Origin: Metapseudomonas boanensis
Lineage (GTDB): Bacteria; Pseudomonadota; Gammaproteobacteria; Pseudomonadales; Pseudomonadaceae
Assembly: GCF_018704125.1 (NCBI RefSeq)
Contig: NZ_JAGTIS010000012.1
Location: 62,001 to 126,000 of the forward strand
Reading direction: 5' to 3'
DNA length: 64,000 nt
In this document: piece after piece, positions 1 through 64,000 of the stretch
Numbering within the stretch: position 1 is the stretch's first letter
How the letters are laid out: each line of letters begins with the position of its first letter
Program-made: the position numbers and the translations under genes
The notes under the pieces: model-generated
The model's database searches: none
The model's input: only the letters and a program-made list of their open reading frames with translations
What the model was told of the DNA's origin: nothing

Positions 1-496
1 TCGTGCAATATCCTGCTGCGCGGGCCTCCGCCAGCACCTCCAGCCAAATCTGCTCATAACTTTCGCGCAATCCGAGGATGTAGCGCTGGCCCTCCTCGGA
101 CAGCGACCGCCATTCGTAGACCAGCACCGCCATCGCTTCGCCGGTTCCGCCCATGATCGACTGCAGTTCGCAACGGATCAGCGCCAGCACCCGTTCCCGC
201 AGGTCGCCTGCATCGCTCAGCGCGGCCTTCATCACCGCGGTGTTGTAGAGGACGGTCTCCTCCATCACCGACCGCAAGATTTCATCCTTGCTCTTGAAGT
301 GGTGGAAGATGCTGCCGGACTGGATACCCACGGCGCTGGCCAGGTCGCGCACCGTGGTGCGCTCAAAGCCCTTGCTACGGAACAGGTGCGCGGCGGTCTG
401 CAGCAGCTTTCCGCGCGCACTCTCCGGATCAGTGATCTGGCCGGTGGCGACCAGTTCGCGCATCACCGCCTGGGCTTTTTCATCGTCAAGGCTCAT
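1..496 (-). CDS. atuR: AtuR-type TetR repressor (3' end cut by window edge)
   Basis: The first 165 residues of a TetR/AcrR regulator are visible, starting at the ATG complementary to 494-496; the C-terminus lies beyond the left edge. A helix-turn-helix sits at about residues 47-72 ([20 protein letters not shown], then FKSKDEIL), the usual TetR signature. The gene is divergent from atuA, as atuR is in P. aeruginosa, where AtuR represses the acyclic-terpene operon by binding two inverted 13-bp sites. Matching twin sites lie in the gap (595-658). The identity rests on context plus family; the ligand domain is only partly visible. Confidence 0.85.
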
Positions 497-594
497 CGAA
501 ATCACCGTCGTTAGGCTGCTCGCAGTCCCCACTCAACTGAGGAATGGTCTGCAAGTCTCTGTCTTGATTGGTGAAATCTATGCCTCCGCCGTAC

Positions 595-658
595 ACCAAG
601 CAAGCGCTTGGGTAAAAAATCCTGCGCGCTCCACTTTTCAACCAAGCGCTTGCTTGGT
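595..658. promoter_or_regulatory. Twin AtuR operators between atuR and atuA
   Basis: Two near-identical sites lie in opposite orientation. Site 1 (595-613) reads ACCAAGCAAGCGCTTGGGT. Site 2 (641-658) reads ACCAAGCAAGCGCTTGGT on the minus strand. Each contains the perfect palindrome CAAGCGCTTG. Published work on P. aeruginosa AtuR describes binding to two 13-bp inverted repeats in this same gap. The sites lie 41-104 nt before the atuA start, so they probably repress both atuA and atuR. Confidence 0.8.
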
Positions 659-698
659 AGTGTTTTCCCTATCTTCCCTACGCGCTGCGGATATACCA

Positions 699-2489
699 AT
701 GACAAAGACCGTACGCATCGGCTGCGCCTCCGCTTTCTGGGGCGACACCTCTACCGCCGCCTCCCAGCTGGTGAAGGGCGCCGCGCTGGACTATCTGGTG
801 TTCGACTACCTAGCCGAAATCACCATGTCGATCATGGCAGGGGCTCGGCTGAAGAATCCCGATGCGGGCTACGCCACCGATTTCGTCGAAGTGCTCGCCC
901 CGCTGCTGCCAAGCATCGCCGAGAAGAACATCCGCGTGATCAGCAACGCCGGTGGCATCAACCCGACTGCCTGCGCCAATGCCCTCGCGACTGCCTGCGA
1001 AAAGGCCGGCGTCTCCCTGAAGATCGCTGTGCTGCACGGCGACAATCTGCAGTCCAGGCAAGGTGAACTGGCCAAGGCCGGCACGACGGAAATGTTCAGC
1101 GGCGCGCCCATGCCGTCGATGTGCGTGTCGGTCAATGCCTACCTCGGCGCCCCCGGCATTGTCGAAGCCCTGCGCCAGGGCGCGGACATCGTGATCACCG
1201 GACGCGTGGTGGACAGCGCAGTAGTCAGTGCCGCCCTGGTGCATGAGTTCGGCTGGTCCTGGACGGACTACGACAAGCTGGCCCAGGCTGCCTTGGCCGG
1301 GCACCTGATCGAATGCGGTGCCCAGTGCACCGGTGGCAACTTCACCGACTGGGAAGCGGTGCCGGACTACGAACACATCGGCTTCCCCATCATTGAGGTC
1401 GAAGCCAGCGGCAGTTTCTGCGTGACCAAGCCGGAAGGCTCTGGCGGACTGGTCACGCCCTTTACGGTCGGCGAGCAGATGCTCTACGAAATCGGCGACC
1501 CGCGCGCTTACCTGCTGCCGGACGTAGTCTGCGACTTCACCCATGCAACGCTGGTACAGGCAGGCCCTGAAAGGGTCCTCGTCCAGGGCGCCCGCGGCCT
1601 ACCGCCGACCGCGCAGTACAAGGTCAGCGCCACCTATCCGGACGGGTTTCGCTGCACCGCCAGCTGCCTCCTCGCCGGGATCGATGCGGTGAAGAAAGCC
1701 GAGCGCGTCAGCCGGGCCATCATTGCCAAGACCGAGGAACTCTTCGCCGAACGCGGCTGGGGCCCCTACCGCGAGGTGAACATTGAACTGCTCGGCAGCG
1801 AAGCCACCTACGGCCCCCACGGCAAGCGCTCGGACAGCCGCGAAGTGGTGATCAAGATCGGCGTCAGCCACAGCCGCAAGGAGGCCCTGGCGCTGTTCTC
1901 CCGAGAGATCGCCCAGGCCGCTACCGGCATGGCGCCTGGCCTCACCGGAATCGTCGGCGGTCGCCCAACGGTGTATCCAGTGATCCGCCTGTACTCTTTC
2001 CTGGTGGACAAGTCCGCTTGCACACTGGAGGTTGATCTCACCGGGCAGCGCCACCTCGTCGAGCTGCCGGCCGTAGAAGCCTTCGCCGTCGAGGCCCTGG
2101 CCGATGACCTGGCGCCACCCGCTGCGCCGGGCCAAGCCGACGCCAGCGTCCCGCTGATCAAGCTCGCGGTGGCCCGCTCCGGCGACAAGGGCAATCACAG
2201 CAACATCGGCGTCATGGCGCGCAAACCCGAGTATCTGCCCTGGATCGCTGAAGCGCTGACACCGGAGGCCATCGTCGACTGGATGGGTCACGTGCTGGAC
2301 CCACAGCTCGGCCGTGTCGCGCGCTGGTACTTGCCGGGCAGCCACAGCCTGAACTTCCTGCTGGAAAATGCTCTCGGCGGTGGCGGGGTCGCCAGCCTGC
2401 GTATTGACCCGCAAGGTAAGGCCTTCGCCCAGCAACTCCTGGAATTCCCCGTAGCCGTGCCCAAGGCACTGGCCGAAAGACTGCAATGA
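699..2489 (+). CDS. atuA: AtuA, acyclic terpene utilisation protein
   Basis: 596-residue protein of the AtuA (DUF1446) family, the first gene of the citronellol/geraniol operon. The reading frame is open upstream to 288, but that part overlaps atuR and the operators. The ATG at 699 gives [17 protein letters not shown], the conserved family start, and a length close to the P. aeruginosa protein. The N-terminal part contains GGINPTACA and the C-terminal part holds [14 protein letters not shown], typical of the fused C-terminal domain. The biochemical role of AtuA in the pathway is not firmly established; mutants in P. aeruginosa fail on acyclic terpenes. No strong Shine-Dalgarno is seen before this ATG. 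Confidence 0.9.
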
Positions 2490-2504
2490 GCCACCTGACG
2501 CCTT

Positions 2505-2580
2505 TGTAGGAGCCAGCCTGCTGGCAAACGGCTTCAGCCCGGAGCTTCGCGAGCAAGAACTAGGCGTCCCCCTCGCTCCT
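2505..2580. repeat. REP-like hairpin pieces between atuA and atuB
   Basis: Two different REP-type units abut: GTAGGAGCCAGCCTGCTGGC near 2506-2525, and on the minus strand a unit ending in GAGGGGGACGCCTAGTTCTT (2546-2580 overall). Related copies occur at 6360-6418, 10630-10688 and 52736-52803. They may stabilise or separate segments of the atu mRNA. Confidence 0.7.
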
Positions 2581-2616
2581 GAAGCGAACAGAGCCCCCGA
2601 CGCGACAGACGGAAGG

Positions 2617-2626
2617 ACAACAAGAA
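2617..2626 (+). promoter_or_regulatory. Hfq/Crc-type A-rich motif at the atuB start
   Basis: ACAACAAGAA runs into the atuB ATG and overlaps the ribosome-binding region. It fits the AAnAAnAA motif that Hfq with Crc binds to block translation of catabolic mRNAs in Pseudomonas. The assignment is inferred from the motif only. Confidence 0.5.
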
Positions 2627-3495
2627 TGAGCTACGACTCGGTATTCAAGCCCGGCCTGTTCGCAGGCCAGACGATCATGGTCACCGGTGGCGGCAGCGGC
2701 ATCGGCCGCTGCACCGCCCATGAGCTGGCAGCGCTGGGCGCCCACGTGGTGCTGGTGGGGCGCAAGGCGGAGAAGCTGGAAAAGACGGCAGGCGAAATCC
2801 ACGAGGACGGCGGCAGTGTCAGCTGGCAGGCTTGCGATATTCGCGACGAGGAGGCGGTGAAGGCCATGGTCGCGGCCGTACTGGCCGAGCGCGGCAGCAT
2901 CCACCACCTGGTCAACAACGCCGGCGGCCAATACCCGGCGCCGCTGGCTTCGATCAACCAGAAAGGCTTCGAGACCGTGGTTCGCACCAACCTGGTCGGC
3001 GGTTTTCTGGTGGCGCGCGAAGTGTTCAACCAGAGCATGAGCAAGACCGGCGGCAGCATCGTCAACATGCTCGCCGACATGTGGGGTGGCATGCCGGGCA
3101 TGGGCCACTCCGGCGCCGCCCGTGCCGGCATGGAGAACTTCACCAGGACCGCCGCAGTGGAATGGGGCTACGCGGGCGTGCGGGTCAACGCCGTGGCACC
3201 GGGCTGGATCGCCTCCAGCGGCATGGACACCTACGAGGGCGCCTTCAAGACCATCATCCCGACCCTGCGTGAGCATGTACCACTCAAGCGCATCGGGAGC
3301 GAATCGGAAGTCTCCGCAGCCATCGTCTTTTTGCTCTCACCCGGCGCTGCCTTCATCAGCGGCAACACCATCCGCATCGACGGAGCCGCTAGCCAAGGCA
3401 GCCGAGCTTTCCCGCTGCCAAAGGCCAAGCCCGGGCAAAACCAGGCCTACAACGGCTTCCACCGAGCCTATCTGCCCGACGTGCTGAAGGATTGA
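2626..3495 (+). CDS. atuB: AtuB, SDR protein of the enoyl/dienoyl-CoA reductase type
   Basis: 289-residue short-chain dehydrogenase/reductase. The cofactor loop TGGGSGIG is at residues 20-27 and NNAGG follows near residue 98. The usual catalytic Tyr-x3-Lys is absent: the site reads HSGAARAG, with Ser162 at the Tyr position and Arg166 at the Lys position. The same HSGAARAG pattern is known in peroxisomal trans-2-enoyl-CoA reductases, and related 2,4-dienoyl-CoA reductases also lack the Tyr. This hints at a CoA-thioester reductase rather than a citronellol dehydrogenase. It lies 4 nt before atuC, so the two are probably translated together. Its pathway step has not been assigned with certainty. 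Confidence 0.85.
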   Translation: MSYDSVFKPGLFAGQTIMVTGGGSGIGRCTAHELAALGAHVVLVGRKAEKLEKTAGEIHEDGGSVSWQACDIRDEEAVKAMVAAVLAERGSIHHLVNNAGGQYPAPLASINQKGFETVVRTNLVGGFLVAREVFNQSMSKTGGSIVNMLADMWGGMPGMGHSGAARAGMENFTRTAAVEWGYAGVRVNAVAPGWIASSGMDTYEGAFKTIIPTLREHVPLKRIGSESEVSAAIVFLLSPGAAFISGNTIRIDGAASQGSRAFPLPKAKPGQNQAYNGFHRAYLPDVLKD

Positions 3496-3499
3496 GACG

Positions 3500-5116
3500 A
3501 TGACGATCATCCAATCCGAACTGGACATCCAGGGCGACGACTTCGCCCGCAATCGCGAGGCCATGTTGGCGGCCATCGCCAGCTTCCGCGATGTGGAGCA
3601 GCGGGTGCTGGACAAGGCTAATGAGGCCAAGCCGAAGTTCCAGAAGCGTGGCCAGTTACTGCCCCGCGAGCGCCTGAACCTGCTCCTCGATCCGGGCGCG
3701 CCGTTTCTCGAACTCTGCTCACTAGCCGGCTACAAGCTACATGACGACAAGGACGGCACCCAGGCCGGCGGCGGCATCATCGCCGGCATCGGTTACATCG
3801 CTGGCGTACGCTGCCTGGTCAGTGCCAGCAACAGCGCGATCAAGGGCGGCACTATCTCCCCCACTGGGCTGAAGAAGACCTTGCGCCTGCAACAGATCGC
3901 TGTGGAAAACAAACTGCCGCTGGTGGCCCTGACCGAAAGCGGCGGCGCCAACCTCAATTACGCCGCGGAGATCTTCGTCGAGGGCGCGCGCGGCTTCGCC
4001 AACCAGGCCCGGATGTCGGCCATGGGGCTGCCGCAGATCACCGTGGTACATGGTTCCAGCACGGCGGGTGGAGCCTACCAGCCGGGTCTGTCCGATTACG
4101 TCATCGTGGTGCGCGGCAAGGCCAAGATGTTCCTCGCAGGGCCGCCATTGCTGAAGGCCGCCACGGGCGAAGTCGCCACCGATGAGGAACTCGGCGGCGC
4201 TGAAATGCACGCCCAGGTGGCCGGCACGGCCGAATACCTGGCGGAAAGCGACGCCGACGGCGTGCGCCTGGCCCGTGAAATTCTGGCCATGTTGCCGTGG
4301 AGCGCCCAGTTGCTGGAGCGCGCTCAGCGCAACTGGCGCGAACCCTTGTACCCGGCCGAAGAGCTGCTGGGCGTGGTCCCTGCCGATGCAAAGAAGCCTT
4401 ATGACGTGCGCGAGATCATCGCGCGCATCGCCGATGGTTCGGAATTCCTGGACTTCAAGCCGGAGTTCGACAACCAGACCGTCTGCGGCCACCTGCGCAT
4501 CGAGGGCCGCAGCTGCGGCCTGATCGGCAACAACGGCCCCATCACGCCGCAAGGGGCAGCCAAGGCCTCGCAGTTCATCCAGCTCTGTGACCAGGCCAAT
4601 GTGCCGCTGCTGTTCCTGCACAACACCACCGGATTCATGGTCGGCACCGCCTCGGAACAACTGGGTGTGATCAAGCACGGCTCGAAGATGATCCAGGCGG
4701 TGGCCAATGCCCGGGTGCCCAAGCTCACCGTGGTCGTCGGCGGCTCCTACGGCGCCGGCAACTACGCCATGTGCGGCCGCGGCCTCGACCCCCGCTTCAT
4801 CTTCGCCTGGCCCAACAGCCGCACCGCGGTGATGGGTGGCGCCCAGGCCGGCAAGGTGCTGCGCATCGTCACCGAGGAGAAGCACACCAAGGAAGGCAAG
4901 GAAGCCGACCCGAAGATGCTCGACATGCTGGAACAGATGACCGCGCAGAAGCTCGACAGCCAGTCCACGGCGCTCTACGGCACCGCCAATCTCTGGGACG
5001 ACGGGCTGATCGACCCGCGCGACACGCGCAGGCTACTGGGCTATCTGTTGGATATCTGTGCAGAGGCGGAAGTCCGGCCACTCAAAGGCAATACGTTCGG
5101 CGTCGCTCGGTTTTGA
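3500..5116 (+). CDS. atuC: Geranyl-CoA carboxylase, carboxyltransferase (beta) subunit
   Basis: 538-residue carboxyltransferase of the acetyl/propionyl/methylcrotonyl-CoA carboxylase beta family. It moves CO2 from biotin on AtuF to the gamma-methyl group of cis-geranyl-CoA, making isohexenylglutaconyl-CoA. Two crotonase-like halves are seen: the N-half with SASNSAIKGGTISPTGLKK and GGAYQPGLSDY, and the C-half with FLHNTTGFMVG, GGSYGAGNYAMCGRG and GGAQAGKVL. Length and motifs match the AtuC/LiuB group. Placement in the atu cluster selects geranyl-CoA over methylcrotonyl-CoA as the substrate; sequence alone would not separate them with confidence. Confidence 0.92.
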   Translation: MTIIQSELDIQGDDFARNREAMLAAIASFRDVEQRVLDKANEAKPKFQKRGQLLPRERLNLLLDPGAPFLELCSLAGYKLHDDKDGTQAGGGIIAGIGYIAGVRCLVSASNSAIKGGTISPTGLKKTLRLQQIAVENKLPLVALTESGGANLNYAAEIFVEGARGFANQARMSAMGLPQITVVHGSSTAGGAYQPGLSDYVIVVRGKAKMFLAGPPLLKAATGEVATDEELGGAEMHAQVAGTAEYLAESDADGVRLAREILAMLPWSAQLLERAQRNWREPLYPAEELLGVVPADAKKPYDVREIIARIADGSEFLDFKPEFDNQTVCGHLRIEGRSCGLIGNNGPITPQGAAKASQFIQLCDQANVPLLFLHNTTGFMVGTASEQLGVIKHGSKMIQAVANARVPKLTVVVGGSYGAGNYAMCGRGLDPRFIFAWPNSRTAVMGGAQAGKVLRIVTEEKHTKEGKEADPKMLDMLEQMTAQKLDSQSTALYGTANLWDDGLIDPRDTRRLLGYLLDICAEAEVRPLKGNTFGVARF

Positions 5117-5120
5117 CGGC

Positions 5121-5170
5121 AGGGTGCGCCGTGCGCACTGCCCCAGATCACGGTGCGCACGACGCACCCT
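5121..5170. repeat. Hairpin repeat in the atuC-atuD gap
   Basis: AGGGTGCGCCGTGCGCAC (from 5121) pairs with GTGCGCACGACGCACCCT (ending at 5170) with one mismatch, forming an 18-bp stem. No T-run follows, so it is an REP-like or mRNA-stabilising hairpin rather than a classic terminator. Confidence 0.8.
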
Positions 5171-5177
5171 ACAAGGA

Positions 5178-5188
5178 GAACAACAAAA
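5178..5188 (+). promoter_or_regulatory. Hfq/Crc-type A-rich motif at the atuD start
   Basis: GAACAACAAAATG joins the Shine-Dalgarno AAGGAG to the atuD ATG and contains a perfect AAnAAnAA match. Such motifs mark Crc/Hfq-repressed catabolic mRNAs in Pseudomonas. Inferred from the motif. Confidence 0.55.
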
Positions 5189-6348
5189 TGATCTTCACCC
5201 AGGAACACGAAGAACTCCGCCGCACGGTGCGCAATTTCGTCGACAAGGAGATCAACCCCCATGTCGACCAGTGGGAAAAGGAAGGACGCTTCCCCATCCA
5301 CGACATTTTCAAGAAGGCCGGCGAACTGGGCCTGCTGGGCATCTCCAAGCCGGAAAAGTTCGGCGGCATGGGCCTGGACTACAGCTATTCGATCGTCGCC
5401 GCCGAGGAGTTCGGCACCATCCACTGCGGCGGCATCCCCATGGCCATTGGCGTGCAGACCGACATGTGCACCCCGGCACTGGCCCGCTTCGGCTCCGACG
5501 AACTGCGCGAGGAGTTCCTCCGCCCGGCTATCGCCGGTGAAATGGTCGGTTGCATTGGCGTGTCCGAAGTGGGCGCCGGCTCCGACGTTGCCGGGATGAA
5601 GACCACTGCCCGCAAGGAGGGTAGCGACTATGTGATCAATGGCAGCAAGATGTGGATCACCAACTCGCCCAGCGCCGACTTCATCTGCCTCCTGGCCAAC
5701 ACCTCCGACGACAAGCCCCACGTCAACAAGTCGCTGATCATGGTGCCGATGAACACCCCCGGCATCAGCCTCAGCGCGCATCTGGACAAGCTCGGCATGC
5801 GCAGTTCGGAAACCGCCCAGGTGTTCTTCGATAACGTTCGCGTGCCGCAGCGCTACCGCATCGGCCACGAAGGCGCCGGTTTCATGATGCAGATGCTGCA
5901 GTTCCAGGAGGAGCGAATGTTCGGGGCCGCCAATATCCTCAAGGGGCTGGAGCACTGCGTCGATGTCACCATCGACTACTGCAAGGAACGCAGGACCTTC
6001 GGCAACCCGCTGATCGAAAACCAGGTCATCCACTTCCGCATGGCCGAGTTGATGACCGAAATCGAATCGCTACGCGCCCTGGTCTATCAGGCAGTGGAGC
6101 TCTACGTCAGTGGCAAGGACGTCACCCGCCTTGCCTCTATGGCCAAGCTCAAGGCTGGCCGTCTGGGCCGTGAAGTCACCGACGCCTGCCTGCAGTATTG
6201 GGGCGGCATGGGCTTCATGTGGGACAACCATGTCTCCCGCGCCTACCGCGACACCCGCCTGGTGTCGATTGGTGGCGGTGCCGACGAAATCATGCTGGGC
6301 ATCATCTGCAAGCTGATGGGCATCCTGCCGGGCAAGAAGAAAGGCTGA
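5188..6348 (+). CDS. atuD: AtuD, citronellyl-CoA dehydrogenase
   Basis: 386-residue acyl-CoA dehydrogenase (FAD) expected to oxidise citronellyl-CoA to cis-geranyl-CoA and pass electrons to ETF. The ATG at 5188 follows AAGGAG and gives the family start MIFTQEHEELRRTV. Motifs include GVSEVGAGSDVAGMKT (FAD/substrate region) and RTFGNPL. The catalytic Glu of short/medium-chain enzymes (YEGT) is replaced: the site reads IGGGADEI with Gly363. Glu242 in EERMFG lies where isovaleryl-CoA dehydrogenase has its catalytic base. That fits a 3-methyl-branched substrate. The frame is open upstream inside atuC but only as a shadow. Confidence 0.9.
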   Translation: MIFTQEHEELRRTVRNFVDKEINPHVDQWEKEGRFPIHDIFKKAGELGLLGISKPEKFGGMGLDYSYSIVAAEEFGTIHCGGIPMAIGVQTDMCTPALARFGSDELREEFLRPAIAGEMVGCIGVSEVGAGSDVAGMKTTARKEGSDYVINGSKMWITNSPSADFICLLANTSDDKPHVNKSLIMVPMNTPGISLSAHLDKLGMRSSETAQVFFDNVRVPQRYRIGHEGAGFMMQMLQFQEERMFGAANILKGLEHCVDVTIDYCKERRTFGNPLIENQVIHFRMAELMTEIESLRALVYQAVELYVSGKDVTRLASMAKLKAGRLGREVTDACLQYWGGMGFMWDNHVSRAYRDTRLVSIGGGADEIMLGIICKLMGILPGKKKG

Positions 6349-6359
6349 ACCCCGAACCT

Positions 6360-6418
6360 GTAGGAGCCAGCTTGCTGGCGAATGCTGCGAGAAGCTTCGC
6401 CAGCAAGCTGGCTCCTAC
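6360..6418. repeat. REP hairpin between atuD and atuE
   Basis: GTAGGAGCCAGCTTGCTGGC followed by GAA (6360-6382) is exactly repeated in inverse at 6396-6418, giving a 23-bp perfect stem with a 13-nt loop. This is the classic Pseudomonas REP palindrome and may attenuate or stabilise the operon mRNA. Confidence 0.9.
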
Positions 6419-6441
6419 GAAAATCCTGCGAGGACACCGGC

Positions 6442-7239
6442 ATGACCGCTTTGCCGAGTACCGACACCCTGCTGCTGGAACAGGCCGATGGCGTGCTGCA
6501 CGTCACCTTGAACCGTCCGCAGAACCGCAATGCCATGAGCCTGGAGATGGTCGAGGAATTGCGCGCCGTGCTGGCTGCAGTACACGATGACCTCGGCGTG
6601 CGCGCCCTGGTGCTGCGCGGGGCGGCTGGACACTTCTGCGCCGGCGGCGACATCAAGGACATGGCCAGCGCCCGGGCGACTGGAGAGGACGCCTACCGCA
6701 CGCTGAATCGCGCCTTCGGCCGCCTGCTGGAAGAAGCCCAGGCACAGCCCCAGACGCTGATAGTGGTGCTGGAGGGCGCCGTACTCGGTGGCGGCTTCGG
6801 CCTGGCCTGCGTGTCGGACATCGCCATCGCCCGGCAGGACGCGCAGTTCGGCCTGCCGGAAACCAGCCTCGGCATCCTCCCGGCGCAGATCGCCCCCTTC
6901 GTGGTCAAGCGCATCGGCCTGACCCAGGCCCGCCGCCTGGCCCTCACTGCCGCCCGTTTCGACGGCAGCGAGGCGCAGCGCCTGGGCCTGGTGCACTTCG
7001 CGGAAGGCGACAGCGCAACGCTGGAGCAGCGTCTGGCCCAAACGCTGGAACAGGTGCGCCGCTGTGCACCAGGCGCCAATGCCCAGACCAAGGCGCTGCT
7101 GCTTTCGACCGATGTCGAGCCGCTGGGCCCCTTGCTTGACCGGGCGGCCGAGCAGTTCGCCAAAGCCGTGACCGGCGCCGAGGGCAGCGAAGGGACCCTG
7201 GCCTTCGTGCAAAAGCGCAAGCCCAACTGGGCGCAGTGA
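6442..7239 (+). CDS. atuE: AtuE, isohexenylglutaconyl-CoA hydratase
   Basis: 265-residue crotonase-family enzyme that hydrates the AtuCF product to 3-hydroxy-3-isohexenylglutaryl-CoA. The oxyanion-hole motif is HFCAGGDIKDM near residues 75-85, with GGGFGLA near residue 119. The first crotonase Glu is replaced by Gly, while the second is kept in PETSLG, the pattern also seen in methylglutaconyl-CoA hydratases such as LiuC. The ATG at 6442 matches the known 265-residue length; upstream open frame covers the REP hairpin. Confidence 0.9.
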   Translation: MTALPSTDTLLLEQADGVLHVTLNRPQNRNAMSLEMVEELRAVLAAVHDDLGVRALVLRGAAGHFCAGGDIKDMASARATGEDAYRTLNRAFGRLLEEAQAQPQTLIVVLEGAVLGGGFGLACVSDIAIARQDAQFGLPETSLGILPAQIAPFVVKRIGLTQARRLALTAARFDGSEAQRLGLVHFAEGDSATLEQRLAQTLEQVRRCAPGANAQTKALLLSTDVEPLGPLLDRAAEQFAKAVTGAEGSEGTLAFVQKRKPNWAQ

Positions 7240-7247
7240 CCAACTAG

Positions 7248-7283
7248 CCCTCTCCCTCCGGGAGAGGGGTGGAGTGAGGGGGG
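7248..7283. repeat. CCCTCTCCC inverted repeat between atuE and atuF
   Basis: CCCTCTCCC and GGGAGAGGG form a perfect stem (7248-7267), followed by TGGAGTGAGGG. Elements of this type recur in proteobacterial intergenic DNA. The 138-nt gap holds no gene. Confidence 0.65.
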
Positions 7284-7377
7284 CCTCCGCGCGCAGGCCT
7301 CCTCCCTCAGCCGAACGCGGCCCGCCCTGGCCCCCATCCCAAGGGGCGGGAGGAACAGAACCAAGGAGCCAATTGAC

Positions 7378-9360
7378 ATGCCCAGCTTCAACAAAATCCT
7401 GATCGCAAACCGCGGCGAGATAGCCTGCCGCGTGTTGCGCACAGCCCAGGCGCTGGGCTACCGCACCGTGGCCGTCTACAGCGAGGCCGACTGCGATGCG
7501 CGCCATGTGCAACTGGCGGACGAGGCGGTATGCATTGGCCCTGCCCCAGTGGGCCAATCGTACCTCTCCATCGAGGCGATCATTGCCGCCGCAGGAAAGA
7601 CGGGCGCCGATGCCATCCACCCCGGCTACGGCTTCCTTTCCGAGAACGCCGGCTTTGCCCGCGCCTGCGAGGCCGCTGGCCTCACTTTCATTGGGCCAAC
7701 CGTGGAAGCCATCCACCTGATGGGCAGCAAGCGCCTATCCAAACTGGCCATGCTGGAAGCCGGGGTGCCCTGCATCCCCGGCTACGAGGGCGCCGAGCAG
7801 GACGACGCCACCTTGGCCCGCGAGGCCGAGCGCATCGGTTACCCGCTGATGATCAAGGCCAGCGACGGAGGGGGCGGGCGCGGCATGCGCCGGGTGCAGA
7901 GCGGGGATGAGCTGGCAGCGCAACTGCGCACCGCTCGTTCAGAGGCGCTCAATGCCTTCGGCAGTGCCGAGCTGATCCTGGAAAAAGCCGTGCTGCAGCC
8001 GCGCCATGTGGAGATCCAGATATTCGGCGACCAGCACGGCAACCTGATCTACCTCGGCGAGCGCGATTGCTCGGTGCAACGCCGCCACCAGAAGGTCATC
8101 GAAGAAGCGCCCTGCCCGGTCATGACCCCCGAGCTGCGCCAGGCGATGGGTGAAGCAGCAGTCAGGGCCGCGCGCACGGTGAACTACGTCGGTGCAGGCA
8201 CGGTGGAGTTCCTACTCGACGCCAATGGCGCCTTCTACTTCCTGGAAATGAACACCCGCCTGCAGGTTGAGCACCCGGTGACCGAGCTGGTGACCGGCCA
8301 GGACTTGGTGGCCTGGCAGATCAACGTGGCAGAGGGGCAACCCCTGCCGCTGCGCCAGGACGAGGTGCGTCTCGACGGTCACGCCATCGAGGTACGGCTG
8401 TATGCCGAGGTCCCAGCCGCGGGCTTCCTGCCACAGACCGGCCAGGTGCTGCGCTGGGAACCCGCTGAGCTCGATGGCATCCGCATCGATCACGGGCTGG
8501 TCGAAGGCCAGGCGGTTACCCCCTTTTACGACCCTATGCTGGCCAAGGTCATCGCCTGGGGCCGCACCCGCGACGAGGCGCGACGCAAGCTGGCGCGGGC
8601 GGTAGAAGACTGTGTGCTGCTCGGCGTGAACGGCAATCAGCGCTTCCTCGCCAATCTGCTCCGTCACCCGCACTTTGCAGCCGGCCAAGCCACCACGGCC
8701 TTCATCGACGAACAGTTCAGCGACGACCCGAGTCTGACTCCACAAGCTGTCAGCCCGGTCGAGTTGGGGGTGGCGGCCGCCCTGCTCTACCACGCTTCAG
8801 CCATGTCCACTGCCCATCAGGGCGGACTGGCTGGTTGGCGCAACGCCCGTAGCACTCCTTGGCGCTTCAGTCTGCGCCAGTGGGAACACAAGCATGAGGT
8901 CGAACTGACCGTCAGCGAGACTGGTGAGCGGCCCCGCCTGCTCGCCAAGGTTGGCAATGACGAACTCGCCATTTGCCTGAGCCAAGCCGATGGCCGCTGG
9001 GCCGTGATCGAACTGAACGGCATTCGCCGCCGTATTGCCTACCATCAACAGGCCGAGCGTCTATGGTTGTTTGGCCCAAACGGCAACCTCGAACTGCTCG
9101 ACGTGACCCACGAGCCCGCCAGCGGCCAGGCTGGCGCCAGTTCCGGCACCGTGAAGGCCCCGATGGACGGTGCCATCGTCGACGTCCTGGTGAGCGAGGG
9201 GGAACGGGTCGGTAAGGGCCAGCTGCTGGTGGTGCTGGAGGCGATGAAAATGGAGCATCCGCTCAAAGCAGGGATCGACGGCATCATCCGCTGCGTCCAG
9301 GTAATCAAGGGCGATCAGGTGAAGAGCCGCCAGCTGCTGGTGGAAATCGAGGAAGCCTAG
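7378..9360 (+). CDS. atuF: Geranyl-CoA carboxylase, biotin-carrying (alpha) subunit
   Basis: 660-residue biotin carboxylase plus biotin carrier. Residues 1-450 hold the ATP-grasp biotin carboxylase domain (KILIANRGEIACRVLRT, GYGFLSENAGFA, ASDGGGGRGMR, EMNTRLQVEHPVTE). The C-terminal carrier domain has EAMKMEHPL, with the biotinylated residue Lys624. It carboxylates biotin with ATP and bicarbonate and hands CO2 to AtuC. The middle region corresponds to the inter-domain linker typical of methylcrotonyl-CoA carboxylase alpha subunits. Substrate identity comes from the atu context. Confidence 0.93.
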   Translation: MPSFNKILIANRGEIACRVLRTAQALGYRTVAVYSEADCDARHVQLADEAVCIGPAPVGQSYLSIEAIIAAAGKTGADAIHPGYGFLSENAGFARACEAAGLTFIGPTVEAIHLMGSKRLSKLAMLEAGVPCIPGYEGAEQDDATLAREAERIGYPLMIKASDGGGGRGMRRVQSGDELAAQLRTARSEALNAFGSAELILEKAVLQPRHVEIQIFGDQHGNLIYLGERDCSVQRRHQKVIEEAPCPVMTPELRQAMGEAAVRAARTVNYVGAGTVEFLLDANGAFYFLEMNTRLQVEHPVTELVTGQDLVAWQINVAEGQPLPLRQDEVRLDGHAIEVRLYAEVPAAGFLPQTGQVLRWEPAELDGIRIDHGLVEGQAVTPFYDPMLAKVIAWGRTRDEARRKLARAVEDCVLLGVNGNQRFLANLLRHPHFAAGQATTAFIDEQFSDDPSLTPQAVSPVELGVAAALLYHASAMSTAHQGGLAGWRNARSTPWRFSLRQWEHKHEVELTVSETGERPRLLAKVGNDELAICLSQADGRWAVIELNGIRRRIAYHQQAERLWLFGPNGNLELLDVTHEPASGQAGASSGTVKAPMDGAIVDVLVSEGERVGKGQLLVVLEAMKMEHPLKAGIDGIIRCVQVIKGDQVKSRQLLVEIEEA

Positions 9361-9406
9361 CGTTCTTGTGCAGGTGCACTCATTCGCCAAGGGCTGCAAC
9401 GGGGCC

Positions 9407-9445
9407 ACAAGAACAACAAAGACAGCAAGAACAACAAGAACAATC
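9407..9445 (+). promoter_or_regulatory. Extended A-rich (Hfq/Crc-type) leader before atuG
   Basis: Two clusters, AAGAACAACAAA (9409-9420) and CAAGAACAACAAGAACAATC (9426-9445), repeat the AAnAAnAA motif many times just before the AGGAG of atuG. This is the strongest Hfq/Crc-like sequence in the window. Inferred from the motif. Confidence 0.6.
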
Positions 9446-9457
9446 AGGAGAACGCGC

Positions 9458-10282
9458 ATGTCACTGTCCGGAAAAACCCTGTTCATCACCGGCGCCAGCC
9501 GTGGCATCGGCCGCGAGATTGCCCTGCGCGCGGCCCGGGATGGCGCCAACATCGTCATCGCGGCCAAGAGCGCCGCAGCCCATCCCAAGCTGCCCGGCAC
9601 CATATTCAGCGTTGCCGAGGAGGTCGAAGCGGCCGGCGGCAAGGCCCTCCCCCTGCAGCTGGATGTGCGCGATGAAGTTGCCGTCAAAGAGGCCATGACC
9701 AAAGCCGCCGAGCATTTCGGCGACATCGACGCCTTGGTGAACAATGCCGGCGCCATCAAGCTGATGGGTGTGGAGCACCTGGAGCCGAAGCGTTTCGACC
9801 TCATGTACCAGATCAACACCCGCGCCGTGATGGTGTGCAGCCAGGCCGCACTGCCCTTTTTGAAGAAAAGCGCCTCCGGCCACATCCTCAACCTCTCGCC
9901 GCCGCTGAATCTGGCGCCGAAATGGTTCGCCCAGCATGGCCCCTACACCGTCACCAAATACGGCATGAGCATGCTCACCCTAGGGATGAGCGAGGAGTTC
10001 AAGAGGTACGGCATCAGCGTCAACTCGCTGTGGCCGCAGACCATGATCGCCACTGCTGCCATCGAGTTCGAACTGGGCAGTCGCGATGCCTTCAAACGTG
10101 CGCGCACCCCGGCGATCATGGCTGACGCCGCCCACGCTATCCTCTCCAGCCAGGGACGCGTAATAACCGGACGCCTGTTGATCGACGAGGAGTTGCTGCG
10201 CGAGCAAGGGCAGACCGAATTCGAGCACTACCGCTTCGACCCGCAAGGAGGGTCCCTGGTGCCGGATCTATTCCTGGACTGA
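9458..10282 (+). CDS. atuG: AtuG, SDR oxidoreductase (HSDL2-like)
   Basis: 274-residue short-chain dehydrogenase with intact motifs: TGASRGIG near residue 11, NNAG near residue 95, and catalytic Tyr163-x3-Lys167 (YTVTK). It resembles the HSDL2-like branch of the superfamily. In P. aeruginosa the atu operon ends atuG-atuH; here the next gene is unrelated, so atuG is the last gene. Its role is probably an oxidation or reduction in citronellol catabolism, but the step is not proven. The ATG at 9458 follows CAGGAG; the upstream open frame is the A-rich leader. Confidence 0.87.
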   Translation: MSLSGKTLFITGASRGIGREIALRAARDGANIVIAAKSAAAHPKLPGTIFSVAEEVEAAGGKALPLQLDVRDEVAVKEAMTKAAEHFGDIDALVNNAGAIKLMGVEHLEPKRFDLMYQINTRAVMVCSQAALPFLKKSASGHILNLSPPLNLAPKWFAQHGPYTVTKYGMSMLTLGMSEEFKRYGISVNSLWPQTMIATAAIEFELGSRDAFKRARTPAIMADAAHAILSSQGRVITGRLLIDEELLREQGQTEFEHYRFDPQGGSLVPDLFLD

Positions 10283-10315
10283 AGCCGTCCCGAACACGCC
10301 GGCCATGATCTTCCT

Positions 10316-10409
10316 TGCGGGGGCGAATTCATTCGCTACGGGCTGCGCAGCGGCCCCAATGGGCACTTGGGCAGTCCTGCGGACTGCTTAGCGAATGAAT
10401 TCGCCCCCA
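10316..10409. repeat. GGGGGCGAATTCATTCGCT inverted repeat
   Basis: GGGGGCGAATTCATTCGCT (about 10318-10336) is inverted at about 10390-10409, giving a roughly 19-bp stem with a 53-nt loop. It is downstream of atuG and could cap the operon transcript. Similar GGGGCGAA ends occur at 14375-14407 and 52678-52873. The 482-nt gap 10283-10764 holds this element and the next repeat; I see no convincing gene in it. Confidence 0.8.
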
Positions 10410-10629
10410 CAAAAGCTCAACAGCAGTCCGAGCTTCCCTGCATTTGCCCATCTGCCCACCCACAGTCGCGCCACGGTCATGGCCGCCCGCCCAGCACCGT
10501 TCTAGAGCGAGCCCACGCCTGCATGCAACAACGACAATACGCGAAGACCATGAGCCAAGCCGAACTGATCTCACAGTCTTGTAACCGGAGGGGAATACGG
10601 TCTGAAGCAGGTTGAGTAAAGACTTACAA

Positions 10630-10688
10630 GGGGGACGCCGAGTTCTTGCTCGCAAAAAGGTCCGCTTCGCAAGCAAGCTCGCTCCTAC
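10630..10688. repeat. REP-like unit GGGGGACGCCGAGTTCTTGC
   Basis: The unit starting GGGGGACGCCGAGTTCTTGC ends with GCAAGCAAGCTCGCTCCTAC. An almost identical unit lies at 52736-52803 and a related inverted one at 2546-2580, so it is a dispersed family. Confidence 0.75.
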
Positions 10689-10764
10689 CAGAGATGCATC
10701 CAGTTGCAACACTTAACAGGGAAGGAGCCAATCCTTGCGCTCCCACGAGGTTTTTTCGCACCGC

Positions 10765-11265
10765 TCAGCGCTTGAACTCGAACTGCAGCTCGGCCCCTTC
10801 AACCGAACGCCAGTAATCGTCCTCACGCTGGTCGGTGATCAACTTGCCATTGAGCTGGAACGGACTCTGCGGCGCAGGCTTCTCAACGAACATCTGCGGT
10901 AGAAGTGGTGAAGGTGGGAGGCTTTCCATCACATCATTCTGTTCCAACTGCCTGGCCAGTTCCTCGGGCAGACTGAGGTCCAGCTTGGCATTGGGCTCTT
11001 CCGCCTTGGCCGTGACAGTGGCCGGCGGCAACTTGGGCTTTCTCGGGTCCGGTGCAGGAGACGCCGGTTTGGGTACCGGCGCCGCGGGTTTCGGCTCGGC
11101 CTTTTCAACGGGTTCTGGCGGCTCTTCGACGGGTGTCTGCGGGGCTGCAGGCACCGCTGGAGGATTGGGTAGAACGGGTGGCACAGCAGGAGGCGAGGCC
11201 TCCTTGTCACAGGCAGCCACTAGTGTCAGCGCAATACAGGCAGCAGCGAAACGGATCAAACGCAT
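10765..11265 (-). CDS. Proline-rich lipoprotein next to sigma/anti-sigma genes
   Basis: 166 residues from the ATG at 11265 (MRLIRFAAACIALTLVAACDKE). The N-terminus is a lipoprotein signal with lipobox VAAC, so the mature protein is probably anchored in the outer membrane. Residues 25-95 are very rich in Pro, Ala and Glu, probably an extended linker. The C-terminal part is a short charged segment without a domain I recognise. It is the last gene of the minus-strand set with the sigma factor, 73 nt after the anti-sigma gene, and occupies the position of P. aeruginosa PA2894. An upstream in-frame ATG at 11304 would spoil the signal peptide. Confidence 0.75.
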   Translation of the reverse strand: MRLIRFAAACIALTLVAACDKEASPPAVPPVLPNPPAVPAAPQTPVEEPPEPVEKAEPKPAAPVPKPASPAPDPRKPKLPPATVTAKAEEPNAKLDLSLPEELARQLEQNDVMESLPPSPLLPQMFVEKPAPQSPFQLNGKLITDQREDDYWRSVEGAELQFEFKR

Positions 11266-11338
11266 GGAATCTTCGGAAAGGTCAGTAATGCGAACATGCT
11301 CCACCTAAGCAGCCATCGAGGCAAGCCTGGCGCGACCG

Positions 11339-11980
11339 CTATTCACGGCCACGCGTCAGCTCACGCAGTTCGCCTGCAATATCCCGCTGCGGGTAGCGCG
11401 CCATCAGATCGTCGAGCAACTTCGCCGCCTCCTCGCGCTTACCGGCCTGCCGTAGCGCCAGGACCTGTCGCAAGCTGGCTGTCGGGTCGGCCAGAGGCGA
11501 GCTGGCCCCAGCAGTTTTCGACGCCTCCTGCATGGAAGCGGATTCAGCCTGTTGCCTTGCTGTTTCGTCGACGCTGTCAGCCATGGCGGAAGCCTTCTTC
11601 TCGGCCTGCACCGGCGGGCTGGCATAGGTGGCAGGCGCAGCCTTGGTCATAGGCGCTGGCGCGGCGATCGGTGAGACCTGGGCAGGTGGGGCGCCGAACT
11701 GCTCGAGGGCCTGTTCCTGGATCCGCATGGTTAGGCTGAGCCCAATACCCAGCGTGGCCAGGCCAGCCAATGCCACCGACCAACGCTGGCGCCCACCGTG
11801 GCTGGCCAGCCAATGCTGCAACCGTTCCCCCAGGCTGGGTTTGCCTTTACCGGCCTGGGCAGATGCGGCTTCCAGGATCTGCTTATCCAGCGCTGGCGAA
11901 GGCTGGTCCGTACTGTAGCGACGGTAATGCTCGAGCATCTCCTGCTCGGAGCTATCCGGCTTATGCGGCTTTAGGGTCAT
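11339..11980 (-). CDS. Presumed anti-sigma factor (SbrR-like)
   Basis: 213 residues. Its start overlaps the sigma gene stop by 4 nt (ATGA), the usual sign of a sigma/anti-sigma pair. The N-terminal 60 residues are soluble and charged. A single membrane segment follows at about residues 68-86 (WSVALAGLATLGIGLSL), and then an Ala/Pro-rich periplasmic part. The C-terminal 40 residues contain VLALRQAGKREEAAKLLDDL, a helical repeat-like stretch. This topology fits an inner-membrane anti-sigma factor. Position and order match SbrR (PA2895) of P. aeruginosa, but I cannot confirm orthology without alignment. Confidence 0.75.
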   Translation of the reverse strand: MTLKPHKPDSSEQEMLEHYRRYSTDQPSPALDKQILEAASAQAGKGKPSLGERLQHWLASHGGRQRWSVALAGLATLGIGLSLTMRIQEQALEQFGAPPAQVSPIAAPAPMTKAAPATYASPPVQAEKKASAMADSVDETARQQAESASMQEASKTAGASSPLADPTASLRQVLALRQAGKREEAAKLLDDLMARYPQRDIAGELRELTRGRE

Positions 11981-12567
11981 GCGGATACCTCCTCGGACGC
12001 AGCCGGGTCGGCCAGCAGCCGACGTAACTTCTGCAACGCGTAGCGCAGTCTGCTCTTGACCGTCTCGGCGGGTGTGCGGGTCAGTTCGGCGATCTCGCTC
12101 AATTCCATATCGCCATGGGCACGTAGTAGGAACACCTCACGCTGATCTCCCGGCAATTCGTCGAGGGCCTCACGCAGCCGCTGTTGATCCCGACTCAAGG
12201 ACAGCGCCTGCTCCGGATCTGGTCCCCAATCGAACAGCGCATCGCCATGCACAGCTTCATCGAAGCGCTCCTGAAGGCCTTGCAATGGCCCGTGCTTGCG
12301 CCAGTGGTCAATCAGGCGATTGCGCGCGATCTGATACAGCCAGGTCTTGAAGCTGGCCTGACCAAGCGGCTCGGATGCGCTGCGGATCAGGTTCAGCCAG
12401 GTTTCCTGGAAAATCTCCTCGGCCAGGGCACCGTCACCAGACAAGCCACAAAGAAATCGATAAAGCCCAAGACGATGGCGAGCATAGAGCTCGCCAAAAG
12501 CCTCGGCATCGCCGCTTCGGTAGCGCCGCAGCAGGACGGCGTCGTCGTCCGTGAAGGGTCCGTTCAC
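11977..12567 (-). CDS. ECF sigma factor (SbrI-like)
   Basis: 196-residue RpoE-type sigma-70. Region 2 is at about residues 28-90 (LAEEIFQETWLNLIR, FKTWLYQIARNRLIDHWRKH). Region 4 is at about 135-190 (LPGDQREVFLLRAHGDMELS, then TPAETVKSRLRYALQKLRR). The start is GTG at 12567, 7 nt after AAGGA; it overlaps the vWA gene end with only one base between. Genes follow in the order vWA, sigma, anti-sigma, lipoprotein, all minus strand. In P. aeruginosa SbrI/SbrR affect swarming and biofilm formation. Calling it SbrI is inference from neighbouring atu genes and order. Confidence 0.88.
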   Translation of the reverse strand: MNGPFTDDDAVLLRRYRSGDAEAFGELYARHRLGLYRFLCGLSGDGALAEEIFQETWLNLIRSASEPLGQASFKTWLYQIARNRLIDHWRKHGPLQGLQERFDEAVHGDALFDWGPDPEQALSLSRDQQRLREALDELPGDQREVFLLRAHGDMELSEIAELTRTPAETVKSRLRYALQKLRRLLADPAASEEVSA

Positions 12568-12568
12568 A

Positions 12569-14293
12569 TTATTCCTTCCGTGCTTGAGCCGGGAGTGGAG
12601 TGTGCAGGCTCTGGGCGAGCTCTACCAGTTGGATGAACTCGCCACGCAAGCCGAAGCGGTCGTCGCCTCGGGCGCCTCGCGCCAGTCCAGCACTGTCAGC
12701 CATGGTGAAAGCACCGGTGTACTGGCCTCCCTTCAGCTGCTGGGCGAAGGCAGCCACCGCAGCGGCGAAGCGCAGGTCTTCACTGGCCTCCCCCAGCTTG
12801 GCAACCGCACCCGCAGGTATTGGTCGCTCCAGCAATGTGCTCTGCTCGGCACCCGGGGTCTTGTAGCGAATTCGCAACCAGGCCAGCTCGCCTGCCCTGC
12901 CCGCTGGCTGGGTGGCCTGTTGGTAACGCAACGGCTCCAGCCAACCCTTGCCACCAACCGGGACGATCTCATAGAGCGCGGTCACGGTATGGCCAGCACC
13001 GATTTCCCCGGCATCCACCTTGTCGTTGCTGAAGTCCTCACGCTTGAGCGCCCGGTTCTCGTAGCCAAGCAAACGGTACTCGCTGACTTGGGCCGGGTTG
13101 AACTCCAATTGCAGTTTTACATCTCGAGCAACGACCGCCAGCGTCGAGCTCAACTGGTCCACGAGCACCTTGCGCGCCTCGCGCAGGTTGTCGATGTAGG
13201 CGTAATTGCCATCACCCGCATCGGCCAGCTGCTCCATCAGACGCTCGTTGTAGTTGTCCACGCCAAAACCCAGGGTGGTCAGCGACACGCCTGTCTTGCG
13301 CCTGTCGGCAGCCAGTTGTTTAAGCGTCTCGAAGTCACTGATGCCCACATTGAAGTCGCCGTCGGTGGCCAGCAGGATGCGGTTGATGCCGTCGTTCAGC
13401 AGCCCCTTCTGCGCCTGGGCATAGGCCAACTGAATACCCGACTCGCCGGCCGTCGAACCTCCGGCGCTGAGCTGATCGATAGCGAGGCGTATTTTCGCCT
13501 TCTCACTCCCAGAGGTGGAGGTCAGCACCACCCGCGCCTCGCCGGCATAGGTGACCAGGGAAACCCGGTCCTGAGGACGTAGCTGGTCCACCAGTAGCTT
13601 CAGGGTGCCCTGCACCATGGGCAGGCCTTCGCGCCGGTCCATCGAGCCGGAGACATCCACCAGGAATACCAGGTTGGCCGGGGGCAGTTGCTCAACCTGA
13701 CGATCCGACGCCTTGATGGCGACCCGCAACAGGCAACTCTGGGGGTTCCAGGGCGTCTGGGCCACCTCTATGCCGATGCCGAAGGGCACATCCCCCTCAG
13801 GCAACGGATAGTGATAGGGAAAATAGTTGACCAGCTCCTCCAGCCGCACGGCATCAGCAGGAGGTATCTGCCCGCCATTGAGGAAACGCCGCACATTGGC
13901 GTAGCTGCCGGTGTCCACGTCGATGCTGAAGGTGGAAACCGGATCACTGGCAACGGCATGCACCGGGTTGTTGGCCAGATGCTGGTACTGCTCGCGCGGC
14001 ACATCGCGATAACCGGGCGGCAATGCGTCGGCCATGGGTGCGGGCATCGGCGCAACCTGCAGCATGCCGGAGTAGCTGGACCGCTCCGCCGGTGGAGCGG
14101 GCGCATTTGACTTGGCCTCGGCCTGGACCGGTGCCTCGCGCTGGACTTGGCTCGTTTGCGAATCACGACTATCGGCTTGGCCGCCCGTGGACACAGCGGA
14201 ATCCTGTCCGCCGCAAGCTGCCAGGAACAGCAGAACACTTGCGGTGAAGCCGGCGGCAAGTGGCTGCTGGAGAATCGAAGAGTGACTGGACAT
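12569..14293 (-). CDS. von Willebrand A domain lipoprotein (YfbK-like)
   Basis: 574 residues. An N-terminal signal ends in lipobox LAAC with Cys27, followed by a low-complexity linker to about residue 85. The conserved YfbK N-region follows (VSTFSIDVDTGSYANVRRFL near 119-138). The vWA domain has an intact MIDAS motif, Asp213-x-Ser215-x-Ser217 (DVSGSMD), and a later ATDGDFNVG loop. A C-terminal DUF3520-like region follows. Such proteins bind metal-dependent ligands at the cell surface; the ligand is unknown. It is the first gene of the operon with the ECF sigma factor, suggesting that the sigma factor controls or responds to this protein. Confidence 0.85.
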   Translation of the reverse strand: MSSHSSILQQPLAAGFTASVLLFLAACGGQDSAVSTGGQADSRDSQTSQVQREAPVQAEAKSNAPAPPAERSSYSGMLQVAPMPAPMADALPPGYRDVPREQYQHLANNPVHAVASDPVSTFSIDVDTGSYANVRRFLNGGQIPPADAVRLEELVNYFPYHYPLPEGDVPFGIGIEVAQTPWNPQSCLLRVAIKASDRQVEQLPPANLVFLVDVSGSMDRREGLPMVQGTLKLLVDQLRPQDRVSLVTYAGEARVVLTSTSGSEKAKIRLAIDQLSAGGSTAGESGIQLAYAQAQKGLLNDGINRILLATDGDFNVGISDFETLKQLAADRRKTGVSLTTLGFGVDNYNERLMEQLADAGDGNYAYIDNLREARKVLVDQLSSTLAVVARDVKLQLEFNPAQVSEYRLLGYENRALKREDFSNDKVDAGEIGAGHTVTALYEIVPVGGKGWLEPLRYQQATQPAGRAGELAWLRIRYKTPGAEQSTLLERPIPAGAVAKLGEASEDLRFAAAVAAFAQQLKGGQYTGAFTMADSAGLARGARGDDRFGLRGEFIQLVELAQSLHTPLPAQARKE

Positions 14294-14332
14294 GGACGCC
14301 TCCCGGATACGAATGAACCCTTCGCACCAATA

Positions 14333-14361
14333 GACGGAGACAACCTGCCTAACGGGTTAAC
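14333..14361 (-). promoter_or_regulatory. Possible ECF-type promoter for the vWA/sigma operon
   Basis: On the minus strand, GTTAACC (14355-14361) and CCGTCTA (14331-14337) are arranged like the AAC ... CGTC core of many ECF-sigma promoters, with a spacer about one or two bases longer than usual. This would fit autoregulation. It is a weak motif match only. Confidence 0.3.
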
Positions 14362-14374
14362 GCAATGCGGAGCT

Positions 14375-14407
14375 CCTTATAGGGGCGATTTCACTCGCCC
14401 CTATAAG
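14375..14407. terminator. Hairpin TTATAGGGGCGA / TCGCCCCTATAA
   Basis: CTTATAGGGGCGA pairs perfectly with TCGCCCCTATAAG around a short loop. It overlaps the 3' end of the MocR-type gene and lies upstream of the vWA operon. There is no long T-run, so it may be an REP-type element doing terminator duty. Confidence 0.55.
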
Positions 14408-15834
14408 CCAGCCTCCTGGCACAGTTGCTTGGCCAGCATGCCGAGGGTCATGATGGCGCGCTCGGCCTCACGGTTCCAGGGGATACCACAGTTGAGCCGC
14501 ACGCAGTGGTTGAACTGCTCGGTGTTACTGAAGATCAAGCCCGGCGCGATGCTGATGCCCTGCTGCAATGCGCGCACATGCAGATCCTTGGTGTTGACCT
14601 TCGCCGGAAGACTGATCCAAAGGATGAATCCACCATTGGGCCGGGTAATTTGCGTCCCCTCGGGGAAGTACTGCTGCACGCCGAGTTGGAACGCCGTGAG
14701 GTTCTTCCGGTACTCCTGGCGAATGTAACGCAAGTGCCGGTCGTAGCCACCGTTCTCCAGGTAGGCCGCGACGCCCATCTGGGTAACGCTGCACGCCGAA
14801 TGAGTGCTGAAGGTCTGCAGTCGCTGGATCTCGGCCTGGTACTTGCCGGCGATCATCCAGCCGATTCGCACACCGGGCGACAAAGTTTTGGAGAAGCTCG
14901 AACAGTAGACCACCCGATCATCCAGATCGTAGGCCTTGAGCGCCTTGGAAGGCCCTTGGTCGAACATCAACTCCCCGTAGATATCGTCCTCGATGATCTG
15001 GATGTCGAAATCCGACGCCAGGCGCAGCAGCTGTTTCTGGCGATCCTCTGGGATGGTGCCGCCCAGGGGATTACTCAAGCGGGCCGTCAGGACCAGCGCC
15101 TTGATCGGCCACTGGTTGGCCGCCAGTTGCAGGGCCTCCAGGCTAACGCCGGTGGTGGGGTCACTAGGAATCTCGACGACCTTGAGCCCGAGCAGATCGG
15201 CCAGTTGCAACAGACCGTAGTAAGTCGGTGACTCTGTAGCGATCAGGTCGCCGGGCCGGGTCAGTACCCGCAGGCTCATCTGCAGTGCATCCACGCAACC
15301 ATGGGTGATGACCACTTCGCTGGGATCCACGACCACACCCGCATCGCGCATGCGGATCGCCACCTGGCGGCGCAATGGCTCGAAGCCCGGGCTGAACATG
15401 TAGCTGAAGGCTCGGGGGCTCTGGAAACGGGTGACCTTGGCCAACTGCTGGTGCAGGGTGCGTACCGGCAGGTAGTCGACGTGGGGCACGGCCGCACCCA
15501 GCGGGAAGACGCCCTCACGGCGCGACTCGGTCAATACTTGCTGAATGATGCTGGCGCGCGTCACTAATCCGGGCCGCTCGACCCGCGCGATGTCCGGGGT
15601 GGAAGCCGTCAGGGCCGGAGTCTGGTGCACATAGAAGCCAGATTGCGGGCGGGCGCGAATCAGTCCCTGGTCCTCAAGGCTCGCATAAGCCTGTAGGACC
15701 GTGGCATGGCTGACGCTGAGCTGCGAACTCAACTTACGTACCGAAGGCACCCGCTCTCCTGGCTGGTACACGCCACGGCGAATGTCGTCGGCCAGTTGCT
15801 GGGCGATGCGTTGATATAACAACAGATTGGTCAT
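14401..15834 (-). CDS. MocR/PdxR-type GntR-aminotransferase regulator
   Basis: 477 residues from the ATG at 15834 (MTNLLLYQRIAQQLADDI). A GntR winged helix occupies residues 1-75 (GVYQPGERVPSVRKLSSQLS, VSHATVLQAYASLEDQGLI). The rest is a class I aminotransferase fold, with the PLP-lysine motif SFSKTLSPGVRIGW and the upstream IIEDDIYGEL. MocR proteins use PLP as effector or cofactor and usually control vitamin B6, amino-acid or transport genes. No obvious target lies next to it here. It sits by the sigma locus as PA2897 does in P. aeruginosa. A start at 15891 would add 19 residues unlike the family. Confidence 0.87.
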   Translation of the reverse strand: MTNLLLYQRIAQQLADDIRRGVYQPGERVPSVRKLSSQLSVSHATVLQAYASLEDQGLIRARPQSGFYVHQTPALTASTPDIARVERPGLVTRASIIQQVLTESRREGVFPLGAAVPHVDYLPVRTLHQQLAKVTRFQSPRAFSYMFSPGFEPLRRQVAIRMRDAGVVVDPSEVVITHGCVDALQMSLRVLTRPGDLIATESPTYYGLLQLADLLGLKVVEIPSDPTTGVSLEALQLAANQWPIKALVLTARLSNPLGGTIPEDRQKQLLRLASDFDIQIIEDDIYGELMFDQGPSKALKAYDLDDRVVYCSSFSKTLSPGVRIGWMIAGKYQAEIQRLQTFSTHSACSVTQMGVAAYLENGGYDRHLRYIRQEYRKNLTAFQLGVQQYFPEGTQITRPNGGFILWISLPAKVNTKDLHVRALQQGISIAPGLIFSNTEQFNHCVRLNCGIPWNREAERAIMTLGMLAKQLCQEAGL

Positions 15835-15941
15835 GACGGCGGCACCTGTATCACTGGACCGAGACAGTATCCGAACACACCTGAAGTGCACCGGTACAGA
15901 TCAATGAATTGTGGGCGATACAGTGAAATTGTCCAGGCCAC

Positions 15942-15975
15942 AAAAAACCCCGGTGCCAGACGGCAGCCGGGGCTT
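15942..15975 (-). terminator. Terminator of the OmpA-lipoprotein operon
   Basis: On the minus strand, GCCCCGGCTG pairs with the CACCGGGG arm, followed by TTTTTT. It lies just downstream of the OmpA-like gene and is a typical intrinsic terminator. Confidence 0.85.
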
Positions 15976-15989
15976 TTGCGTTATGGACG

Positions 15990-16799
15990 TCAGCGGGCCT
16001 GGCCGAGAACGCCCTTGTCGTTGGAGAAGACAATCTCTACCCGACGGTTCTGTGCGCGCCCACGGTTCGAGGCGTTTTCCGCCACCGGATGGGCCTCGCC
16101 ATATCCCTCCACCTGAATCCGCTTGGGATCGATACCCAGGTCTATCAGCGCATCGGCAACTGACTGCGCGCGCTCTTGGGAGAGCCTGAGATTGTCCTGC
16201 TTCTTGCCGCTATTGTCGGTGTAGCCTTCAACACGCACGATGCGCTTGGGGTTTATCTGCAGGAACTGCACGAGCTTGAGCACGGTGCGATTGGCCGAGG
16301 CCTTGAGGTCCGACCGTCCGGTATCGAACAGCACGTCACCCAGGGTCATCACTAGGCCACGATCGGTCTCGGTAGCCGCCAGGCTGATCATCTGCTCTTC
16401 CAGCCATTTACCCTGCTGCTGCACGCTGAGCAACTTGGCCTCCCGCAGCGCCAGCTGCAGGCGCTCAAGCTCGAGCTGCAGCTTGGCTGCGCGCGCCTGG
16501 TTGAGGCTCTGCTCGCTGTGCTGGCTGGCGATCTCGCTGTAGCGCTGGCTCAGGTACGCATAATGGGCAACGTCGTCTTCATTGCCCCAGTAGTTCGACA
16601 GCCGCTCGGCGCGTGCAAGCGACTCTCCAGCCCGGATAACGTCCTTGGGCGCGCTACCCAGGACGTCGGGATCTTCCTTGACCTTCTGGAACATCTGGCG
16701 TGCCTGCTCCAAGCTTTGCTCGGATTGTTGCTGGCCGGCACAACCGGCAAGCAGCCCCAGGCCCAGCATCACAACGATAGGCAGGTGGACTCTCGACAT
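15990..16799 (-). CDS. DUF4398-OmpA lipoprotein
   Basis: 269 residues. A lipoprotein signal with lipobox LLAGC (MSRVHLPIVVMLGLGLLAGC) is followed by a DUF4398-like helical region rich in Glu, Gln, Arg and Leu (about 25-140, coiled coil). A C-terminal OmpA/Pal peptidoglycan-binding domain follows from about residue 145 (VLFDTGRSDLK, VEGYTDNSGKKQDNLRLSQE, RAQNRRVEIV). It probably links outer membrane to cell wall. The ATG at 16799 overlaps the TGA of the preceding gene (TGATG), favouring coupled translation; a GTG three bases upstream is the alternative. The preceding gene is a DUF4398 protein alone, so the two look like partners or a duplication. Confidence 0.87.
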   Translation of the reverse strand: MSRVHLPIVVMLGLGLLAGCAGQQQSEQSLEQARQMFQKVKEDPDVLGSAPKDVIRAGESLARAERLSNYWGNEDDVAHYAYLSQRYSEIASQHSEQSLNQARAAKLQLELERLQLALREAKLLSVQQQGKWLEEQMISLAATETDRGLVMTLGDVLFDTGRSDLKASANRTVLKLVQFLQINPKRIVRVEGYTDNSGKKQDNLRLSQERAQSVADALIDLGIDPKRIQVEGYGEAHPVAENASNRGRAQNRRVEIVFSNDKGVLGQAR

Positions 16800-17173
16800 C
16801 ACTGCTGGTCCCCCAATTGCTTGCGCAGGCGATTGATGCGCGCGGTCAGCTCTGCAAGCTGCTCCTGACTTTTCAGCGTAAGGACTTTCGACTCCGCCAA
16901 ACGGGCATCCAGTTCGGCCTGCTCGGCCAGCACGCGAGCGCGCTTGTAATCCGCTTCGCCCATGTTCTTCTCGGCCAGGGCCAGCTTTTCCTGCGCCAAC
17001 TTCAACTCTTCGACCTGCTCGCTGGCACCCACGGCCTTAGCCTGGGCGACAGCCTGTTCGGTCAGGCGCATCTGCTCCACTGGCGCCGGGTCATTGGCAC
17101 AGCCAGCCAGCACCAGCGCGGTCAGGCCGACGGCCAGAAGGGACTTATCGATCACTGAAGATTTCCTAATCAT
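16799..17173 (-). CDS. DUF4398 lipoprotein
   Basis: 124 residues. The lipoprotein signal ends in lipobox VLAGC (near residue 25), and the rest is a single long amphipathic helix or coiled coil (VEELKLAQEKLALAEKNMGE, AEQAELDARLAESKVLTLKS). Related proteins are periplasmic or outer-membrane anchored and of unknown function. Its start overlaps the stop of the solute-binding gene by 4 nt (ATGA), and its stop overlaps the OmpA-like gene start (TGATG). The three genes therefore form one tightly coupled operon. The helical part resembles the DUF4398 region of the next protein. Confidence 0.83.
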   Translation of the reverse strand: MIRKSSVIDKSLLAVGLTALVLAGCANDPAPVEQMRLTEQAVAQAKAVGASEQVEELKLAQEKLALAEKNMGEADYKRARVLAEQAELDARLAESKVLTLKSQEQLAELTARINRLRKQLGDQQ

Positions 17174-17988
17174 TCGGGGGTGCTGACGGGCTGCATCTGA
17201 GAGGCCTTCCAGCGCTCCAGATTGCGTTCCAGCAGGGTTTTAGGCACCCCGGCGGCGACTAATTCTGTCATTTTTTTCGCCAGCTGTCCCCGCAGCCAGG
17301 GGTCGTTGCACGCTGAGTTATGCGACAGCGTGAAGTACAGACCCTCACTGGATATCGGCGGTTCCAATGCAACGAGATCATCCGCCATACCCAGAGTGTC
17401 GGCGAGCGCAAGGCCCCGGGCGCGCTCGTAAAGCACATAGTCGGTGCGATGCAGCAGCAGCTTCTGGTACGCCTGAGTCAGGTTGGGGATAGGTTCCAGG
17501 GTGAGGTTCTCCTGCGCGAAGCGGTCGAAGGACTCGCCAAAGCTGCTCTTGATCAGCTTGCTACCGTTACGGCCACGCAGGTCGTCCCACGTGCCGAGAG
17601 GAAACGCCCTATCGCGCTTCACCCAGACCACACTCTGCGTCTGCAGGAACGCAGGATGGACATAGTCCATGGTCTCGAGCCGGGGGATGGTCAGGACGGC
17701 GCCGGCAATCAGATCCACTCGCCCCGTCCGCACTTCATCCTGCGCTTTGGACCAGGACCCCGTGTAGATCACATCAACCTTCAGCCCCAACTCCTTGCCG
17801 ATCTGCTTCAACAGGTCGGCGTTAGTGCCGATCAGGTGCTGCGGGTCCTGCGGATCGCGCCACAGATAAGGTGGATACTCCGGATTACCGGTCGCCACCA
17901 GGCGCTCGCACTTTCCCGCGGCCGTAGTCAGCCCAGGCAGGAAGCTGAGAAAGACGAGCAACGGGGCTAGCTGGAGTCGACGAGACAT
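17170..17988 (-). CDS. Periplasmic solute-binding protein (family 3)
   Basis: 272 residues from the ATG at 17988. A signal peptide (MSRRLQLAPLLVFLSFLPGL, cleavage near TTAAGK) is followed by an SBP_bac_3 domain: YPPYLWRD, GTNADLLKQIGKELGL, VRTGRVDLIAGAVLTIPRLE. Such proteins bind amino acids or similar small molecules, or act as sensor inputs. No ABC permease or ATPase gene is nearby. The gene leads an operon of two envelope lipoproteins, so a signalling or cell-wall role is as likely as transport. The longer frame to 18090 lacks a sensible N-terminus. Confidence 0.8.
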   Translation of the reverse strand: MSRRLQLAPLLVFLSFLPGLTTAAGKCERLVATGNPEYPPYLWRDPQDPQHLIGTNADLLKQIGKELGLKVDVIYTGSWSKAQDEVRTGRVDLIAGAVLTIPRLETMDYVHPAFLQTQSVVWVKRDRAFPLGTWDDLRGRNGSKLIKSSFGESFDRFAQENLTLEPIPNLTQAYQKLLLHRTDYVLYERARGLALADTLGMADDLVALEPPISSEGLYFTLSHNSACNDPWLRGQLAKKMTELVAAGVPKTLLERNLERWKASQMQPVSTPE

Positions 17989-18102
17989 CTGGGTTTCCCG
18001 AACTGGACATTCGATTGGCTGAACCCTCGGCAACCTCACCCAGGGCGAGCACCATGCTAGCTTACTGAGGCCTGACCGAACCATTCGCAATAAGGATGTG
18101 CC

Positions 18103-19026
18103 ATGAAAAAAGTACTGATCGCTTTCGTATTGCTGCTAACAGCAACGGCCGCGACGCTGTACCTGTCTCCAGCGGCCCTAATGACGGGCGTTCAGTGGGT
18201 CGAGCGCCAGCGCGCCGGACTCTCGGTTAACCAAGTCATGCTGGACGACCTGGCTATCCGCTACTACGAAGGCGGCTCAGCCAAAGCCGAAACCTTGGTG
18301 CTGGTCCACGGGTTCGGCACCAACAAGGACAACTGGCTGCGTTTTGCTGCCCTTTTCACCGAGCGTTACCACGTAATCGCGCTTGACCTCCCCGGCTTTG
18401 GCGACAGTGATCGGCCTGCGGGCAGCTATGACGTTGGCACCCAGGCCGAGCGCCTGGCCTCCTTCATCAAGGCACTGGAACTGGATAAACCCCATCTGGT
18501 CGGCAGTTCGATGGGGGGCCATATCGTGGCGCTTTACGCCGCCCGCTACCCGGATCAGGTCCGCAGCCTGGCGCTATTCGACAATGCGGGCGTACGCTCC
18601 CCACGCCAGAGCGAACTGCTGGCGCTTCTGGAGCAAGGCAAGCCCAACCCGCTGGTCGTCAAGAGCGCGGCCGACTATGACCGCCTGCTGGATTTCGTCT
18701 TCGTTACCCCGCCGCCGCTGACCACCGGCCTGAAGGCCTACCTGGCCGAACAGTCGATTGCCAATGAAGCTCATTACGACCTCGTATTCCAGCAACTGAT
18801 GCAACGCTACATTCCCTTGGAACCCGAACTGCCGAAGATCAAGGCCCCGACCCTTCTGCTCTGGGGAGAAAGGGACCGAGTGCTCGATGTTTCCAGCATC
18901 GAGGTGATGAAGCCACTGCTACAGCGCCCCAGCGTGGCCATCCTGGAGAATTGTGGCCACGCCCCCATGATCGAGCGCCCTGAAGAAACTGCACGCCACT
19001 ATCAGGCGTTTCTCGACAGCCTGTAA
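18103..19026 (+). CDS. Alpha/beta hydrolase with N-terminal anchor or signal
   Basis: 307 residues. The N-terminus (MKKVLIAFVLLLTATAATLY) is a hydrophobic signal or anchor. The hydrolase core shows LVLVHGFGTNKDNW (oxyanion hole), nucleophile Ser136 in GSSMGG, an acid residue probably in LLWGERDRVLDV, and His286 in NCGHAPMIERPEE. It is related to the PA2949-type lipase/esterase of P. aeruginosa, which also sits next to the etf genes. The substrate is unknown; carboxylesterase or lipase activity is expected, probably in the periplasm or at the inner membrane. It is divergent from the solute-binding operon and convergent with etfA. Confidence 0.83.
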   Translation: MKKVLIAFVLLLTATAATLYLSPAALMTGVQWVERQRAGLSVNQVMLDDLAIRYYEGGSAKAETLVLVHGFGTNKDNWLRFAALFTERYHVIALDLPGFGDSDRPAGSYDVGTQAERLASFIKALELDKPHLVGSSMGGHIVALYAARYPDQVRSLALFDNAGVRSPRQSELLALLEQGKPNPLVVKSAADYDRLLDFVFVTPPPLTTGLKAYLAEQSIANEAHYDLVFQQLMQRYIPLEPELPKIKAPTLLLWGERDRVLDVSSIEVMKPLLQRPSVAILENCGHAPMIERPEETARHYQAFLDSL

Positions 19027-19052
19027 CCATAAATTGGGGTCGCCTCGCGGCT

Positions 19053-19110
19053 GTAGCGGACCTCAGTCCGGGAACTCCCTCGGCCGAAGCCGGACTGAAG
19101 TCTGAGCTAC
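19053..19110. repeat. Imperfect hairpin repeat after the hydrolase gene
   Basis: GTAGC...ACCTCAGTCCGG pairs imperfectly with CCGGACTGAAG...GCTAC. It lies between the convergent hydrolase and etfA genes. The form resembles dispersed REP-type elements but is a different family from the others in this window. Confidence 0.6.
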
Positions 19111-19145
19111 CACCCGGCCTGAGCCTTCACTTCTTCTCCAAAATC

Positions 19146-19174
19146 AAAAAACCCGCTCAAGTGAGCGGGTTTTC
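19146..19174 (-). terminator. Terminator after etfA
   Basis: ACCCGCTCA and TGAGCGGGT form a 9-bp stem flanked by A-run and T-run (minus-strand T-run TTTTTTGATTT). Intrinsic terminator for etfBA, possibly bidirectional. Confidence 0.9.
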
Positions 19175-19199
19175 CTGCGCAGCGGAGCAGGAATCGCTA

Positions 19200-20129
19200 T
19201 TACAGCAGCTTTTCCAGTTCCGGTACGGCTTCGAACAGGTCAGCCACCAGGCCGTAGTCCGCGACCTGGAAGATCGGGGCTTCTTCGTCCTTGTTGATGG
19301 CGACGATGACCTTGGAGTCCTTCATGCCGGCCAGGTGCTGGATGGCACCGGAGATACCGACGGCGATGTACAGCTGCGGCGCGACGATCTTGCCAGTCTG
19401 GCCGACCTGCATGTCGTTCGGTACGAAACCGGCGTCGACGGCGGCACGGGAAGCACCGACAGCCGCGCCCAGTTTGTCAGCCAGGGCGTAGAGGTGCTTG
19501 AAGTTGTCGCCGTTCTGCATACCACGGCCGCCGGACACCACGATCTTCGCGGCGGTCAGCTCTGGACGGTCGGACTTGGCCAGCTCTTCACCAACGAAGG
19601 CGGACTTGCCAGCGTCGGTCACGGTGCTCACGGCTTCGATGGCAGCGGAACCGCCTTCGGCCGCAGCAGCGTCGAAACCGGTACCACGCACGGTGATCAC
19701 CTTCACGGCCGCCGAGGACTGCACGGTGGCGATGGCGTTACCGGCGTAGATCGGGCGCTTGAAGGTATCCGCGCTTTCGACGGCGATGATCTCGGAGATC
19801 TGGTCGACGTCCAACAGGGCAGCCACGCGCGGCAGGTAGTTCTTGCCGTTGGTGGTGGCAGCGGCCAGCACGTGGCTGTAGCCCTTGCCCAGCTCAGCGA
19901 TCAGCGGCGCGACGTTTTCCGGCAACTGATGAGCATAGGCAGCGTTGTCGGCTACCAGCACCTTGGAGACACCGGCGACTTTGGCGGCGGCTTCAGCTGC
20001 GGCACCTACGCCCTGGCCAGCGACCAGCACGTGGATGTCGCCGCCGATTTTTTGCGCAGCAGTAACGGTGTTCAGGGTGGCGGCTGCCAGAGCGGCGTTC
20101 GAATGTTCAGCAACAACCAGGATAGCCAT
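19200..20129 (-). CDS. etfA: Electron transfer flavoprotein, alpha subunit
   Basis: 309 residues. ETF alpha carries FAD and passes electrons from acyl-CoA dehydrogenases to ETF-ubiquinone oxidoreductase. The N-terminal part is [15 protein letters not shown]. The FAD-binding C-terminal domain has [15 protein letters not shown] and a later [20 protein letters not shown] stretch. Its start touches the etfB stop (sharing position 20129), so the two are translated together. The strong codon bias suggests high expression. The partner quinone oxidoreductase gene is divergent next door. Confidence 0.97.
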
Positions 20130-20878
20130 CAGATTACCTTCGCCTCGTTCTTCAGTTTGTCGACCAGTTCAGCCACGGACTTGACCTTGATGCCGGCTTG
20201 GCGGGCAGCCGGCGCTTCGACTTTCAGGGTCTTCACGGTGGAAGCAGTGGAAACACCCAGGGCATCCGGGGTCACCACGTCCAGCGGCTTCTTCTTGGCT
20301 TTCATGATGTTCGGCAGCGACGCGTAGCGCGGCTCGTTCAGACGCAGGTCGGTGGTGACGATCGCTGGCAGGTTCAGCGCAACGGTCTGCAGACCGCCGT
20401 CGATCTCGCGGGTCACGTTGACTTTGTCGCCCGCCACTTCAACTTTGGAGGCGAAGGTGCCCTGGGCGTAGCCGGTCAGGGCGCCGAGCATCTGGCCAGT
20501 CTGGTTGTTGTCGCTGTCGATGGCTTGTTTGCCGAGGATGACCAGCTGAGGCTGTTCTTTCTCAACGACTGCTTTCAGCAGTTTGGCCACGGCCAGGGAG
20601 TTCAGTTCGTCAGCGCTTTCGACCAGAATGGCACGGTCGGCACCCAGGGCCAGGGCCGTACGCAGCTGCTCTTGAGCGGTGTTCGGACCGATGGTGACGA
20701 CGACGATTTCACTCGCTACGCCTTTTTCTTTCAGACGGACGGCTTCTTCCACGGCGATTTCGCAGAAGGGGTTCATCGACATCTTGACGTTGGCGAGATC
20801 GACGCCGGAGTTGTCCGCCTTGACGCGGACCTTGACGTTGTAGTCGACCACTCGTTTGACAGCTACAAGAACCTTCAT
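20129..20878 (-). CDS. etfB: Electron transfer flavoprotein, beta subunit
   Basis: 249 residues. ETF beta binds AMP and docks acyl-CoA dehydrogenases. The start [20 protein letters not shown] is typical, and the signature [20 protein letters not shown] is near residue 120. Length and motifs match the family. A good GAGGA precedes the ATG. It leads etfBA and is separated by 319 nt from the divergent etfQO gene, where a PsrA-like site is found. Confidence 0.97.
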
Positions 20879-20985
20879 GGATTCCTCGTTACTCTCCGGT
20901 TAATAAGAATGTCGCCAAGACGAGCCTGGCCAGTGATGCAGGTCGGCCGGAACCGACTGTCAGCCCAGACAGCGAGCGCAAAACC

Positions 20986-21025
20986 GCCCGTATCTTGACC
21001 GTATCCCCCAATCGGGTCAATACGG
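20986..21025. promoter_or_regulatory. Inverted repeat TTGACC-N14-GGTCAA upstream of etfB
   Basis: CCGTATCTTGACC and GGGTCAATACGG are near-perfect inverted arms (20986-21025). The minus-strand arm includes TTGACC, which could be an etfBA -35 element, but no convincing -10 follows. It could be an operator. Function is unknown. Confidence 0.4.
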
Positions 21026-21080
21026 AAAAATACCGCGTCATAAGCCGCAGAGCCTTATCCTATCAGGGTTTCACAAAATT

Positions 21081-21125
21081 CAAACAAACGTTTGTATTGG
21101 ACCAGGCAAAGGGTCTGGATATAAT
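21081..21125 (+). promoter_or_regulatory. etfQO promoter with PsrA-like operator
   Basis: TTGGAC (21097-21102) and TATAAT (21120-21125) with a 17-bp spacer form a strong sigma-70 promoter. Immediately upstream lies CAAAC-AAAC-GTTTG (21081-21094), which fits the known PsrA site C/GAAAC(N2-4)GTTTC/G. PsrA is a TetR-type regulator released by long-chain acyl-CoA that controls beta-oxidation genes. The rest of the 319-nt gap (20879-21197) holds the repeat at 20986-21025 and no gene. Confidence 0.75.
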
Positions 21126-21197
21126 GCGCCGGCTCAGGTCAGGGATCGAGCCTAGCCCTCCAACACAAAATATCGAAGAGCCTTGAGGAGATTGACT

Positions 21198-22853
21198 GTG
21201 GAACGCGAATACATGGAATTCGACGTCGTCATCGTCGGTGCCGGCCCCGCTGGCCTGTCCGCCGCGTGCCGACTGAAGCAGAAGGCCGCGGAAGCTGGTC
21301 AAGAGATCAGCGTGTGCGTGGTCGAGAAAGGTTCCGAAGTCGGCGCCCACATCCTCTCTGGTGCCGTCTTCGAACCGCGAGCCCTGAACGAGCTGTTCCC
21401 TGACTGGAAAGAGCTGGGCGCCCCGCTGAATACCCCGGTAGCCGGCGACGACATCTATATGCTCAAGGATGCCCAGTCCGCGATCAAGGTTCCCGGCCTC
21501 TTCGTGCCCAAGACCATGCACAACGAGGGCAACTATATCATTTCCCTGGGCAATCTCTGCCGCTGGCTGGCCCAACAGGCTGAAGGCCTAGGCGTAGAGA
21601 TCTATCCGGGCTTCGCCGCCCAGGAAGCGCTGATCGACGAGAACGGAGTGGTTCGCGGCATTATCACCGGTGATCTCGGCGTTGACCGTGAAGGGAACCC
21701 GAAAGAGGGTTACTACACCCCCGGCATGGAACTGCGCGCCAAATATACCCTGTTCGCCGAAGGCTGCCGTGGCCATATCGGCAAGCAGCTGATCAAGAAG
21801 TACAAGCTGGACTCCGAAGCCGATGCCCAGCACTACGGGATCGGCATCAAGGAAATCTGGGACATCGACCCGGCCAAGCACCAGCCCGGTCTGGTAATCC
21901 ACACCGCCGGCTGGCCGCTGAACGATGAGAACCCGGGCGGTTCCTTCCTCTACCACCTGGAGAACAACCAAGTCGTGGTGGGCCTGATCATCGACCTGTC
22001 CTACAGCAACCCCTTCCTGTCGCCCTTCGACGAGTTCCAGCGCTACAAGCACCACCCGGTGGTCAAGCAGTACCTGGAAGGCGGCAAGCGCGTGGCCTAT
22101 GGCGCCCGCGCCATCTGCAAGGGCGGCCTGAACTCGCTGCCGAAGATGGTCTTCCCGGGCGGCGCACTGATCGGTTGCGACCTGGGCACCCTGAACTTCG
22201 CCAAGATCAAGGGCAGCCATACCGCCATGAAGTCCGGCATGCTGGCCGCTGAAGCCGTGGCTGCTGCACTGGCTGCAGGCAAGGAAGGCGGTGACGAGCT
22301 GACTGGCTACGTCGACTCTTTCAAGTCCAGCTGGCTGTATGACGAGCTGTTCCGCAGCCGTAACTTCGGCGCCGCCATCCACAAGTTCGGCACGCTCGTG
22401 GGCGGTGCCTTCAACTACATCGACCAGAACTGGTTCGGCGGCAAGATCCCGGTCACCCTGCACGACAACAAGCCGGATTACGCCTGTCTGAAACCTGCCG
22501 CCCAGTCCCAGCGCATCGAGTATCCGAAGCCGGACGGCAAGCTCAGCTTCGACAAACTGAGCTCGGTGTTCCTCTCCAACACCAACCATGAAGAGGAACA
22601 ACCCTGCCACCTGAAGCTGGCTGACGCGAGCATCCCGATCGCCAAGAACCTGCCGATGTACGACGAGCCGGCGCAGCGTTATTGCCCGGCTGGCGTGTAC
22701 GAAGTGGTGACCCAGGAAGACGGCGCCAAGCGCTTCCAGATCAACGCGCAGAACTGCGTGCACTGCAAGACTTGCGATATCAAGGACCCAGCCCAGAACA
22801 TCACCTGGGTTGCCCCGGAAGGCACCGGCGGTCCGAACTATCCCAACATGTAA
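21198..22853 (+). CDS. Electron transfer flavoprotein-ubiquinone oxidoreductase
   Basis: 551 residues from the GTG at 21198 (MEREYMEFDVVIVGAG), which is preceded by GAGGAG; a TTG 15 nt upstream would put the SD inside the gene. The FAD motif GAGPAGLSAACR is at about residue 14. The C-terminal 4Fe-4S domain has Cys ligands in RYCPAGVYE and NCVHCKTCDIKDP. The enzyme is on the inner membrane and oxidises ETF, reducing ubiquinone. It serves acyl-CoA dehydrogenases such as AtuD as well as fatty-acid oxidation. It is divergent from etfBA and followed by a terminator. Confidence 0.96.
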   Translation: MEREYMEFDVVIVGAGPAGLSAACRLKQKAAEAGQEISVCVVEKGSEVGAHILSGAVFEPRALNELFPDWKELGAPLNTPVAGDDIYMLKDAQSAIKVPGLFVPKTMHNEGNYIISLGNLCRWLAQQAEGLGVEIYPGFAAQEALIDENGVVRGIITGDLGVDREGNPKEGYYTPGMELRAKYTLFAEGCRGHIGKQLIKKYKLDSEADAQHYGIGIKEIWDIDPAKHQPGLVIHTAGWPLNDENPGGSFLYHLENNQVVVGLIIDLSYSNPFLSPFDEFQRYKHHPVVKQYLEGGKRVAYGARAICKGGLNSLPKMVFPGGALIGCDLGTLNFAKIKGSHTAMKSGMLAAEAVAAALAAGKEGGDELTGYVDSFKSSWLYDELFRSRNFGAAIHKFGTLVGGAFNYIDQNWFGGKIPVTLHDNKPDYACLKPAAQSQRIEYPKPDGKLSFDKLSSVFLSNTNHEEEQPCHLKLADASIPIAKNLPMYDEPAQRYCPAGVYEVVTQEDGAKRFQINAQNCVHCKTCDIKDPAQNITWVAPEGTGGPNYPNM

Positions 22854-22858
22854 AAAAC

Positions 22859-22884
22859 GAAAAGGCCCCTCGGGGCCTTTTTTC
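22859..22884. terminator. Bidirectional terminator between etfQO and the DUF1285 gene
   Basis: AAAAGGCCCC and GGGGCCTTTT form a stem with a minimal loop, followed by T-run on the plus strand and on the minus strand. It ends two convergent transcripts. Confidence 0.92.
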
Positions 22885-22908
22885 ATTTTGCTTCGAACGG
22901 CTTGCTAG

Positions 22909-23472
22909 CTAGATGGTTCCGATGCGGAAGAACTGCCCGCCACTCCAGACACCAAGCCAGGTTACGCCGTCGATTTCGCGCGGAACGGCCAGCTCCACCA
23001 ACTGATAGAAGACATTGCGATGGATCAGCGCCTCCAGATTGGCGCGCACATGCACGTAGGGCGAAGGCTCCTGGGTGAGCGGGTCCAGCGCGACTCGGAT
23101 GCCGTGCTCTGCCCCAGCGAAGACTTCATCCTCCACGTTGGTGATGAATAGTAGCTGCTGCTCTTCACCCACCCCTTCGACCTGCACCTGAACAGCAACG
23201 AACGGCGCATCGTCGACCTGGATACCGACTCTCTCTACCGGCGTCACCAGGAAGTAGTCATCACCATCGCGTCGCATCACGCTCGAGAACAGCTTGACCA
23301 TCGGCTTGCGGCCAATCGGAGTACCCAGGTAGAACCAGGTGCCATCACGCGCGATGCGCATGTCGATATCGCCACAGAAAGGTGGATTCCACAGGTGCAC
23401 GGGAGCACCGCCCTGTTTGTCACCCTTAGGTATCTGCGCCAGCAGATCTCCGGCCTTTCCCGGGTCACTCAT
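22909..23472 (-). CDS. DUF1285 family protein
   Basis: 187 residues from the ATG at 23472 (MSDPGKAGDLLAQIPKGDKQ). The DUF1285 fold covers nearly all of the protein: HLWNPPFCGDIDMRIARDGT, FYLGTPIGRKPMVKLFSSV, and a C-terminal half with IDDAPFVAVQ-like strands. Members are conserved in Pseudomonas with no settled function. It follows a DUF4823 lipoprotein gene by 10 nt in the same operon. The longer frame to 23535 overlaps that gene and lacks an RBS. Confidence 0.85.
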   Translation of the reverse strand: MSDPGKAGDLLAQIPKGDKQGGAPVHLWNPPFCGDIDMRIARDGTWFYLGTPIGRKPMVKLFSSVMRRDGDDYFLVTPVERVGIQVDDAPFVAVQVQVEGVGEEQQLLFITNVEDEVFAGAEHGIRVALDPLTQEPSPYVHVRANLEALIHRNVFYQLVELAVPREIDGVTWLGVWSGGQFFRIGTI

Positions 23473-23482
23473 CTCACTCTCC

Positions 23483-24085
23483 TCAACGACTGAGCCCAAG
23501 CAGGCTGCGGGCATACTCCTCCAGGGGAGGGCCAATCAGATCTTCCGGTTTGGCGTCGTAGAACGTCAGAAAGCCGCCACGGTTACGGATACGCGCCGTA
23601 TCGACCAGGTAGCGGGTATTGGTTTCCACCAGCATCAGTTGAATAACGCCACGATCACGTCCGAGGCGATCCAGGGCTTCCTGATCTTCCCACTCTTCAT
23701 AGGTCCCAATGCGGTCATCGGCGCTGGCAAAACGAGCGTACAGCAGATAATGAGCGCCTTGTGCACGAGCTTGTCCCATCGCCGCCTCCAGGCCTGCCGG
23801 TCCGTTGGCTCGACGCACCATTGGGAAATATTCGACAAAGCCCTTGAAGGCCTCTTCCGCCACCACGTTGGGTCTCGGATAGGCGGACCCGGGCGGCACG
23901 AAATAACCCTGCGCGATATAAATGAACGAATCCGGTTGCAGACGCCAAGGGCTGGCACGCCGGGTTTCACTGTGATCGAGCAACCCAGCGTCGCTCAACT
24001 GGACACGGGTACCTTCGGCCATGTCGCTGACCTTCATGCAGCCGCCAAGGCTGAGAACAGTCAGGAACAGAATCATGCTACGCAT
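23483..24085 (-). CDS. DUF4823 lipoprotein
   Basis: 200 residues. The signal peptide ends in lipobox LGGC (MRSMILFLTVLSLGGC). The body has FIYIAQGYFVPPGSAYPRPN and GAHYLLYARFASADDR, as in the DUF4823 family found in pseudomonads. The predicted location is the outer or inner membrane, facing the periplasm. It precedes the DUF1285 gene by 10 nt on the same strand. Function unknown. Confidence 0.83.
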   Translation of the reverse strand: MRSMILFLTVLSLGGCMKVSDMAEGTRVQLSDAGLLDHSETRRASPWRLQPDSFIYIAQGYFVPPGSAYPRPNVVAEEAFKGFVEYFPMVRRANGPAGLEAAMGQARAQGAHYLLYARFASADDRIGTYEEWEDQEALDRLGRDRGVIQLMLVETNTRYLVDTARIRNRGGFLTFYDAKPEDLIGPPLEEYARSLLGLSR

Positions 24086-24151
24086 CGTGCGGTCTCCATG
24101 CGCCGGTGACGTAAAACCGGCGGACAGGTAGTCGATGCAGCTTCCGCGCCA

Positions 24152-25045
24152 TCACAGGCCACGCTGCCACTCCTGACGTAGACCAGCCTCGTCCGGATGC
24201 TCGATCGCGGCGCGGACCTGACCCAGCAAGCGATCTTTTTCCAACCCTAGTCGCCCCTTGAGGACGAGGTAGTTGGACGCATGGTCGCTGCGAAAAACGG
24301 TGTTCTTCAGCTCCAACGCCGCCAGCATGCGCTCGAGCTCGCCGAACAACCCCTGCTGGCTGAGCGGCTGGTAATCCGGGAAGCCATCGCGAAACCGGGC
24401 CTCCCCGACCGGAAAGCTGACCACAAGGGTCGACAAGTATTCTGGCTGCACGGCGTTCATCAGGCGCGCCGAATTGTCAGCATGCTGGACGCTCAGGGTT
24501 TTGCCGCCCAGACCGTTGAGAATCATCACCGAGCGGGTGATGCCTGCCTCACCGAGCTTATCCAGGGCGCTCAGGCTCGACTCGAACGTCTCGCCCTTGC
24601 TTACGCGCTCCAAAACCTCGTCGTCACCCGACTCGGCGCCGACATAAGCCATCGCAAGCCCCGCATCGGCCAACTCTTTGAGCTCGGCCACCGACTTCTT
24701 GCGCAGGTTCCTGGGCAGGCAATAGCTGGAAACCCGGCGCACCTCGGGCATGTGCTCACGAATGGCAGTCAGGATGTTCAGCAGCCGTCGCGTTGGCAGA
24801 ACCAAGGCGTCGCCATCCGCGAGAAACACTCGCTGGACGATCAGGCGCTCGCCGCAACGACGGATATCCTCAAGCACATCAGACTCGTCACGGGCGCGAA
24901 ACTTCTTTTGCGGTTGCGTGTACATCTCGCAGAAGGTGCAACGGTTCCAGGAGCAGCCGTTGGTAACCGGGAGGATCAGGGAATTGGCTTCACTCGGCGG
25001 GCGGAATACCGGGTCGATGTAGGAAATCGGAAAAGCGCTGGACAT
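24152..25045 (-). CDS. Radical SAM protein with CX4CX2C motif
   Basis: 297 residues. The cluster motif NGCSWNRCTFCEMY (about residues 29-42) has CX4CX2C spacing instead of the usual CX3CX2C. Other radical-SAM features follow: VFLADGDAL, YVGAESGDDEVLERVSKG, and a C-terminal region without a clear extra domain. It resembles the Elp3/MiaB-NifB-like conserved family common in Pseudomonas. The reaction is unknown. A moaA-like gene is directly upstream on the same strand (45 nt), and the two may act in one process. Confidence 0.83.
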   Translation of the reverse strand: MSSAFPISYIDPVFRPPSEANSLILPVTNGCSWNRCTFCEMYTQPQKKFRARDESDVLEDIRRCGERLIVQRVFLADGDALVLPTRRLLNILTAIREHMPEVRRVSSYCLPRNLRKKSVAELKELADAGLAMAYVGAESGDDEVLERVSKGETFESSLSALDKLGEAGITRSVMILNGLGGKTLSVQHADNSARLMNAVQPEYLSTLVVSFPVGEARFRDGFPDYQPLSQQGLFGELERMLAALELKNTVFRSDHASNYLVLKGRLGLEKDRLLGQVRAAIEHPDEAGLRQEWQRGL

Positions 25046-25089
25046 GGTCCTGATTAACTCTGCAAGACGGGAGTGAACTGACGCGGTAA

Positions 25090-26058
25090 TCAGCCGCCAA
25101 TAATCTTCATCACGGTTATGCCACCGGAAAATGCAACTTCCTGCTTGTCCGCCAGCGCCTTCACCAGCAAGCGCTGCAATGCGGGCAGCGCTTGATGGCG
25201 TGGCTTATCCAGCAGGTCACCAACAAAGTGGCGGTTACTGGAAGAAAGACAGCCATGCAGCCAGCCGGTGGACGACAAGCGCAACCGGGAACAGGTTCGA
25301 CAGAATGGCACGCTCTCGTTGGCGATGACTCCGAAATAGCCCTGACCAGGCACTTCGTAGCGCAGGGCGGTGGCATCCAACGGCGCTTCAGCCTGGACGA
25401 ACTCGTGAGAGCTGCCAATCAAGGCCAGGAGCTCCTCCATCCCAACGAACTGCTGATGGAACCCATTGGGGTCACGCGCCAGGTGGCCCATCCGCATCAA
25501 CTCGATGAAGCGCAACTCGAAGCCGTGCTCCAGGCAGTACTCCAACAGCGGCAGTATCTGGTCGAGGTTCTTCCCGCGAAGGGGGACCATGTTTACCTTG
25601 ATCTTCAAGCCCGCCGCCCTCGCCTCATCCAGCCCGGCAAGGACCGTAGCCAGGTCCCCACCACGCGCAATGCTGCGGAAGGCTCCGGCATCCAGGGTAT
25701 CCAGGGAGATGTTCAGGCGACGGATGCCGCACTCGAGCAAGAGCGGCAACTTGCGGGACAGGAGTTGGCCATTGCTGGTCAAGCTGATGTCTTCAAGCCC
25801 TAACTGGCTGACCTCCCGCAGGAAGGGTTCCAGCTTCGGGCTGACCAAAGGCTCACCCCCGGTGACGCGCAGTCGTTCGATGCCGGCCGCTTCGATCAGG
25901 TAGGCCACACCGCGCACCATCGCCTCAGCAGACAGCTCATCCTGGGCCGCCACCAGACGTTTGCCGTCGGGCACGCAATAGGTGCAGGCGTAATTGCAAG
26001 CGGCGGTCAGGCTGATTCGCAGGTTTCGGAAGCGCCTGCCTTGGCGGTCAACGATCAT
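25090..26058 (-). CDS. GTP 3',8-cyclase family protein (MoaA-like)
   Basis: 322 residues from the ATG at 26058 (MIVDRQGRRFRNLRIS), which has GGAG upstream. The N-terminal radical-SAM cluster is CNYACTYC (CX3CX2C), followed by RVTGGEPL. The C-terminal second cluster has Cys residues in PFCRTCSRLRLSSTG and LHGCL, and the protein ends in IIGG, as MoaA does (terminal GG). MoaA makes the first intermediate of molybdopterin. No other moa or moe gene is near, so this may be a paralogue of a main moaA elsewhere. Confidence 0.85.
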   Translation of the reverse strand: MIVDRQGRRFRNLRISLTAACNYACTYCVPDGKRLVAAQDELSAEAMVRGVAYLIEAAGIERLRVTGGEPLVSPKLEPFLREVSQLGLEDISLTSNGQLLSRKLPLLLECGIRRLNISLDTLDAGAFRSIARGGDLATVLAGLDEARAAGLKIKVNMVPLRGKNLDQILPLLEYCLEHGFELRFIELMRMGHLARDPNGFHQQFVGMEELLALIGSSHEFVQAEAPLDATALRYEVPGQGYFGVIANESVPFCRTCSRLRLSSTGWLHGCLSSSNRHFVGDLLDKPRHQALPALQRLLVKALADKQEVAFSGGITVMKIIGG

Positions 26059-26148
26059 GGGACGCTCCGGCAATGGATAAGCCGGAGTATATCCCTGCAA
26101 CCAGCCGCCTCACATGCCCGCCAACGCGACATAGGCCTACTGAATACG

Positions 26149-26787
26149 TCAACCGGCTGGGGAGTCGCTTTCGCGCTTGCGCTTGTTGCCCATGCGCACG
26201 CCAATATCCATGAGGAACTGGAAGAAACCTTCCTGATCTTCGAGGACGCTGCTCCAGAAAGGCGAGTGGTAGAGTGCGACAGCGCCATGGACCAGCGCCC
26301 AGGCCGCGCAATAGTGAAAATACGGCGGCACATCTTCGAGCTTGCCCTCGGCTATCCGCCCTTTGATCAGCTGGGTCAGCCGTTCGAAGTTCGACGCGCG
26401 GATTTTGTGCAGCTGCTCGACCATCTCAGGTACCTGGCTGTTCTTGACCACCTTCTCTTCCAGACGGTCGAACAAGCGGTAACGCTGCGGATCACGCATA
26501 CGGAACTCGAAATAGGCGCGCGACAAGGCTTCCTTGTCTCGATCCACATCGGCCGAATGCAGCAGGGCATTGAGGTCGCGCTCATAGTCGAGCATCAGGC
26601 GCAGATAGATTTCCGCCTTCGACTTGAAGTGCTTGTAGATGGTGCCTTTGCCGATACCCACTGCGTCAGCGATCATCTCGACGGTAACGCTGTCCTCACC
26701 CTCCTCGAGGAAGAGCTTAAGGGCGGTGTCGAGAATTTCCTGCTCGCGGCGGCGGAACTCACGGACTTTACGGGGTTCTTTCTGCAT
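26149..26787 (-). CDS. TetR family regulator
   Basis: 212 residues. The HTH is at about residues 15-62 (ILDTALKLFLEEGEDSVTVE, IADAVGIGKGTIYKHFKSK). The C-terminal ligand domain is unremarkable. It is divergent from the class V PLP enzyme gene with a 74-nt gap and lies where PA2957 lies in P. aeruginosa. Its target is not evident; self-control or control of the divergent gene is possible. Confidence 0.85.
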   Translation of the reverse strand: MQKEPRKVREFRRREQEILDTALKLFLEEGEDSVTVEMIADAVGIGKGTIYKHFKSKAEIYLRLMLDYERDLNALLHSADVDRDKEALSRAYFEFRMRDPQRYRLFDRLEEKVVKNSQVPEMVEQLHKIRASNFERLTQLIKGRIAEGKLEDVPPYFHYCAAWALVHGAVALYHSPFWSSVLEDQEGFFQFLMDIGVRMGNKRKRESDSPAG

Positions 26788-26861
26788 AAAGGGACTGTGG
26801 GGTCAAAAATCAAGCCGCGTATTATGCCTAACTAGCGCAAAAATGCACGGATCATCCGACT

Positions 26862-27995
26862 ATGAGCTTATTGCACGATGAGTTTGCCCAGGCCTCTGGC
26901 CTTCGCTATCTGAACCATGCCGCTGTCGCGCCCTGGCCGAAACGCGCGACCCAGGCGGTCACACCCTTCGCCAACGAGAACCTGAGCATCGGTGCACGCG
27001 ATTATCCAGACTGGTTGAAGGTAGAGCGTAGCCTACGAGAACGCCTTACCCGCCTCATGAACGCACCAACCACTACCGATATTGCGCTGGTCAAGAATAC
27101 ATCGGAAGCCCTCTCCTTCGTCGCTTTTGGTCTGGACTGGCGGACGGGTGACCAGGTGGTCATCAGCGACCAGGAGTTCCCCTCGAACCGGGTGGTCTGG
27201 GAGGCCCTCGAGCGCTTCGGCGTGGAGGTACTGCACGTCGACCTCGATGTGGCCGACCCGGAGGCCGCCCTGCTAAATACCTGCGGCCCGCGGACTCGCC
27301 TCATGTCCATCAGCGCCGTGCAGTATGCCCGCGGCCTGCGCATGGACCTCCAGCGCCTTGGACACGGCTGCCGCCAGCGCGGCGTGCTGTTCTGCGTGGA
27401 TGCCATCCAGCAGCTTGGTGCCCTGCCCTTCGACGTCCAGGACTATGATTGCGCCTTCGCGATGGCCGACGGGCACAAGTGGATGCTGGGCCCCGAGGGA
27501 TTGGGCGTCTTTTATTGCCGCAGCGACCTGCGACAACAGCTAAAGCTTCATGAGTACGGCTGGCACATGCTGGAGAATCCCGGAAACTACGAGTTCGACG
27601 AATGGGAACCAGCGTGCACGGCTCGGCGCTTCGAGTGCGGCAGCCCCAATATGTTGGGCGCAATGGCCCTGGAGGCCAGCCTCTCGCTGCTGGAGGAAGT
27701 GGGCATGGTAAAGGTCGGCAGCGCCCTGGCAGAGCGCGTGCAATGGCTTCAGGACGGACTTGTCGGCATTCCAGGCGTACAACTGCTGAGCCCACCCGCT
27801 CCTGAGCGGCGCGCCGGGATTCTGAACTTCCGCCTTGATCATTGGGACAATCTCGCGCTCTTCGAGCGACTAAGAGACGAACAGGTAGTCTGCGCCCAAC
27901 GGGGAGGCGGCATCCGCTTTTCTCCCCATTTCTATACGGAGTTGCGGGTGATCGACGAGACTCTGGCCCTGCTGCGCCAGCTGGCAGACGGATGA
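26862..27995 (+). CDS. Class V aminotransferase / cysteine desulfurase-like PLP enzyme
   Basis: 377 residues with the class V fold. The PLP-lysine motif is DGHKWMLGPEGLG near residue 207, and the cofactor-binding VKNTSEALSFVAFGLDWRTG and VDAIQQLGALPFDVQDYD are present. The sequence is closer to the isopenicillin-epimerase/cysteine-desulfurase-like branch than to KynU. The substrate is unknown. It stands alone between the TetR regulator and the sRNA rgsA. Confidence 0.83.
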   Translation: MSLLHDEFAQASGLRYLNHAAVAPWPKRATQAVTPFANENLSIGARDYPDWLKVERSLRERLTRLMNAPTTTDIALVKNTSEALSFVAFGLDWRTGDQVVISDQEFPSNRVVWEALERFGVEVLHVDLDVADPEAALLNTCGPRTRLMSISAVQYARGLRMDLQRLGHGCRQRGVLFCVDAIQQLGALPFDVQDYDCAFAMADGHKWMLGPEGLGVFYCRSDLRQQLKLHEYGWHMLENPGNYEFDEWEPACTARRFECGSPNMLGAMALEASLSLLEEVGMVKVGSALAERVQWLQDGLVGIPGVQLLSPPAPERRAGILNFRLDHWDNLALFERLRDEQVVCAQRGGGIRFSPHFYTELRVIDETLALLRQLADG

Positions 27996-28072
27996 GGACT
28001 CAGCCGGTGCGAGTGTATTCCAAATACGTTTAAAAACACCGGGACCTACTCTGGACGTGAAGGGATATTAGC

Positions 28073-28079
28073 CAATACT
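28073..28079 (+). promoter_or_regulatory. RpoS-type -10 element for rgsA
   Basis: CAATACT differs by one base from the RpoS -10 core CTATACT and lies 7 nt before the expected RNA start. RgsA is RpoS-dependent in Pseudomonas. A second, weaker candidate (CTACTCT) lies at 28046-28052. Confidence 0.55.
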
Positions 28080-28085
28080 TCTTGT

Positions 28086-28206
28086 TACTGGTGCGCGGCA
28101 TCTCCCCCCAAGTGCCCAGCCAGTCGAGGTACCGTGGATCGTGTACCTTTGTTTTACTCCTAATGGTCTTGACCCGGATTCATCCCCCAGAACCCGGGTT
28201 TTTTTT
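28086..28206 (+). ncRNA. rgsA: Small RNA RgsA (P16)
   Basis: The gap between the class V enzyme and tatD holds no gene but has an RpoS-like -10 element at 28073-28079 and a strong terminator ending at 28206. The distance gives a transcript of about 120 nt, the known size of P. aeruginosa RgsA. RgsA is encoded between the PA2958 and PA2959 (tatD) genes, the same neighbourhood. RgsA is an RpoS-dependent, Hfq-associated stress sRNA. The exact ends are inferred from the promoter and terminator. Confidence 0.8.
28172..28206 (+). terminator. Rho-independent terminator of rgsA
   Basis: ACCCGG and CCGGGT form a stem around a 16-nt loop and are followed by eight T residues. Confidence 0.88.
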
Positions 28207-28217
28207 GCCCGCAGGAT

Positions 28218-29003
28218 TTACCCGGCAACCCGAGCCAACGGGAACAACCGCTGGAAATTGGCAGTGGTCTGCTCGGCAAACGCTTCGAAATCCTCACCGC
28301 GAAGCATCGCCAGGAACTCGGCCACCTCACGCACATACTGCGGGAGATTCGCCTTGCCGCGATACGGGACCGGCGCGAGATAAGGGGAATCGGTCTCCAC
28401 CAACAGCCGATCGGCAGGAACCTGGCGCGCGACATCACGAAGCGAATCAGCATTGCGGAAGGTCACGATGCCGGAAAGGGAAATGTAAAAGCCGAGGTCC
28501 AGCGCCGCCCGGGCCATTGCCCAGTCCTCGGTGAAGCAGTGCAGCACGCCGGCCTGGGGCAACGCAGCCTCACGCAGCAGGGCCAAGGTATCGGCACGCG
28601 CCTCGCGGGTATGCACAATGACCGGCTTGCCGGTAATCCGCGCAGCCTCAAGGTGCAATCGGAAGGCACGCTGCTGAAGATCCGCTGCTTCTGGCTCGTA
28701 GTGATAGTCCAGACCGGTTTCACCGATGGCGACTACACGAGGATGGTCGAGTTCGCGCAGCAACCAGTCCAGCGCGAGGTCCTCGCCTGGCTGCAGATCC
28801 AGCGGATGCACGCCAACCGAGCAGTCGACATCCGCATAATGCTCGGCCAGCGCCTTGACGCTGGCCGCATTGTCCGCGCTGACGCCAATGCAGAGGAAAT
28901 GACCTACGCCACGGGCCCGAGCGGCCTCAAGTGCAGCGTCCAGTGAACCGCCGTGGGCCGCCAGGTCGAGGCGGTCCAGGTGGCAATGGGAGTCGATCAA
29001 CAT
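28218..29003 (-). CDS. tatD: TatD family metal-dependent hydrolase
   Basis: 261 residues. The metal ligands begin in DSHCHLD at residue 4, followed by VGVHPLD, IGETGLDYHYE (Glu/Asp ligands), PVIVHTREA, LHCFTEDW and LVETDSPYLAPVPYRGK. TatD-type enzymes cleave 3' ends of DNA or RNA, or act on other phosphoesters; this YcfH-like branch follows holB-pilZ in many gamma-proteobacteria. It ends the long minus-strand run that starts at yceD, 67 nt after pilZ. Confidence 0.92.
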   Translation of the reverse strand: MLIDSHCHLDRLDLAAHGGSLDAALEAARARGVGHFLCIGVSADNAASVKALAEHYADVDCSVGVHPLDLQPGEDLALDWLLRELDHPRVVAIGETGLDYHYEPEAADLQQRAFRLHLEAARITGKPVIVHTREARADTLALLREAALPQAGVLHCFTEDWAMARAALDLGFYISLSGIVTFRNADSLRDVARQVPADRLLVETDSPYLAPVPYRGKANLPQYVREVAEFLAMLRGEDFEAFAEQTTANFQRLFPLARVAG

Positions 29004-29070
29004 GGTTCAAGGCTCCAGGCCGCATCTGCCAGACTCAAGCCTGTTGCTTGCAGCCTTGGGCAGGCGCCCG

Positions 29071-29427
29071 CTACATCGTATGGGTGGGGCGATCGGACTT
29101 GAGGGCGCCGGCCAGGTAGGTCTCGATCTTGTTGCGCGCCCCGCTGTCGCCGTCGTTGAACTGGACACCGATGCCTGCAGCACGGTTGCCCTGGGCGCCC
29201 TTCGGGGTAATCCAGACAACCTTGCCGGCGACCGGAATCTTCTCCTGCTCGTCCATGAGGTTGAGCAGCATGAAGACTTCATCACCGAGCTTGTAGCTCT
29301 TGTTGGTAGGGATGAACAAGCCACCGTTCTTGATGAACGGCATATAGGCGGCGTAAAGCACGGACTTGTCCTTGATGGTAAGAGACAAGATCCCGTTACG
29401 CGGACCCATATTCGGTGGCAGGCTCAT
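29071..29427 (-). CDS. pilZ: PilZ domain protein (type IV pilus biogenesis)
   Basis: 118 residues from the ATG at 29427 (MSLPPNMGPRNGILSLTIKD), the size of P. aeruginosa PilZ. It is the founding PilZ domain, needed for type IV pilus assembly. It lacks the RxxxR and (D/N)xSxxG c-di-GMP-binding residues of other PilZ domains: only NGGLFIPT is found in the second position. It lies between holB and tatD as in P. aeruginosa. Confidence 0.93.
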   Translation of the reverse strand: MSLPPNMGPRNGILSLTIKDKSVLYAAYMPFIKNGGLFIPTNKSYKLGDEVFMLLNLMDEQEKIPVAGKVVWITPKGAQGNRAAGIGVQFNDGDSGARNKIETYLAGALKSDRPTHTM

Positions 29428-29462
29428 GCGGCATTCCTGGCTGTCTGGCTCAACTCGGGATT

Positions 29463-32125
<2,663 letters not shown>

Positions 32126-32128
32126 GAA

Positions 32129-32947
32129 TCAGTTGTCCAGTAGATCGCGGGCGATAGCTTGAAGTGTACGGGTCAGCGGGCCCACCGACCAGTGATGGCC
32201 CGCCATCGCTCGCACGGGCCAGACGCCATAGAGGCTATTGCAGAGAAAGACTTCCTGGGCAGCGAGAAGCTCATCGAATTCGATGTCGCGTATCTCGACC
32301 GGAATGCCAACGGCCTTCGCACGCTCGAGCAGCGCGGCCCGCATGACTCCGGCAACACCGCAACGAGATAGCTCAGCTGTTACCAGCACCCCATCGACCA
32401 GCAGGAAAAGGTTGCTGAACACCCCCTCGATGACACGACCGGAAATGTCCCGAACAAGCCCTTCGGCATACTCGGTCGACTGCCACTCTGCACGGGCCAT
32501 CACCTGTTCAAGACGATTGAGATGCTTGAGACCAGCTAGCAGGGGTTGTTCGGCCAACCGCGTAGCGCACGGGTAGAGCTCGACCCCTTGCTCGGCATTG
32601 ACAGAAGGGTAGGCTGGCATTGGGCTGCCCTGGAGTATCCGCCGAGCCTGCGTCGTGGGCGGCGGTGCATAGCCACGCAGCCCGTCCCCGCGAGTGAGTA
32701 TGAGCTTGGCAACGCCTTCCCCCAACTTACTGGCAAAGGACAAGATTTCAGTACGTACCAGCGCAACATCCAGGGCAATGCCCAGTCGCGCACAGCCCGT
32801 CGATAGACGGGCCATGTGGTACTCCAGCAAAGGAGGACGGCCAGCGCGCACGGCGATGGTCTCGAACACCCCATCACCGTAGGCCAAGCCGCGATCCTTG
32901 ATGGACAGCGACTCGGCCGGGCGGCCATCGACCCAGCTCGGCATCAA
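32129..32947 (-). CDS. pabC: Aminodeoxychorismate lyase
   Basis: 272 residues of the fold-type IV PLP class. It converts 4-amino-4-deoxychorismate to p-aminobenzoate for folate synthesis. The PLP lysine is near residue 23 ([17 protein letters not shown]). The C-terminal half has [18 protein letters not shown]. It overlaps the fabF stop by 4 nt, so it is translationally coupled to fatty-acid genes, as in P. aeruginosa. Confidence 0.93.
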
Positions 32948-34188
32948 CCCACGTACCGCCGGAAGATCAACGAGCCGTTGGTACCGCCGAAGCCGAAGGA
33001 GTTGGACAGTACGACATCCATAGGCATGGGTCGCGCCTGATGGGGCACGAAGTCCAGGTCGCAGCCTGCATCAGGCTCGTCGAGATTGATGGTCGGCGGC
33101 GCGACCTGATCCCGTATAGCCAGCACGCTGAAAATCGCCTCAACCGCACCCGCAGCGCCCAGCAAATGGCCGGTCATGGACTTGGTCGAACTGATCGCGA
33201 GCCTGTAGGCGTGCTCGCCGAATACCGACTTGAGCGCCATGGCCTCGGCGACGTCGCCTGCCGGGGTCGAAGTGCCGTGGGCGTTCACATAGTCGACCTG
33301 GTCAGGGTTGAGGCCAGCATCGCGAAGCGCATTGCGCATGCAACGGGCCGCGCCAGCACCGTCTTCTGGCGGCGAAGTCATGTGGAAAGCATCGCCACTC
33401 ATACCAAAGCCGATCAGCTCTGCATAGATGGTAGCGCCGCGCGCTTTGGCATGCTCGAGCTCCTCGAGCACCAATGCACCAGCGCCATCGGACAGCACGA
33501 AGCCATCGCGTCCCTTGTCCCACGGACGACTGGCACGGGTCGGATCGTCATTGCGTGTAGACAGCGCGCGGGCTGCCGCAAAACCGCCGATGCCAAGACC
33601 ACAAGCCGCCATCTCGGAGCCGCCGGCAACCATAACGTCGGCTTCGCCGTAGGCAATGTTGCGGGCGGCCATGCCAATGCAATGGGTACCCGTGGTGCAG
33701 GCGGTTGCGATGGCGTAGTTCGGCCCCTGGATACCCAAGTGGATCGACAGGAAGCCGGAAACCATGTTGATGATCGAGCCTGGGACGAAGAACGGTGAAA
33801 TCCGCCGGGGCCCCTGCTCAATCAAGGATTTGCAGTTGTTCTCAATATTGGTGAGGCCACCTATACCCGAGCCCATGGCCACGCCAATGCGCTCCCGGTT
33901 GGCATCAGTCACTTCGAGGCCGGAGTGACGCACGGCCTGGAAACTTGCAGCAAGGCCGTACTGGATGAACAGGTCGAGCTTGCGCGCCTCTTTGGCCGAC
34001 AGGTATTCCTCGACATTGAACCCTTTGACCGATCCACCAAAACGGGTGGAATAGGCCATCAAATCCATATGTTCGATCGGACCAATGCCACTTTGGCCGG
34101 CCAGAATTCCTTGCCAGCTGCTCGGCACATCGGTACCCAGCGGTGACAGCATGCCCATGCCAGTGACCACGACGCGTCTACGCGACAC
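32944..34188 (-). CDS. fabF: 3-oxoacyl-ACP synthase II
   Basis: 414 residues from the GTG at 34188 ([17 protein letters not shown] after Met), with AAGGAG in the correct place. An upstream ATG would place this SD inside the gene. The catalytic Cys is in [11 protein letters not shown]; the two His are in [11 protein letters not shown] and [11 protein letters not shown]. It elongates acyl-ACP chains. A hairpin terminator separates it from acpP. Confidence 0.95.
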
Positions 34189-34236
34189 AGCGATCTCCTT
34201 CTTCAATCTCTACACGGCGGTTGATTCAGGCTTAAA

Positions 34237-34270
34237 GAAAAACCGCACGCCTAGTTAAGGTCGTGCGGCT
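34237..34270 (-). terminator. Hairpin between acpP and fabF
   Basis: On the minus strand, CCGCACG and CGTGCGG form a stem followed by TTTTTC. Its site between acpP and fabF suggests partial termination that lets acpP exceed fabF in expression. Confidence 0.78.
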
Positions 34271-34299
34271 TTTCCGAGTCGGGAACCGACGATTACAAC

Positions 34300-34536
34300 T
34301 TACTGCGCGTGCGCGTTGATGTAATCGATAGCTTCCTGAACGGTGGTGATCTTCTCGGCTTGCTCGTCCGGGATCTCGGTCTCGAATTCCTCTTCCAGAG
34401 CCATCACCAGCTCAACGGTGTCAAGGGAGTCGGCGCCCAGGTCTTCAACGAAGGAAGCGCTGTTGGTGACTTCCTCTTCTTTGACGCCCAGTTGCTCGGC
34501 GACGATTTTCTTGACGCGTTCTTCGATGGTGCTCAT
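34300..34536 (-). CDS. acpP: Acyl carrier protein
   Basis: 78 residues. The phosphopantetheine-bearing Ser is in [16 protein letters not shown]. The protein is very acidic and carries growing acyl chains in fatty-acid synthesis. It has its own promoter just upstream and a hairpin terminator just downstream, so it may be made in excess of its neighbours. Confidence 0.98.
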
Positions 34537-34583
34537 ACCTTGTTTTCACTCCTATGGAAAAATCCGTGCAGCTGGGGCTGCAG

Positions 34584-34611
34584 TTTATAGAAAGGGTTTT
34601 CCGCATTTCAA
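34584..34611 (-). promoter_or_regulatory. acpP promoter
   Basis: On the minus strand, TTGAAA (34606-34611) and TATAAA (34584-34589) are separated by 16 bp. The expected RNA start is about 40 nt before the acpP ATG. The 191-nt fabG-acpP gap holds no gene. Confidence 0.7.
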
Positions 34612-34727
34612 GCAGAACGCCTGAACCCCCCCTGGATCGCCGCAACGAAATGCCTATAAACCAGTTGCACTTTTATAACGGATTTTAGACAGCCCGTATG
34701 ACAGTTTCCTGAAGGGATTCGTCACAT

Positions 34728-35471
34728 TCAGCTCATGTACATGCCACCGTTCACGGGGATGGTGGCGCCAGTCACGTAGGCAGCGCCATCGGACGCGAGG
34801 AATCCTACCACTTTGGCGATCTCCTCTGCTTGCCCCAGACGACCCAGCGGAATCTGGGTCAGTAGTGCATCACGCTGAGCATCCGGCAACTCGCGCGTCA
34901 TGTCGGTATCGATGAAGCCCGGCGCTACAGAGTTGACAGTGATAGCACGCGAACCGACTTCTCGCGCCAGCGCGCGGCTGAAGCCCTCTAGGCCGGCCTT
35001 GGCGGCAGCGTAGTTGGTCTGCCCGGCGTTCCCCATGGCACCGACTACCGAGCCAATGTTGATGATGCGCCCCCAGCGAGCCTTGGTCATGCCACGCAGC
35101 ACAGCCTTGGACAGACGATACAGGCTGTTGAGGTTGGTATTGATCACGTCGAACCACTCGTCATCCTTCATGCGCAGCATGAGGTTGTCGCGGGTGATAC
35201 CGGCGTTGTTGACCAGAATCAGCGGCTGCCCCAAGTGCTGCTGGATGTGTTCCAGCGTACTGGCAACGGATTCGTCGTTACTGACATCCAGCACCAGGCC
35301 GGCGCCTTCGATGCCGTTCGCTTTCAGTACCTCGGCGATGCGCTCGGCGCCCGAAGCAGAAGTTGCAGTGCCAATGACTACTGCGCCCTGACGGCCCAGC
35401 TCAAGCGCAATCGCCTGACCAATACCGCGGCTCGCACCGGTAACCAGCGCCACCTTACCTTGCAGACTCAT
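34728..35471 (-). CDS. fabG: 3-oxoacyl-ACP reductase
   Basis: 247-residue SDR. Cofactor loop TGASRGIGQ, NNAGITRDNL, and catalytic Tyr/Lys in TNYAAAKAGLEGFSR. It reduces beta-ketoacyl-ACP with NADPH. It follows fabD by 15 nt. Confidence 0.97.
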   Translation of the reverse strand: MSLQGKVALVTGASRGIGQAIALELGRQGAVVIGTATSASGAERIAEVLKANGIEGAGLVLDVSNDESVASTLEHIQQHLGQPLILVNNAGITRDNLMLRMKDDEWFDVINTNLNSLYRLSKAVLRGMTKARWGRIINIGSVVGAMGNAGQTNYAAAKAGLEGFSRALAREVGSRAITVNSVAPGFIDTDMTRELPDAQRDALLTQIPLGRLGQAEEIAKVVGFLASDGAAYVTGATIPVNGGMYMS

Positions 35472-35486
35472 AGGTCTTCTCCTTGT

Positions 35487-36425
35487 TCAGGCCAGTGCAG
35501 CACGAGCGGCTGCGAAGGCATCGGGGGTATCCAGGTTGTGGGTGTTCACACCCTTCACACAACGCTTGTTGAGGCCGGACAGCACCTTGCCCGGGCCACA
35601 TTCGACCAGGTCGGCAACGCCGCTCTCGGACAGGCAGACCATAGACTCAACCCAGCGCACGGGACTGTAGAGCTGCGCCAGAAGGTCACGCTTGAGCACC
35701 TCCAGATCACCTACAACGGCAGCACTGACGTTCTGCACGAGCGGGATCTGTGGCGCCTGCCACGCGACAGCCTCGACCGCCTCTGCAAAACGCTCGGCAG
35801 CAGGCTTCATCAGCGCGCAGTGGGACGGCACGCTGACCGGAAGCGGCATCGCGCGCTTTGCGCCACGCGCCTTGCAGGCCTCGACAGCACGACCAACGGC
35901 AGCAGCAGCCCCGGCGATCACCACCTGACCGGGGGCGTTGAAATTCACGGCACTGACCACTTCGCCCTGGGAAGCTTCGGCGCAAGCAGCCAGCACGTCG
36001 GCATCCTCAAGACCGAGAATTGCAGCCATGCCGCCCTGCCCGGCGGGCACGGCTTGCTGCATCAGCTGACCGCGGCGCTCTACCAGCTTCACCGCATCGA
36101 CAAATGCCAGGCTGCCGGCTGCCACCAGCGCGGAGTATTCACCCAGACTATGACCTGCAACATAGGCGGGACGCTTGCCGCCCTCAGCAAGCCAGAGGCG
36201 CCAGAGGGCAATGGAAGCAGTGAGGATGGCCGGCTGGGTCTTGTCGGTCTGATTCAGCTGTTCTTCCGGGCCTTGCTGGGTCAGCGCCCAGAGATCATAA
36301 CCAAGGGCTTCGGAAGCTTCGGCAAAGGTATCCAGGACCAGCTGCTGCTGAGCCCCTTGCTCGGCCAGCATGCCCAGGGACTGGGAGCCTTGGCCGGGAA
36401 AAACGAACGCGAGGGATGCGGACAT
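35487..36425 (-). CDS. fabD: Malonyl-CoA:ACP transacylase
   Basis: 312 residues. The nucleophile Ser is in GHSLGEYSAL; the N-terminal LAFVFPGQGSQSLGM is the family start. A conserved His is expected in VSVPSHCALM. It makes malonyl-ACP. It lies 103 nt after plsX and 15 nt before fabG. Confidence 0.97.
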   Translation of the reverse strand: MSASLAFVFPGQGSQSLGMLAEQGAQQQLVLDTFAEASEALGYDLWALTQQGPEEQLNQTDKTQPAILTASIALWRLWLAEGGKRPAYVAGHSLGEYSALVAAGSLAFVDAVKLVERRGQLMQQAVPAGQGGMAAILGLEDADVLAACAEASQGEVVSAVNFNAPGQVVIAGAAAAVGRAVEACKARGAKRAMPLPVSVPSHCALMKPAAERFAEAVEAVAWQAPQIPLVQNVSAAVVGDLEVLKRDLLAQLYSPVRWVESMVCLSESGVADLVECGPGKVLSGLNKRCVKGVNTHNLDTPDAFAAARAALA

Positions 36426-36528
36426 TTAAATGAGTCCCTTATCTGGCGGTATAGGGAAATTGACGCTCGACATAGCCAAGCGCACGGAACTGACAGTTGG
36501 ATGACAAGCCCCCGGCAGTGGTCACATC

Positions 36529-37539
36529 CTACAACAACAGATGCTCGAGACGACCATGTAGCCGCTGCGGCAGGTTCTCCCGAACCTCGATCAAGGCACG
36601 ACGAATAGCGCTCTGGAACCCTTCGCCCGCCGCCGAACCATGACTCTTGACGACGATACCCTGCAATCCGAGGAAACTGGCGCCATTGTACTGAGCTGGA
36701 GCCAACTCGGTACGCAGCCGACGCAGCACCGGCAATGCCAGAGCCCCAATCATGCGCGAGCCGATACTCTGACTGAAAAGCGCCTCGATGCGCGAAGAAA
36801 TCATCGACGCCAATCCTTCACTGGACTTCAGCAGGATATTGCCAACGAAGCCATCACAGACAACCACATCCGCATCGCCGCGATAAAGACCATCACCTTC
36901 GACGAAACCGATGTAGTTAAGCCCTGCCGCCTGCTGTAACAGGTTAGAAGCGAGCTTGACCTGCTGGTTACCCTTGATGTCCTCGGTTCCGACGTTAAGT
37001 AACGCCACCCGCGGCTGAACGGTACCCAAGGTTTCGGCCGCAACTGCACCCATCACGGCGAATTGATAAAGATGCTCGGCACTGCAATCAACGTTGGCAC
37101 CGAGATCCAGCAAGTGGCAGTGGCCAGCCATTGTAGGAACGGCAGCCATCATGGCTGGGCGATCAATACCTGGCAGAGTCTTCAGCACATACCGGGAGAG
37201 TGCCATGAGTGCGCCGGTGTTGCCCGCACTAACACAGGCTTGGGCACGACCATTACGCACCAGCTCCAACGCAACACGCATCGAGGAATCAGGCTTGCCG
37301 CGCAAGGCCTGAGCCGGACGCTCATCCATGGCGATGACTTCACTGGCATGCTCGACATGCAGGCGTTGACGATCGACCCCAGGGTAGCGGGCGATAATTT
37401 CTTCTATGAGGGGGGTTTGGCCGACAAGGACCAGATGAAGCGAGGAGTATTCAGCCAGACAAGAAAGACTAGCTGGAACAATGCAGCAGGGACCGTAGTC
37501 CCCACCCATTGCGTCAATCGCGATGATCGAGGCGGACAA
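36529..37539 (-). CDS. plsX: Phosphate acyltransferase PlsX
   Basis: 336 residues. It makes acyl-phosphate from acyl-ACP for phospholipid synthesis. Motifs: [11 protein letters not shown] at the start, [10 protein letters not shown], and [15 protein letters not shown]. It lies 3 nt after rpmF in the yceD-rpmF-plsX-fabDG order common in gamma-proteobacteria. Confidence 0.95.
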
Positions 37540-37542
37540 GGA

Positions 37543-37725
37543 TTACTCGTCAGCGCCCTTGTCGATCACTTTGCGACCACGGTAGAAACCGTCCGGGGAA
37601 ACGTGGTGGCGCAGGTGAACTTCACCAGTGCTTTTTTCTACGGACAGCGCATTGGCTTCGAGGGCATCGTGGGAACGACGCATGTCGCGTGCCGAGCGGG
37701 ATTTTTTGTTCTGCTGAACAGCCAT
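37543..37725 (-). CDS. rpmF: 50S ribosomal protein L32
   Basis: 60 residues from the ATG at 37725 ([20 protein letters not shown]). The size and the basic N-terminus are those of L32. The usual zinc Cys pairs are not present; the C-terminal half has [19 protein letters not shown]. It follows yceD by 13 nt. Confidence 0.96.
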
Positions 37726-37738
37726 AATCAATTAACTC

Positions 37739-38266
37739 CTAAACGTTTGGGTCACGCTTTAACTGCGCCAATACGCTGAACGGGTTGGACCGCGAAACCT
37801 CGTCCTCGCTCGGCTCGGGCTCATCGAGACCCGCCGGCTGCTGGCAATCTTCAGGGTCATGGGCCGGAACTATGGGCAGGGCGAGCAACAGCTCATCCTC
37901 GACCAGAGTCATTAGATCCAATGGATCTTCACCCACTTCCAGCACGTCATAGCCCTTCGGCAGCGACTGACTGTCAGTCCCTTCCCTCACCACGGCGTAA
38001 TCGCACTCGCTGTGGATGTTCAGGGCGACCAGCTCAAGACAACGCTGGCAAACCATCTTAACTTCGACGTCGATCCGACTATGGATGAAAACGGCTCGGC
38101 GCTCATCACGACCAAACGCAAGACTCGCTCGCACGATGCCCGCGTTGTCCGAAAGTGTGTCGCAGAGCCGCTCCAGGCTGGCGAGCGCGATCTCACCCTC
38201 AAGGGTGGTCTCGCGGTCCGCAAGCTTGCGCGGATCTACATAAGGTGGAATCGGCCCATTCAACAT
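37739..38266 (-). CDS. yceD: DUF177 (YceD) large-ribosomal-subunit accumulation protein
   Basis: 175 residues. Paired Cys and hydrophobic motif VKMVCQRCLEL, then acidic stretch LMTLVEDELLLALPIVPAHD and C-terminal NPFSVLAQLKRD, as in E. coli YceD. It takes part in 23S rRNA or ribosome assembly. It leads the rpmF-plsX-fab run. The promoter -10 ends only 10 nt before its ATG and no SD is visible (see the promoter entry). Confidence 0.92.
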   Translation of the reverse strand: MLNGPIPPYVDPRKLADRETTLEGEIALASLERLCDTLSDNAGIVRASLAFGRDERRAVFIHSRIDVEVKMVCQRCLELVALNIHSECDYAVVREGTDSQSLPKGYDVLEVGEDPLDLMTLVEDELLLALPIVPAHDPEDCQQPAGLDEPEPSEDEVSRSNPFSVLAQLKRDPNV

Positions 38267-38275
38267 AGGCGCAGC

Positions 38276-38304
38276 ATTCTAGGGACGAGCCCTGCCCCTG
38301 TCAA
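38276..38304 (-). promoter_or_regulatory. Strong sigma-70 promoter of yceD-rpmF-plsX-fab
   Basis: On the minus strand, TTGACA (38299-38304), 17-bp spacer, TAGAAT (38276-38281). The expected RNA start is at about 38268-38270, only 2-4 nt before the yceD ATG. No SD lies between, so the yceD mRNA should be near-leaderless. Confidence 0.82.
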
Positions 38305-38317
38305 AAGAAATTCCGCA

Positions 38318-38345
38318 TTGTTCAGCCACGGACGAGCTCTATAAA
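38318..38345 (+). promoter_or_regulatory. maf promoter
   Basis: TTGTTC (38318-38323), 16-bp spacer, TATAAA (38340-38345). It is divergent from the yceD promoter and precedes the maf ATG at 38373. Confidence 0.6.
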
Positions 38346-38372
38346 CTCACGCCCTTTGCCCCGGAGACCGTC

Positions 38373-38951
38373 ATGCTTCCCCTGGTGCTTGCATCCAGCT
38401 CGCCCTACCGTCGCGAATTACTCGAACGCCTGCGCCTTCCCTTTACTTGGAGCGCCCCTGCCATCGACGAATCGCGCCACCCTGAAGAAGGCGCCGAACA
38501 ACTGGTACGCCGACTTGCAGAGGAAAAAGCACGAGCCCTGATCACGACCCACCCGAATCACCTCATCATCGGCTCGGACCAAGTGGCCATACTTGGCGAT
38601 CAGATCCTCGGCAAACCCCACAACTTCCAGCGAGCCCGCGACCAGTTGATGGCCGCGAGCGGCACTCATGTGACCTTCCTGACAGGCCTGGCACTCCTGA
38701 ACAGCGCGTCCAACACCTGCCAAGTGGGCTGCGTACCCTTCACCGTACACTTCCGCCAACTCGACGAAGCACGCATTGGCCGCTACCTCGAAGCAGAACA
38801 CCCCTACGACTGCGCCGGTAGCTTCAAGGCCGAAGGGCTCGGAGTCAGCCTTTTCAGCGCTACAGAAGGCAGTGACGCCACCAGCCTCGTTGGCCTCCCC
38901 CTCATCCGCCTAGTCGACATGCTTCTCGCCGAAGGCGTGCAGATACCCTGA
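38373..38951 (+). CDS. Maf/YceF nucleoside triphosphate pyrophosphatase
   Basis: 192 residues. Family motifs: LVLASSSPYRRELLERL at the start, DESRHPEEGAEQL, IIGSDQVA (base), and CAGSFKAEGLG. The YceF branch hydrolyses 7-methyl-GTP; the P-Y-R-R and E-A-E-G residues fit that branch better than the dTTP/UTP branch, but I cannot be certain. It is divergent from yceD, as in P. aeruginosa. Confidence 0.9.
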   Translation: MLPLVLASSSPYRRELLERLRLPFTWSAPAIDESRHPEEGAEQLVRRLAEEKARALITTHPNHLIIGSDQVAILGDQILGKPHNFQRARDQLMAASGTHVTFLTGLALLNSASNTCQVGCVPFTVHFRQLDEARIGRYLEAEHPYDCAGSFKAEGLGVSLFSATEGSDATSLVGLPLIRLVDMLLAEGVQIP

Positions 38952-38966
38952 TTCTCCAGCCCCACG

Positions 38967-39003
38967 AATGAAAATGCCCGGCAATGGCCGGGCATTTTCA
39001 TTG
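38967..39003. terminator. Bidirectional terminator between maf and sppA
   Basis: ATGAAAATGCCCGGC and GCCGGGCATTTTCAT form a perfect 15-bp stem with a short loop, with T-runs in both directions. It ends the convergent maf and sppA transcripts. Confidence 0.92.
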
Positions 39004-39015
39004 AACGAGAAACAC

Positions 39016-39999
39016 TCAGCGCAACGCAGGCCCCTGAAAACCCATCCAGAGCGCCAACCGCTCCGCGACGCTGGAACCAAATTTCTTCGCAAAACGATCG
39101 AACGGCGTCTCTTGCACCGTGTAATCAACGATCTCTTTCGCCCCAATCACTTCCCGAGCCACAAAGCTGGCACTACCCAACTTATCCACCAATCCCAACT
39201 TCAGGGCCTGCTCGCCAGACCAGACCAGACCACTGAATAACTCCGGATGATCAGCAACCTTCAAACGGTCGCCACGCCCTTTCTTCACACTTTCAATGAA
39301 CTGCTGGTGGGTAGTCTCGAGGACGCTTTGCCAGAACTCCGTTTCTGCCGGTTTTTGCGGCTGGAACGGATCAAGAAACGCTTTGTGCTCACCCGATGTA
39401 TAGACCCTACGCTCAACACCGAGTTTGGTCATCGCATCGACAAACCCGAAACTGGCAGCCGTTACACCGATGGAACCGACCAGACTGGCCTTGTCCGCAT
39501 AGATCTCATCCGCAGCACTGGCAATGTAATAGGCCCCCGACGCCCCAAGGTCAGTGATGACCGCATAGGCCTTGATGTCCTTGTGCGCCTCACGCAGGCG
39601 CCGAATCTCGTCATAGATGTAGCCAGACTGGACCGGACTACCCCCAGGGCTATTGATGCGCAGGACAACCCCTTTGGTTTTCGGATCCTCGAAGGCCTTC
39701 CGCAGACTTGTGACGATATTGTCCGCACTGGCCGCCTCGGTATCAGCAATCATGCCACGGACCTCCACCAGCGCCGTATGCTCCTGGCTACGCGCAGCAC
39801 TCTTCTGCAAGTCGAAGACAGGAGAGAACAACACCAACACGACAAACAGATAAACAAAGGTCAGCGACTTGAAGAAAATGCCCCAGCGCCGCGCCCGACG
39901 TTGCTCCTGAACGCCAGCAAGAACCGCCTTCTCCAGCAATTTCCAGCTTTTGTCCTCAGGCTTGTCGGCAGGGGCCGATGCCTTCCATTCATCAGACAT
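39016..39999 (-). CDS. sppA: Signal peptide peptidase SppA (short form)
   Basis: 327 residues from the ATG at 39999 ([19 protein letters not shown]). One membrane segment (GIFFKSLTFVYLFVVLVLF, about 40-60) and one protease S49 domain, in contrast to the double-domain E. coli SppA. The catalytic Ser is in DLGASGAYYIASAADEI and the Lys in TSGEHKAFLDPF. It digests remnant signal peptides in the inner membrane. It overlaps the HAD gene start-side by 8 nt. Confidence 0.92.
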   Translation of the reverse strand: MSDEWKASAPADKPEDKSWKLLEKAVLAGVQEQRRARRWGIFFKSLTFVYLFVVLVLFSPVFDLQKSAARSQEHTALVEVRGMIADTEAASADNIVTSLRKAFEDPKTKGVVLRINSPGGSPVQSGYIYDEIRRLREAHKDIKAYAVITDLGASGAYYIASAADEIYADKASLVGSIGVTAASFGFVDAMTKLGVERRVYTSGEHKAFLDPFQPQKPAETEFWQSVLETTHQQFIESVKKGRGDRLKVADHPELFSGLVWSGEQALKLGLVDKLGSASFVAREVIGAKEIVDYTVQETPFDRFAKKFGSSVAERLALWMGFQGPALR

Positions 40000-40684
40000 T
40001 AATTGCCACCTCATTGGGTTGCCGACTGACGCCACCACTCAACCAGTGACGCAACTCATCAAAATGATCGATCGCCAACCTGGGCGACTCCCTGAGTAAC
40101 TCATCGAGCGGCTGGGCGCCATAACCTACCGCCACCGAATCCATTCCTGCGCGATGCGCCATGCGCAGATCAAAAGGCGAATCGCCCACCATCAGCGCGC
40201 TTTCAGGCCCAAGTCCACAAAACGCCAGTATCTCGTGCAACATCAGCGGATCAGGCTTGCTTGCCGTTTCATCCGCACAGCGAGTGACATCGAAATACCC
40301 CAACCAATCACGCCCGGCCAGAACATGATCCAGGCCTCGACGCGTCTTGCCTGTAGCAACCGCAAGGCGATAGCCCTCGCTCCTGAACGCATCCAAAGCC
40401 TCAGCGACCCCTGGAAACAAAGCCGAAGGCTGCTGCTCCAGCGCATGGTAATGATCACTGTAGCGCCGCCGGAATCGCTCGACACAATGAGGATCATCGA
40501 GTTCTGGATAAAGCGTATGGATCGCTTCAGGAAGACCCAGCCCGATAATCCCCCTGATTGCCCGCTCGTCGCATGAAGGCAGCGCGCAATCTGAAGCAGC
40601 AATCCTCATGGCCTCGACGATGCGAGCAATGGAATCGACAAGCGTGCCATCCCAATCGAAGATCAATAGCTGATAGTCACGCAC
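39992..40684 (-). CDS. HAD phosphatase (Gph-like)
   Basis: 230 residues from the GTG at 40684, after GGAG. Motif I is [11 protein letters not shown], motif II is [10 protein letters not shown], and motif IV is [16 protein letters not shown]. It belongs to the phosphoglycolate-phosphatase-like group. It overlaps rluC by 8 nt and sppA by 8 nt, forming rluC-HAD-sppA, the order known in P. aeruginosa (PA2975-PA2973). An in-frame start further upstream lies inside rluC. Confidence 0.85.
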
Positions 40685-41630
40685 CGAGACGCTCCAAGGT
40701 CTTCTGCCACACCTCATCCACGGGCGCCTCGAGCTTCAGCTCACCGCCGTCCGGCAGTTGAATGGTGAGCGCGTAGGCATGCAGGAAGAGGCGCCTGCCC
40801 CCCAACTCGCGAATCTCGCGAGTGAATTCCTCATCGCCATACTTCGGATCACCCGCAATGGAATGCCCCGCATGTTTCGCATGAACACGGATCTGATGGG
40901 TCCGCCCGGTAATGGGACTGGCCTCGACCAGGGTTGCGAACTCACCGAAGCGTCGCACGACACGGAACTCCGTCAGCGCGTCCTTGCCTTCGGCATTCAC
41001 TTCGACCATTCGCTCACCGGAGCGCAAATTGTTCTTCATCAACGGCGCACTGACCTTCTTCTTCGAAGTAGGCCAACTGCCTCGAACCAGAGCCAGATAG
41101 CGCTTATCAACACCGTCGCCACGCAGCGCCTCATGAAGATGCCGGAGCATGCTACGTTTTTTGGCGATCATGAGCAGCCCGGAAGTATCACGATCCAGCC
41201 GATGCACCAGCTCCAGGTCCTTGGCGTCCGGACGCAGCTGACGAAAGGCCTCGATCACACCGAAGCTGAGCCCGCTCCCACCATGCACAGCGATACCCGC
41301 CGGTTTGTTCAGCACGATGAGCGCCTTGTCCTCATACACGATGGCCGCTTCCAGGCGCTCCAGAAGCCCCTGCGCGACTGGAGGCACCTCATCACGCTCA
41401 GCCAATCGCAGTGGCGGCACCCTGACGATGTCGCCAGACTGAAGCTTGTATTCAGGCTTGATTCGCCCCTTATTCACACGCACCTCACCCTTTCGGAGAA
41501 TGCGATAAATCAGGGTTTTAGGCACACCTTTCAGCTGGGTGCGTAGGAAATTATCGATGCGCTGGCCGGCATATTCCGGCGCAACCTCAAGCAGCTGAAC
41601 GCCGAAGGTTGGGGAGGAAGGAGTAGTCAT
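40677..41630 (-). CDS. rluC: 23S rRNA pseudouridine synthase RluC
   Basis: 317 residues from the ATG at 41630 ([20 protein letters not shown]). An S4 domain ([20 protein letters not shown]) precedes the RluA catalytic domain with Asp in [20 protein letters not shown] is the other signature. It modifies U955, U2504 and U2580 (E. coli numbering). It is divergent from rne as in E. coli. Its extended -10 lies 6 nt before the ATG. Confidence 0.94.
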
Positions 41631-41636
41631 CGCGGC

Positions 41637-41645
41637 ATCATAACA
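41637..41645 (-). promoter_or_regulatory. Extended -10 of rluC (near-leaderless)
   Basis: On the minus strand, TGTTATGAT (41637-41645) is an extended -10 (TGnTATGAT). The ATG of rluC starts 6 nt after it, and no SD is seen. A weak -35 fits the extended type. Confidence 0.5.
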
Positions 41646-41658
41646 ATTTTTTATGGAT

Positions 41659-41687
41659 TTGAAGCACTTAATGATTACTGCTATAGT
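41659..41687 (+). promoter_or_regulatory. rne promoter
   Basis: TTGAAG (41659-41664), 17-bp spacer, TATAGT (41682-41687). The expected RNA start is near 41694, giving a leader of about 500 nt. The 565-nt gap 41631-42195 thus holds the divergent promoters and the rne leader; I see no gene in it. Confidence 0.75.
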
Positions 41688-41693
41688 CGCGAA

Positions 41694-42195
41694 CGCCGCC
41701 AAAAGCGGCCTGGCTTCGGGATGCGCATCAAAACCACCATCCCAGCCGCTAGCAACTCATTCAGGACGTGAGGCCGTCCGACAGAAAATTCGCCGAAATG
41801 CCCGCGAATTTTCCGAAATCAAAGCCTTGAGCCATGACGCGTGATTACCCCAATGGGAGATCACGGTAAATGCAACCCGCTACGGATTCAGCGAGCGGCA
41901 CCCGATTTTCAAGGGATAAGTGTAGGGTGGAGATGCACATTCGTCGGACTGCGTAGCACCAGCTTTATTCAAGACGCTTCACTTCGTCCGCTACCGACGG
42001 CTGATTCCTCCTCCTGAACAAGTGCTTCTGTCACAACACAGCAAGCAGGAGACGTAGTCGCGATTCAGGCCCCACTGGCCGGAATTCGCTGGACACTGAG
42101 GCGGCATGCCACCTCTGATACGCACCTGACACCGACCGCGAGAGTCGTGTGCGCCAATCGCCGTTTCCGGCAGCCCGGAAACCTGTTGGTACCAC
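41694..42195 (+). other. Long 5' leader of rne
   Basis: About 500 nt between the predicted promoter and the ATG. It contains hairpins, for example GCGGCC..GGGATG (41705-41722) with CATCCCAGCCGC (41738-41749). In E. coli, RNase E controls its own mRNA through a structured leader of similar kind. Here autoregulation is only inferred. Confidence 0.6.
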
Positions 42196-45100
42196 ATGAA
42201 AAGAATGCTGATTAACGCAACTCAACCCGAAGAGTTGCGTGTTGCCCTGGTCGACGGCCAACGCCTGTATGACCTGGACATTGAGTCGGGTGCCCGCGAG
42301 CAGAAGAAAGCCAACATCTACAAAGGCCGTATCACGCGTATCGAGCCCAGCCTCGAAGCAGCCTTCGTCGATTTCGGCGCTGAACGCCACGGCTTCCTGC
42401 CGCTGAAAGAAATCTCCCGCGAGTACTTCAAGAAGTCCCCAGAGGGACGAATCAACATCAAGGAAGTGCTGAGCGAAGGCCAGGAAGTCATAGTCCAGGT
42501 CGAGAAGGAAGAGCGTGGCAACAAAGGTGCCGCCCTCACCACCTTCATCAGCCTGGCCGGCCGCTACCTGGTATTGATGCCCAACAACCCGCGCGCGGGC
42601 GGCATCTCCCGTCGTATCGAAGGCGAAGAGCGCAACGAACTGCGTGAGGCCCTGAATGGTCTCAATGCACCCGCAGACATGGGCCTGATCGTTCGTACCG
42701 CCGGCCTCGGCCGTTCCAGCGAAGAACTGCAGTGGGACCTCGACTACCTGCTGCAACTCTGGAGCGCCATCAAAGAAGCCTCCGGTGAGCGTGGTGCCCC
42801 CTTCCTGATCTATCAGGAAAGCAACGTCATCATCCGCGCCATCCGCGACTACCTGCGCCAGGACATCGGCGAAGTACTGGTCGACAGCGTCGAGGCCCAC
42901 GAGGAAGCGCTCAGCTTCATCCGCCAGGTCATGCCGCAGTACCAGAGCAAGATCAAGCTCTACCAGGACAGCGTCCCACTGTTCAACCGCTTCCAGATCG
43001 AGAGCCAGATCGAGACTGCTTTCCAGCGCGAAGTGAAGCTGCCTTCCGGCGGCTCCATCGTGATCGATCCGACCGAAGCCCTGGTGTCCATCGACATCAA
43101 CTCGGCACGCGCGACCAAAGGCGGCGACATTGAAGAAACCGCCCTGCAGACCAACCTGGAAGCGGCTGAGGAAATCGCCCGCCAGCTGCGCCTGCGCGAC
43201 ATCGGTGGCCTGATCGTCATCGACTTCATCGACATGACACCCGCCAAGAACCAGCGCGCAGTGGAAGAAAAAGTCCGCGAAGCACTGGAAGCCGACCGCG
43301 CCCGCGTGCAGATCGGCCGCATCTCGCGTTTCGGCCTGCTGGAAATGTCCCGTCAGCGCCTGCGCCCATCCCTGGGCGAGACCAGCGGCATCGTCTGCCC
43401 GCGCTGCAACGGCCAAGGCATAATTCGCGACGTCGAATCCCTGTCGCTGGCCATTCTTCGCCTGATCGAAGAAGAAGCGCTGAAGGATCGCACTGCAGAA
43501 GTTCGCGCCCAGGTACCGATTCCGGTCGCCGCCTTCCTGCTCAACGAGAAGCGCAACAGCATCACCAAGATCGAGCTGCGCTCCCGTTCGCGCATCGTCA
43601 TTCTGCCGAACGACCACCTCGAAACCCCACATTTCGAAGTTCAGCGTCTGCGCGACGACAGCCCTGAAGTGCTGACAGGCCAGTCCAGCTATGAAATGAC
43701 CCCGGCCGAAACCGAAGAACTCCAACCGGCCACCTCCACCCGCACCCTGGTCCGCCAGGAGGCTGCGGTGAAGACCGTTTCCCCAGAGCGCCCGGCTCCG
43801 GCTCCAGCCCCTGCCCCCGCTGCTCCGCTGGCCCCAGAGCAGCCGTCCCCCGAGCCGAGCCTGTTCAAGGGGCTGGTGAAGTCGCTGGTCAGCCTGTTCG
43901 CCGGCAAGGAACAAACTCAACCGGAAGCGGAAAAGCCGGCAGCCGAGCGTCAGCCTCGCAGCGAGGAGCGTCGCAACGGCCGCCAGCAGAACCGTCGCCG
44001 CGATGGCCGCGACACCCGCCGCGATGAAGATCGCAAGCCGCGTGAAGAGCGTCAGCCACGCGAAGGCCAGGAAAGCCGCCGCGAGCGTAGCGAGCGCCCT
44101 GCCCGCGAAGAACGCCAGCCGCGTGAAGAGCGTCCTGCTCGCGAGCCCCGCGAAGAGCGCCAGCCACGTGAAGAGCGTCAGCCTCGAGAGGAGCGTCAGC
44201 CGCGCGAAGAGCGTCAGCCTCGAGAGGAGCGTCAGCCGCGCGAAGAGCGCCAGCCTCGAGAGGAGCGTCAGCCGCGCGAAGAGCGCCAGCCTCGAGAAGA
44301 GCGCCAACCGCGCGAACCCCGCGAAGTTCAGGAAGGGCGCCGCGAGCGCGCCGAGCGCCCGCCGCGTGAAGAGCGTCAGCCCCGCGAGGCGCGCCAGCCG
44401 CACGACGAACTGGCTGCAGTCGAGGTTCCAGAGGAAGAGCTGTTGAACGAAGAACTGCTGCAGGATGACGGCCAGGAAGGCACCGATGGCGACCGCCCTC
44501 GCCGCCGCTCCCGCGGTCAGCGTCGCCGCAGCAATCGTCGCGAACGTCAACGTGAAGCCAACGGCGAAGTCATCGACGATCAGGAAGGCAATGAAGCTAT
44601 TGCCGAGGGTGAAGACGGCTCCGCTGTTGTTGCCGCTGGAGTCGCCACCGCTATTGCCAGCGCCACCGTCGAAGTGACCGAAGCCGCTCCGGCGCAGGAG
44701 GTCGAAGCCAGGGCCGAAGTCCAGACCACCGAGGTCGAGGTAGCTGCTCGCGAAGTCGAGGCAGTGGAAACTCCAGCCGCTGCTGAAATGGAAGCAGCCA
44801 CGGTCACCAAAGAGACCAGTGCTGTTGAAATAGCACCTGCGGCCACCGTTACCGAAGCTGAAGTCGAAGCCGAGCAACCTGCCGTGATCGAAGCGCCTGT
44901 TCCGACCCCGCAGATGGAGGAACCTGTCGCTACACCGGCAACAGCGCCGTCCAGCTCCGGTCGCGCACCTAACGATCCGCGCGAAGTTCGCCGCCGCCAA
45001 CTGGAAGCCGAGCGTCTGGCCAAGGAAGCCCAACAGGCAGCCGCAAACGTTGTCGAGGCTGTCGCTGCCACCGAACCGATATCTGTGGTGGCTCACGCCG

Positions 45101-45300
45101 TTGCCAATGTCGAAGAGCAGCCAGCCGCAGCAACCGAGCCGCAGCCTGAGCAGATCGCCGAGGCCCCCGCTGAACAGCAGGAGCACGCCGACGAAGCTGC
45201 CGAGGCAATTGCCAAAGCTGAGGTCGAACTCGAAGCCGAGCCCAAGACCGAAGAGCATGAGCAGGCTAAAGCCAAGGACGAACCAAAACCGGTAGTCTAA
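42196..45300 (+). CDS. rne: Ribonuclease E
   Basis: 1034 residues. The N-terminal catalytic half has the S1 domain (about 35-120), 5'-sensor and DNase-like part ([13 protein letters not shown] and IVIDFIDM hold the catalytic Asp residues), and the Zn-link Cys401-x2-Cys404 (CPRCNG). From about residue 500 the tail is unstructured: Pro/Ala, then an Arg-rich RNA-binding stretch with nine RQPREE units (residues 655-708), then acidic and Ala-rich parts. It starts RNA decay and rRNA/tRNA processing and scaffolds the degradosome. It is divergent from rluC. Confidence 0.96.
44158..44319 (+). repeat. Tandem RQPREE repeat in rne
   Basis: Nine 18-nt units encoding RQPREE (the last one RQPREP). Units alternate between two spellings (CGTCAGCCTCGAGAGGAG and CGTCAGCCGCGCGAAGAG), so the higher-order period is 36 nt. 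Such repeats can change in number by slippage or recombination. Confidence 0.9.
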
Positions 45301-45315
45301 AGCCCGACCTGAATA

Positions 45316-45350
45316 GAAAAAGGGGGATGCTGCCAGCATCCCCCTTTTTC
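45316..45350 (+). terminator. Terminator of rne
   Basis: AAAAAGGGGGATGCTG and CAGCATCCCCCTTTTT form a perfect 16-bp stem with a short loop and a T-run. Confidence 0.93.
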
Positions 45351-45391
45351 TTTACCTGCCAGAAAGCCCTATCGGAGCCTGGTGGAGAGAC

Positions 45392-47188
45392 TTAGCGGCT
45401 GACCTCACCGGTTTCTTCGATTGCTTCCTGGGCGCCGAACTGCAGCTCGGCAAGGCGCGCATATAGAGGATTGCTGACGACCAATTGCGAGTGGGTGCCA
45501 ATGGCTACCAGCCTCCCGTGATCCATGACCGCAATCCGATCCGCGTTCTGTACCGTTGCCAGGCGGTGCGCGATGACCAAAGTTGTCCGTCCACTCATCA
45601 ATGCCGGCAGCGCCTGTTGGATCAGGTGCTCGCTTTCCGCATCCAGAGCACTCGTCGCTTCGTCCAGCAACAGGATTGGAGCATCCACCAGCAGCGCCCG
45701 CGCGATTGCAAGCCGCTGTCGCTGACCACCCGACAATCCAATACCGCCCTCACCGAGGTGCGTCTTGTAGCCTTCGGGAAGTCGCATGATGAACTCATGG
45801 GCATAGGCCGCGCGGGCCGCCGCCTCCACCTCGGCCTGACTGGCATCAGGCCGACCGTAGCGGATGTTGTCTTCGACATTGCCGAAGAACAGCGCCGGGT
45901 TCTGCGAGACCAGCGCAAAACAACGCCTCAGGTCTGCCGGGTCCAGGCGCTGCAGCGGTAGTCCTTCGACCAGGATGCTGCCCTCCTGGGGATCGAAGAA
46001 GCGCAGCAACAGCTCGAAGACGGTCGTCTTTCCAGCCCCCGAAGGCCCCACCAGAGCCAGCGTCTCCCCGGGACGCACCTCAAGGCTTACGCCGTCCAGT
46101 GCCGGGATATGCGGTCTGGTTGGATAGGCGAAACGCACGTTGCGCATTTCGAGGCGGCCACTGACCCTGTCCGGCAGCACTACCCTATCCTGCTGCGGCG
46201 GCATGATCTCGTTACGCGCCTGCAGTAACTCCGCAATCCGCTCCGCCGCCCCGGCTGCACTCTGCAACTCGCCAATCACTTCACTGATCGCTCCAAATGC
46301 TGCGCCGACGATCAGGCTGTAGAACACGAATGCTGCAAGATCTCCCGGGGAAATCCGCCCACCGATCACGTCCATGCCGCCAACCCAAAGCATCGTGCCG
46401 ACGGCGCCCAGGACCAGGACGATGACCAGGGTGATCAACCAGGCGCGCTGGGCAATGCGTTTGCGCGCCGTCTCGAACGCACCCTCGACAGTCCCGGCAA
46501 AGCGCAGGCGATCCTGGGCTTGATGGTTATAAGCCTGAACTGTCTTGATCTGCCCAAGCGTCTCCCCCACGTAGCTGCCGACATCAGCAATTCGGTCCTG
46601 GCTCTGTCGCGAGAGCCGGCGCACCCTCCGACCGAATATCAGGATAGGGGCCAACACCAGGGGGAGGGCCAGCAGCACGATGCCAGTCAGCTTCGGATTG
46701 GTGATGAACAAAAGGACGATACCGCCAACCAGCATGATGCCGTTGCGCAGCGCCATGGACAGCGAGGAACCAATCACCGATTGCAGCAAGGTGGTGTCCG
46801 CCGTCAGCCTCGACTGGATCTCCGAGCTTCTATTGGTCTCGTAGAAGCCCGGATGCAGCTGTATCAGATGGTCGAACACTCGCTTGCGGATATCTGCGAC
46901 GAAGCGCTCTCCGATCCACGACACCAGGTAGAAACGGGTGAAGGTGCCAACCGCCAATGCCAACACCAGACCGAAGAAAAAGCCGATCGACCGATTCAAC
47001 GCGGCGGGGGACTGCGTTGCCAGGCCCTGATCCACCAGCAGCCGGATGCCCTGCCCCATCGACAGGGTGATACCCGCCGTGAAAAGCAACGCCAGCAACG
47101 CTCCAATGACCCGCCATCGATAGGGCGCCACGAACTGTCCCGCCATGCGCAGCGCTTTGCGCTGCCGTGAAGTAAGGAGCGATACCAT
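45392..47188 (-). CDS. ABC exporter, fused permease and ATPase (MsbA-like)
   Basis: 598 residues from the ATG at 47188 (MVSLLTSRQRKALRMAGQFV); a GTG at 47227 would add 13 residues. The N-terminal half has six membrane segments (VIGALLALLFTAGITLSMG is one). The ATPase half has Walker A GPSGAGKTTV, signature GLSGGQRQRLAIARALL, Walker B ILLLDEATSALD and the H-loop in VIAHRLATVQ. Such half-transporters form homodimers exporting lipids or drugs. Substrate unknown. Confidence 0.88.
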   Translation of the reverse strand: MVSLLTSRQRKALRMAGQFVAPYRWRVIGALLALLFTAGITLSMGQGIRLLVDQGLATQSPAALNRSIGFFFGLVLALAVGTFTRFYLVSWIGERFVADIRKRVFDHLIQLHPGFYETNRSSEIQSRLTADTTLLQSVIGSSLSMALRNGIMLVGGIVLLFITNPKLTGIVLLALPLVLAPILIFGRRVRRLSRQSQDRIADVGSYVGETLGQIKTVQAYNHQAQDRLRFAGTVEGAFETARKRIAQRAWLITLVIVLVLGAVGTMLWVGGMDVIGGRISPGDLAAFVFYSLIVGAAFGAISEVIGELQSAAGAAERIAELLQARNEIMPPQQDRVVLPDRVSGRLEMRNVRFAYPTRPHIPALDGVSLEVRPGETLALVGPSGAGKTTVFELLLRFFDPQEGSILVEGLPLQRLDPADLRRCFALVSQNPALFFGNVEDNIRYGRPDASQAEVEAAARAAYAHEFIMRLPEGYKTHLGEGGIGLSGGQRQRLAIARALLVDAPILLLDEATSALDAESEHLIQQALPALMSGRTTLVIAHRLATVQNADRIAVMDHGRLVAIGTHSQLVVSNPLYARLAELQFGAQEAIEETGEVSR

Positions 47189-47308
47189 ATGCGTCTCGGT
47201 CAGCCAGTCGAAAGGATTCAAGCGCACGTAGGTCGGTGTCAGCGGTCACCACAACACACTGGCGCTTTCGATAGTAGCCATTTCCACAACAACAGTCGTG
47301 GCGGGACG

Positions 47309-48430
47309 TCAGTCGCCCCAGCCAAGCGGGTAGAGCAGCTCTTCTTTGTAGCCCGCCCAGACCCGGACGGCGTCCGGGAAGGCCGAGTCCAGCTCAGGAT
47401 CGCCACTGTCCACCAACAATGGCCGACCCTCCAGGGTGCCGAGCTTGCGCTTGGTAGCCACGACCCGAAGATTGTCCAGGCCAAGGGCCCGCAATACGCG
47501 AGGACTGATCTGCTGGTTGCCGCGCCCGATGATGTGCCCCTGCCCGCCGATCGCAGTGACCAGTAACCTCGCTGGATGGCGGTCAACCAGATCGAAGAGC
47601 TGCTGCTCAGACACGTCCCGTGCAATCACGCGACCATCCTGGATCACATCCACTCCGAGCAGCGTGGTCTCCATCCCCAGGTTTGCCGCCAGACCATGCA
47701 AGGTCGAACCGGGACCGAAGATGTAGCGGACGCCCTCCTCCCAGCTGTCCGAGAGCCAGTCCGCAAGGTCCACCAGCACCAATTCTTCGGACTCCATGCC
47801 CGCTTGTTTGACGTGCTGCATGAAGTGGCCTTCCTCCGGCACGGTCAACTCGCCATACCAGCGTGCTGCCACGCGTCCATCGCGTAAGGCGGCCTCGTCC
47901 AGGTCGCGGACCTCGCCACTGGCCAGGCGCACCAGGCCACCCTCTACCAGGCGTCTCACCAACTCACCGGCTGCGCGCGGACTGATGGCATAGACACCGG
48001 AATGGATCTTCACCCCTGCCGGGATGCCCAGCACTGGCTGGTCCGCACGCACGACCGAGCAGACATCTCGCGCCGTACCATCGCCACCAGCAAAGAGGAT
48101 CAAGGCCACGCCAGACTGCTGCAGCGCGTCGACCGCATGTCGGGTGTCTTGTGCGCTGGTCACCTGGTTTTCCAAGTGACCCAGGACCCGGTGAGCGAAG
48201 CCCATTTCCTCCAGAAGATCAGCGCCCATGGGACCTGGGAAGGTCAGGAACTCGATCCGCCCGACGAGTGGCTGCAGGCACTCCAGCGCCTGTCGCGTGC
48301 GCATCTCCGCGCGTGGCTCAGCGCCTCTGGCCAGGGCCTCTGCGGCGACGCCGTCGCTGCCCTTGAGCGCCACCATCCCCCCCAGCCCGGCCAAGGGGTT
48401 GATGATCAGGCCCATATGGAATGTGGACAT
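47309..48430 (-). CDS. ATP-NAD kinase-like protein (DAG/NAD-kinase superfamily)
   Basis: 373 residues from the ATG at 48430 (MSTFHMGLIINPLAGLGG), which has GAGG upstream; an ATG at 48415 is the alternative. Motifs of the NAD kinase/DAG kinase fold: IINPLAGLGG, FAGGDGTARDV near residue 111, GIPAGVKIHSGVYAISP. It is longer than true NAD kinases (about 295) and belongs to the AcoX-like branch. The substrate is unknown. It follows the ABC exporter gene on the same strand at 120 nt. Confidence 0.85.
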   Translation of the reverse strand: MSTFHMGLIINPLAGLGGMVALKGSDGVAAEALARGAEPRAEMRTRQALECLQPLVGRIEFLTFPGPMGADLLEEMGFAHRVLGHLENQVTSAQDTRHAVDALQQSGVALILFAGGDGTARDVCSVVRADQPVLGIPAGVKIHSGVYAISPRAAGELVRRLVEGGLVRLASGEVRDLDEAALRDGRVAARWYGELTVPEEGHFMQHVKQAGMESEELVLVDLADWLSDSWEEGVRYIFGPGSTLHGLAANLGMETTLLGVDVIQDGRVIARDVSEQQLFDLVDRHPARLLVTAIGGQGHIIGRGNQQISPRVLRALGLDNLRVVATKRKLGTLEGRPLLVDSGDPELDSAFPDAVRVWAGYKEELLYPLGWGD

Positions 48431-48585
48431 GCCTACCTCGATCTGAACTCGTGCCCCGCAAACGGGGTCCACCCATGAGGACCGACAACCAGGCTGCGGC
48501 TAAATGACAGCCTGTTGTGAACGGTCCTTCTTTTTTTATGGCGCTAAACTGCCACCTACTGTCACTGCGTATTCATCTTGCGGAC

Positions 48586-48592
48586 CTAGACT
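48586..48592 (+). promoter_or_regulatory. Possible RpoS-type -10 before the small 58-residue gene
   Basis: CTAGACT differs by one base from CTATACT and lies 28 nt before the ATG at 48620. Weak evidence. Confidence 0.35.
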
Positions 48593-48619
48593 GCGCACAC
48601 ACTGATGAGGAGACAGGCC

Positions 48620-48796
48620 ATGAGCTTGCCAAACAGCACATCCGACCGTCGCGTCGTTCCGCTTCAGCCACGCCAGCCAATAGGCGGCGCCATCATCGAC
48701 GCCCAGGGGCGCGAGATACCGATTACCGAATCCATGATCCAGCGTGCCTGCCAGGAACTACAAAGGCAGCTGAACAAGGATAATCGGCCCACCTGA
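48620..48796 (+). CDS. Small conserved-looking protein, 58 residues
   Basis: 58 residues from the ATG at 48620, preceded by AGGAG at a good distance. Basic N-terminal half (SDRRVVPLQPRQPIGGAIID), then GREIPITESMIQRACQELQR, a predicted amphipathic helix. No known domain is recognised. It is flanked by the NAD-kinase-like gene (divergent) and pdxB (convergent). The codon use resembles that of the neighbours, so it is probably real. Confidence 0.65.
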   Translation: MSLPNSTSDRRVVPLQPRQPIGGAIIDAQGREIPITESMIQRACQELQRQLNKDNRPT

Positions 48797-48826
48797 TGAG
48801 CGCCGCGCCGGATATCCCGGGGCTCG

Positions 48827-49969
48827 CTATACCAAGGTTGCGCCGAGCGCCCGGACCAAGCTCGCCAATCCAGGCGCCTCGCCCAATAACCTGACTCGCA
48901 GCCCGTCGATCTCGCGACGAACCGGGTAATGCTTGCGCAGTCCGTCGAAGGCCGCGCGGCGCTGGGTGTCATCACCCAGCAGGCTGCGGCGGAAGTCGGC
49001 ATCGTCGCGGCGCGGGTCGTAGACCGCCCGGCACAGGGTAGCCAGCGCCCAGTCCGGGTCACAGTTTGTATCCAGGGTGAGCTCCTCCAGCCATGGGGCT
49101 GGCAACAGCTCATCCAGCACTACCGTTTCGGGCAAGCCCTGCGTTCGGCAATAGGCCTGGTAGATCTGCGCCGTGCCGCGCAGCTTGCCATCCAGGCTGT
49201 ATCCCGCAATGTGCGGCGTGGCGATGCGGCACAGCCCAGCCAACTCGACGTCTGCCTGAGGCTCCCCCTCCCATACATCCAGCACTGCCCGAAGGTCGTT
49301 ACGACGAGCGAGGACAGCGCGCAACGCCTGGTTGTCCACCACACCACCGCGGCTGGCATTGATCAGCCAAGCGCCGGACTGCAGCTCGGCCAGGCGCGCT
49401 TCGTTCAGAAGGTGATGTGTCGGGTGTTCGCCAGCGTGGCTCAAAGGTGTGTGCAAGCTGATGGTGTCGCATTCCCGAAGGATGGTCGCAAGATCCACAT
49501 AGTCGCCCCCTTCCATCGCCTGCCGTGGCGGATCGCAAACCAGCACGCGCCATCCCAGCCCACGTAGAACGTCCACCAGCCGCCCACCCACCTGGCCTGC
49601 GCCAACCACACCGTAGGTGCGAGATGCGAGTGCGACGCCGACCTCCTCGGCCAATGCCAGCAAGCTGCCAAGCACATAGTCCACCACCCCGCGGGCATTG
49701 CAGCCCGGAGCACTGGACCAGGCAATACCGGCCTCCTGGAAGTAGTCGAGATCGAGATGATCGGTGCCGATCGTACAAGTACCGACGAAACGCACGGGAC
49801 TGCCGGCAAGCAAGGCCCGGTCGACCCGAGTGACCGAGCGCACCAGCAGCACTTCGGTATCAGCCAGGACGGTGGCGTCTATCGAACGCCCAGGCAGTCG
49901 GCGGATCTCGCCCTGGCCGGCAAAGAAGGCATCGACCAGGGGAATGTTTTCATCAGCGACGATTCGCAT
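48827..49969 (-). CDS. pdxB: Erythronate-4-phosphate dehydrogenase
   Basis: 380 residues from the ATG at 49969 ([20 protein letters not shown]), the usual PdxB length. It catalyses the second step of pyridoxal-5'-phosphate synthesis with NAD. NAD motif [20 protein letters not shown] (about 117-136); catalytic Arg in [10 protein letters not shown], Glu in VWEGEPQ and His in [15 protein letters not shown] PdxB-type C-terminal dimerisation domain ends the protein. It is divergent from the MATE gene. Confidence 0.95.
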
Positions 49970-50219
49970 GGCAGGCTCCAGCAAAGGTTGGCCAATTCTA
50001 CGCGTTCCCGTGGGACACTGCGCTGCCCCTTTCCTGACCAAGGCGTCAGGGCGTAGACTAGCCGTCCTTCAGCCTCCCCTGTCCCGTTCCGCCGGCAGCC
50101 TACCTGCAAAGGCTGGGACAGAGCACCGCTGCGAGCCCGTCGCAGCCAGGCAGCTTTCCGACCATTGCCAGCCACCCAACATGGACGCCCCTGCCACGTG
50201 CAGTGGATGCCTGATTGAT

Positions 50220-51623
50220 ATGGAACTATCCGTGCCCCATTCGTCATCCCGTTTCGACCGCAGCCTGGCCGAGGTACGGGCACTTCTTAAGCTGGCCCTA
50301 CCGATCATGATCGCCCAGCTCTCCAACTCCGCCATGGGCTTCGTCGATGCTGTGATGGCCGGACGTGTCAGCCCGCGAGACCTGGCCGCTGTAGCGCTAG
50401 GTAATTCGATCTGGATTCCTGTGTTCCTGCTGATGACCGGCATCCTCCTCGCCACCACGGCGAAAGTCGCCCAACGGTTCGGCGCTGGCCAGCAGGACGA
50501 GATCGGTCCGCTGGTGCGTCAAGCGCTTTGGCTGGCCCTGGTGGTCGGCATCTGCGGCTCTGTACTGCTGCTCAATGCTCGACCGGTACTGGTGTTAATG
50601 GGGGTGGACGACGCGCTGGTCACGCCAAGCATGGGCTACCTGCAGGGCATCGCTTTCGGACTGCCCGCCGTGGCTTTCTATTATGTCTTGCGTTGCTACA
50701 GCGACGGCCTCGGCCGGACCCGTCCGAGCATGATTCTCGGACTCTGCGGCCTGCTGCTGAACATCCCGCTGAATTATGTGCTGATCTACGGCCACCTCGG
50801 CTTCGCGGCCATGGGTGGCGTCGGTTGTGGCTGGGCAACAGGCACGGTGATGTGGTTCATGCTCCTGGGCATGCTGGTCTGGGTCATCCACGCGCCAGCC
50901 TACAAAGCGAGCCGGCCGCTCAGCCACTTCGAGAAGCCCAAGTGGCCGGAGATCAAGCGGCTGCTAGGCATCGGTACGCCCATCGGCGTCGCTGTATTCG
51001 CCGAGTCCAGCATCTTTGCCGTGATCGCCCTGCTCATCGGTGGCCTGGGGGCCACAGTAGTGGCCGGGCACCAGATTGCCCTCAACTTCAGCGCGCTGAT
51101 GTTCATGATTCCCTATGCCCTGGCAATGGCTATCACCGTGCGGGTCGGCCAAGCCTTGGGCCGGGGGGAACCACGCGCAGCACGCTTTGCTGCCGGCACC
51201 GGCCTTGCCACAGCACTGGCCTATTCCTGCCTCTCGGCCAGTCTGATGCTGCTGTTCCGCGAAGAGATCGCGAAGATGTATTCGCCAGATCCGCAGGTCA
51301 TCGCCGTGGCAGCGATGCTGATCGTCTATTCGGCGCTGTTCCAGTTCTCTGACGGCATTCAGGTCACCGCCGCAGGTGCGCTACGCGGCTATCAGGACAC
51401 CCGCGCCACCATGGTCATTACCCTGTTCGCCTATTGGGGCATCGGCCTGCCGGTTGGTTATGCGCTCGGGCTGTCCGACTGGCTGGGCGAGCCGAGCGGG
51501 CCCAAAGGATTGTGGCAGGGGCTGGTGGTCGGGCTGACCTGCGCGGCGGTTCTGCTGGGCTGGAGACTGGTGCGCAGCGCCCGCACGCGCATTCGGCGCG
51601 CTACGTCGCTTGGACCTACGTGA
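50220..51623 (+). CDS. MATE family multidrug exporter (NorM-like)
   Basis: 467 residues from the ATG at 50220 (MELSVPHSSSRFDRSLAEVR). An in-frame ATG at 50181 would add 13 residues, and the choice is uncertain because neither has a strong SD. About 12 membrane segments are seen; PIMIAQLSNSAMGFVDAVMA is the first, and GHQIALNFSALMFMIPYALA a signature of the second half. These pumps use Na+ or H+ gradients to expel cationic drugs. The gap to pdxB (49970-50219) holds no gene. Confidence 0.9.
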   Translation: MELSVPHSSSRFDRSLAEVRALLKLALPIMIAQLSNSAMGFVDAVMAGRVSPRDLAAVALGNSIWIPVFLLMTGILLATTAKVAQRFGAGQQDEIGPLVRQALWLALVVGICGSVLLLNARPVLVLMGVDDALVTPSMGYLQGIAFGLPAVAFYYVLRCYSDGLGRTRPSMILGLCGLLLNIPLNYVLIYGHLGFAAMGGVGCGWATGTVMWFMLLGMLVWVIHAPAYKASRPLSHFEKPKWPEIKRLLGIGTPIGVAVFAESSIFAVIALLIGGLGATVVAGHQIALNFSALMFMIPYALAMAITVRVGQALGRGEPRAARFAAGTGLATALAYSCLSASLMLLFREEIAKMYSPDPQVIAVAAMLIVYSALFQFSDGIQVTAAGALRGYQDTRATMVITLFAYWGIGLPVGYALGLSDWLGEPSGPKGLWQGLVVGLTCAAVLLGWRLVRSARTRIRRATSLGPT

Positions 51624-51653
51624 TGCCGGCTGCGGCCGCAACCCGACTGATGC

Positions 51654-52109
51654 TTACTCGTCCGGGTGAGCCGGCACAGCGGCCAGCGACTCCCAGTATG
51701 CGGGACTCAGGAAATCGCGCCCCGCCAACAGGTGTTCGAGATAGCTCCGCGTCGGCCAAAGCCCCGCTTCCCGCATGGCAGGGTTGGCAACATAGACCCA
51801 GGCTGACTGGACGCCCAGTGTGGTGACGATCGGCATCCGTTCGCGGCTGTAGAACACCGGGGTTCCTTCGAAGGGATCCATCTTGAAAATTTCGTCCTGG
51901 TGCTCCAGGCGATAGAGAACACCCTCCACCACGCCGCCGCGCTGGTAACGGATATTGGCGTAGGAGCGTCCGGGCCGATCATGTGCTCGCTTGTCGAAAC
52001 ACAGCACATAGCCTTCCAGACGCCCCGGCAACGCCTCGCTGAACACCAACCCACGAGTGTGCATGCGCGCCGGGTTCATGTTGGATCCGTAAGCAAAATA
52101 GAACGGCAT
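51654..52109 (-). CDS. Gamma-glutamylcyclotransferase family protein
   Basis: 151 residues from the ATG at 52109, which overlaps the tusA TGA (TGATG). The substrate-binding loop is FAYGSNMNPARM and the catalytic Glu is in MDPFEGTPVFY, as in GGCT/AIG2-like enzymes. They cleave gamma-glutamyl amines or peptides to 5-oxoproline. The exact substrate is unknown. Coupling with tusA suggests a link to sulfur or glutathione metabolism, though this is inference. Confidence 0.85.
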   Translation of the reverse strand: MPFYFAYGSNMNPARMHTRGLVFSEALPGRLEGYVLCFDKRAHDRPGRSYANIRYQRGGVVEGVLYRLEHQDEIFKMDPFEGTPVFYSRERMPIVTTLGVQSAWVYVANPAMREAGLWPTRSYLEHLLAGRDFLSPAYWESLAAVPAHPDE

Positions 52110-52348
52110 CAATCAGCCTTCTTGCGAATCCAGTAGAGGTAGGTACCTGACTCTTCGGCCTGCTCGAGCAGTTCATGTCCAAGGAACATGCAGAACTTGG
52201 GGATATCGCGACGAGTGGAAGGGTCGGTGGCGATGACCTTGAGCAAGCCACCGGCCGGCAGGTCACGTACCTTGTTGTGCAACATCATCACCGGCTCGGG
52301 GCAGTTGAGGCCGGTGGCATCGAGAATGGCTTCAGGCTGATCGGACAT
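52109..52348 (-). CDS. tusA: Sulfurtransferase TusA
   Basis: 79 residues from the ATG at 52348 ([20 protein letters not shown]). The active Cys is in LNCPEP near residue 16, with [18 protein letters not shown] further on. It carries persulfide sulfur for tRNA thiolation and, in P. aeruginosa (PA1006), for molybdenum-cofactor and iron homeostasis. The gene overlaps the next gene's start. Confidence 0.92.
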
Positions 52349-52497
52349 TGGGGGACTCCAGAAACTGGCTGTCATTGTCGCGCAAAGCGGCGAGCACGCC
52401 CAGCCTTGCCGGGTACCGTTCGACATCCGGCCAACCTCGCTGGCCATTCCTGTCGCACCAGCGCAGCATGGTGCTTCCGCATGGGGAGAATGACGCC

Positions 52498-52674
52498 ATG
52501 GCTGATGCCGCGACTCGTGACGCTCGCTGCTGGTGCGTCAAACGCCTGGACGACAACGGCAACGAGTTCATCCTGCGCGATAGCCTGACCCGCGCCGAGG
52601 CCGAGCGGCTGGCCGCCGAGTATCAGGATCGGGGGCACAAGCAGAGCTATTGGGCGAGCCGGATGGCCAATTGA
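52498..52674 (+). CDS. Small protein, 58 residues
   Basis: 58 residues from the ATG at 52498, with GGGGAG upstream. Contains [20 protein letters not shown] and [20 protein letters not shown], giving a plausible beta-beta-alpha fold with paired Cys. No family is recognised. It is divergent from tusA and ends before the REP cluster. An in-frame ATG at 52468 is the alternative. Confidence 0.65.
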
Positions 52675-52677
52675 GTC

Positions 52678-52873
52678 GTAGGGGCGAATAAATTCGCTCT
52701 ATCTGCGTTGAGTGTTGCAAGTGGCGGCATTCCTTGTAGGAGCGGGGGGACGCCGAGTTCTTGCTCGCGAACCGGCCCCTTTTGCGAGCAAGCTCACTCC
52801 TACAACGCTCTCAGCCCGGCCATTGATTGCTAGTAACAGCTAACCCAGACATAGCCAATAAGTTCGCCCCTAC
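52678..52873. repeat. Nested REP cluster
   Basis: Outer arms GTAGGGGCGAA (52678-52688) and TTCGCCCCTAC (52863-52873) enclose a full inner REP unit, GTAGGAGCGGGGGGACGCCG to GCAAGCTCACTCCTAC (52737-52803). The inner unit is nearly identical to the one at 10630-10688. The region 52675-52894 holds no gene. Confidence 0.78.
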
Positions 52874-52894
52874 AAGGAATCCCCTTGAATAAGA

Positions 52895-53944
52895 TCACAA
52901 CCTGCGCAGGTGGCAGGTGACTTCCTCGCGGTCGTGATAGAGCTGTTTGCAGGCGATGGACACTTTCAAGCCACGAGCCTTGAGGCCCTCGTCGACGCGA
53001 GCGAGCAGGCGTTGCACTTCGGCATAGCGCTGCTTCATCGGCAACTTGAGGTTGACCACCGCCTCTTTGCACCAGCCCTCTCCCAGCCAAGTCTCGATCA
53101 TCGCGGCGGTACGCGCAGGTTTCTCGACGATATCGCAGACCATCCAATTCACCGGCCGGCGTGGTTTGAAAGCAAAACCGTCAGCACGCTGGTGGTCCAC
53201 CAGCCCGGAGTACATCAGGTTTTCCGCCATGGGGCCGTTGTCGACCGCGGTGACCTTGATGTTCCGATTGACCAGCTGCCAGGTCCAACCACCCGGCGCA
53301 GCCCCCAGGTCCACGGCGGTCATGCCGGGCGCCAGGCGCTGATCCCACTGGTCGCGCGGGATGAAATGGTGCCAGGCTTCTTCTAGCTTGAGAGTGGAGC
53401 GGCTAGGTGCCTCGCGGGGGAACTTCAAACGTGGAATGCCCATGGGCCAGAGCGCCGAGTTGTTCGATTCAGCTACGCCGACGAACGCTTCACGGCCACT
53501 GCGAAAAGTCAGCAGCAGGCGCGGCCTCTTCGGGTCGTCCTGCAACCGGCTGGCCTTGATCAAGGCGGTGCGCAGGGGCTTTTCGAACTTGCGGCAGAAA
53601 TTCGAGAGCTCCTTACCTTCGTTGGTATCGAACACTTCCAGCCAGAGACTGCCGCACACTGGATAATTGGCCAGGCTCTCAAGCAACACACCGATGCGGT
53701 CGTTCTCCGGCAGTTCGACATATTCGCCTCGCGCCCACTGGCGCGGGAATATCAGTTGGTTGAAGCGCACACGGCGCATCAGGTGCTCGGCACCGCCGGG
53801 CTCGCTGCAGATGAACTCGGCATAAGCGCTGTTCGGTTTTGCCTTGGCATAGCCAGCCACATCCAGACGCGCGGCCTGCTCGGAAATCTCGGCACAAACC
53901 TCGCTTTCGAAACCGGGGCGGCAGTGCAACAGCAAAGTGTTCAT
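52895..53944 (-). CDS. rlmM: 23S rRNA 2'-O-ribose C2498 methyltransferase RlmM
   Basis: 349 residues. The N-terminal THUMP-like domain is followed by a Rossmann methyltransferase domain. SAM motif AVDLGAAPGGWTWQLV is near residue 212, VTAVDNGPM follows, and NLKLPMKQ and MVCDIVEKP complete the K-D-K-E set. It methylates C2498 in 23S rRNA before ribosome assembly. It is monocistronic and divergent from acnA. Confidence 0.94.
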   Translation of the reverse strand: MNTLLLHCRPGFESEVCAEISEQAARLDVAGYAKAKPNSAYAEFICSEPGGAEHLMRRVRFNQLIFPRQWARGEYVELPENDRIGVLLESLANYPVCGSLWLEVFDTNEGKELSNFCRKFEKPLRTALIKASRLQDDPKRPRLLLTFRSGREAFVGVAESNNSALWPMGIPRLKFPREAPSRSTLKLEEAWHHFIPRDQWDQRLAPGMTAVDLGAAPGGWTWQLVNRNIKVTAVDNGPMAENLMYSGLVDHQRADGFAFKPRRPVNWMVCDIVEKPARTAAMIETWLGEGWCKEAVVNLKLPMKQRYAEVQRLLARVDEGLKARGLKVSIACKQLYHDREEVTCHLRRL

Positions 53945-54166
53945 CGGGGCTCCTCCTGGGCGCGCACTATAGTGCCGCCGCGGCAGTTTTCACACATCCC
54001 AATCAGCAAAAACCTTCATTCAAAGTCCTGCGAATGCGCGGGCACCGGGAACTCCCTGGCCACCCTCTCGGTCGGCTGAGATGGCGAGGCCCGCCAAGCA
54101 GAGCTAGTTTGTAAAGCTCCGCACGTGCAGCCGGCCCATGCTGTGTGGGCCCAGAGGAGATTTACG

Positions 54167-56857
<2,691 letters not shown>

Positions 56858-56864
56858 TCCGCTG

Positions 56865-56903
56865 CGGTTCGGGGCTCGGCACATTTGTCCGAGCCCCGAA
56901 CCG
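56865..56903 (+). terminator. Long hairpin after acnA
   Basis: CGGTTCGGGGCTCGG and CCGAGCCCCGAACCG form a perfect 15-bp stem with a 9-nt loop, 7 nt after the acnA stop. No T-run follows, so it may protect the 3' end instead of terminating by itself. Confidence 0.65.
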
Positions 56904-57105
56904 CCCCACGCTTTCTGACAGAGCCCACTCGTCGCGAGACTGCTGCCCCTGATATTCATCTACGCCAGCACCCGCCTGACAACGACACTCCACGCTCATT
57001 GCACCGCGCCCAGGGAAACCAACCCTTTAGAATGCACCGTCGAAAAAAGGCTCAACCTTAGCGCCTGGATGCCGATACAAGCAGCAGGCCTTCCGGAAGA
57101 ACACC

Positions 57106-58671
57106 ATGAGAAACAACCAACCTATCACCCAGCGTGAGCGCATATTCCCCGTTGAACAGCGTCTGATCTCCACCACAGACAGCAGGGGCGTCATCACCTA
57201 TTGCAACGACGCGTTCATCGATATCAGCGGCTACAACCGAGAAGAGCTGATTCGCACCCCCCATAACCTGGTGCGACATCCCGATGTGCCGCCGGCGGTG
57301 TTCGCCCATATGTGGGCCACGCTCAAGAAAGGCCGCCCGTGGATGGGCGTCGTCAAGAACCGCTGCAAGAATGGCGACCACTACTGGGTCAATGCCTACG
57401 TCACCCCCATCTTTGAAGGCAGCCAGATCACCGGCTTCGAGTCCGTGCGCGTTAAGCCGACGGCTGAGCAGATTCGCCGTGCCGAGGCGCTCTACCAACG
57501 CATCAACTCCGGCAAATCCCCCATTCCAAAACGGGATCAGTGGCTACCGGTCCTGCAGGATTGGTTGCCCTTCATCCTGATCAGCCAGATCGGTTTCCTG
57601 ATTGGCGCCTGGCTCAACTCCCACTGGGGATTCCTGGCGGCAGCCCTCCTCTCGATACCGCTGGGTCTGATCGGCCTGGCTTGGCAGAACCGGGGCATCA
57701 AACGGTTGCTCCACCTCGCCGAGCAGGCCACTTCTGACCCGCTGATCGCTCAGATGTACACCGACAGCCGAGGCGTACAAGGCCGTCTTGAGATGGCCAT
57801 GCTCAGCCAGGAGGCTCGCCTGAAGACCTGCCTGACCCGCCTGCAGGATACTGCCGAGCACCTGACCAAACAGGCCCGCCAGGCCGACACCCTCGCGCAC
57901 AACAGCTCCGACGGGCTGGAGCGCCAGCGCGTGGAAACCGAGCAGGTCGCCGCCGCCGTGAACCAGATGGCGGCCACCACCCAGGAAGTCGCCAACAATG
58001 TGCAGCGCACAGCCGATGCAACCCAGGAAGCCAACCGCCTGACCAGCCAGGGCCGGACCATTGCAGCTGAAACCCGCGAAGCCATCCAGCGCCTGTCGCA
58101 GTCGGTGGGTGAAACCGGTGAGACCGTCACCCGCCTGGCCCAGGACAGTAATGAAATCGGCGGTGTCGTAGACGTGATCAAGGGTATCGCCGATCAGACC
58201 AACCTGCTGGCGCTCAACGCGGCGATCGAAGCCGCCCGGGCCGGTGAAATGGGCCGCGGCTTTGCTGTGGTGGCTGACGAAGTACGCCAGCTGGCACAGC
58301 GCACAGCGGAGTCCACCGGGCAGATCCACCAGCTGATCGCACAACTGCAAAAGACTGCCGAAGAAGCCGTGCTCATCATGGAAAACGGTCGTCGCCAGGC
58401 AGACGAGGGCGTCGAGCGAGTGCAACAGGCCGACCAGGCACTGGCTGGCATCAGCGATGCGGTCGCCAACATCGCCGACATGGCCGATCAAATCGCCGCC
58501 GCTACCGAGGAGCAGAGCGCAGTGGCCGAGCAGATCAACCAGAGCATCAGCAGCATCGCACACCTGGCCGACCAGACCTCGGGCGAAGCCCAGCGCACGG
58601 CCCTGCTCAGCGAGGAGCTGACCAATACCGCTCAAGGACAGTATTCGCTGGTGGATCGTTTCAACCGCTAA
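57106..58671 (+). CDS. aer: Aer energy-taxis receptor
   Basis: 521 residues. An N-terminal PAS domain (about 20-120; [39 protein letters not shown]) is expected to bind FAD and sense redox. Two close membrane segments lie at about 150-195 ([20 protein letters not shown]). The C-terminal half is a methyl-accepting signalling domain with the hairpin tip [20 protein letters not shown]. It signals to CheA/CheW. It follows acnA as PA1561 is next to acnA in P. aeruginosa. There is no periplasmic ligand domain. Confidence 0.93.
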
Positions 58672-58689
58672 GCATTTCCATGCGTCAGC

Positions 58690-58728
58690 AAAAACGCCAT
58701 CGCCCCGGTTCGGGGCGATGGCGTTTTT
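58690..58728 (+). terminator. Terminator of aer
   Basis: AAAAACGCCATCGCCCC and GGGGCGATGGCGTTTTT pair perfectly around a 4-nt loop. Confidence 0.93.
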
Positions 58729-58763
58729 GTTGGTGGGCTCATCGCAGGCTTCTCCGTAGAACA

Positions 58764-58798
58764 AAAAGCCATGGCCCCTGCTGGGGCCATGGCTTTAT
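58764..58798 (-). terminator. Terminator of the kyn operon
   Basis: AAAGCCATGGCCCC and GGGGCCATGGCTTT pair around a 4-nt loop; on the minus strand a T-run (TTTTTG) follows. It lies 20 nt after the permease gene. Confidence 0.9.
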
Positions 58799-58817
58799 CT
58801 CAAGACCTGAACAAGCG

Positions 58818-60233
58818 TCAGCGCGACGACGGCTCCAGTGCCACCTCGCCCGCGGCTGAGCGCTTGCGCAGTCCAAACTGGTAGGCCACCACTAGCACCA
58901 CTAGAAACGGCACGCCGAACACCAGCGTCATCCTGAATACCTCGGTGAATGCCGTGGTCACCAGAATCGCCAGCATCAGTCCCAGCCCCAGCAATGTCGT
59001 CCAGGGGAACAGGCGCATCCGGAACGAAAGCTGCAAACCACCATTGCGCTCGTGGTAGCGACGGAAGCGATAGTGGGTCAGGAAGATCATCATCCAGGCG
59101 AACAACGCACCGAACATGGAGACGGCCATCATCAGTGTGAAGGATTCTTTCGGATAGATCAGGTTCACCAGGGTCGCCAGCGCAATGCCCACACAGGACA
59201 GCATCAGGGCATTGAGCGGCACGCCGTTTTGGCTCAGTCGCCCCATGGCCTTGGGCGCATGGCCAGCACGGGACAGGCTGAACATCATCCGGGTGGTGGT
59301 GTAGAGCTGACTATTCATGGCCGAGACAGCCGCTACCAGAATCACGAAGTTGAGCAGCCCTGTTGCACCGGGAATGCCAGTTTCCTGCATCACAGTGACG
59401 AACGGGCTCTGGGTGCCCGTCCCCGCTGTGTTCCAGGGCACAATGGCGAGGATCAGCGCCAGGGTCAGCAGATAGAACACCACTAGGCGCACGAGGGTCG
59501 CGCGGAAGGCCTGCTTCACGGCGCGCTGCGGGTCCTCGGCCTCACCGGCCGCCACCGCGATCATCTCGACGCTCAGATAGCTGAAGATGGAGACGATCAC
59601 GGCAATCCACATGCCATGGATGCCATTGGGGAAGAACCCACCATGGGCACTATAGAGATGCACACCGTAGCCGTTTCCGCTGACTCCGAAGACCAGGTAC
59701 GCACCAAGCAGGATGAATCCGACGATGGCACTGATCTTGATCGCCGAGAACCAGTATTCGAAGCGACCGAAGGTCTTCACACTGATCGCGTTGATCAACA
59801 CCAGACCGGCAGAGAACGACAGGATCCAGACCCACTCTGCGACCTGCGGAAACCAGAATTTCATGTACAGGGCAACTGCCGTGACCTCCGTGCCCACAGC
59901 CAGGACGATCGCGGCCCAGTATGCGTAGCGCACCAGGAAGCCTGCCAGCGGGCTGACGTAGAACTCGGCATAGGCCCCGAAGGACCCCGAAGTCGGATGG
60001 GCAACCGTCATCTCAGCCAAGCACCCCATCAGCAACAAGGTGATCAGGGCGCCGATGGCATAACTGATGAGCACGCTGGGGCCAGCGAAACCGATGGCGA
60101 AGGTGCTGCCCATGAACAGACCAGTGCCGATGGCACCGCCGATCGCGATCATGCTCATTTGGGCGCTGGTCAACTGCTGCCGCAGCCCCTTCTCACGCCC
60201 GGCGATCGCCTGGAAACCATTGGATTCGTTCAT
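58818..60233 (-). CDS. Amino-acid permease (APC, AAT family), likely kynurenine/tryptophan uptake
   Basis: 471 residues with about 12 membrane segments. N-terminal family motif GLRQQLTSAQMSMIAIGGAI and GTGLFMGS is at residues 16-42. LSVEMIAVAAGEAEDPQRAV is the conserved loop of aromatic or general amino-acid permeases. It is the last gene of the kynB-kynU-porin-permease set. In P. aeruginosa a permease gene also follows kynU (PA2079), so tryptophan or kynurenine is a likely substrate, but this is inference. Confidence 0.88.
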   Translation of the reverse strand: MNESNGFQAIAGREKGLRQQLTSAQMSMIAIGGAIGTGLFMGSTFAIGFAGPSVLISYAIGALITLLLMGCLAEMTVAHPTSGSFGAYAEFYVSPLAGFLVRYAYWAAIVLAVGTEVTAVALYMKFWFPQVAEWVWILSFSAGLVLINAISVKTFGRFEYWFSAIKISAIVGFILLGAYLVFGVSGNGYGVHLYSAHGGFFPNGIHGMWIAVIVSIFSYLSVEMIAVAAGEAEDPQRAVKQAFRATLVRLVVFYLLTLALILAIVPWNTAGTGTQSPFVTVMQETGIPGATGLLNFVILVAAVSAMNSQLYTTTRMMFSLSRAGHAPKAMGRLSQNGVPLNALMLSCVGIALATLVNLIYPKESFTLMMAVSMFGALFAWMMIFLTHYRFRRYHERNGGLQLSFRMRLFPWTTLLGLGLMLAILVTTAFTEVFRMTLVFGVPFLVVLVVAYQFGLRKRSAAGEVALEPSSR

Positions 60234-60286
60234 TTCTTGTCTCTGAGTCTTGTGATTATTGAAAGCAGAAGCATCCGAGCCGGGCG

Positions 60287-61603
60287 CTACAGCAGGCTCA
60301 ACGGATATTCCAGGATGACGCGGACCTCGTTGTTGTCCGCTGTGTCAGCCCGCGCCAGTTCGGCCGACGAGCGCAGGCTGGCTTGGCGCAGCCGCACGGA
60401 CAGGTCCTTGACCGGCCCATCCTGGACCACGTAGCGCAGCTCGATGTCGCGTTCCCAGCGTTTGCCGTCACTACCATAACGGCCATAGGCGCCATTGGGA
60501 CCACCGTCGTAATGGCTGTCATCGATGTGGTCGCCACTCACGTAACGAGTCATGAAACTAAGCCCCGGCACGCCGAATGCCGCCATGTCGAGGTCATAGC
60601 GCATCTGCCAGGAACGTTCGTTGGGGGCGTTGAAGTCGACAACCTGCACCGAGTTGGCAAGATAGATCGAAGTGCCGGGCTGACGATCGAAGCCCAGGTA
60701 GTCGAATGGCTCGTCGCCATGCACGCGCTGGTAAGCCAAGGTCAAGCTGTGCGGGCCCTGGCTGTAACGACTGGAAAGCGACCAAGTGGTGTTGTCGATT
60801 TCCCCTGCCCGCCGCTGCCCCTCATCGAGCGTGCGGTAGAGGTTGAGGTCGAAGGACAGGGCACGCAGCTCGTCCAGCTGGAAGACATGACCTGCGTTGA
60901 CGTAGTACTGCCGCCAGATATCGTCGAAACGCGAGGCATAGAAGCTCAGGCTGGTTCCCCCAGCGGGGGCGAACGCCACCCCGGCGTAGTCCACATGACC
61001 AGTCTCGACCTGCGCGTACAGGGCCTTGAGCGCGCCATCGAAGTTGGTGGAGTTGCCGTCGTTGCCAGCAGTGAAATGACCAGCATCCAGCAACAGGTCA
61101 TCGATTTCGCGACTGTTCAGCTGAAATCCGGTGGCCGTCGGCGTGAACAGGCGCGCAGCGCCAGTGCCGAACACCGGATTCATGGGCATCAGGTTGCCGT
61201 ATTTCAGCTCGCTGCGTGATACCCGCGCCTTCACTGCGGCGCCTACCTCGGAGTACTCGTCCTCGGCACGGCCATCGGAGCCTACCGGCAGCAGGTCCGT
61301 ACCCGTGCGCCCCTTGCCGCTGTCGAGCTTGAGACCCAAATGAGCATAGGCGTCGACACCAAACCCTACGGTGCCAGGTGTGTAGCCCGAAGCGAAGTCG
61401 AGCTGGAAGCCATGGGCCCACTCTTCCCTGTAGTTCTGGCCGCCTGGATTGTTCAGCAGGTTACGGTGGAAGTAGAAGTTGCGCTGCGTCAGCACCAGGC
61501 TGCTGTCGGCCAAGAGCCCGCCCGCAACCTCCTCTGCCATCAAGCCCGGACTGAACGCGCCCAGCAGCAGGAGTGGGCACGCCGAAGACATATTCAGCTT
61601 CAT
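60287..61603 (-). CDS. OprD-family outer-membrane porin in the kyn operon
   Basis: 438 residues from the ATG at 61603 (MKLNMSSACPLLLLGAFSPG), with a signal peptide cut near LMAEE. The mature protein shows OprD features: GGLLADSSLVLTQRNFYFHR, a series of short beta strands ending in aromatic residues, and the C-terminal EYPLSLL. OprD channels take up basic and other amino acids or organic acids. Its place between kynU and the permease suggests aromatic amino acids or kynurenine. A frame extension to 61639 overlaps the RBS region. Confidence 0.88.
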   Translation of the reverse strand: MKLNMSSACPLLLLGAFSPGLMAEEVAGGLLADSSLVLTQRNFYFHRNLLNNPGGQNYREEWAHGFQLDFASGYTPGTVGFGVDAYAHLGLKLDSGKGRTGTDLLPVGSDGRAEDEYSEVGAAVKARVSRSELKYGNLMPMNPVFGTGAARLFTPTATGFQLNSREIDDLLLDAGHFTAGNDGNSTNFDGALKALYAQVETGHVDYAGVAFAPAGGTSLSFYASRFDDIWRQYYVNAGHVFQLDELRALSFDLNLYRTLDEGQRRAGEIDNTTWSLSSRYSQGPHSLTLAYQRVHGDEPFDYLGFDRQPGTSIYLANSVQVVDFNAPNERSWQMRYDLDMAAFGVPGLSFMTRYVSGDHIDDSHYDGGPNGAYGRYGSDGKRWERDIELRYVVQDGPVKDLSVRLRQASLRSSAELARADTADNNEVRVILEYPLSLL

Positions 61604-61627
61604 GGGTTTTCCTTTCTTGTTGTGGTT
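61604..61627 (-). promoter_or_regulatory. Hfq/Crc-type A-rich motif at the porin start
   Basis: On the minus strand, ACAACAAGAAAGGAAAA lies just before the ATG and covers the Shine-Dalgarno. It matches the Hfq/Crc target pattern. Confidence 0.55.
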
Positions 61628-61687
61628 ATGGCATTTCATCGCGTAGCGCCCCGGGTACTGGGGCGCCGTCTCAGGTGGGTCTGAAGG

Positions 61688-62938
61688 TCAGGTCACCTTG
61701 TGGCGAACGCGGAAGCGCTCTTGTTGCCAGATACCGGAGTCGAGGATCTCGCCCAGGATCTCTGCTGCATCCCATACATCGGCGAAGCTTGTGTAGAGCG
61801 GGGTAAAGCCGAATCGCATGATGCGGGGCTCACGGTAATCACCGATGACGCCGCGCTCGATCAGCGCCTGGATCAACGCGTAGCCTTCCGGATGCTCGAA
61901 GCTGACATGGCTGCCACGATGGGCATGCTCGAGCGGCGTCACCAAAGTGAGCGGGTGTTTGGCACAACGCTGCTGAACCAGATTGATGAACAGGTCAGTC
62001 AGCGCCAGGGACTTGCATCGCAGGGCCTGCATATCGGTCTTGGCAAAAACATCCAGGCCGCACTCGACAAGCGCCAACGACGTGATGGGCTGGGTGCCGC
62101 AGAGGTATCGACCGATGCCCGGCGCCGGCTCGTAACTGGTCTCCATGCCAAACTGACGGGCGTGCCCCCACCAACCAGTGAGCGGCTGCCAGACCAGGTC
62201 ACGCAGATGTGGCGCAACCCAGACGAACGCCGGTGAGCCAGGACCACCATTCAGGTACTTGTAGGTGCAGCCGATGGCGTAGTCGGCATTCGCGCCCTTC
62301 AGGTCCACCGGCACGGCGCCGGCCGAGTGGGCCAGGTCCCAGATGGCCAGCGCGCCGCACTCATGGGCCAGTGCAGTCAGGGCAGCCATGTCATGCAGGT
62401 AGCCAGTCTTGTAGTTGACGTGGGTGATCATCACCACAGCCGTGTCCGCGCCGATGGCTGCGGGAAGCTCCTCAGGGCTCTGTACCAGACGCAGGGAATA
62501 ACCCTGCTGGAGCATGTCGGCCAGGCCCTCGGCCATGTAGAGGTCAGTGGGGAAGTTGCTGGCCTCGGAGACAATCACCTTGCGTGAGGGGTCGCGATTG
62601 GCCTGGACGCGGAGTGCTGCCACCAGCACCTTGAACAGGTTGATCGAGGTGGTATCAGTCACTACTACTTCGTCTTCGGCTGCGCCAATCAGCTGTGCGA
62701 GCTTGTTGCCCAAGCGCTCTGGCAGGGCGCGCCAGCCGGCGGTATTCCAGCTACGGACCAGGCCGTCCCCCCACTCCTCCGCGAGTACCTGTCGGGCACG
62801 CTCCTGCGCGGCAGCCGGGCGGGCGCCGAGGGAGTTGCCGTCCAGATAGATCACACCTTCGGGCAGGGCAAAGTCAGCGCGCAAATGGGCGAGCGAGTCC
62901 TGGGCGTCGAGCGCCAGGCAATGTTCTCTTGTTGTCAT
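61688..62938 (-). CDS. kynU: Kynureninase
   Basis: 416 residues. It splits kynurenine to anthranilate and alanine with PLP. Cofactor lysine in [14 protein letters not shown] near residue 228; [14 protein letters not shown] and [12 protein letters not shown]-like N-terminal [13 protein letters not shown] fit the family. It lies 9 nt after kynB. An A-rich stretch (ACAACAAGAGAAC) at its start fits an Hfq/Crc site. Confidence 0.95.
62924..62938 (-). promoter_or_regulatory. Hfq/Crc-type A-rich motif at the kynU start
   Basis: GACAACAAGAGAAC overlaps the first codons of kynU, like the AACAACAAGAGG motif of known Crc targets. Inferred. Confidence 0.45.
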
Positions 62939-62947
62939 CTTCTTTTC

Positions 62948-63589
62948 CTAGGTCGATAGAGGACGCAGCACCGCACGAACCGGGCTGGCATCGAGGTGGG
63001 TGAACTTGAGAGGGAGCGCGATCAGCTCGTAGTCGCCAGCCGGTACTTCATCGAGGACCAGCCCCTCCAGAATCGCCATACCATGCCGTGCAACGGTCTT
63101 GTGGGCGTCCAGAGTCTTGGACTGCTGCGGGTCGAGCGAGGGCGTATCGATACCGATCAGGCGCACGCCATGGGCGGCGAGCAACTCGATCGTGTCCGCC
63201 GCCACCGCCCGAAAGCACTCATCCCACTGGGTTTGGGCGGCCTGTTGGCAGGCTCGCAACAGCACCCGCGGCGGAACGCCCTGCAGATGCGGTGCAATAT
63301 CTTCCGGACGCACGAGTTGCCTGCCATCCATGCAATGGATGACCCGGCAGGGCCCCAGGTAAGGCTCCAGGGACACGGCCCCGATAGCAGCACCAGCCGG
63401 GTCGTAATGCCGGGGCGCATCAGCATGGGCGCCGGTATGCGGCGACAGGCTGATACGACCGACATTGACCGGGCAGTCCGGCCCCATGTGCCAAACCGCC
63501 TCTTCGGTGTAGGGCGTATCGCCGGGCCAGGTGGGAATGGCCGGGTTGATCCAGGGACTGATGTCCCATAAGCGAGGGGATACCGACAT
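62948..63589 (-). CDS. kynB: Kynurenine formamidase
   Basis: 213 residues from the ATG at 63589 ([20 protein letters not shown]). It hydrolyses N-formylkynurenine to kynurenine. Metal-binding motif [12 protein letters not shown] is near residue 50, and a later His/Glu set is in [17 protein letters not shown]. The length matches P. aeruginosa KynB. It is the first gene of the operon and divergent from kynR. The initial dioxygenase gene kynA is not in the window. Confidence 0.95.
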
Positions 63590-63684
63590 GCTCGATCTCC
63601 AGTTGCTACCGGGAAGATGATGACGGAACCCCACTCGAATTTTCGTGCAAATTCAGAGAAACAATCGTCCAATTCTCGAATATA

Positions 63685-63705
63685 ATTTGACTAATAAAAT
63701 CAAAT
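63685..63705. promoter_or_regulatory. Palindrome ATTTGA-N9-TCAAAT between kynB and kynR
   Basis: The arms ATTTGA (63685-63690) and TCAAAT (63700-63705) are perfect and lie in an AT-rich gap of 137 nt. Lrp-type regulators bind such AT-rich dyads. It is a candidate KynR operator for both genes. Confidence 0.55.
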
Positions 63706-63726
63706 ACGCAATATTATTCTAAAATC

Positions 63727-64000
63727 ATGACACTAGACTCCACAGACATTCGTATCCTCCTCTGCCTGCAGCAGAACGGCCGCATCAGCAATCAGGATCT
63801 GGCGGAAAAGGTCGCACTCTCACCGTCGGCCTGTCTGCGCCGGCTGCGCATCCTGGAAGACAACGGCGTAATAGAAGGTTATCGCGCCGTCTTCAATGCC
63901 GAGCGGCTTGGGGTGGAGCTGGGAGCCATCGTGCACATTTCCATGCGCCAGGACGATGAGAACTGGCACGAGGCATTCATCCAGAAGGTGCAGTCCTGGC
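63727..64000 (+). CDS. kynR: KynR, Lrp/AsnC-type regulator (cut by window edge)
   Basis: The first 91 residues are visible (MTLDSTDIRILLCLQQNGRI...). An Lrp-type HTH covers about residues 5-45 (NQDLAEKVALSPSACLRRLR, ILEDNGVIEGYRAVFN), and the start of the RAM effector domain follows (GVELGAIVHISM). In P. aeruginosa KynR, sensing kynurenine, activates the divergent kynB-kynU genes. The C-terminus is beyond the right edge. Confidence 0.88.
   Translation, partial: MTLDSTDIRILLCLQQNGRISNQDLAEKVALSPSACLRRLRILEDNGVIEGYRAVFNAERLGVELGAIVHISMRQDDENWHEAFIQKVQSW

Follow-up and report, generated by a model that had tools for sequence, protein, structure and literature searches.

The window, by which we mean the whole stretch of 64,000 nucleotides of Metapseudomonas boanensis DNA analysed here, carries the genes atuA-B-C-D-E-F-G in this order, with atuR at its left edge. 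The genes of the cluster, all on the forward strand, are the following.

711-2489, + strand: atuA (PF07287 plus an AtuA ferredoxin-like domain); start approximate
2626-3495, + strand: atuB, a PECR-type SDR of 289 aa, orthologue of P. aeruginosa AtuB (structure 6LLN)
3500-5116, + strand: atuC, geranyl-CoA carboxylase beta subunit; diagnostic Gly162 present
5188-6348, + strand: atuD, citronellyl-CoA dehydrogenase/desaturase; name from the literature, role as listed in the table of PMC4097962
6442-7239, + strand: atuE, isohexenylglutaconyl-CoA hydratase homologue; start approximate
7378-9360, + strand: atuF, geranyl-CoA carboxylase alpha subunit
9458-10282, + strand: atuG, PRK08278-type SDR whose Tyr-x3-Lys is intact (YTVTK); of AtuB and AtuG, the one that looks like a canonical dehydrogenase

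No atuH was found 3' of atuG (window positions 10283-10712), and a partial AtuH query gave no match at E <=1e-60 in the 65 contigs of this genome; the gene is present in the loci L006, L012 and L025. The AtuB of the window is 92% identical to the copy in P. aeruginosa PA7. Its membership of the SDR superfamily is clear from two Pfam domains (PF13561, 3e-52; PF00106, 1.1e-44) and from the TGxxxGxG and NNAG motifs, and among the best 25 of 235 NCBIfam matches none passed its cut-off, the top one scoring 196 bits against the 321 needed.

The catalytic site of AtuB was compared in two sets of orthologues. The first comprises 32 Pseudomonas rows (the window plus 31 of 80 loci, 82-100% identity), and the second comprises 52 AtuB-labelled rows drawn from two classes of the phylum, that of the window and a second one, which we guess to be the Alphaproteobacteria (40-100% identity; one of them, L109, at 40%, groups with a PECR-like side group, leaving an AtuB clade of 51). 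The features on which the comparison turns are these.

2683-2706, + strand: T20GGGSGIG27, Rossmann dinucleotide motif; T20 to G27 invariant in 32 rows
2758-2766, + strand: G45-R46-K47, end of strand beta-2; R46 in 52/52 AtuB rows, also in PECR and DECR
2923-2931, + strand: G100-G101-Q102; GGQ common to PECR, AGN in DECR; Q102 in 52/52 AtuB rows
2989-2991, + strand: N122, the Asn of the SDR tetrad, retained in 52/52 AtuB rows
3073-3075, + strand: A150, aligned with the catalytic Ser of canonical SDRs; Ala in 52/52 AtuB rows and Ser in 23/23 paralogues
3106-3129, + strand: H161-S-G-A-A-R-A-G168; S162 (3109-3111) for Tyr, R166 (3121-3123) for Lys

The 289-residue reading frame contains NMLADMWGGMPGMGHSGAARAGMENF, with S162 at the Tyr position and R166 at the Lys position of the SDR dehydrogenases. 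Both the reading frame and the alignment thus bear out the preliminary description, which had read the Tyr-x3-Lys site as Ser162-x3-Arg166 within HSGAARAG; its statement that Tyr and Lys are lost is correct and even understated, as the catalytic Ser is gone as well (Ala150). The classical triad of SDR alcohol/carbonyl dehydrogenases is therefore absent from AtuB, Ser and Tyr each occurring at their positions in 0/52 rows, and the pair at 162 and 166 is S/R in 43 rows, T/R in six, N/R in two and A/R in one, never with a Tyr. In the SDR paralogues of the same genome (23 of the 26 next-closest to AtuB, three being skipped, out of 67 matches) we found instead Ser in 23/23, Lys in 23/23 and Tyr-x3-Lys in 22/23, the remaining one having His-x3-Lys. 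AtuG, the second SDR of the cluster, also retains its Tyr and Lys and, like the canonical SDR dehydrogenases, shares with AtuB the SDR family domains and differs from it in this site. H161, S162, G163, A165 and R166 do not vary across the 32 Pseudomonas orthologues, and local drift is thus not what shaped the site.

The closest characterised relative of AtuB is human PECR, the peroxisomal trans-2-enoyl-CoA reductase. Among PDB chains, PECR (1YXM, E 9e-58) is the best match after 6LLN, with further matches to 3IMF (1.4e-38), DECR2 (1.2e-33) and DECR1 (2e-30). In the other direction, the best non-self chain for a PECR query is 6LLN, and in the genome of the window the same query finds AtuB first (1.9e-57; runner-up 3.2e-40), so that the two proteins, 41% identical, are reciprocal best matches. 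In a tree of 87 rows the AtuB clade has PECR as its sister (100/86, bootstrap not settled), and moving outward from the pair one meets a bacterial Thr-x3-Arg group, the DECR-type rows and then the canonical SDRs; a tree of 29 rows agrees (96/88). AU tests, with clades named after the first tree and with one PECR row and two DECR-type rows in each tree, rejected the grouping of AtuB with a canonical paralogue (p 0.0014), of AtuB with DECR (p 0.032) and of PECR with DECR (p 0.034).

The motifs point in the same direction. The preliminary description had likened HSGAARAG to the peroxisomal trans-2-enoyl-CoA reductases, and H-S/T-GAARAG is indeed common to AtuB and PECR, as are NN-x-GGQ, Ser/Thr-x3-Arg, SRK/GRK at beta-2 and a loop of 14 residues between N147 and S162. 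The length of this loop is 15 in DECR1 and 3IMF and 15-17 in 22/23 paralogues, one paralogue having 14. Unlike AtuB, PECR is eukaryotic and has a V at the Ser position where AtuB has A150; the active-site Tyr179 of its UniProt annotation presumably aligns with E170 of AtuB. A second bacterial PECR-like group (L109, L289, L290, L298-L302) has NNAGGQ[F/Y] and Thr-x3-Arg and is 35-42% identical to AtuB; the L109 gene adjoins an AtuA-like gene, with no carboxylase in 20 kb (L127).

The DECR-type reductases (DECR1, DECR2 4FC6 and 3IMF) are 29-33% identical to AtuB. DECR1 (1W6U) and the bacterial DECR-like 3IMF fall in the same wider clade and, like AtuB, have no Tyr at the canonical place; unlike AtuB, they keep the Lys, have AGN for GGQ and carry, in a loop of 15 residues, a Tyr at position 152. 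The catalytic Tyr and Lys of DECR, which we take to be Y199 and K214, align with M152 and R166 of AtuB. A Tyr at 152 occurs in 2/52 AtuB rows and Arg166 in 52/52, and we rejected a DECR-like reading of AtuB on these two residues, on GGQ and on the AU result (p 0.03). Where AtuB had been described as resembling an enoyl/dienoyl-CoA reductase, the enoyl half agrees with the PECR homology, the trees, the motifs, the Arg at beta-2 and a gene context that is mostly one of CoA thioesters, and the dienoyl half is contradicted by the residues and the AU test.

An AlphaFold2 model of AtuB built from a shallow alignment had a mean pLDDT of 64.8, with residues 150-164 below 50. With this weak model, Foldseek ranked 6LLN, the four PECR chains and DECR2, in this order, and VIA-align gave Z 24.3 for 6LLN and, in effect a tie, 22.9 for PECR (1YXM) and 22.3 for the next, many SDRs lying within 1 Z of PECR. 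The fold therefore adds little to the class assignment, which is decided by sequence. An Arg at the end of SDR strand beta-2 is the usual mark of NADP(H), and R46 of AtuB is in this place. Based on its sequence, we infer that AtuB is probably a PECR-type trans-2-enoyl-CoA reductase that uses NADPH.

Which substrate such an enzyme would meet in the atu pathway is suggested by the steps around it. PECR converts phytenoyl-CoA to phytanoyl-CoA, its substrate being itself the 3-methyl-2-enoyl-CoA of a (longer) isoprenoid acid (PMC9524157, PMC10288848). In the pathway, AtuD is listed in a review as making cis-geranyl-CoA (PMC4097962), and in the available text of PMC8637051 trans-geranyl-CoA is “isomerized” to cis-geranyl-CoA by an enzyme that is left unnamed. 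It was thus fair to say, as had been done for this locus, that the pathway has a step with no clear assignment. Since AtuD does the opposite conversion, and since reduction followed by re-oxidation would change the geometry, we favour trans-geranyl-CoA as the substrate of AtuB, at roughly even odds.

The reaction could proceed as follows. AtuB would reduce trans-geranyl-CoA, a 3-methyl-2-enoyl-CoA, to citronellyl-CoA with NADPH, the hydride passing to C3, the enolate or thioester probably being held by Q102, N122 or S162 with R166 on the cofactor, and C2 being protonated from H161, S162 or water. DECR uses an Asn and a Tyr to hold the thioester carbonyl; these positions are Q102 and M152 in AtuB, which is why we would expect Q102, N122 or S162 to serve here. 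The new single bond would rotate freely and the trans geometry would be erased, after which AtuD would re-oxidise citronellyl-CoA to cis-geranyl-CoA, the sole isomer that the carboxylase is thought to accept. Together, AtuB and AtuD would make up the missing trans-to-cis “isomerase”, at the cost of NADPH. Acyl-CoA dehydrogenases remove hydrogens anti; if AtuD does so it would give the cis product from one citronellyl enantiomer only, and AtuB would have to make that one. We place the probability of this reading as a whole, a reductase acting on trans-geranyl-CoA and feeding AtuD, at about 0.5.

The association of AtuB with AtuD was followed in genomes with a geranyl-CoA carboxylase, recognised by the Gly162 rule (PMC4673880). 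Among 299 genomes drawn from the phylum, AtuB was found in 21 (at least 52% identity), AtuC in 30 (at least 52%) and AtuD in 29. A draw of 289 genomes from the second class of the phylum gave AtuC in 40 (E up to 1e-157). Of these, four overlapped with the first draw and two were dropped (G449 and G568, 46%), and the remaining 34 were queried with AtuB and AtuD. The threshold for AtuB was 1e-50 in the first draw, where a 40% match in G169 is uncounted, and 1e-45 in the second class, where matches of 37-39% in G439 and G671 were scored as absent. Omitted from the count are AtuC matches of 46-47%, taken as methylcrotonyl-CoA carboxylase type, and G025 and G038, which have AtuB beside a carboxylase gene and come from a class draw made without an AtuC search.

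Among the resulting 64 genomes whose best AtuC is of the Gly162 type, 35 have both AtuB and AtuD, one has AtuB without AtuD, 13 have AtuD without AtuB and 15 have neither. AtuD is thus found in 35 of the 36 carboxylase genomes with AtuB, and AtuB is absent from 15 of the 16 without AtuD. In four of the 15 genomes with neither, Gly162 is immediately preceded by a long insertion, and these four may not encode a geranyl-CoA carboxylase. The raw Fisher test for AtuB and AtuD gives p 3e-6 over the 64 genomes and p 0.001 by family (28), related genomes being counted in these values; with independent pairs, 2-3 are concordant and 0 (at times 1) discordant, p 0.5, which is too few for significance.

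The genes are also retained jointly where they are not clustered. AtuB, AtuC and AtuD are kept though scattered over three contigs each in G214 and G503, and in G610 they share one contig but are about 0.5 Mb from each other. A run AtuB-AtuD-AtuF occurs in G490, its best AtuC being on a different contig, and the 20 kb that hold a second AtuB-AtuD pair of G468 contain no carboxylase gene. G013 has AtuB without AtuD, and in G384 and G112 AtuB has no nearby carboxylase. The presence of AtuB in all 72 Pseudomonas contigs longer than 16 kb holds by construction, these contigs having been retrieved through AtuB; in the fetched stretch of 26 of the 72, AtuG gave no match above 50%. Orthologues of AtuB with no carboxylase within the same 15-20 kb were seen in L124, L126, L115, L311 and L313. 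The next gene on the same strand is of the AMP-binding (acyl-CoA synthetase) type in L126 and of the enoyl-CoA hydratase family in L311, and among the neighbours of AtuB in L124 and L115 no gene of either type was recognised.

The genomes with AtuD and without AtuB are of a particular kind. In 11 of these 13, a glutathione transferase (GST) gene lies within 6 kb of AtuC; with queries taken from that GST clade itself, a GST at 50% identity or more was found in the fetched stretches (7-20 kb) of 0/35 genomes with both AtuB and AtuD and of 0/15 with neither. All five GSTs that were scanned have GST N-terminal Pfam domains. The two exceptions, G326 and G512, have AtuD and, in the stretch, neither AtuB nor GST, and weaker GST matches occur in two genomes with AtuB (G503, 36%, beside AtuB; G690, 31%, 8 kb from the carboxylase). 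The raw Fisher test of AtuB against GST gives p 3e-9 over the 48 genomes with AtuD and p 0.005 by family (18), again with related genomes counted. In the carboxylase tree all GST clusters fall into one clade (98/94), and AtuB is present in G107 and G366, the outgroups closest to it; AtuB would therefore have been replaced once, not many times. Some members of the GST family, for instance maleylacetoacetate isomerase, are cis-trans isomerases. A tentative extension of our model, which we consider doubtful, is that AtuB and AtuD together are a two-enzyme geometric isomerase and that one lineage exchanged AtuB for a GST that isomerises directly.

More than AtuB differs in these clusters, however, as they are also without AtuA, most of them are without a close AtuE, and 8/11 have a BKACE; the whole lower route may be different there. 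In the three f233 genomes the close AtuD is located outside the GST cluster, in another part of the genome. Carboxylase clusters of the second class that have a GST, and whose 20 kb contain neither AtuA nor AtuB, were seen at L211, L212, L215, L221-L225 and L263-L265, and L211, L212, L215 and L221-L225 also have a close AtuD and a BKACE (PF05853 or a match to one). Once phylogeny is counted, the support that co-occurrence and the GST clusters give to the shunt is thin. In addition, Thauera linaloolentis degrades linalool via geraniol with a geranyl-CoA carboxylase, and the paper on it mentions AtuD in its background part only (PMC4847356). A search of this organism gave no reciprocal AtuB match, which suggests that the shunt is not the sole answer to the trans-to-cis problem.

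The same residue and kinship evidence would fit a PECR-type reductase that acts on another CoA ester, either the 2,4-dienoyl-CoA that arises in the beta-oxidation tail or cis-2-enoyl-CoAs such as that of the signal DSF, which is a cis-2-enoic acid. We regard this as a possible, clearly less likely, reading. It is favoured by the loci where AtuB stands away from any carboxylase and beside an AMP-binding gene (L126) or an enoyl-CoA hydratase family gene (L311). It also draws on the dmgA-H genes of P. nitroreducens, an atu cluster by its 79-91% similarity, which save for dmgH are induced by DSF and whose whole deletion impairs DSF breakdown; this deletion covered the entire cluster, however, and not dmgB alone (PMC9973270). 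An enzyme of the tail would moreover be expected in every carboxylase genome, whereas 15 of the 16 genomes without AtuD are also without AtuB, albeit through few independent events.

In the literature, AtuB is described in quite another way. Together with AtuG it is listed as citronellol/citronellal dehydrogenase in a review table (PMC4097962) and given the same role in PMC4847356, and the 6LLN entry, which has the same HSGAAR site as the AtuB of the window, is titled “putative dehydrogenase involved in catabolism of citronellol”, unlike the PECR-type reading. The co-occurrence of AtuB with AtuD would be expected for such a dehydrogenase too. We nevertheless think this role improbable: Ser, Tyr and Lys are lost throughout the AtuB rows, the characterised protein closest to AtuB, PECR, is an enoyl-CoA reductase, and the role is itself putative or tentative in two of the sources (PMC9973270, which speaks of putative dehydrogenases or desaturases, and PMC4847356). 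Titles cited in the literature on the pathway hint at a PQQ alcohol dehydrogenase acting on acyclic terpenes and, for geraniol, at a molybdenum-dependent route. The code 6LLN was not found in the literature searched, and none of the papers listed, a coverage outside which the main atu genetics papers fall, names AtuB as an enoyl-CoA reductase.

Two further readings are less probable still. AtuB could be an ene-reductase on the free aldehyde, turning geranial into citronellal before CoA activation, which would bypass the trans/cis problem as well. Plant SDR ene-reductases that do without the usual role of the Tyr exist, for example isopiperitenone reductase, but the characterised neighbours in the clade, PECR and DECR, both act on CoA thioesters, and we find this reading hard to uphold. 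That AtuB is redox-dead and serves as a scaffold, or as an isomerase or hydratase without redox chemistry, might be read from the loss of the entire canonical triad, but it is the least credible option given the invariance or near-invariance of the dinucleotide motif, R46 and HSGAARAG and the activity of PECR with the same site.

In conclusion, AtuB is probably a case of misassignment in a known pathway and not a new kind of enzyme; what would be new, if true, is the shunt formed by AtuB and AtuD. The pair would then fill the unassigned trans-to-cis step in the breakdown of acyclic terpenes, and one of the two genes listed for the oxidation of citronellol and citronellal would drop out. If DmgB is PECR-like, its action as a reductase of the cis-2 bond would explain the presence of a dmg/atu-like cluster in DSF degradation. 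AtuB is a close bacterial relative of human PECR whose orthologue has a solved structure (6LLN). Long listed as an enzyme that oxidises citronellol, the alcohol of rose scent, it looks here like a PECR-type reductase instead.
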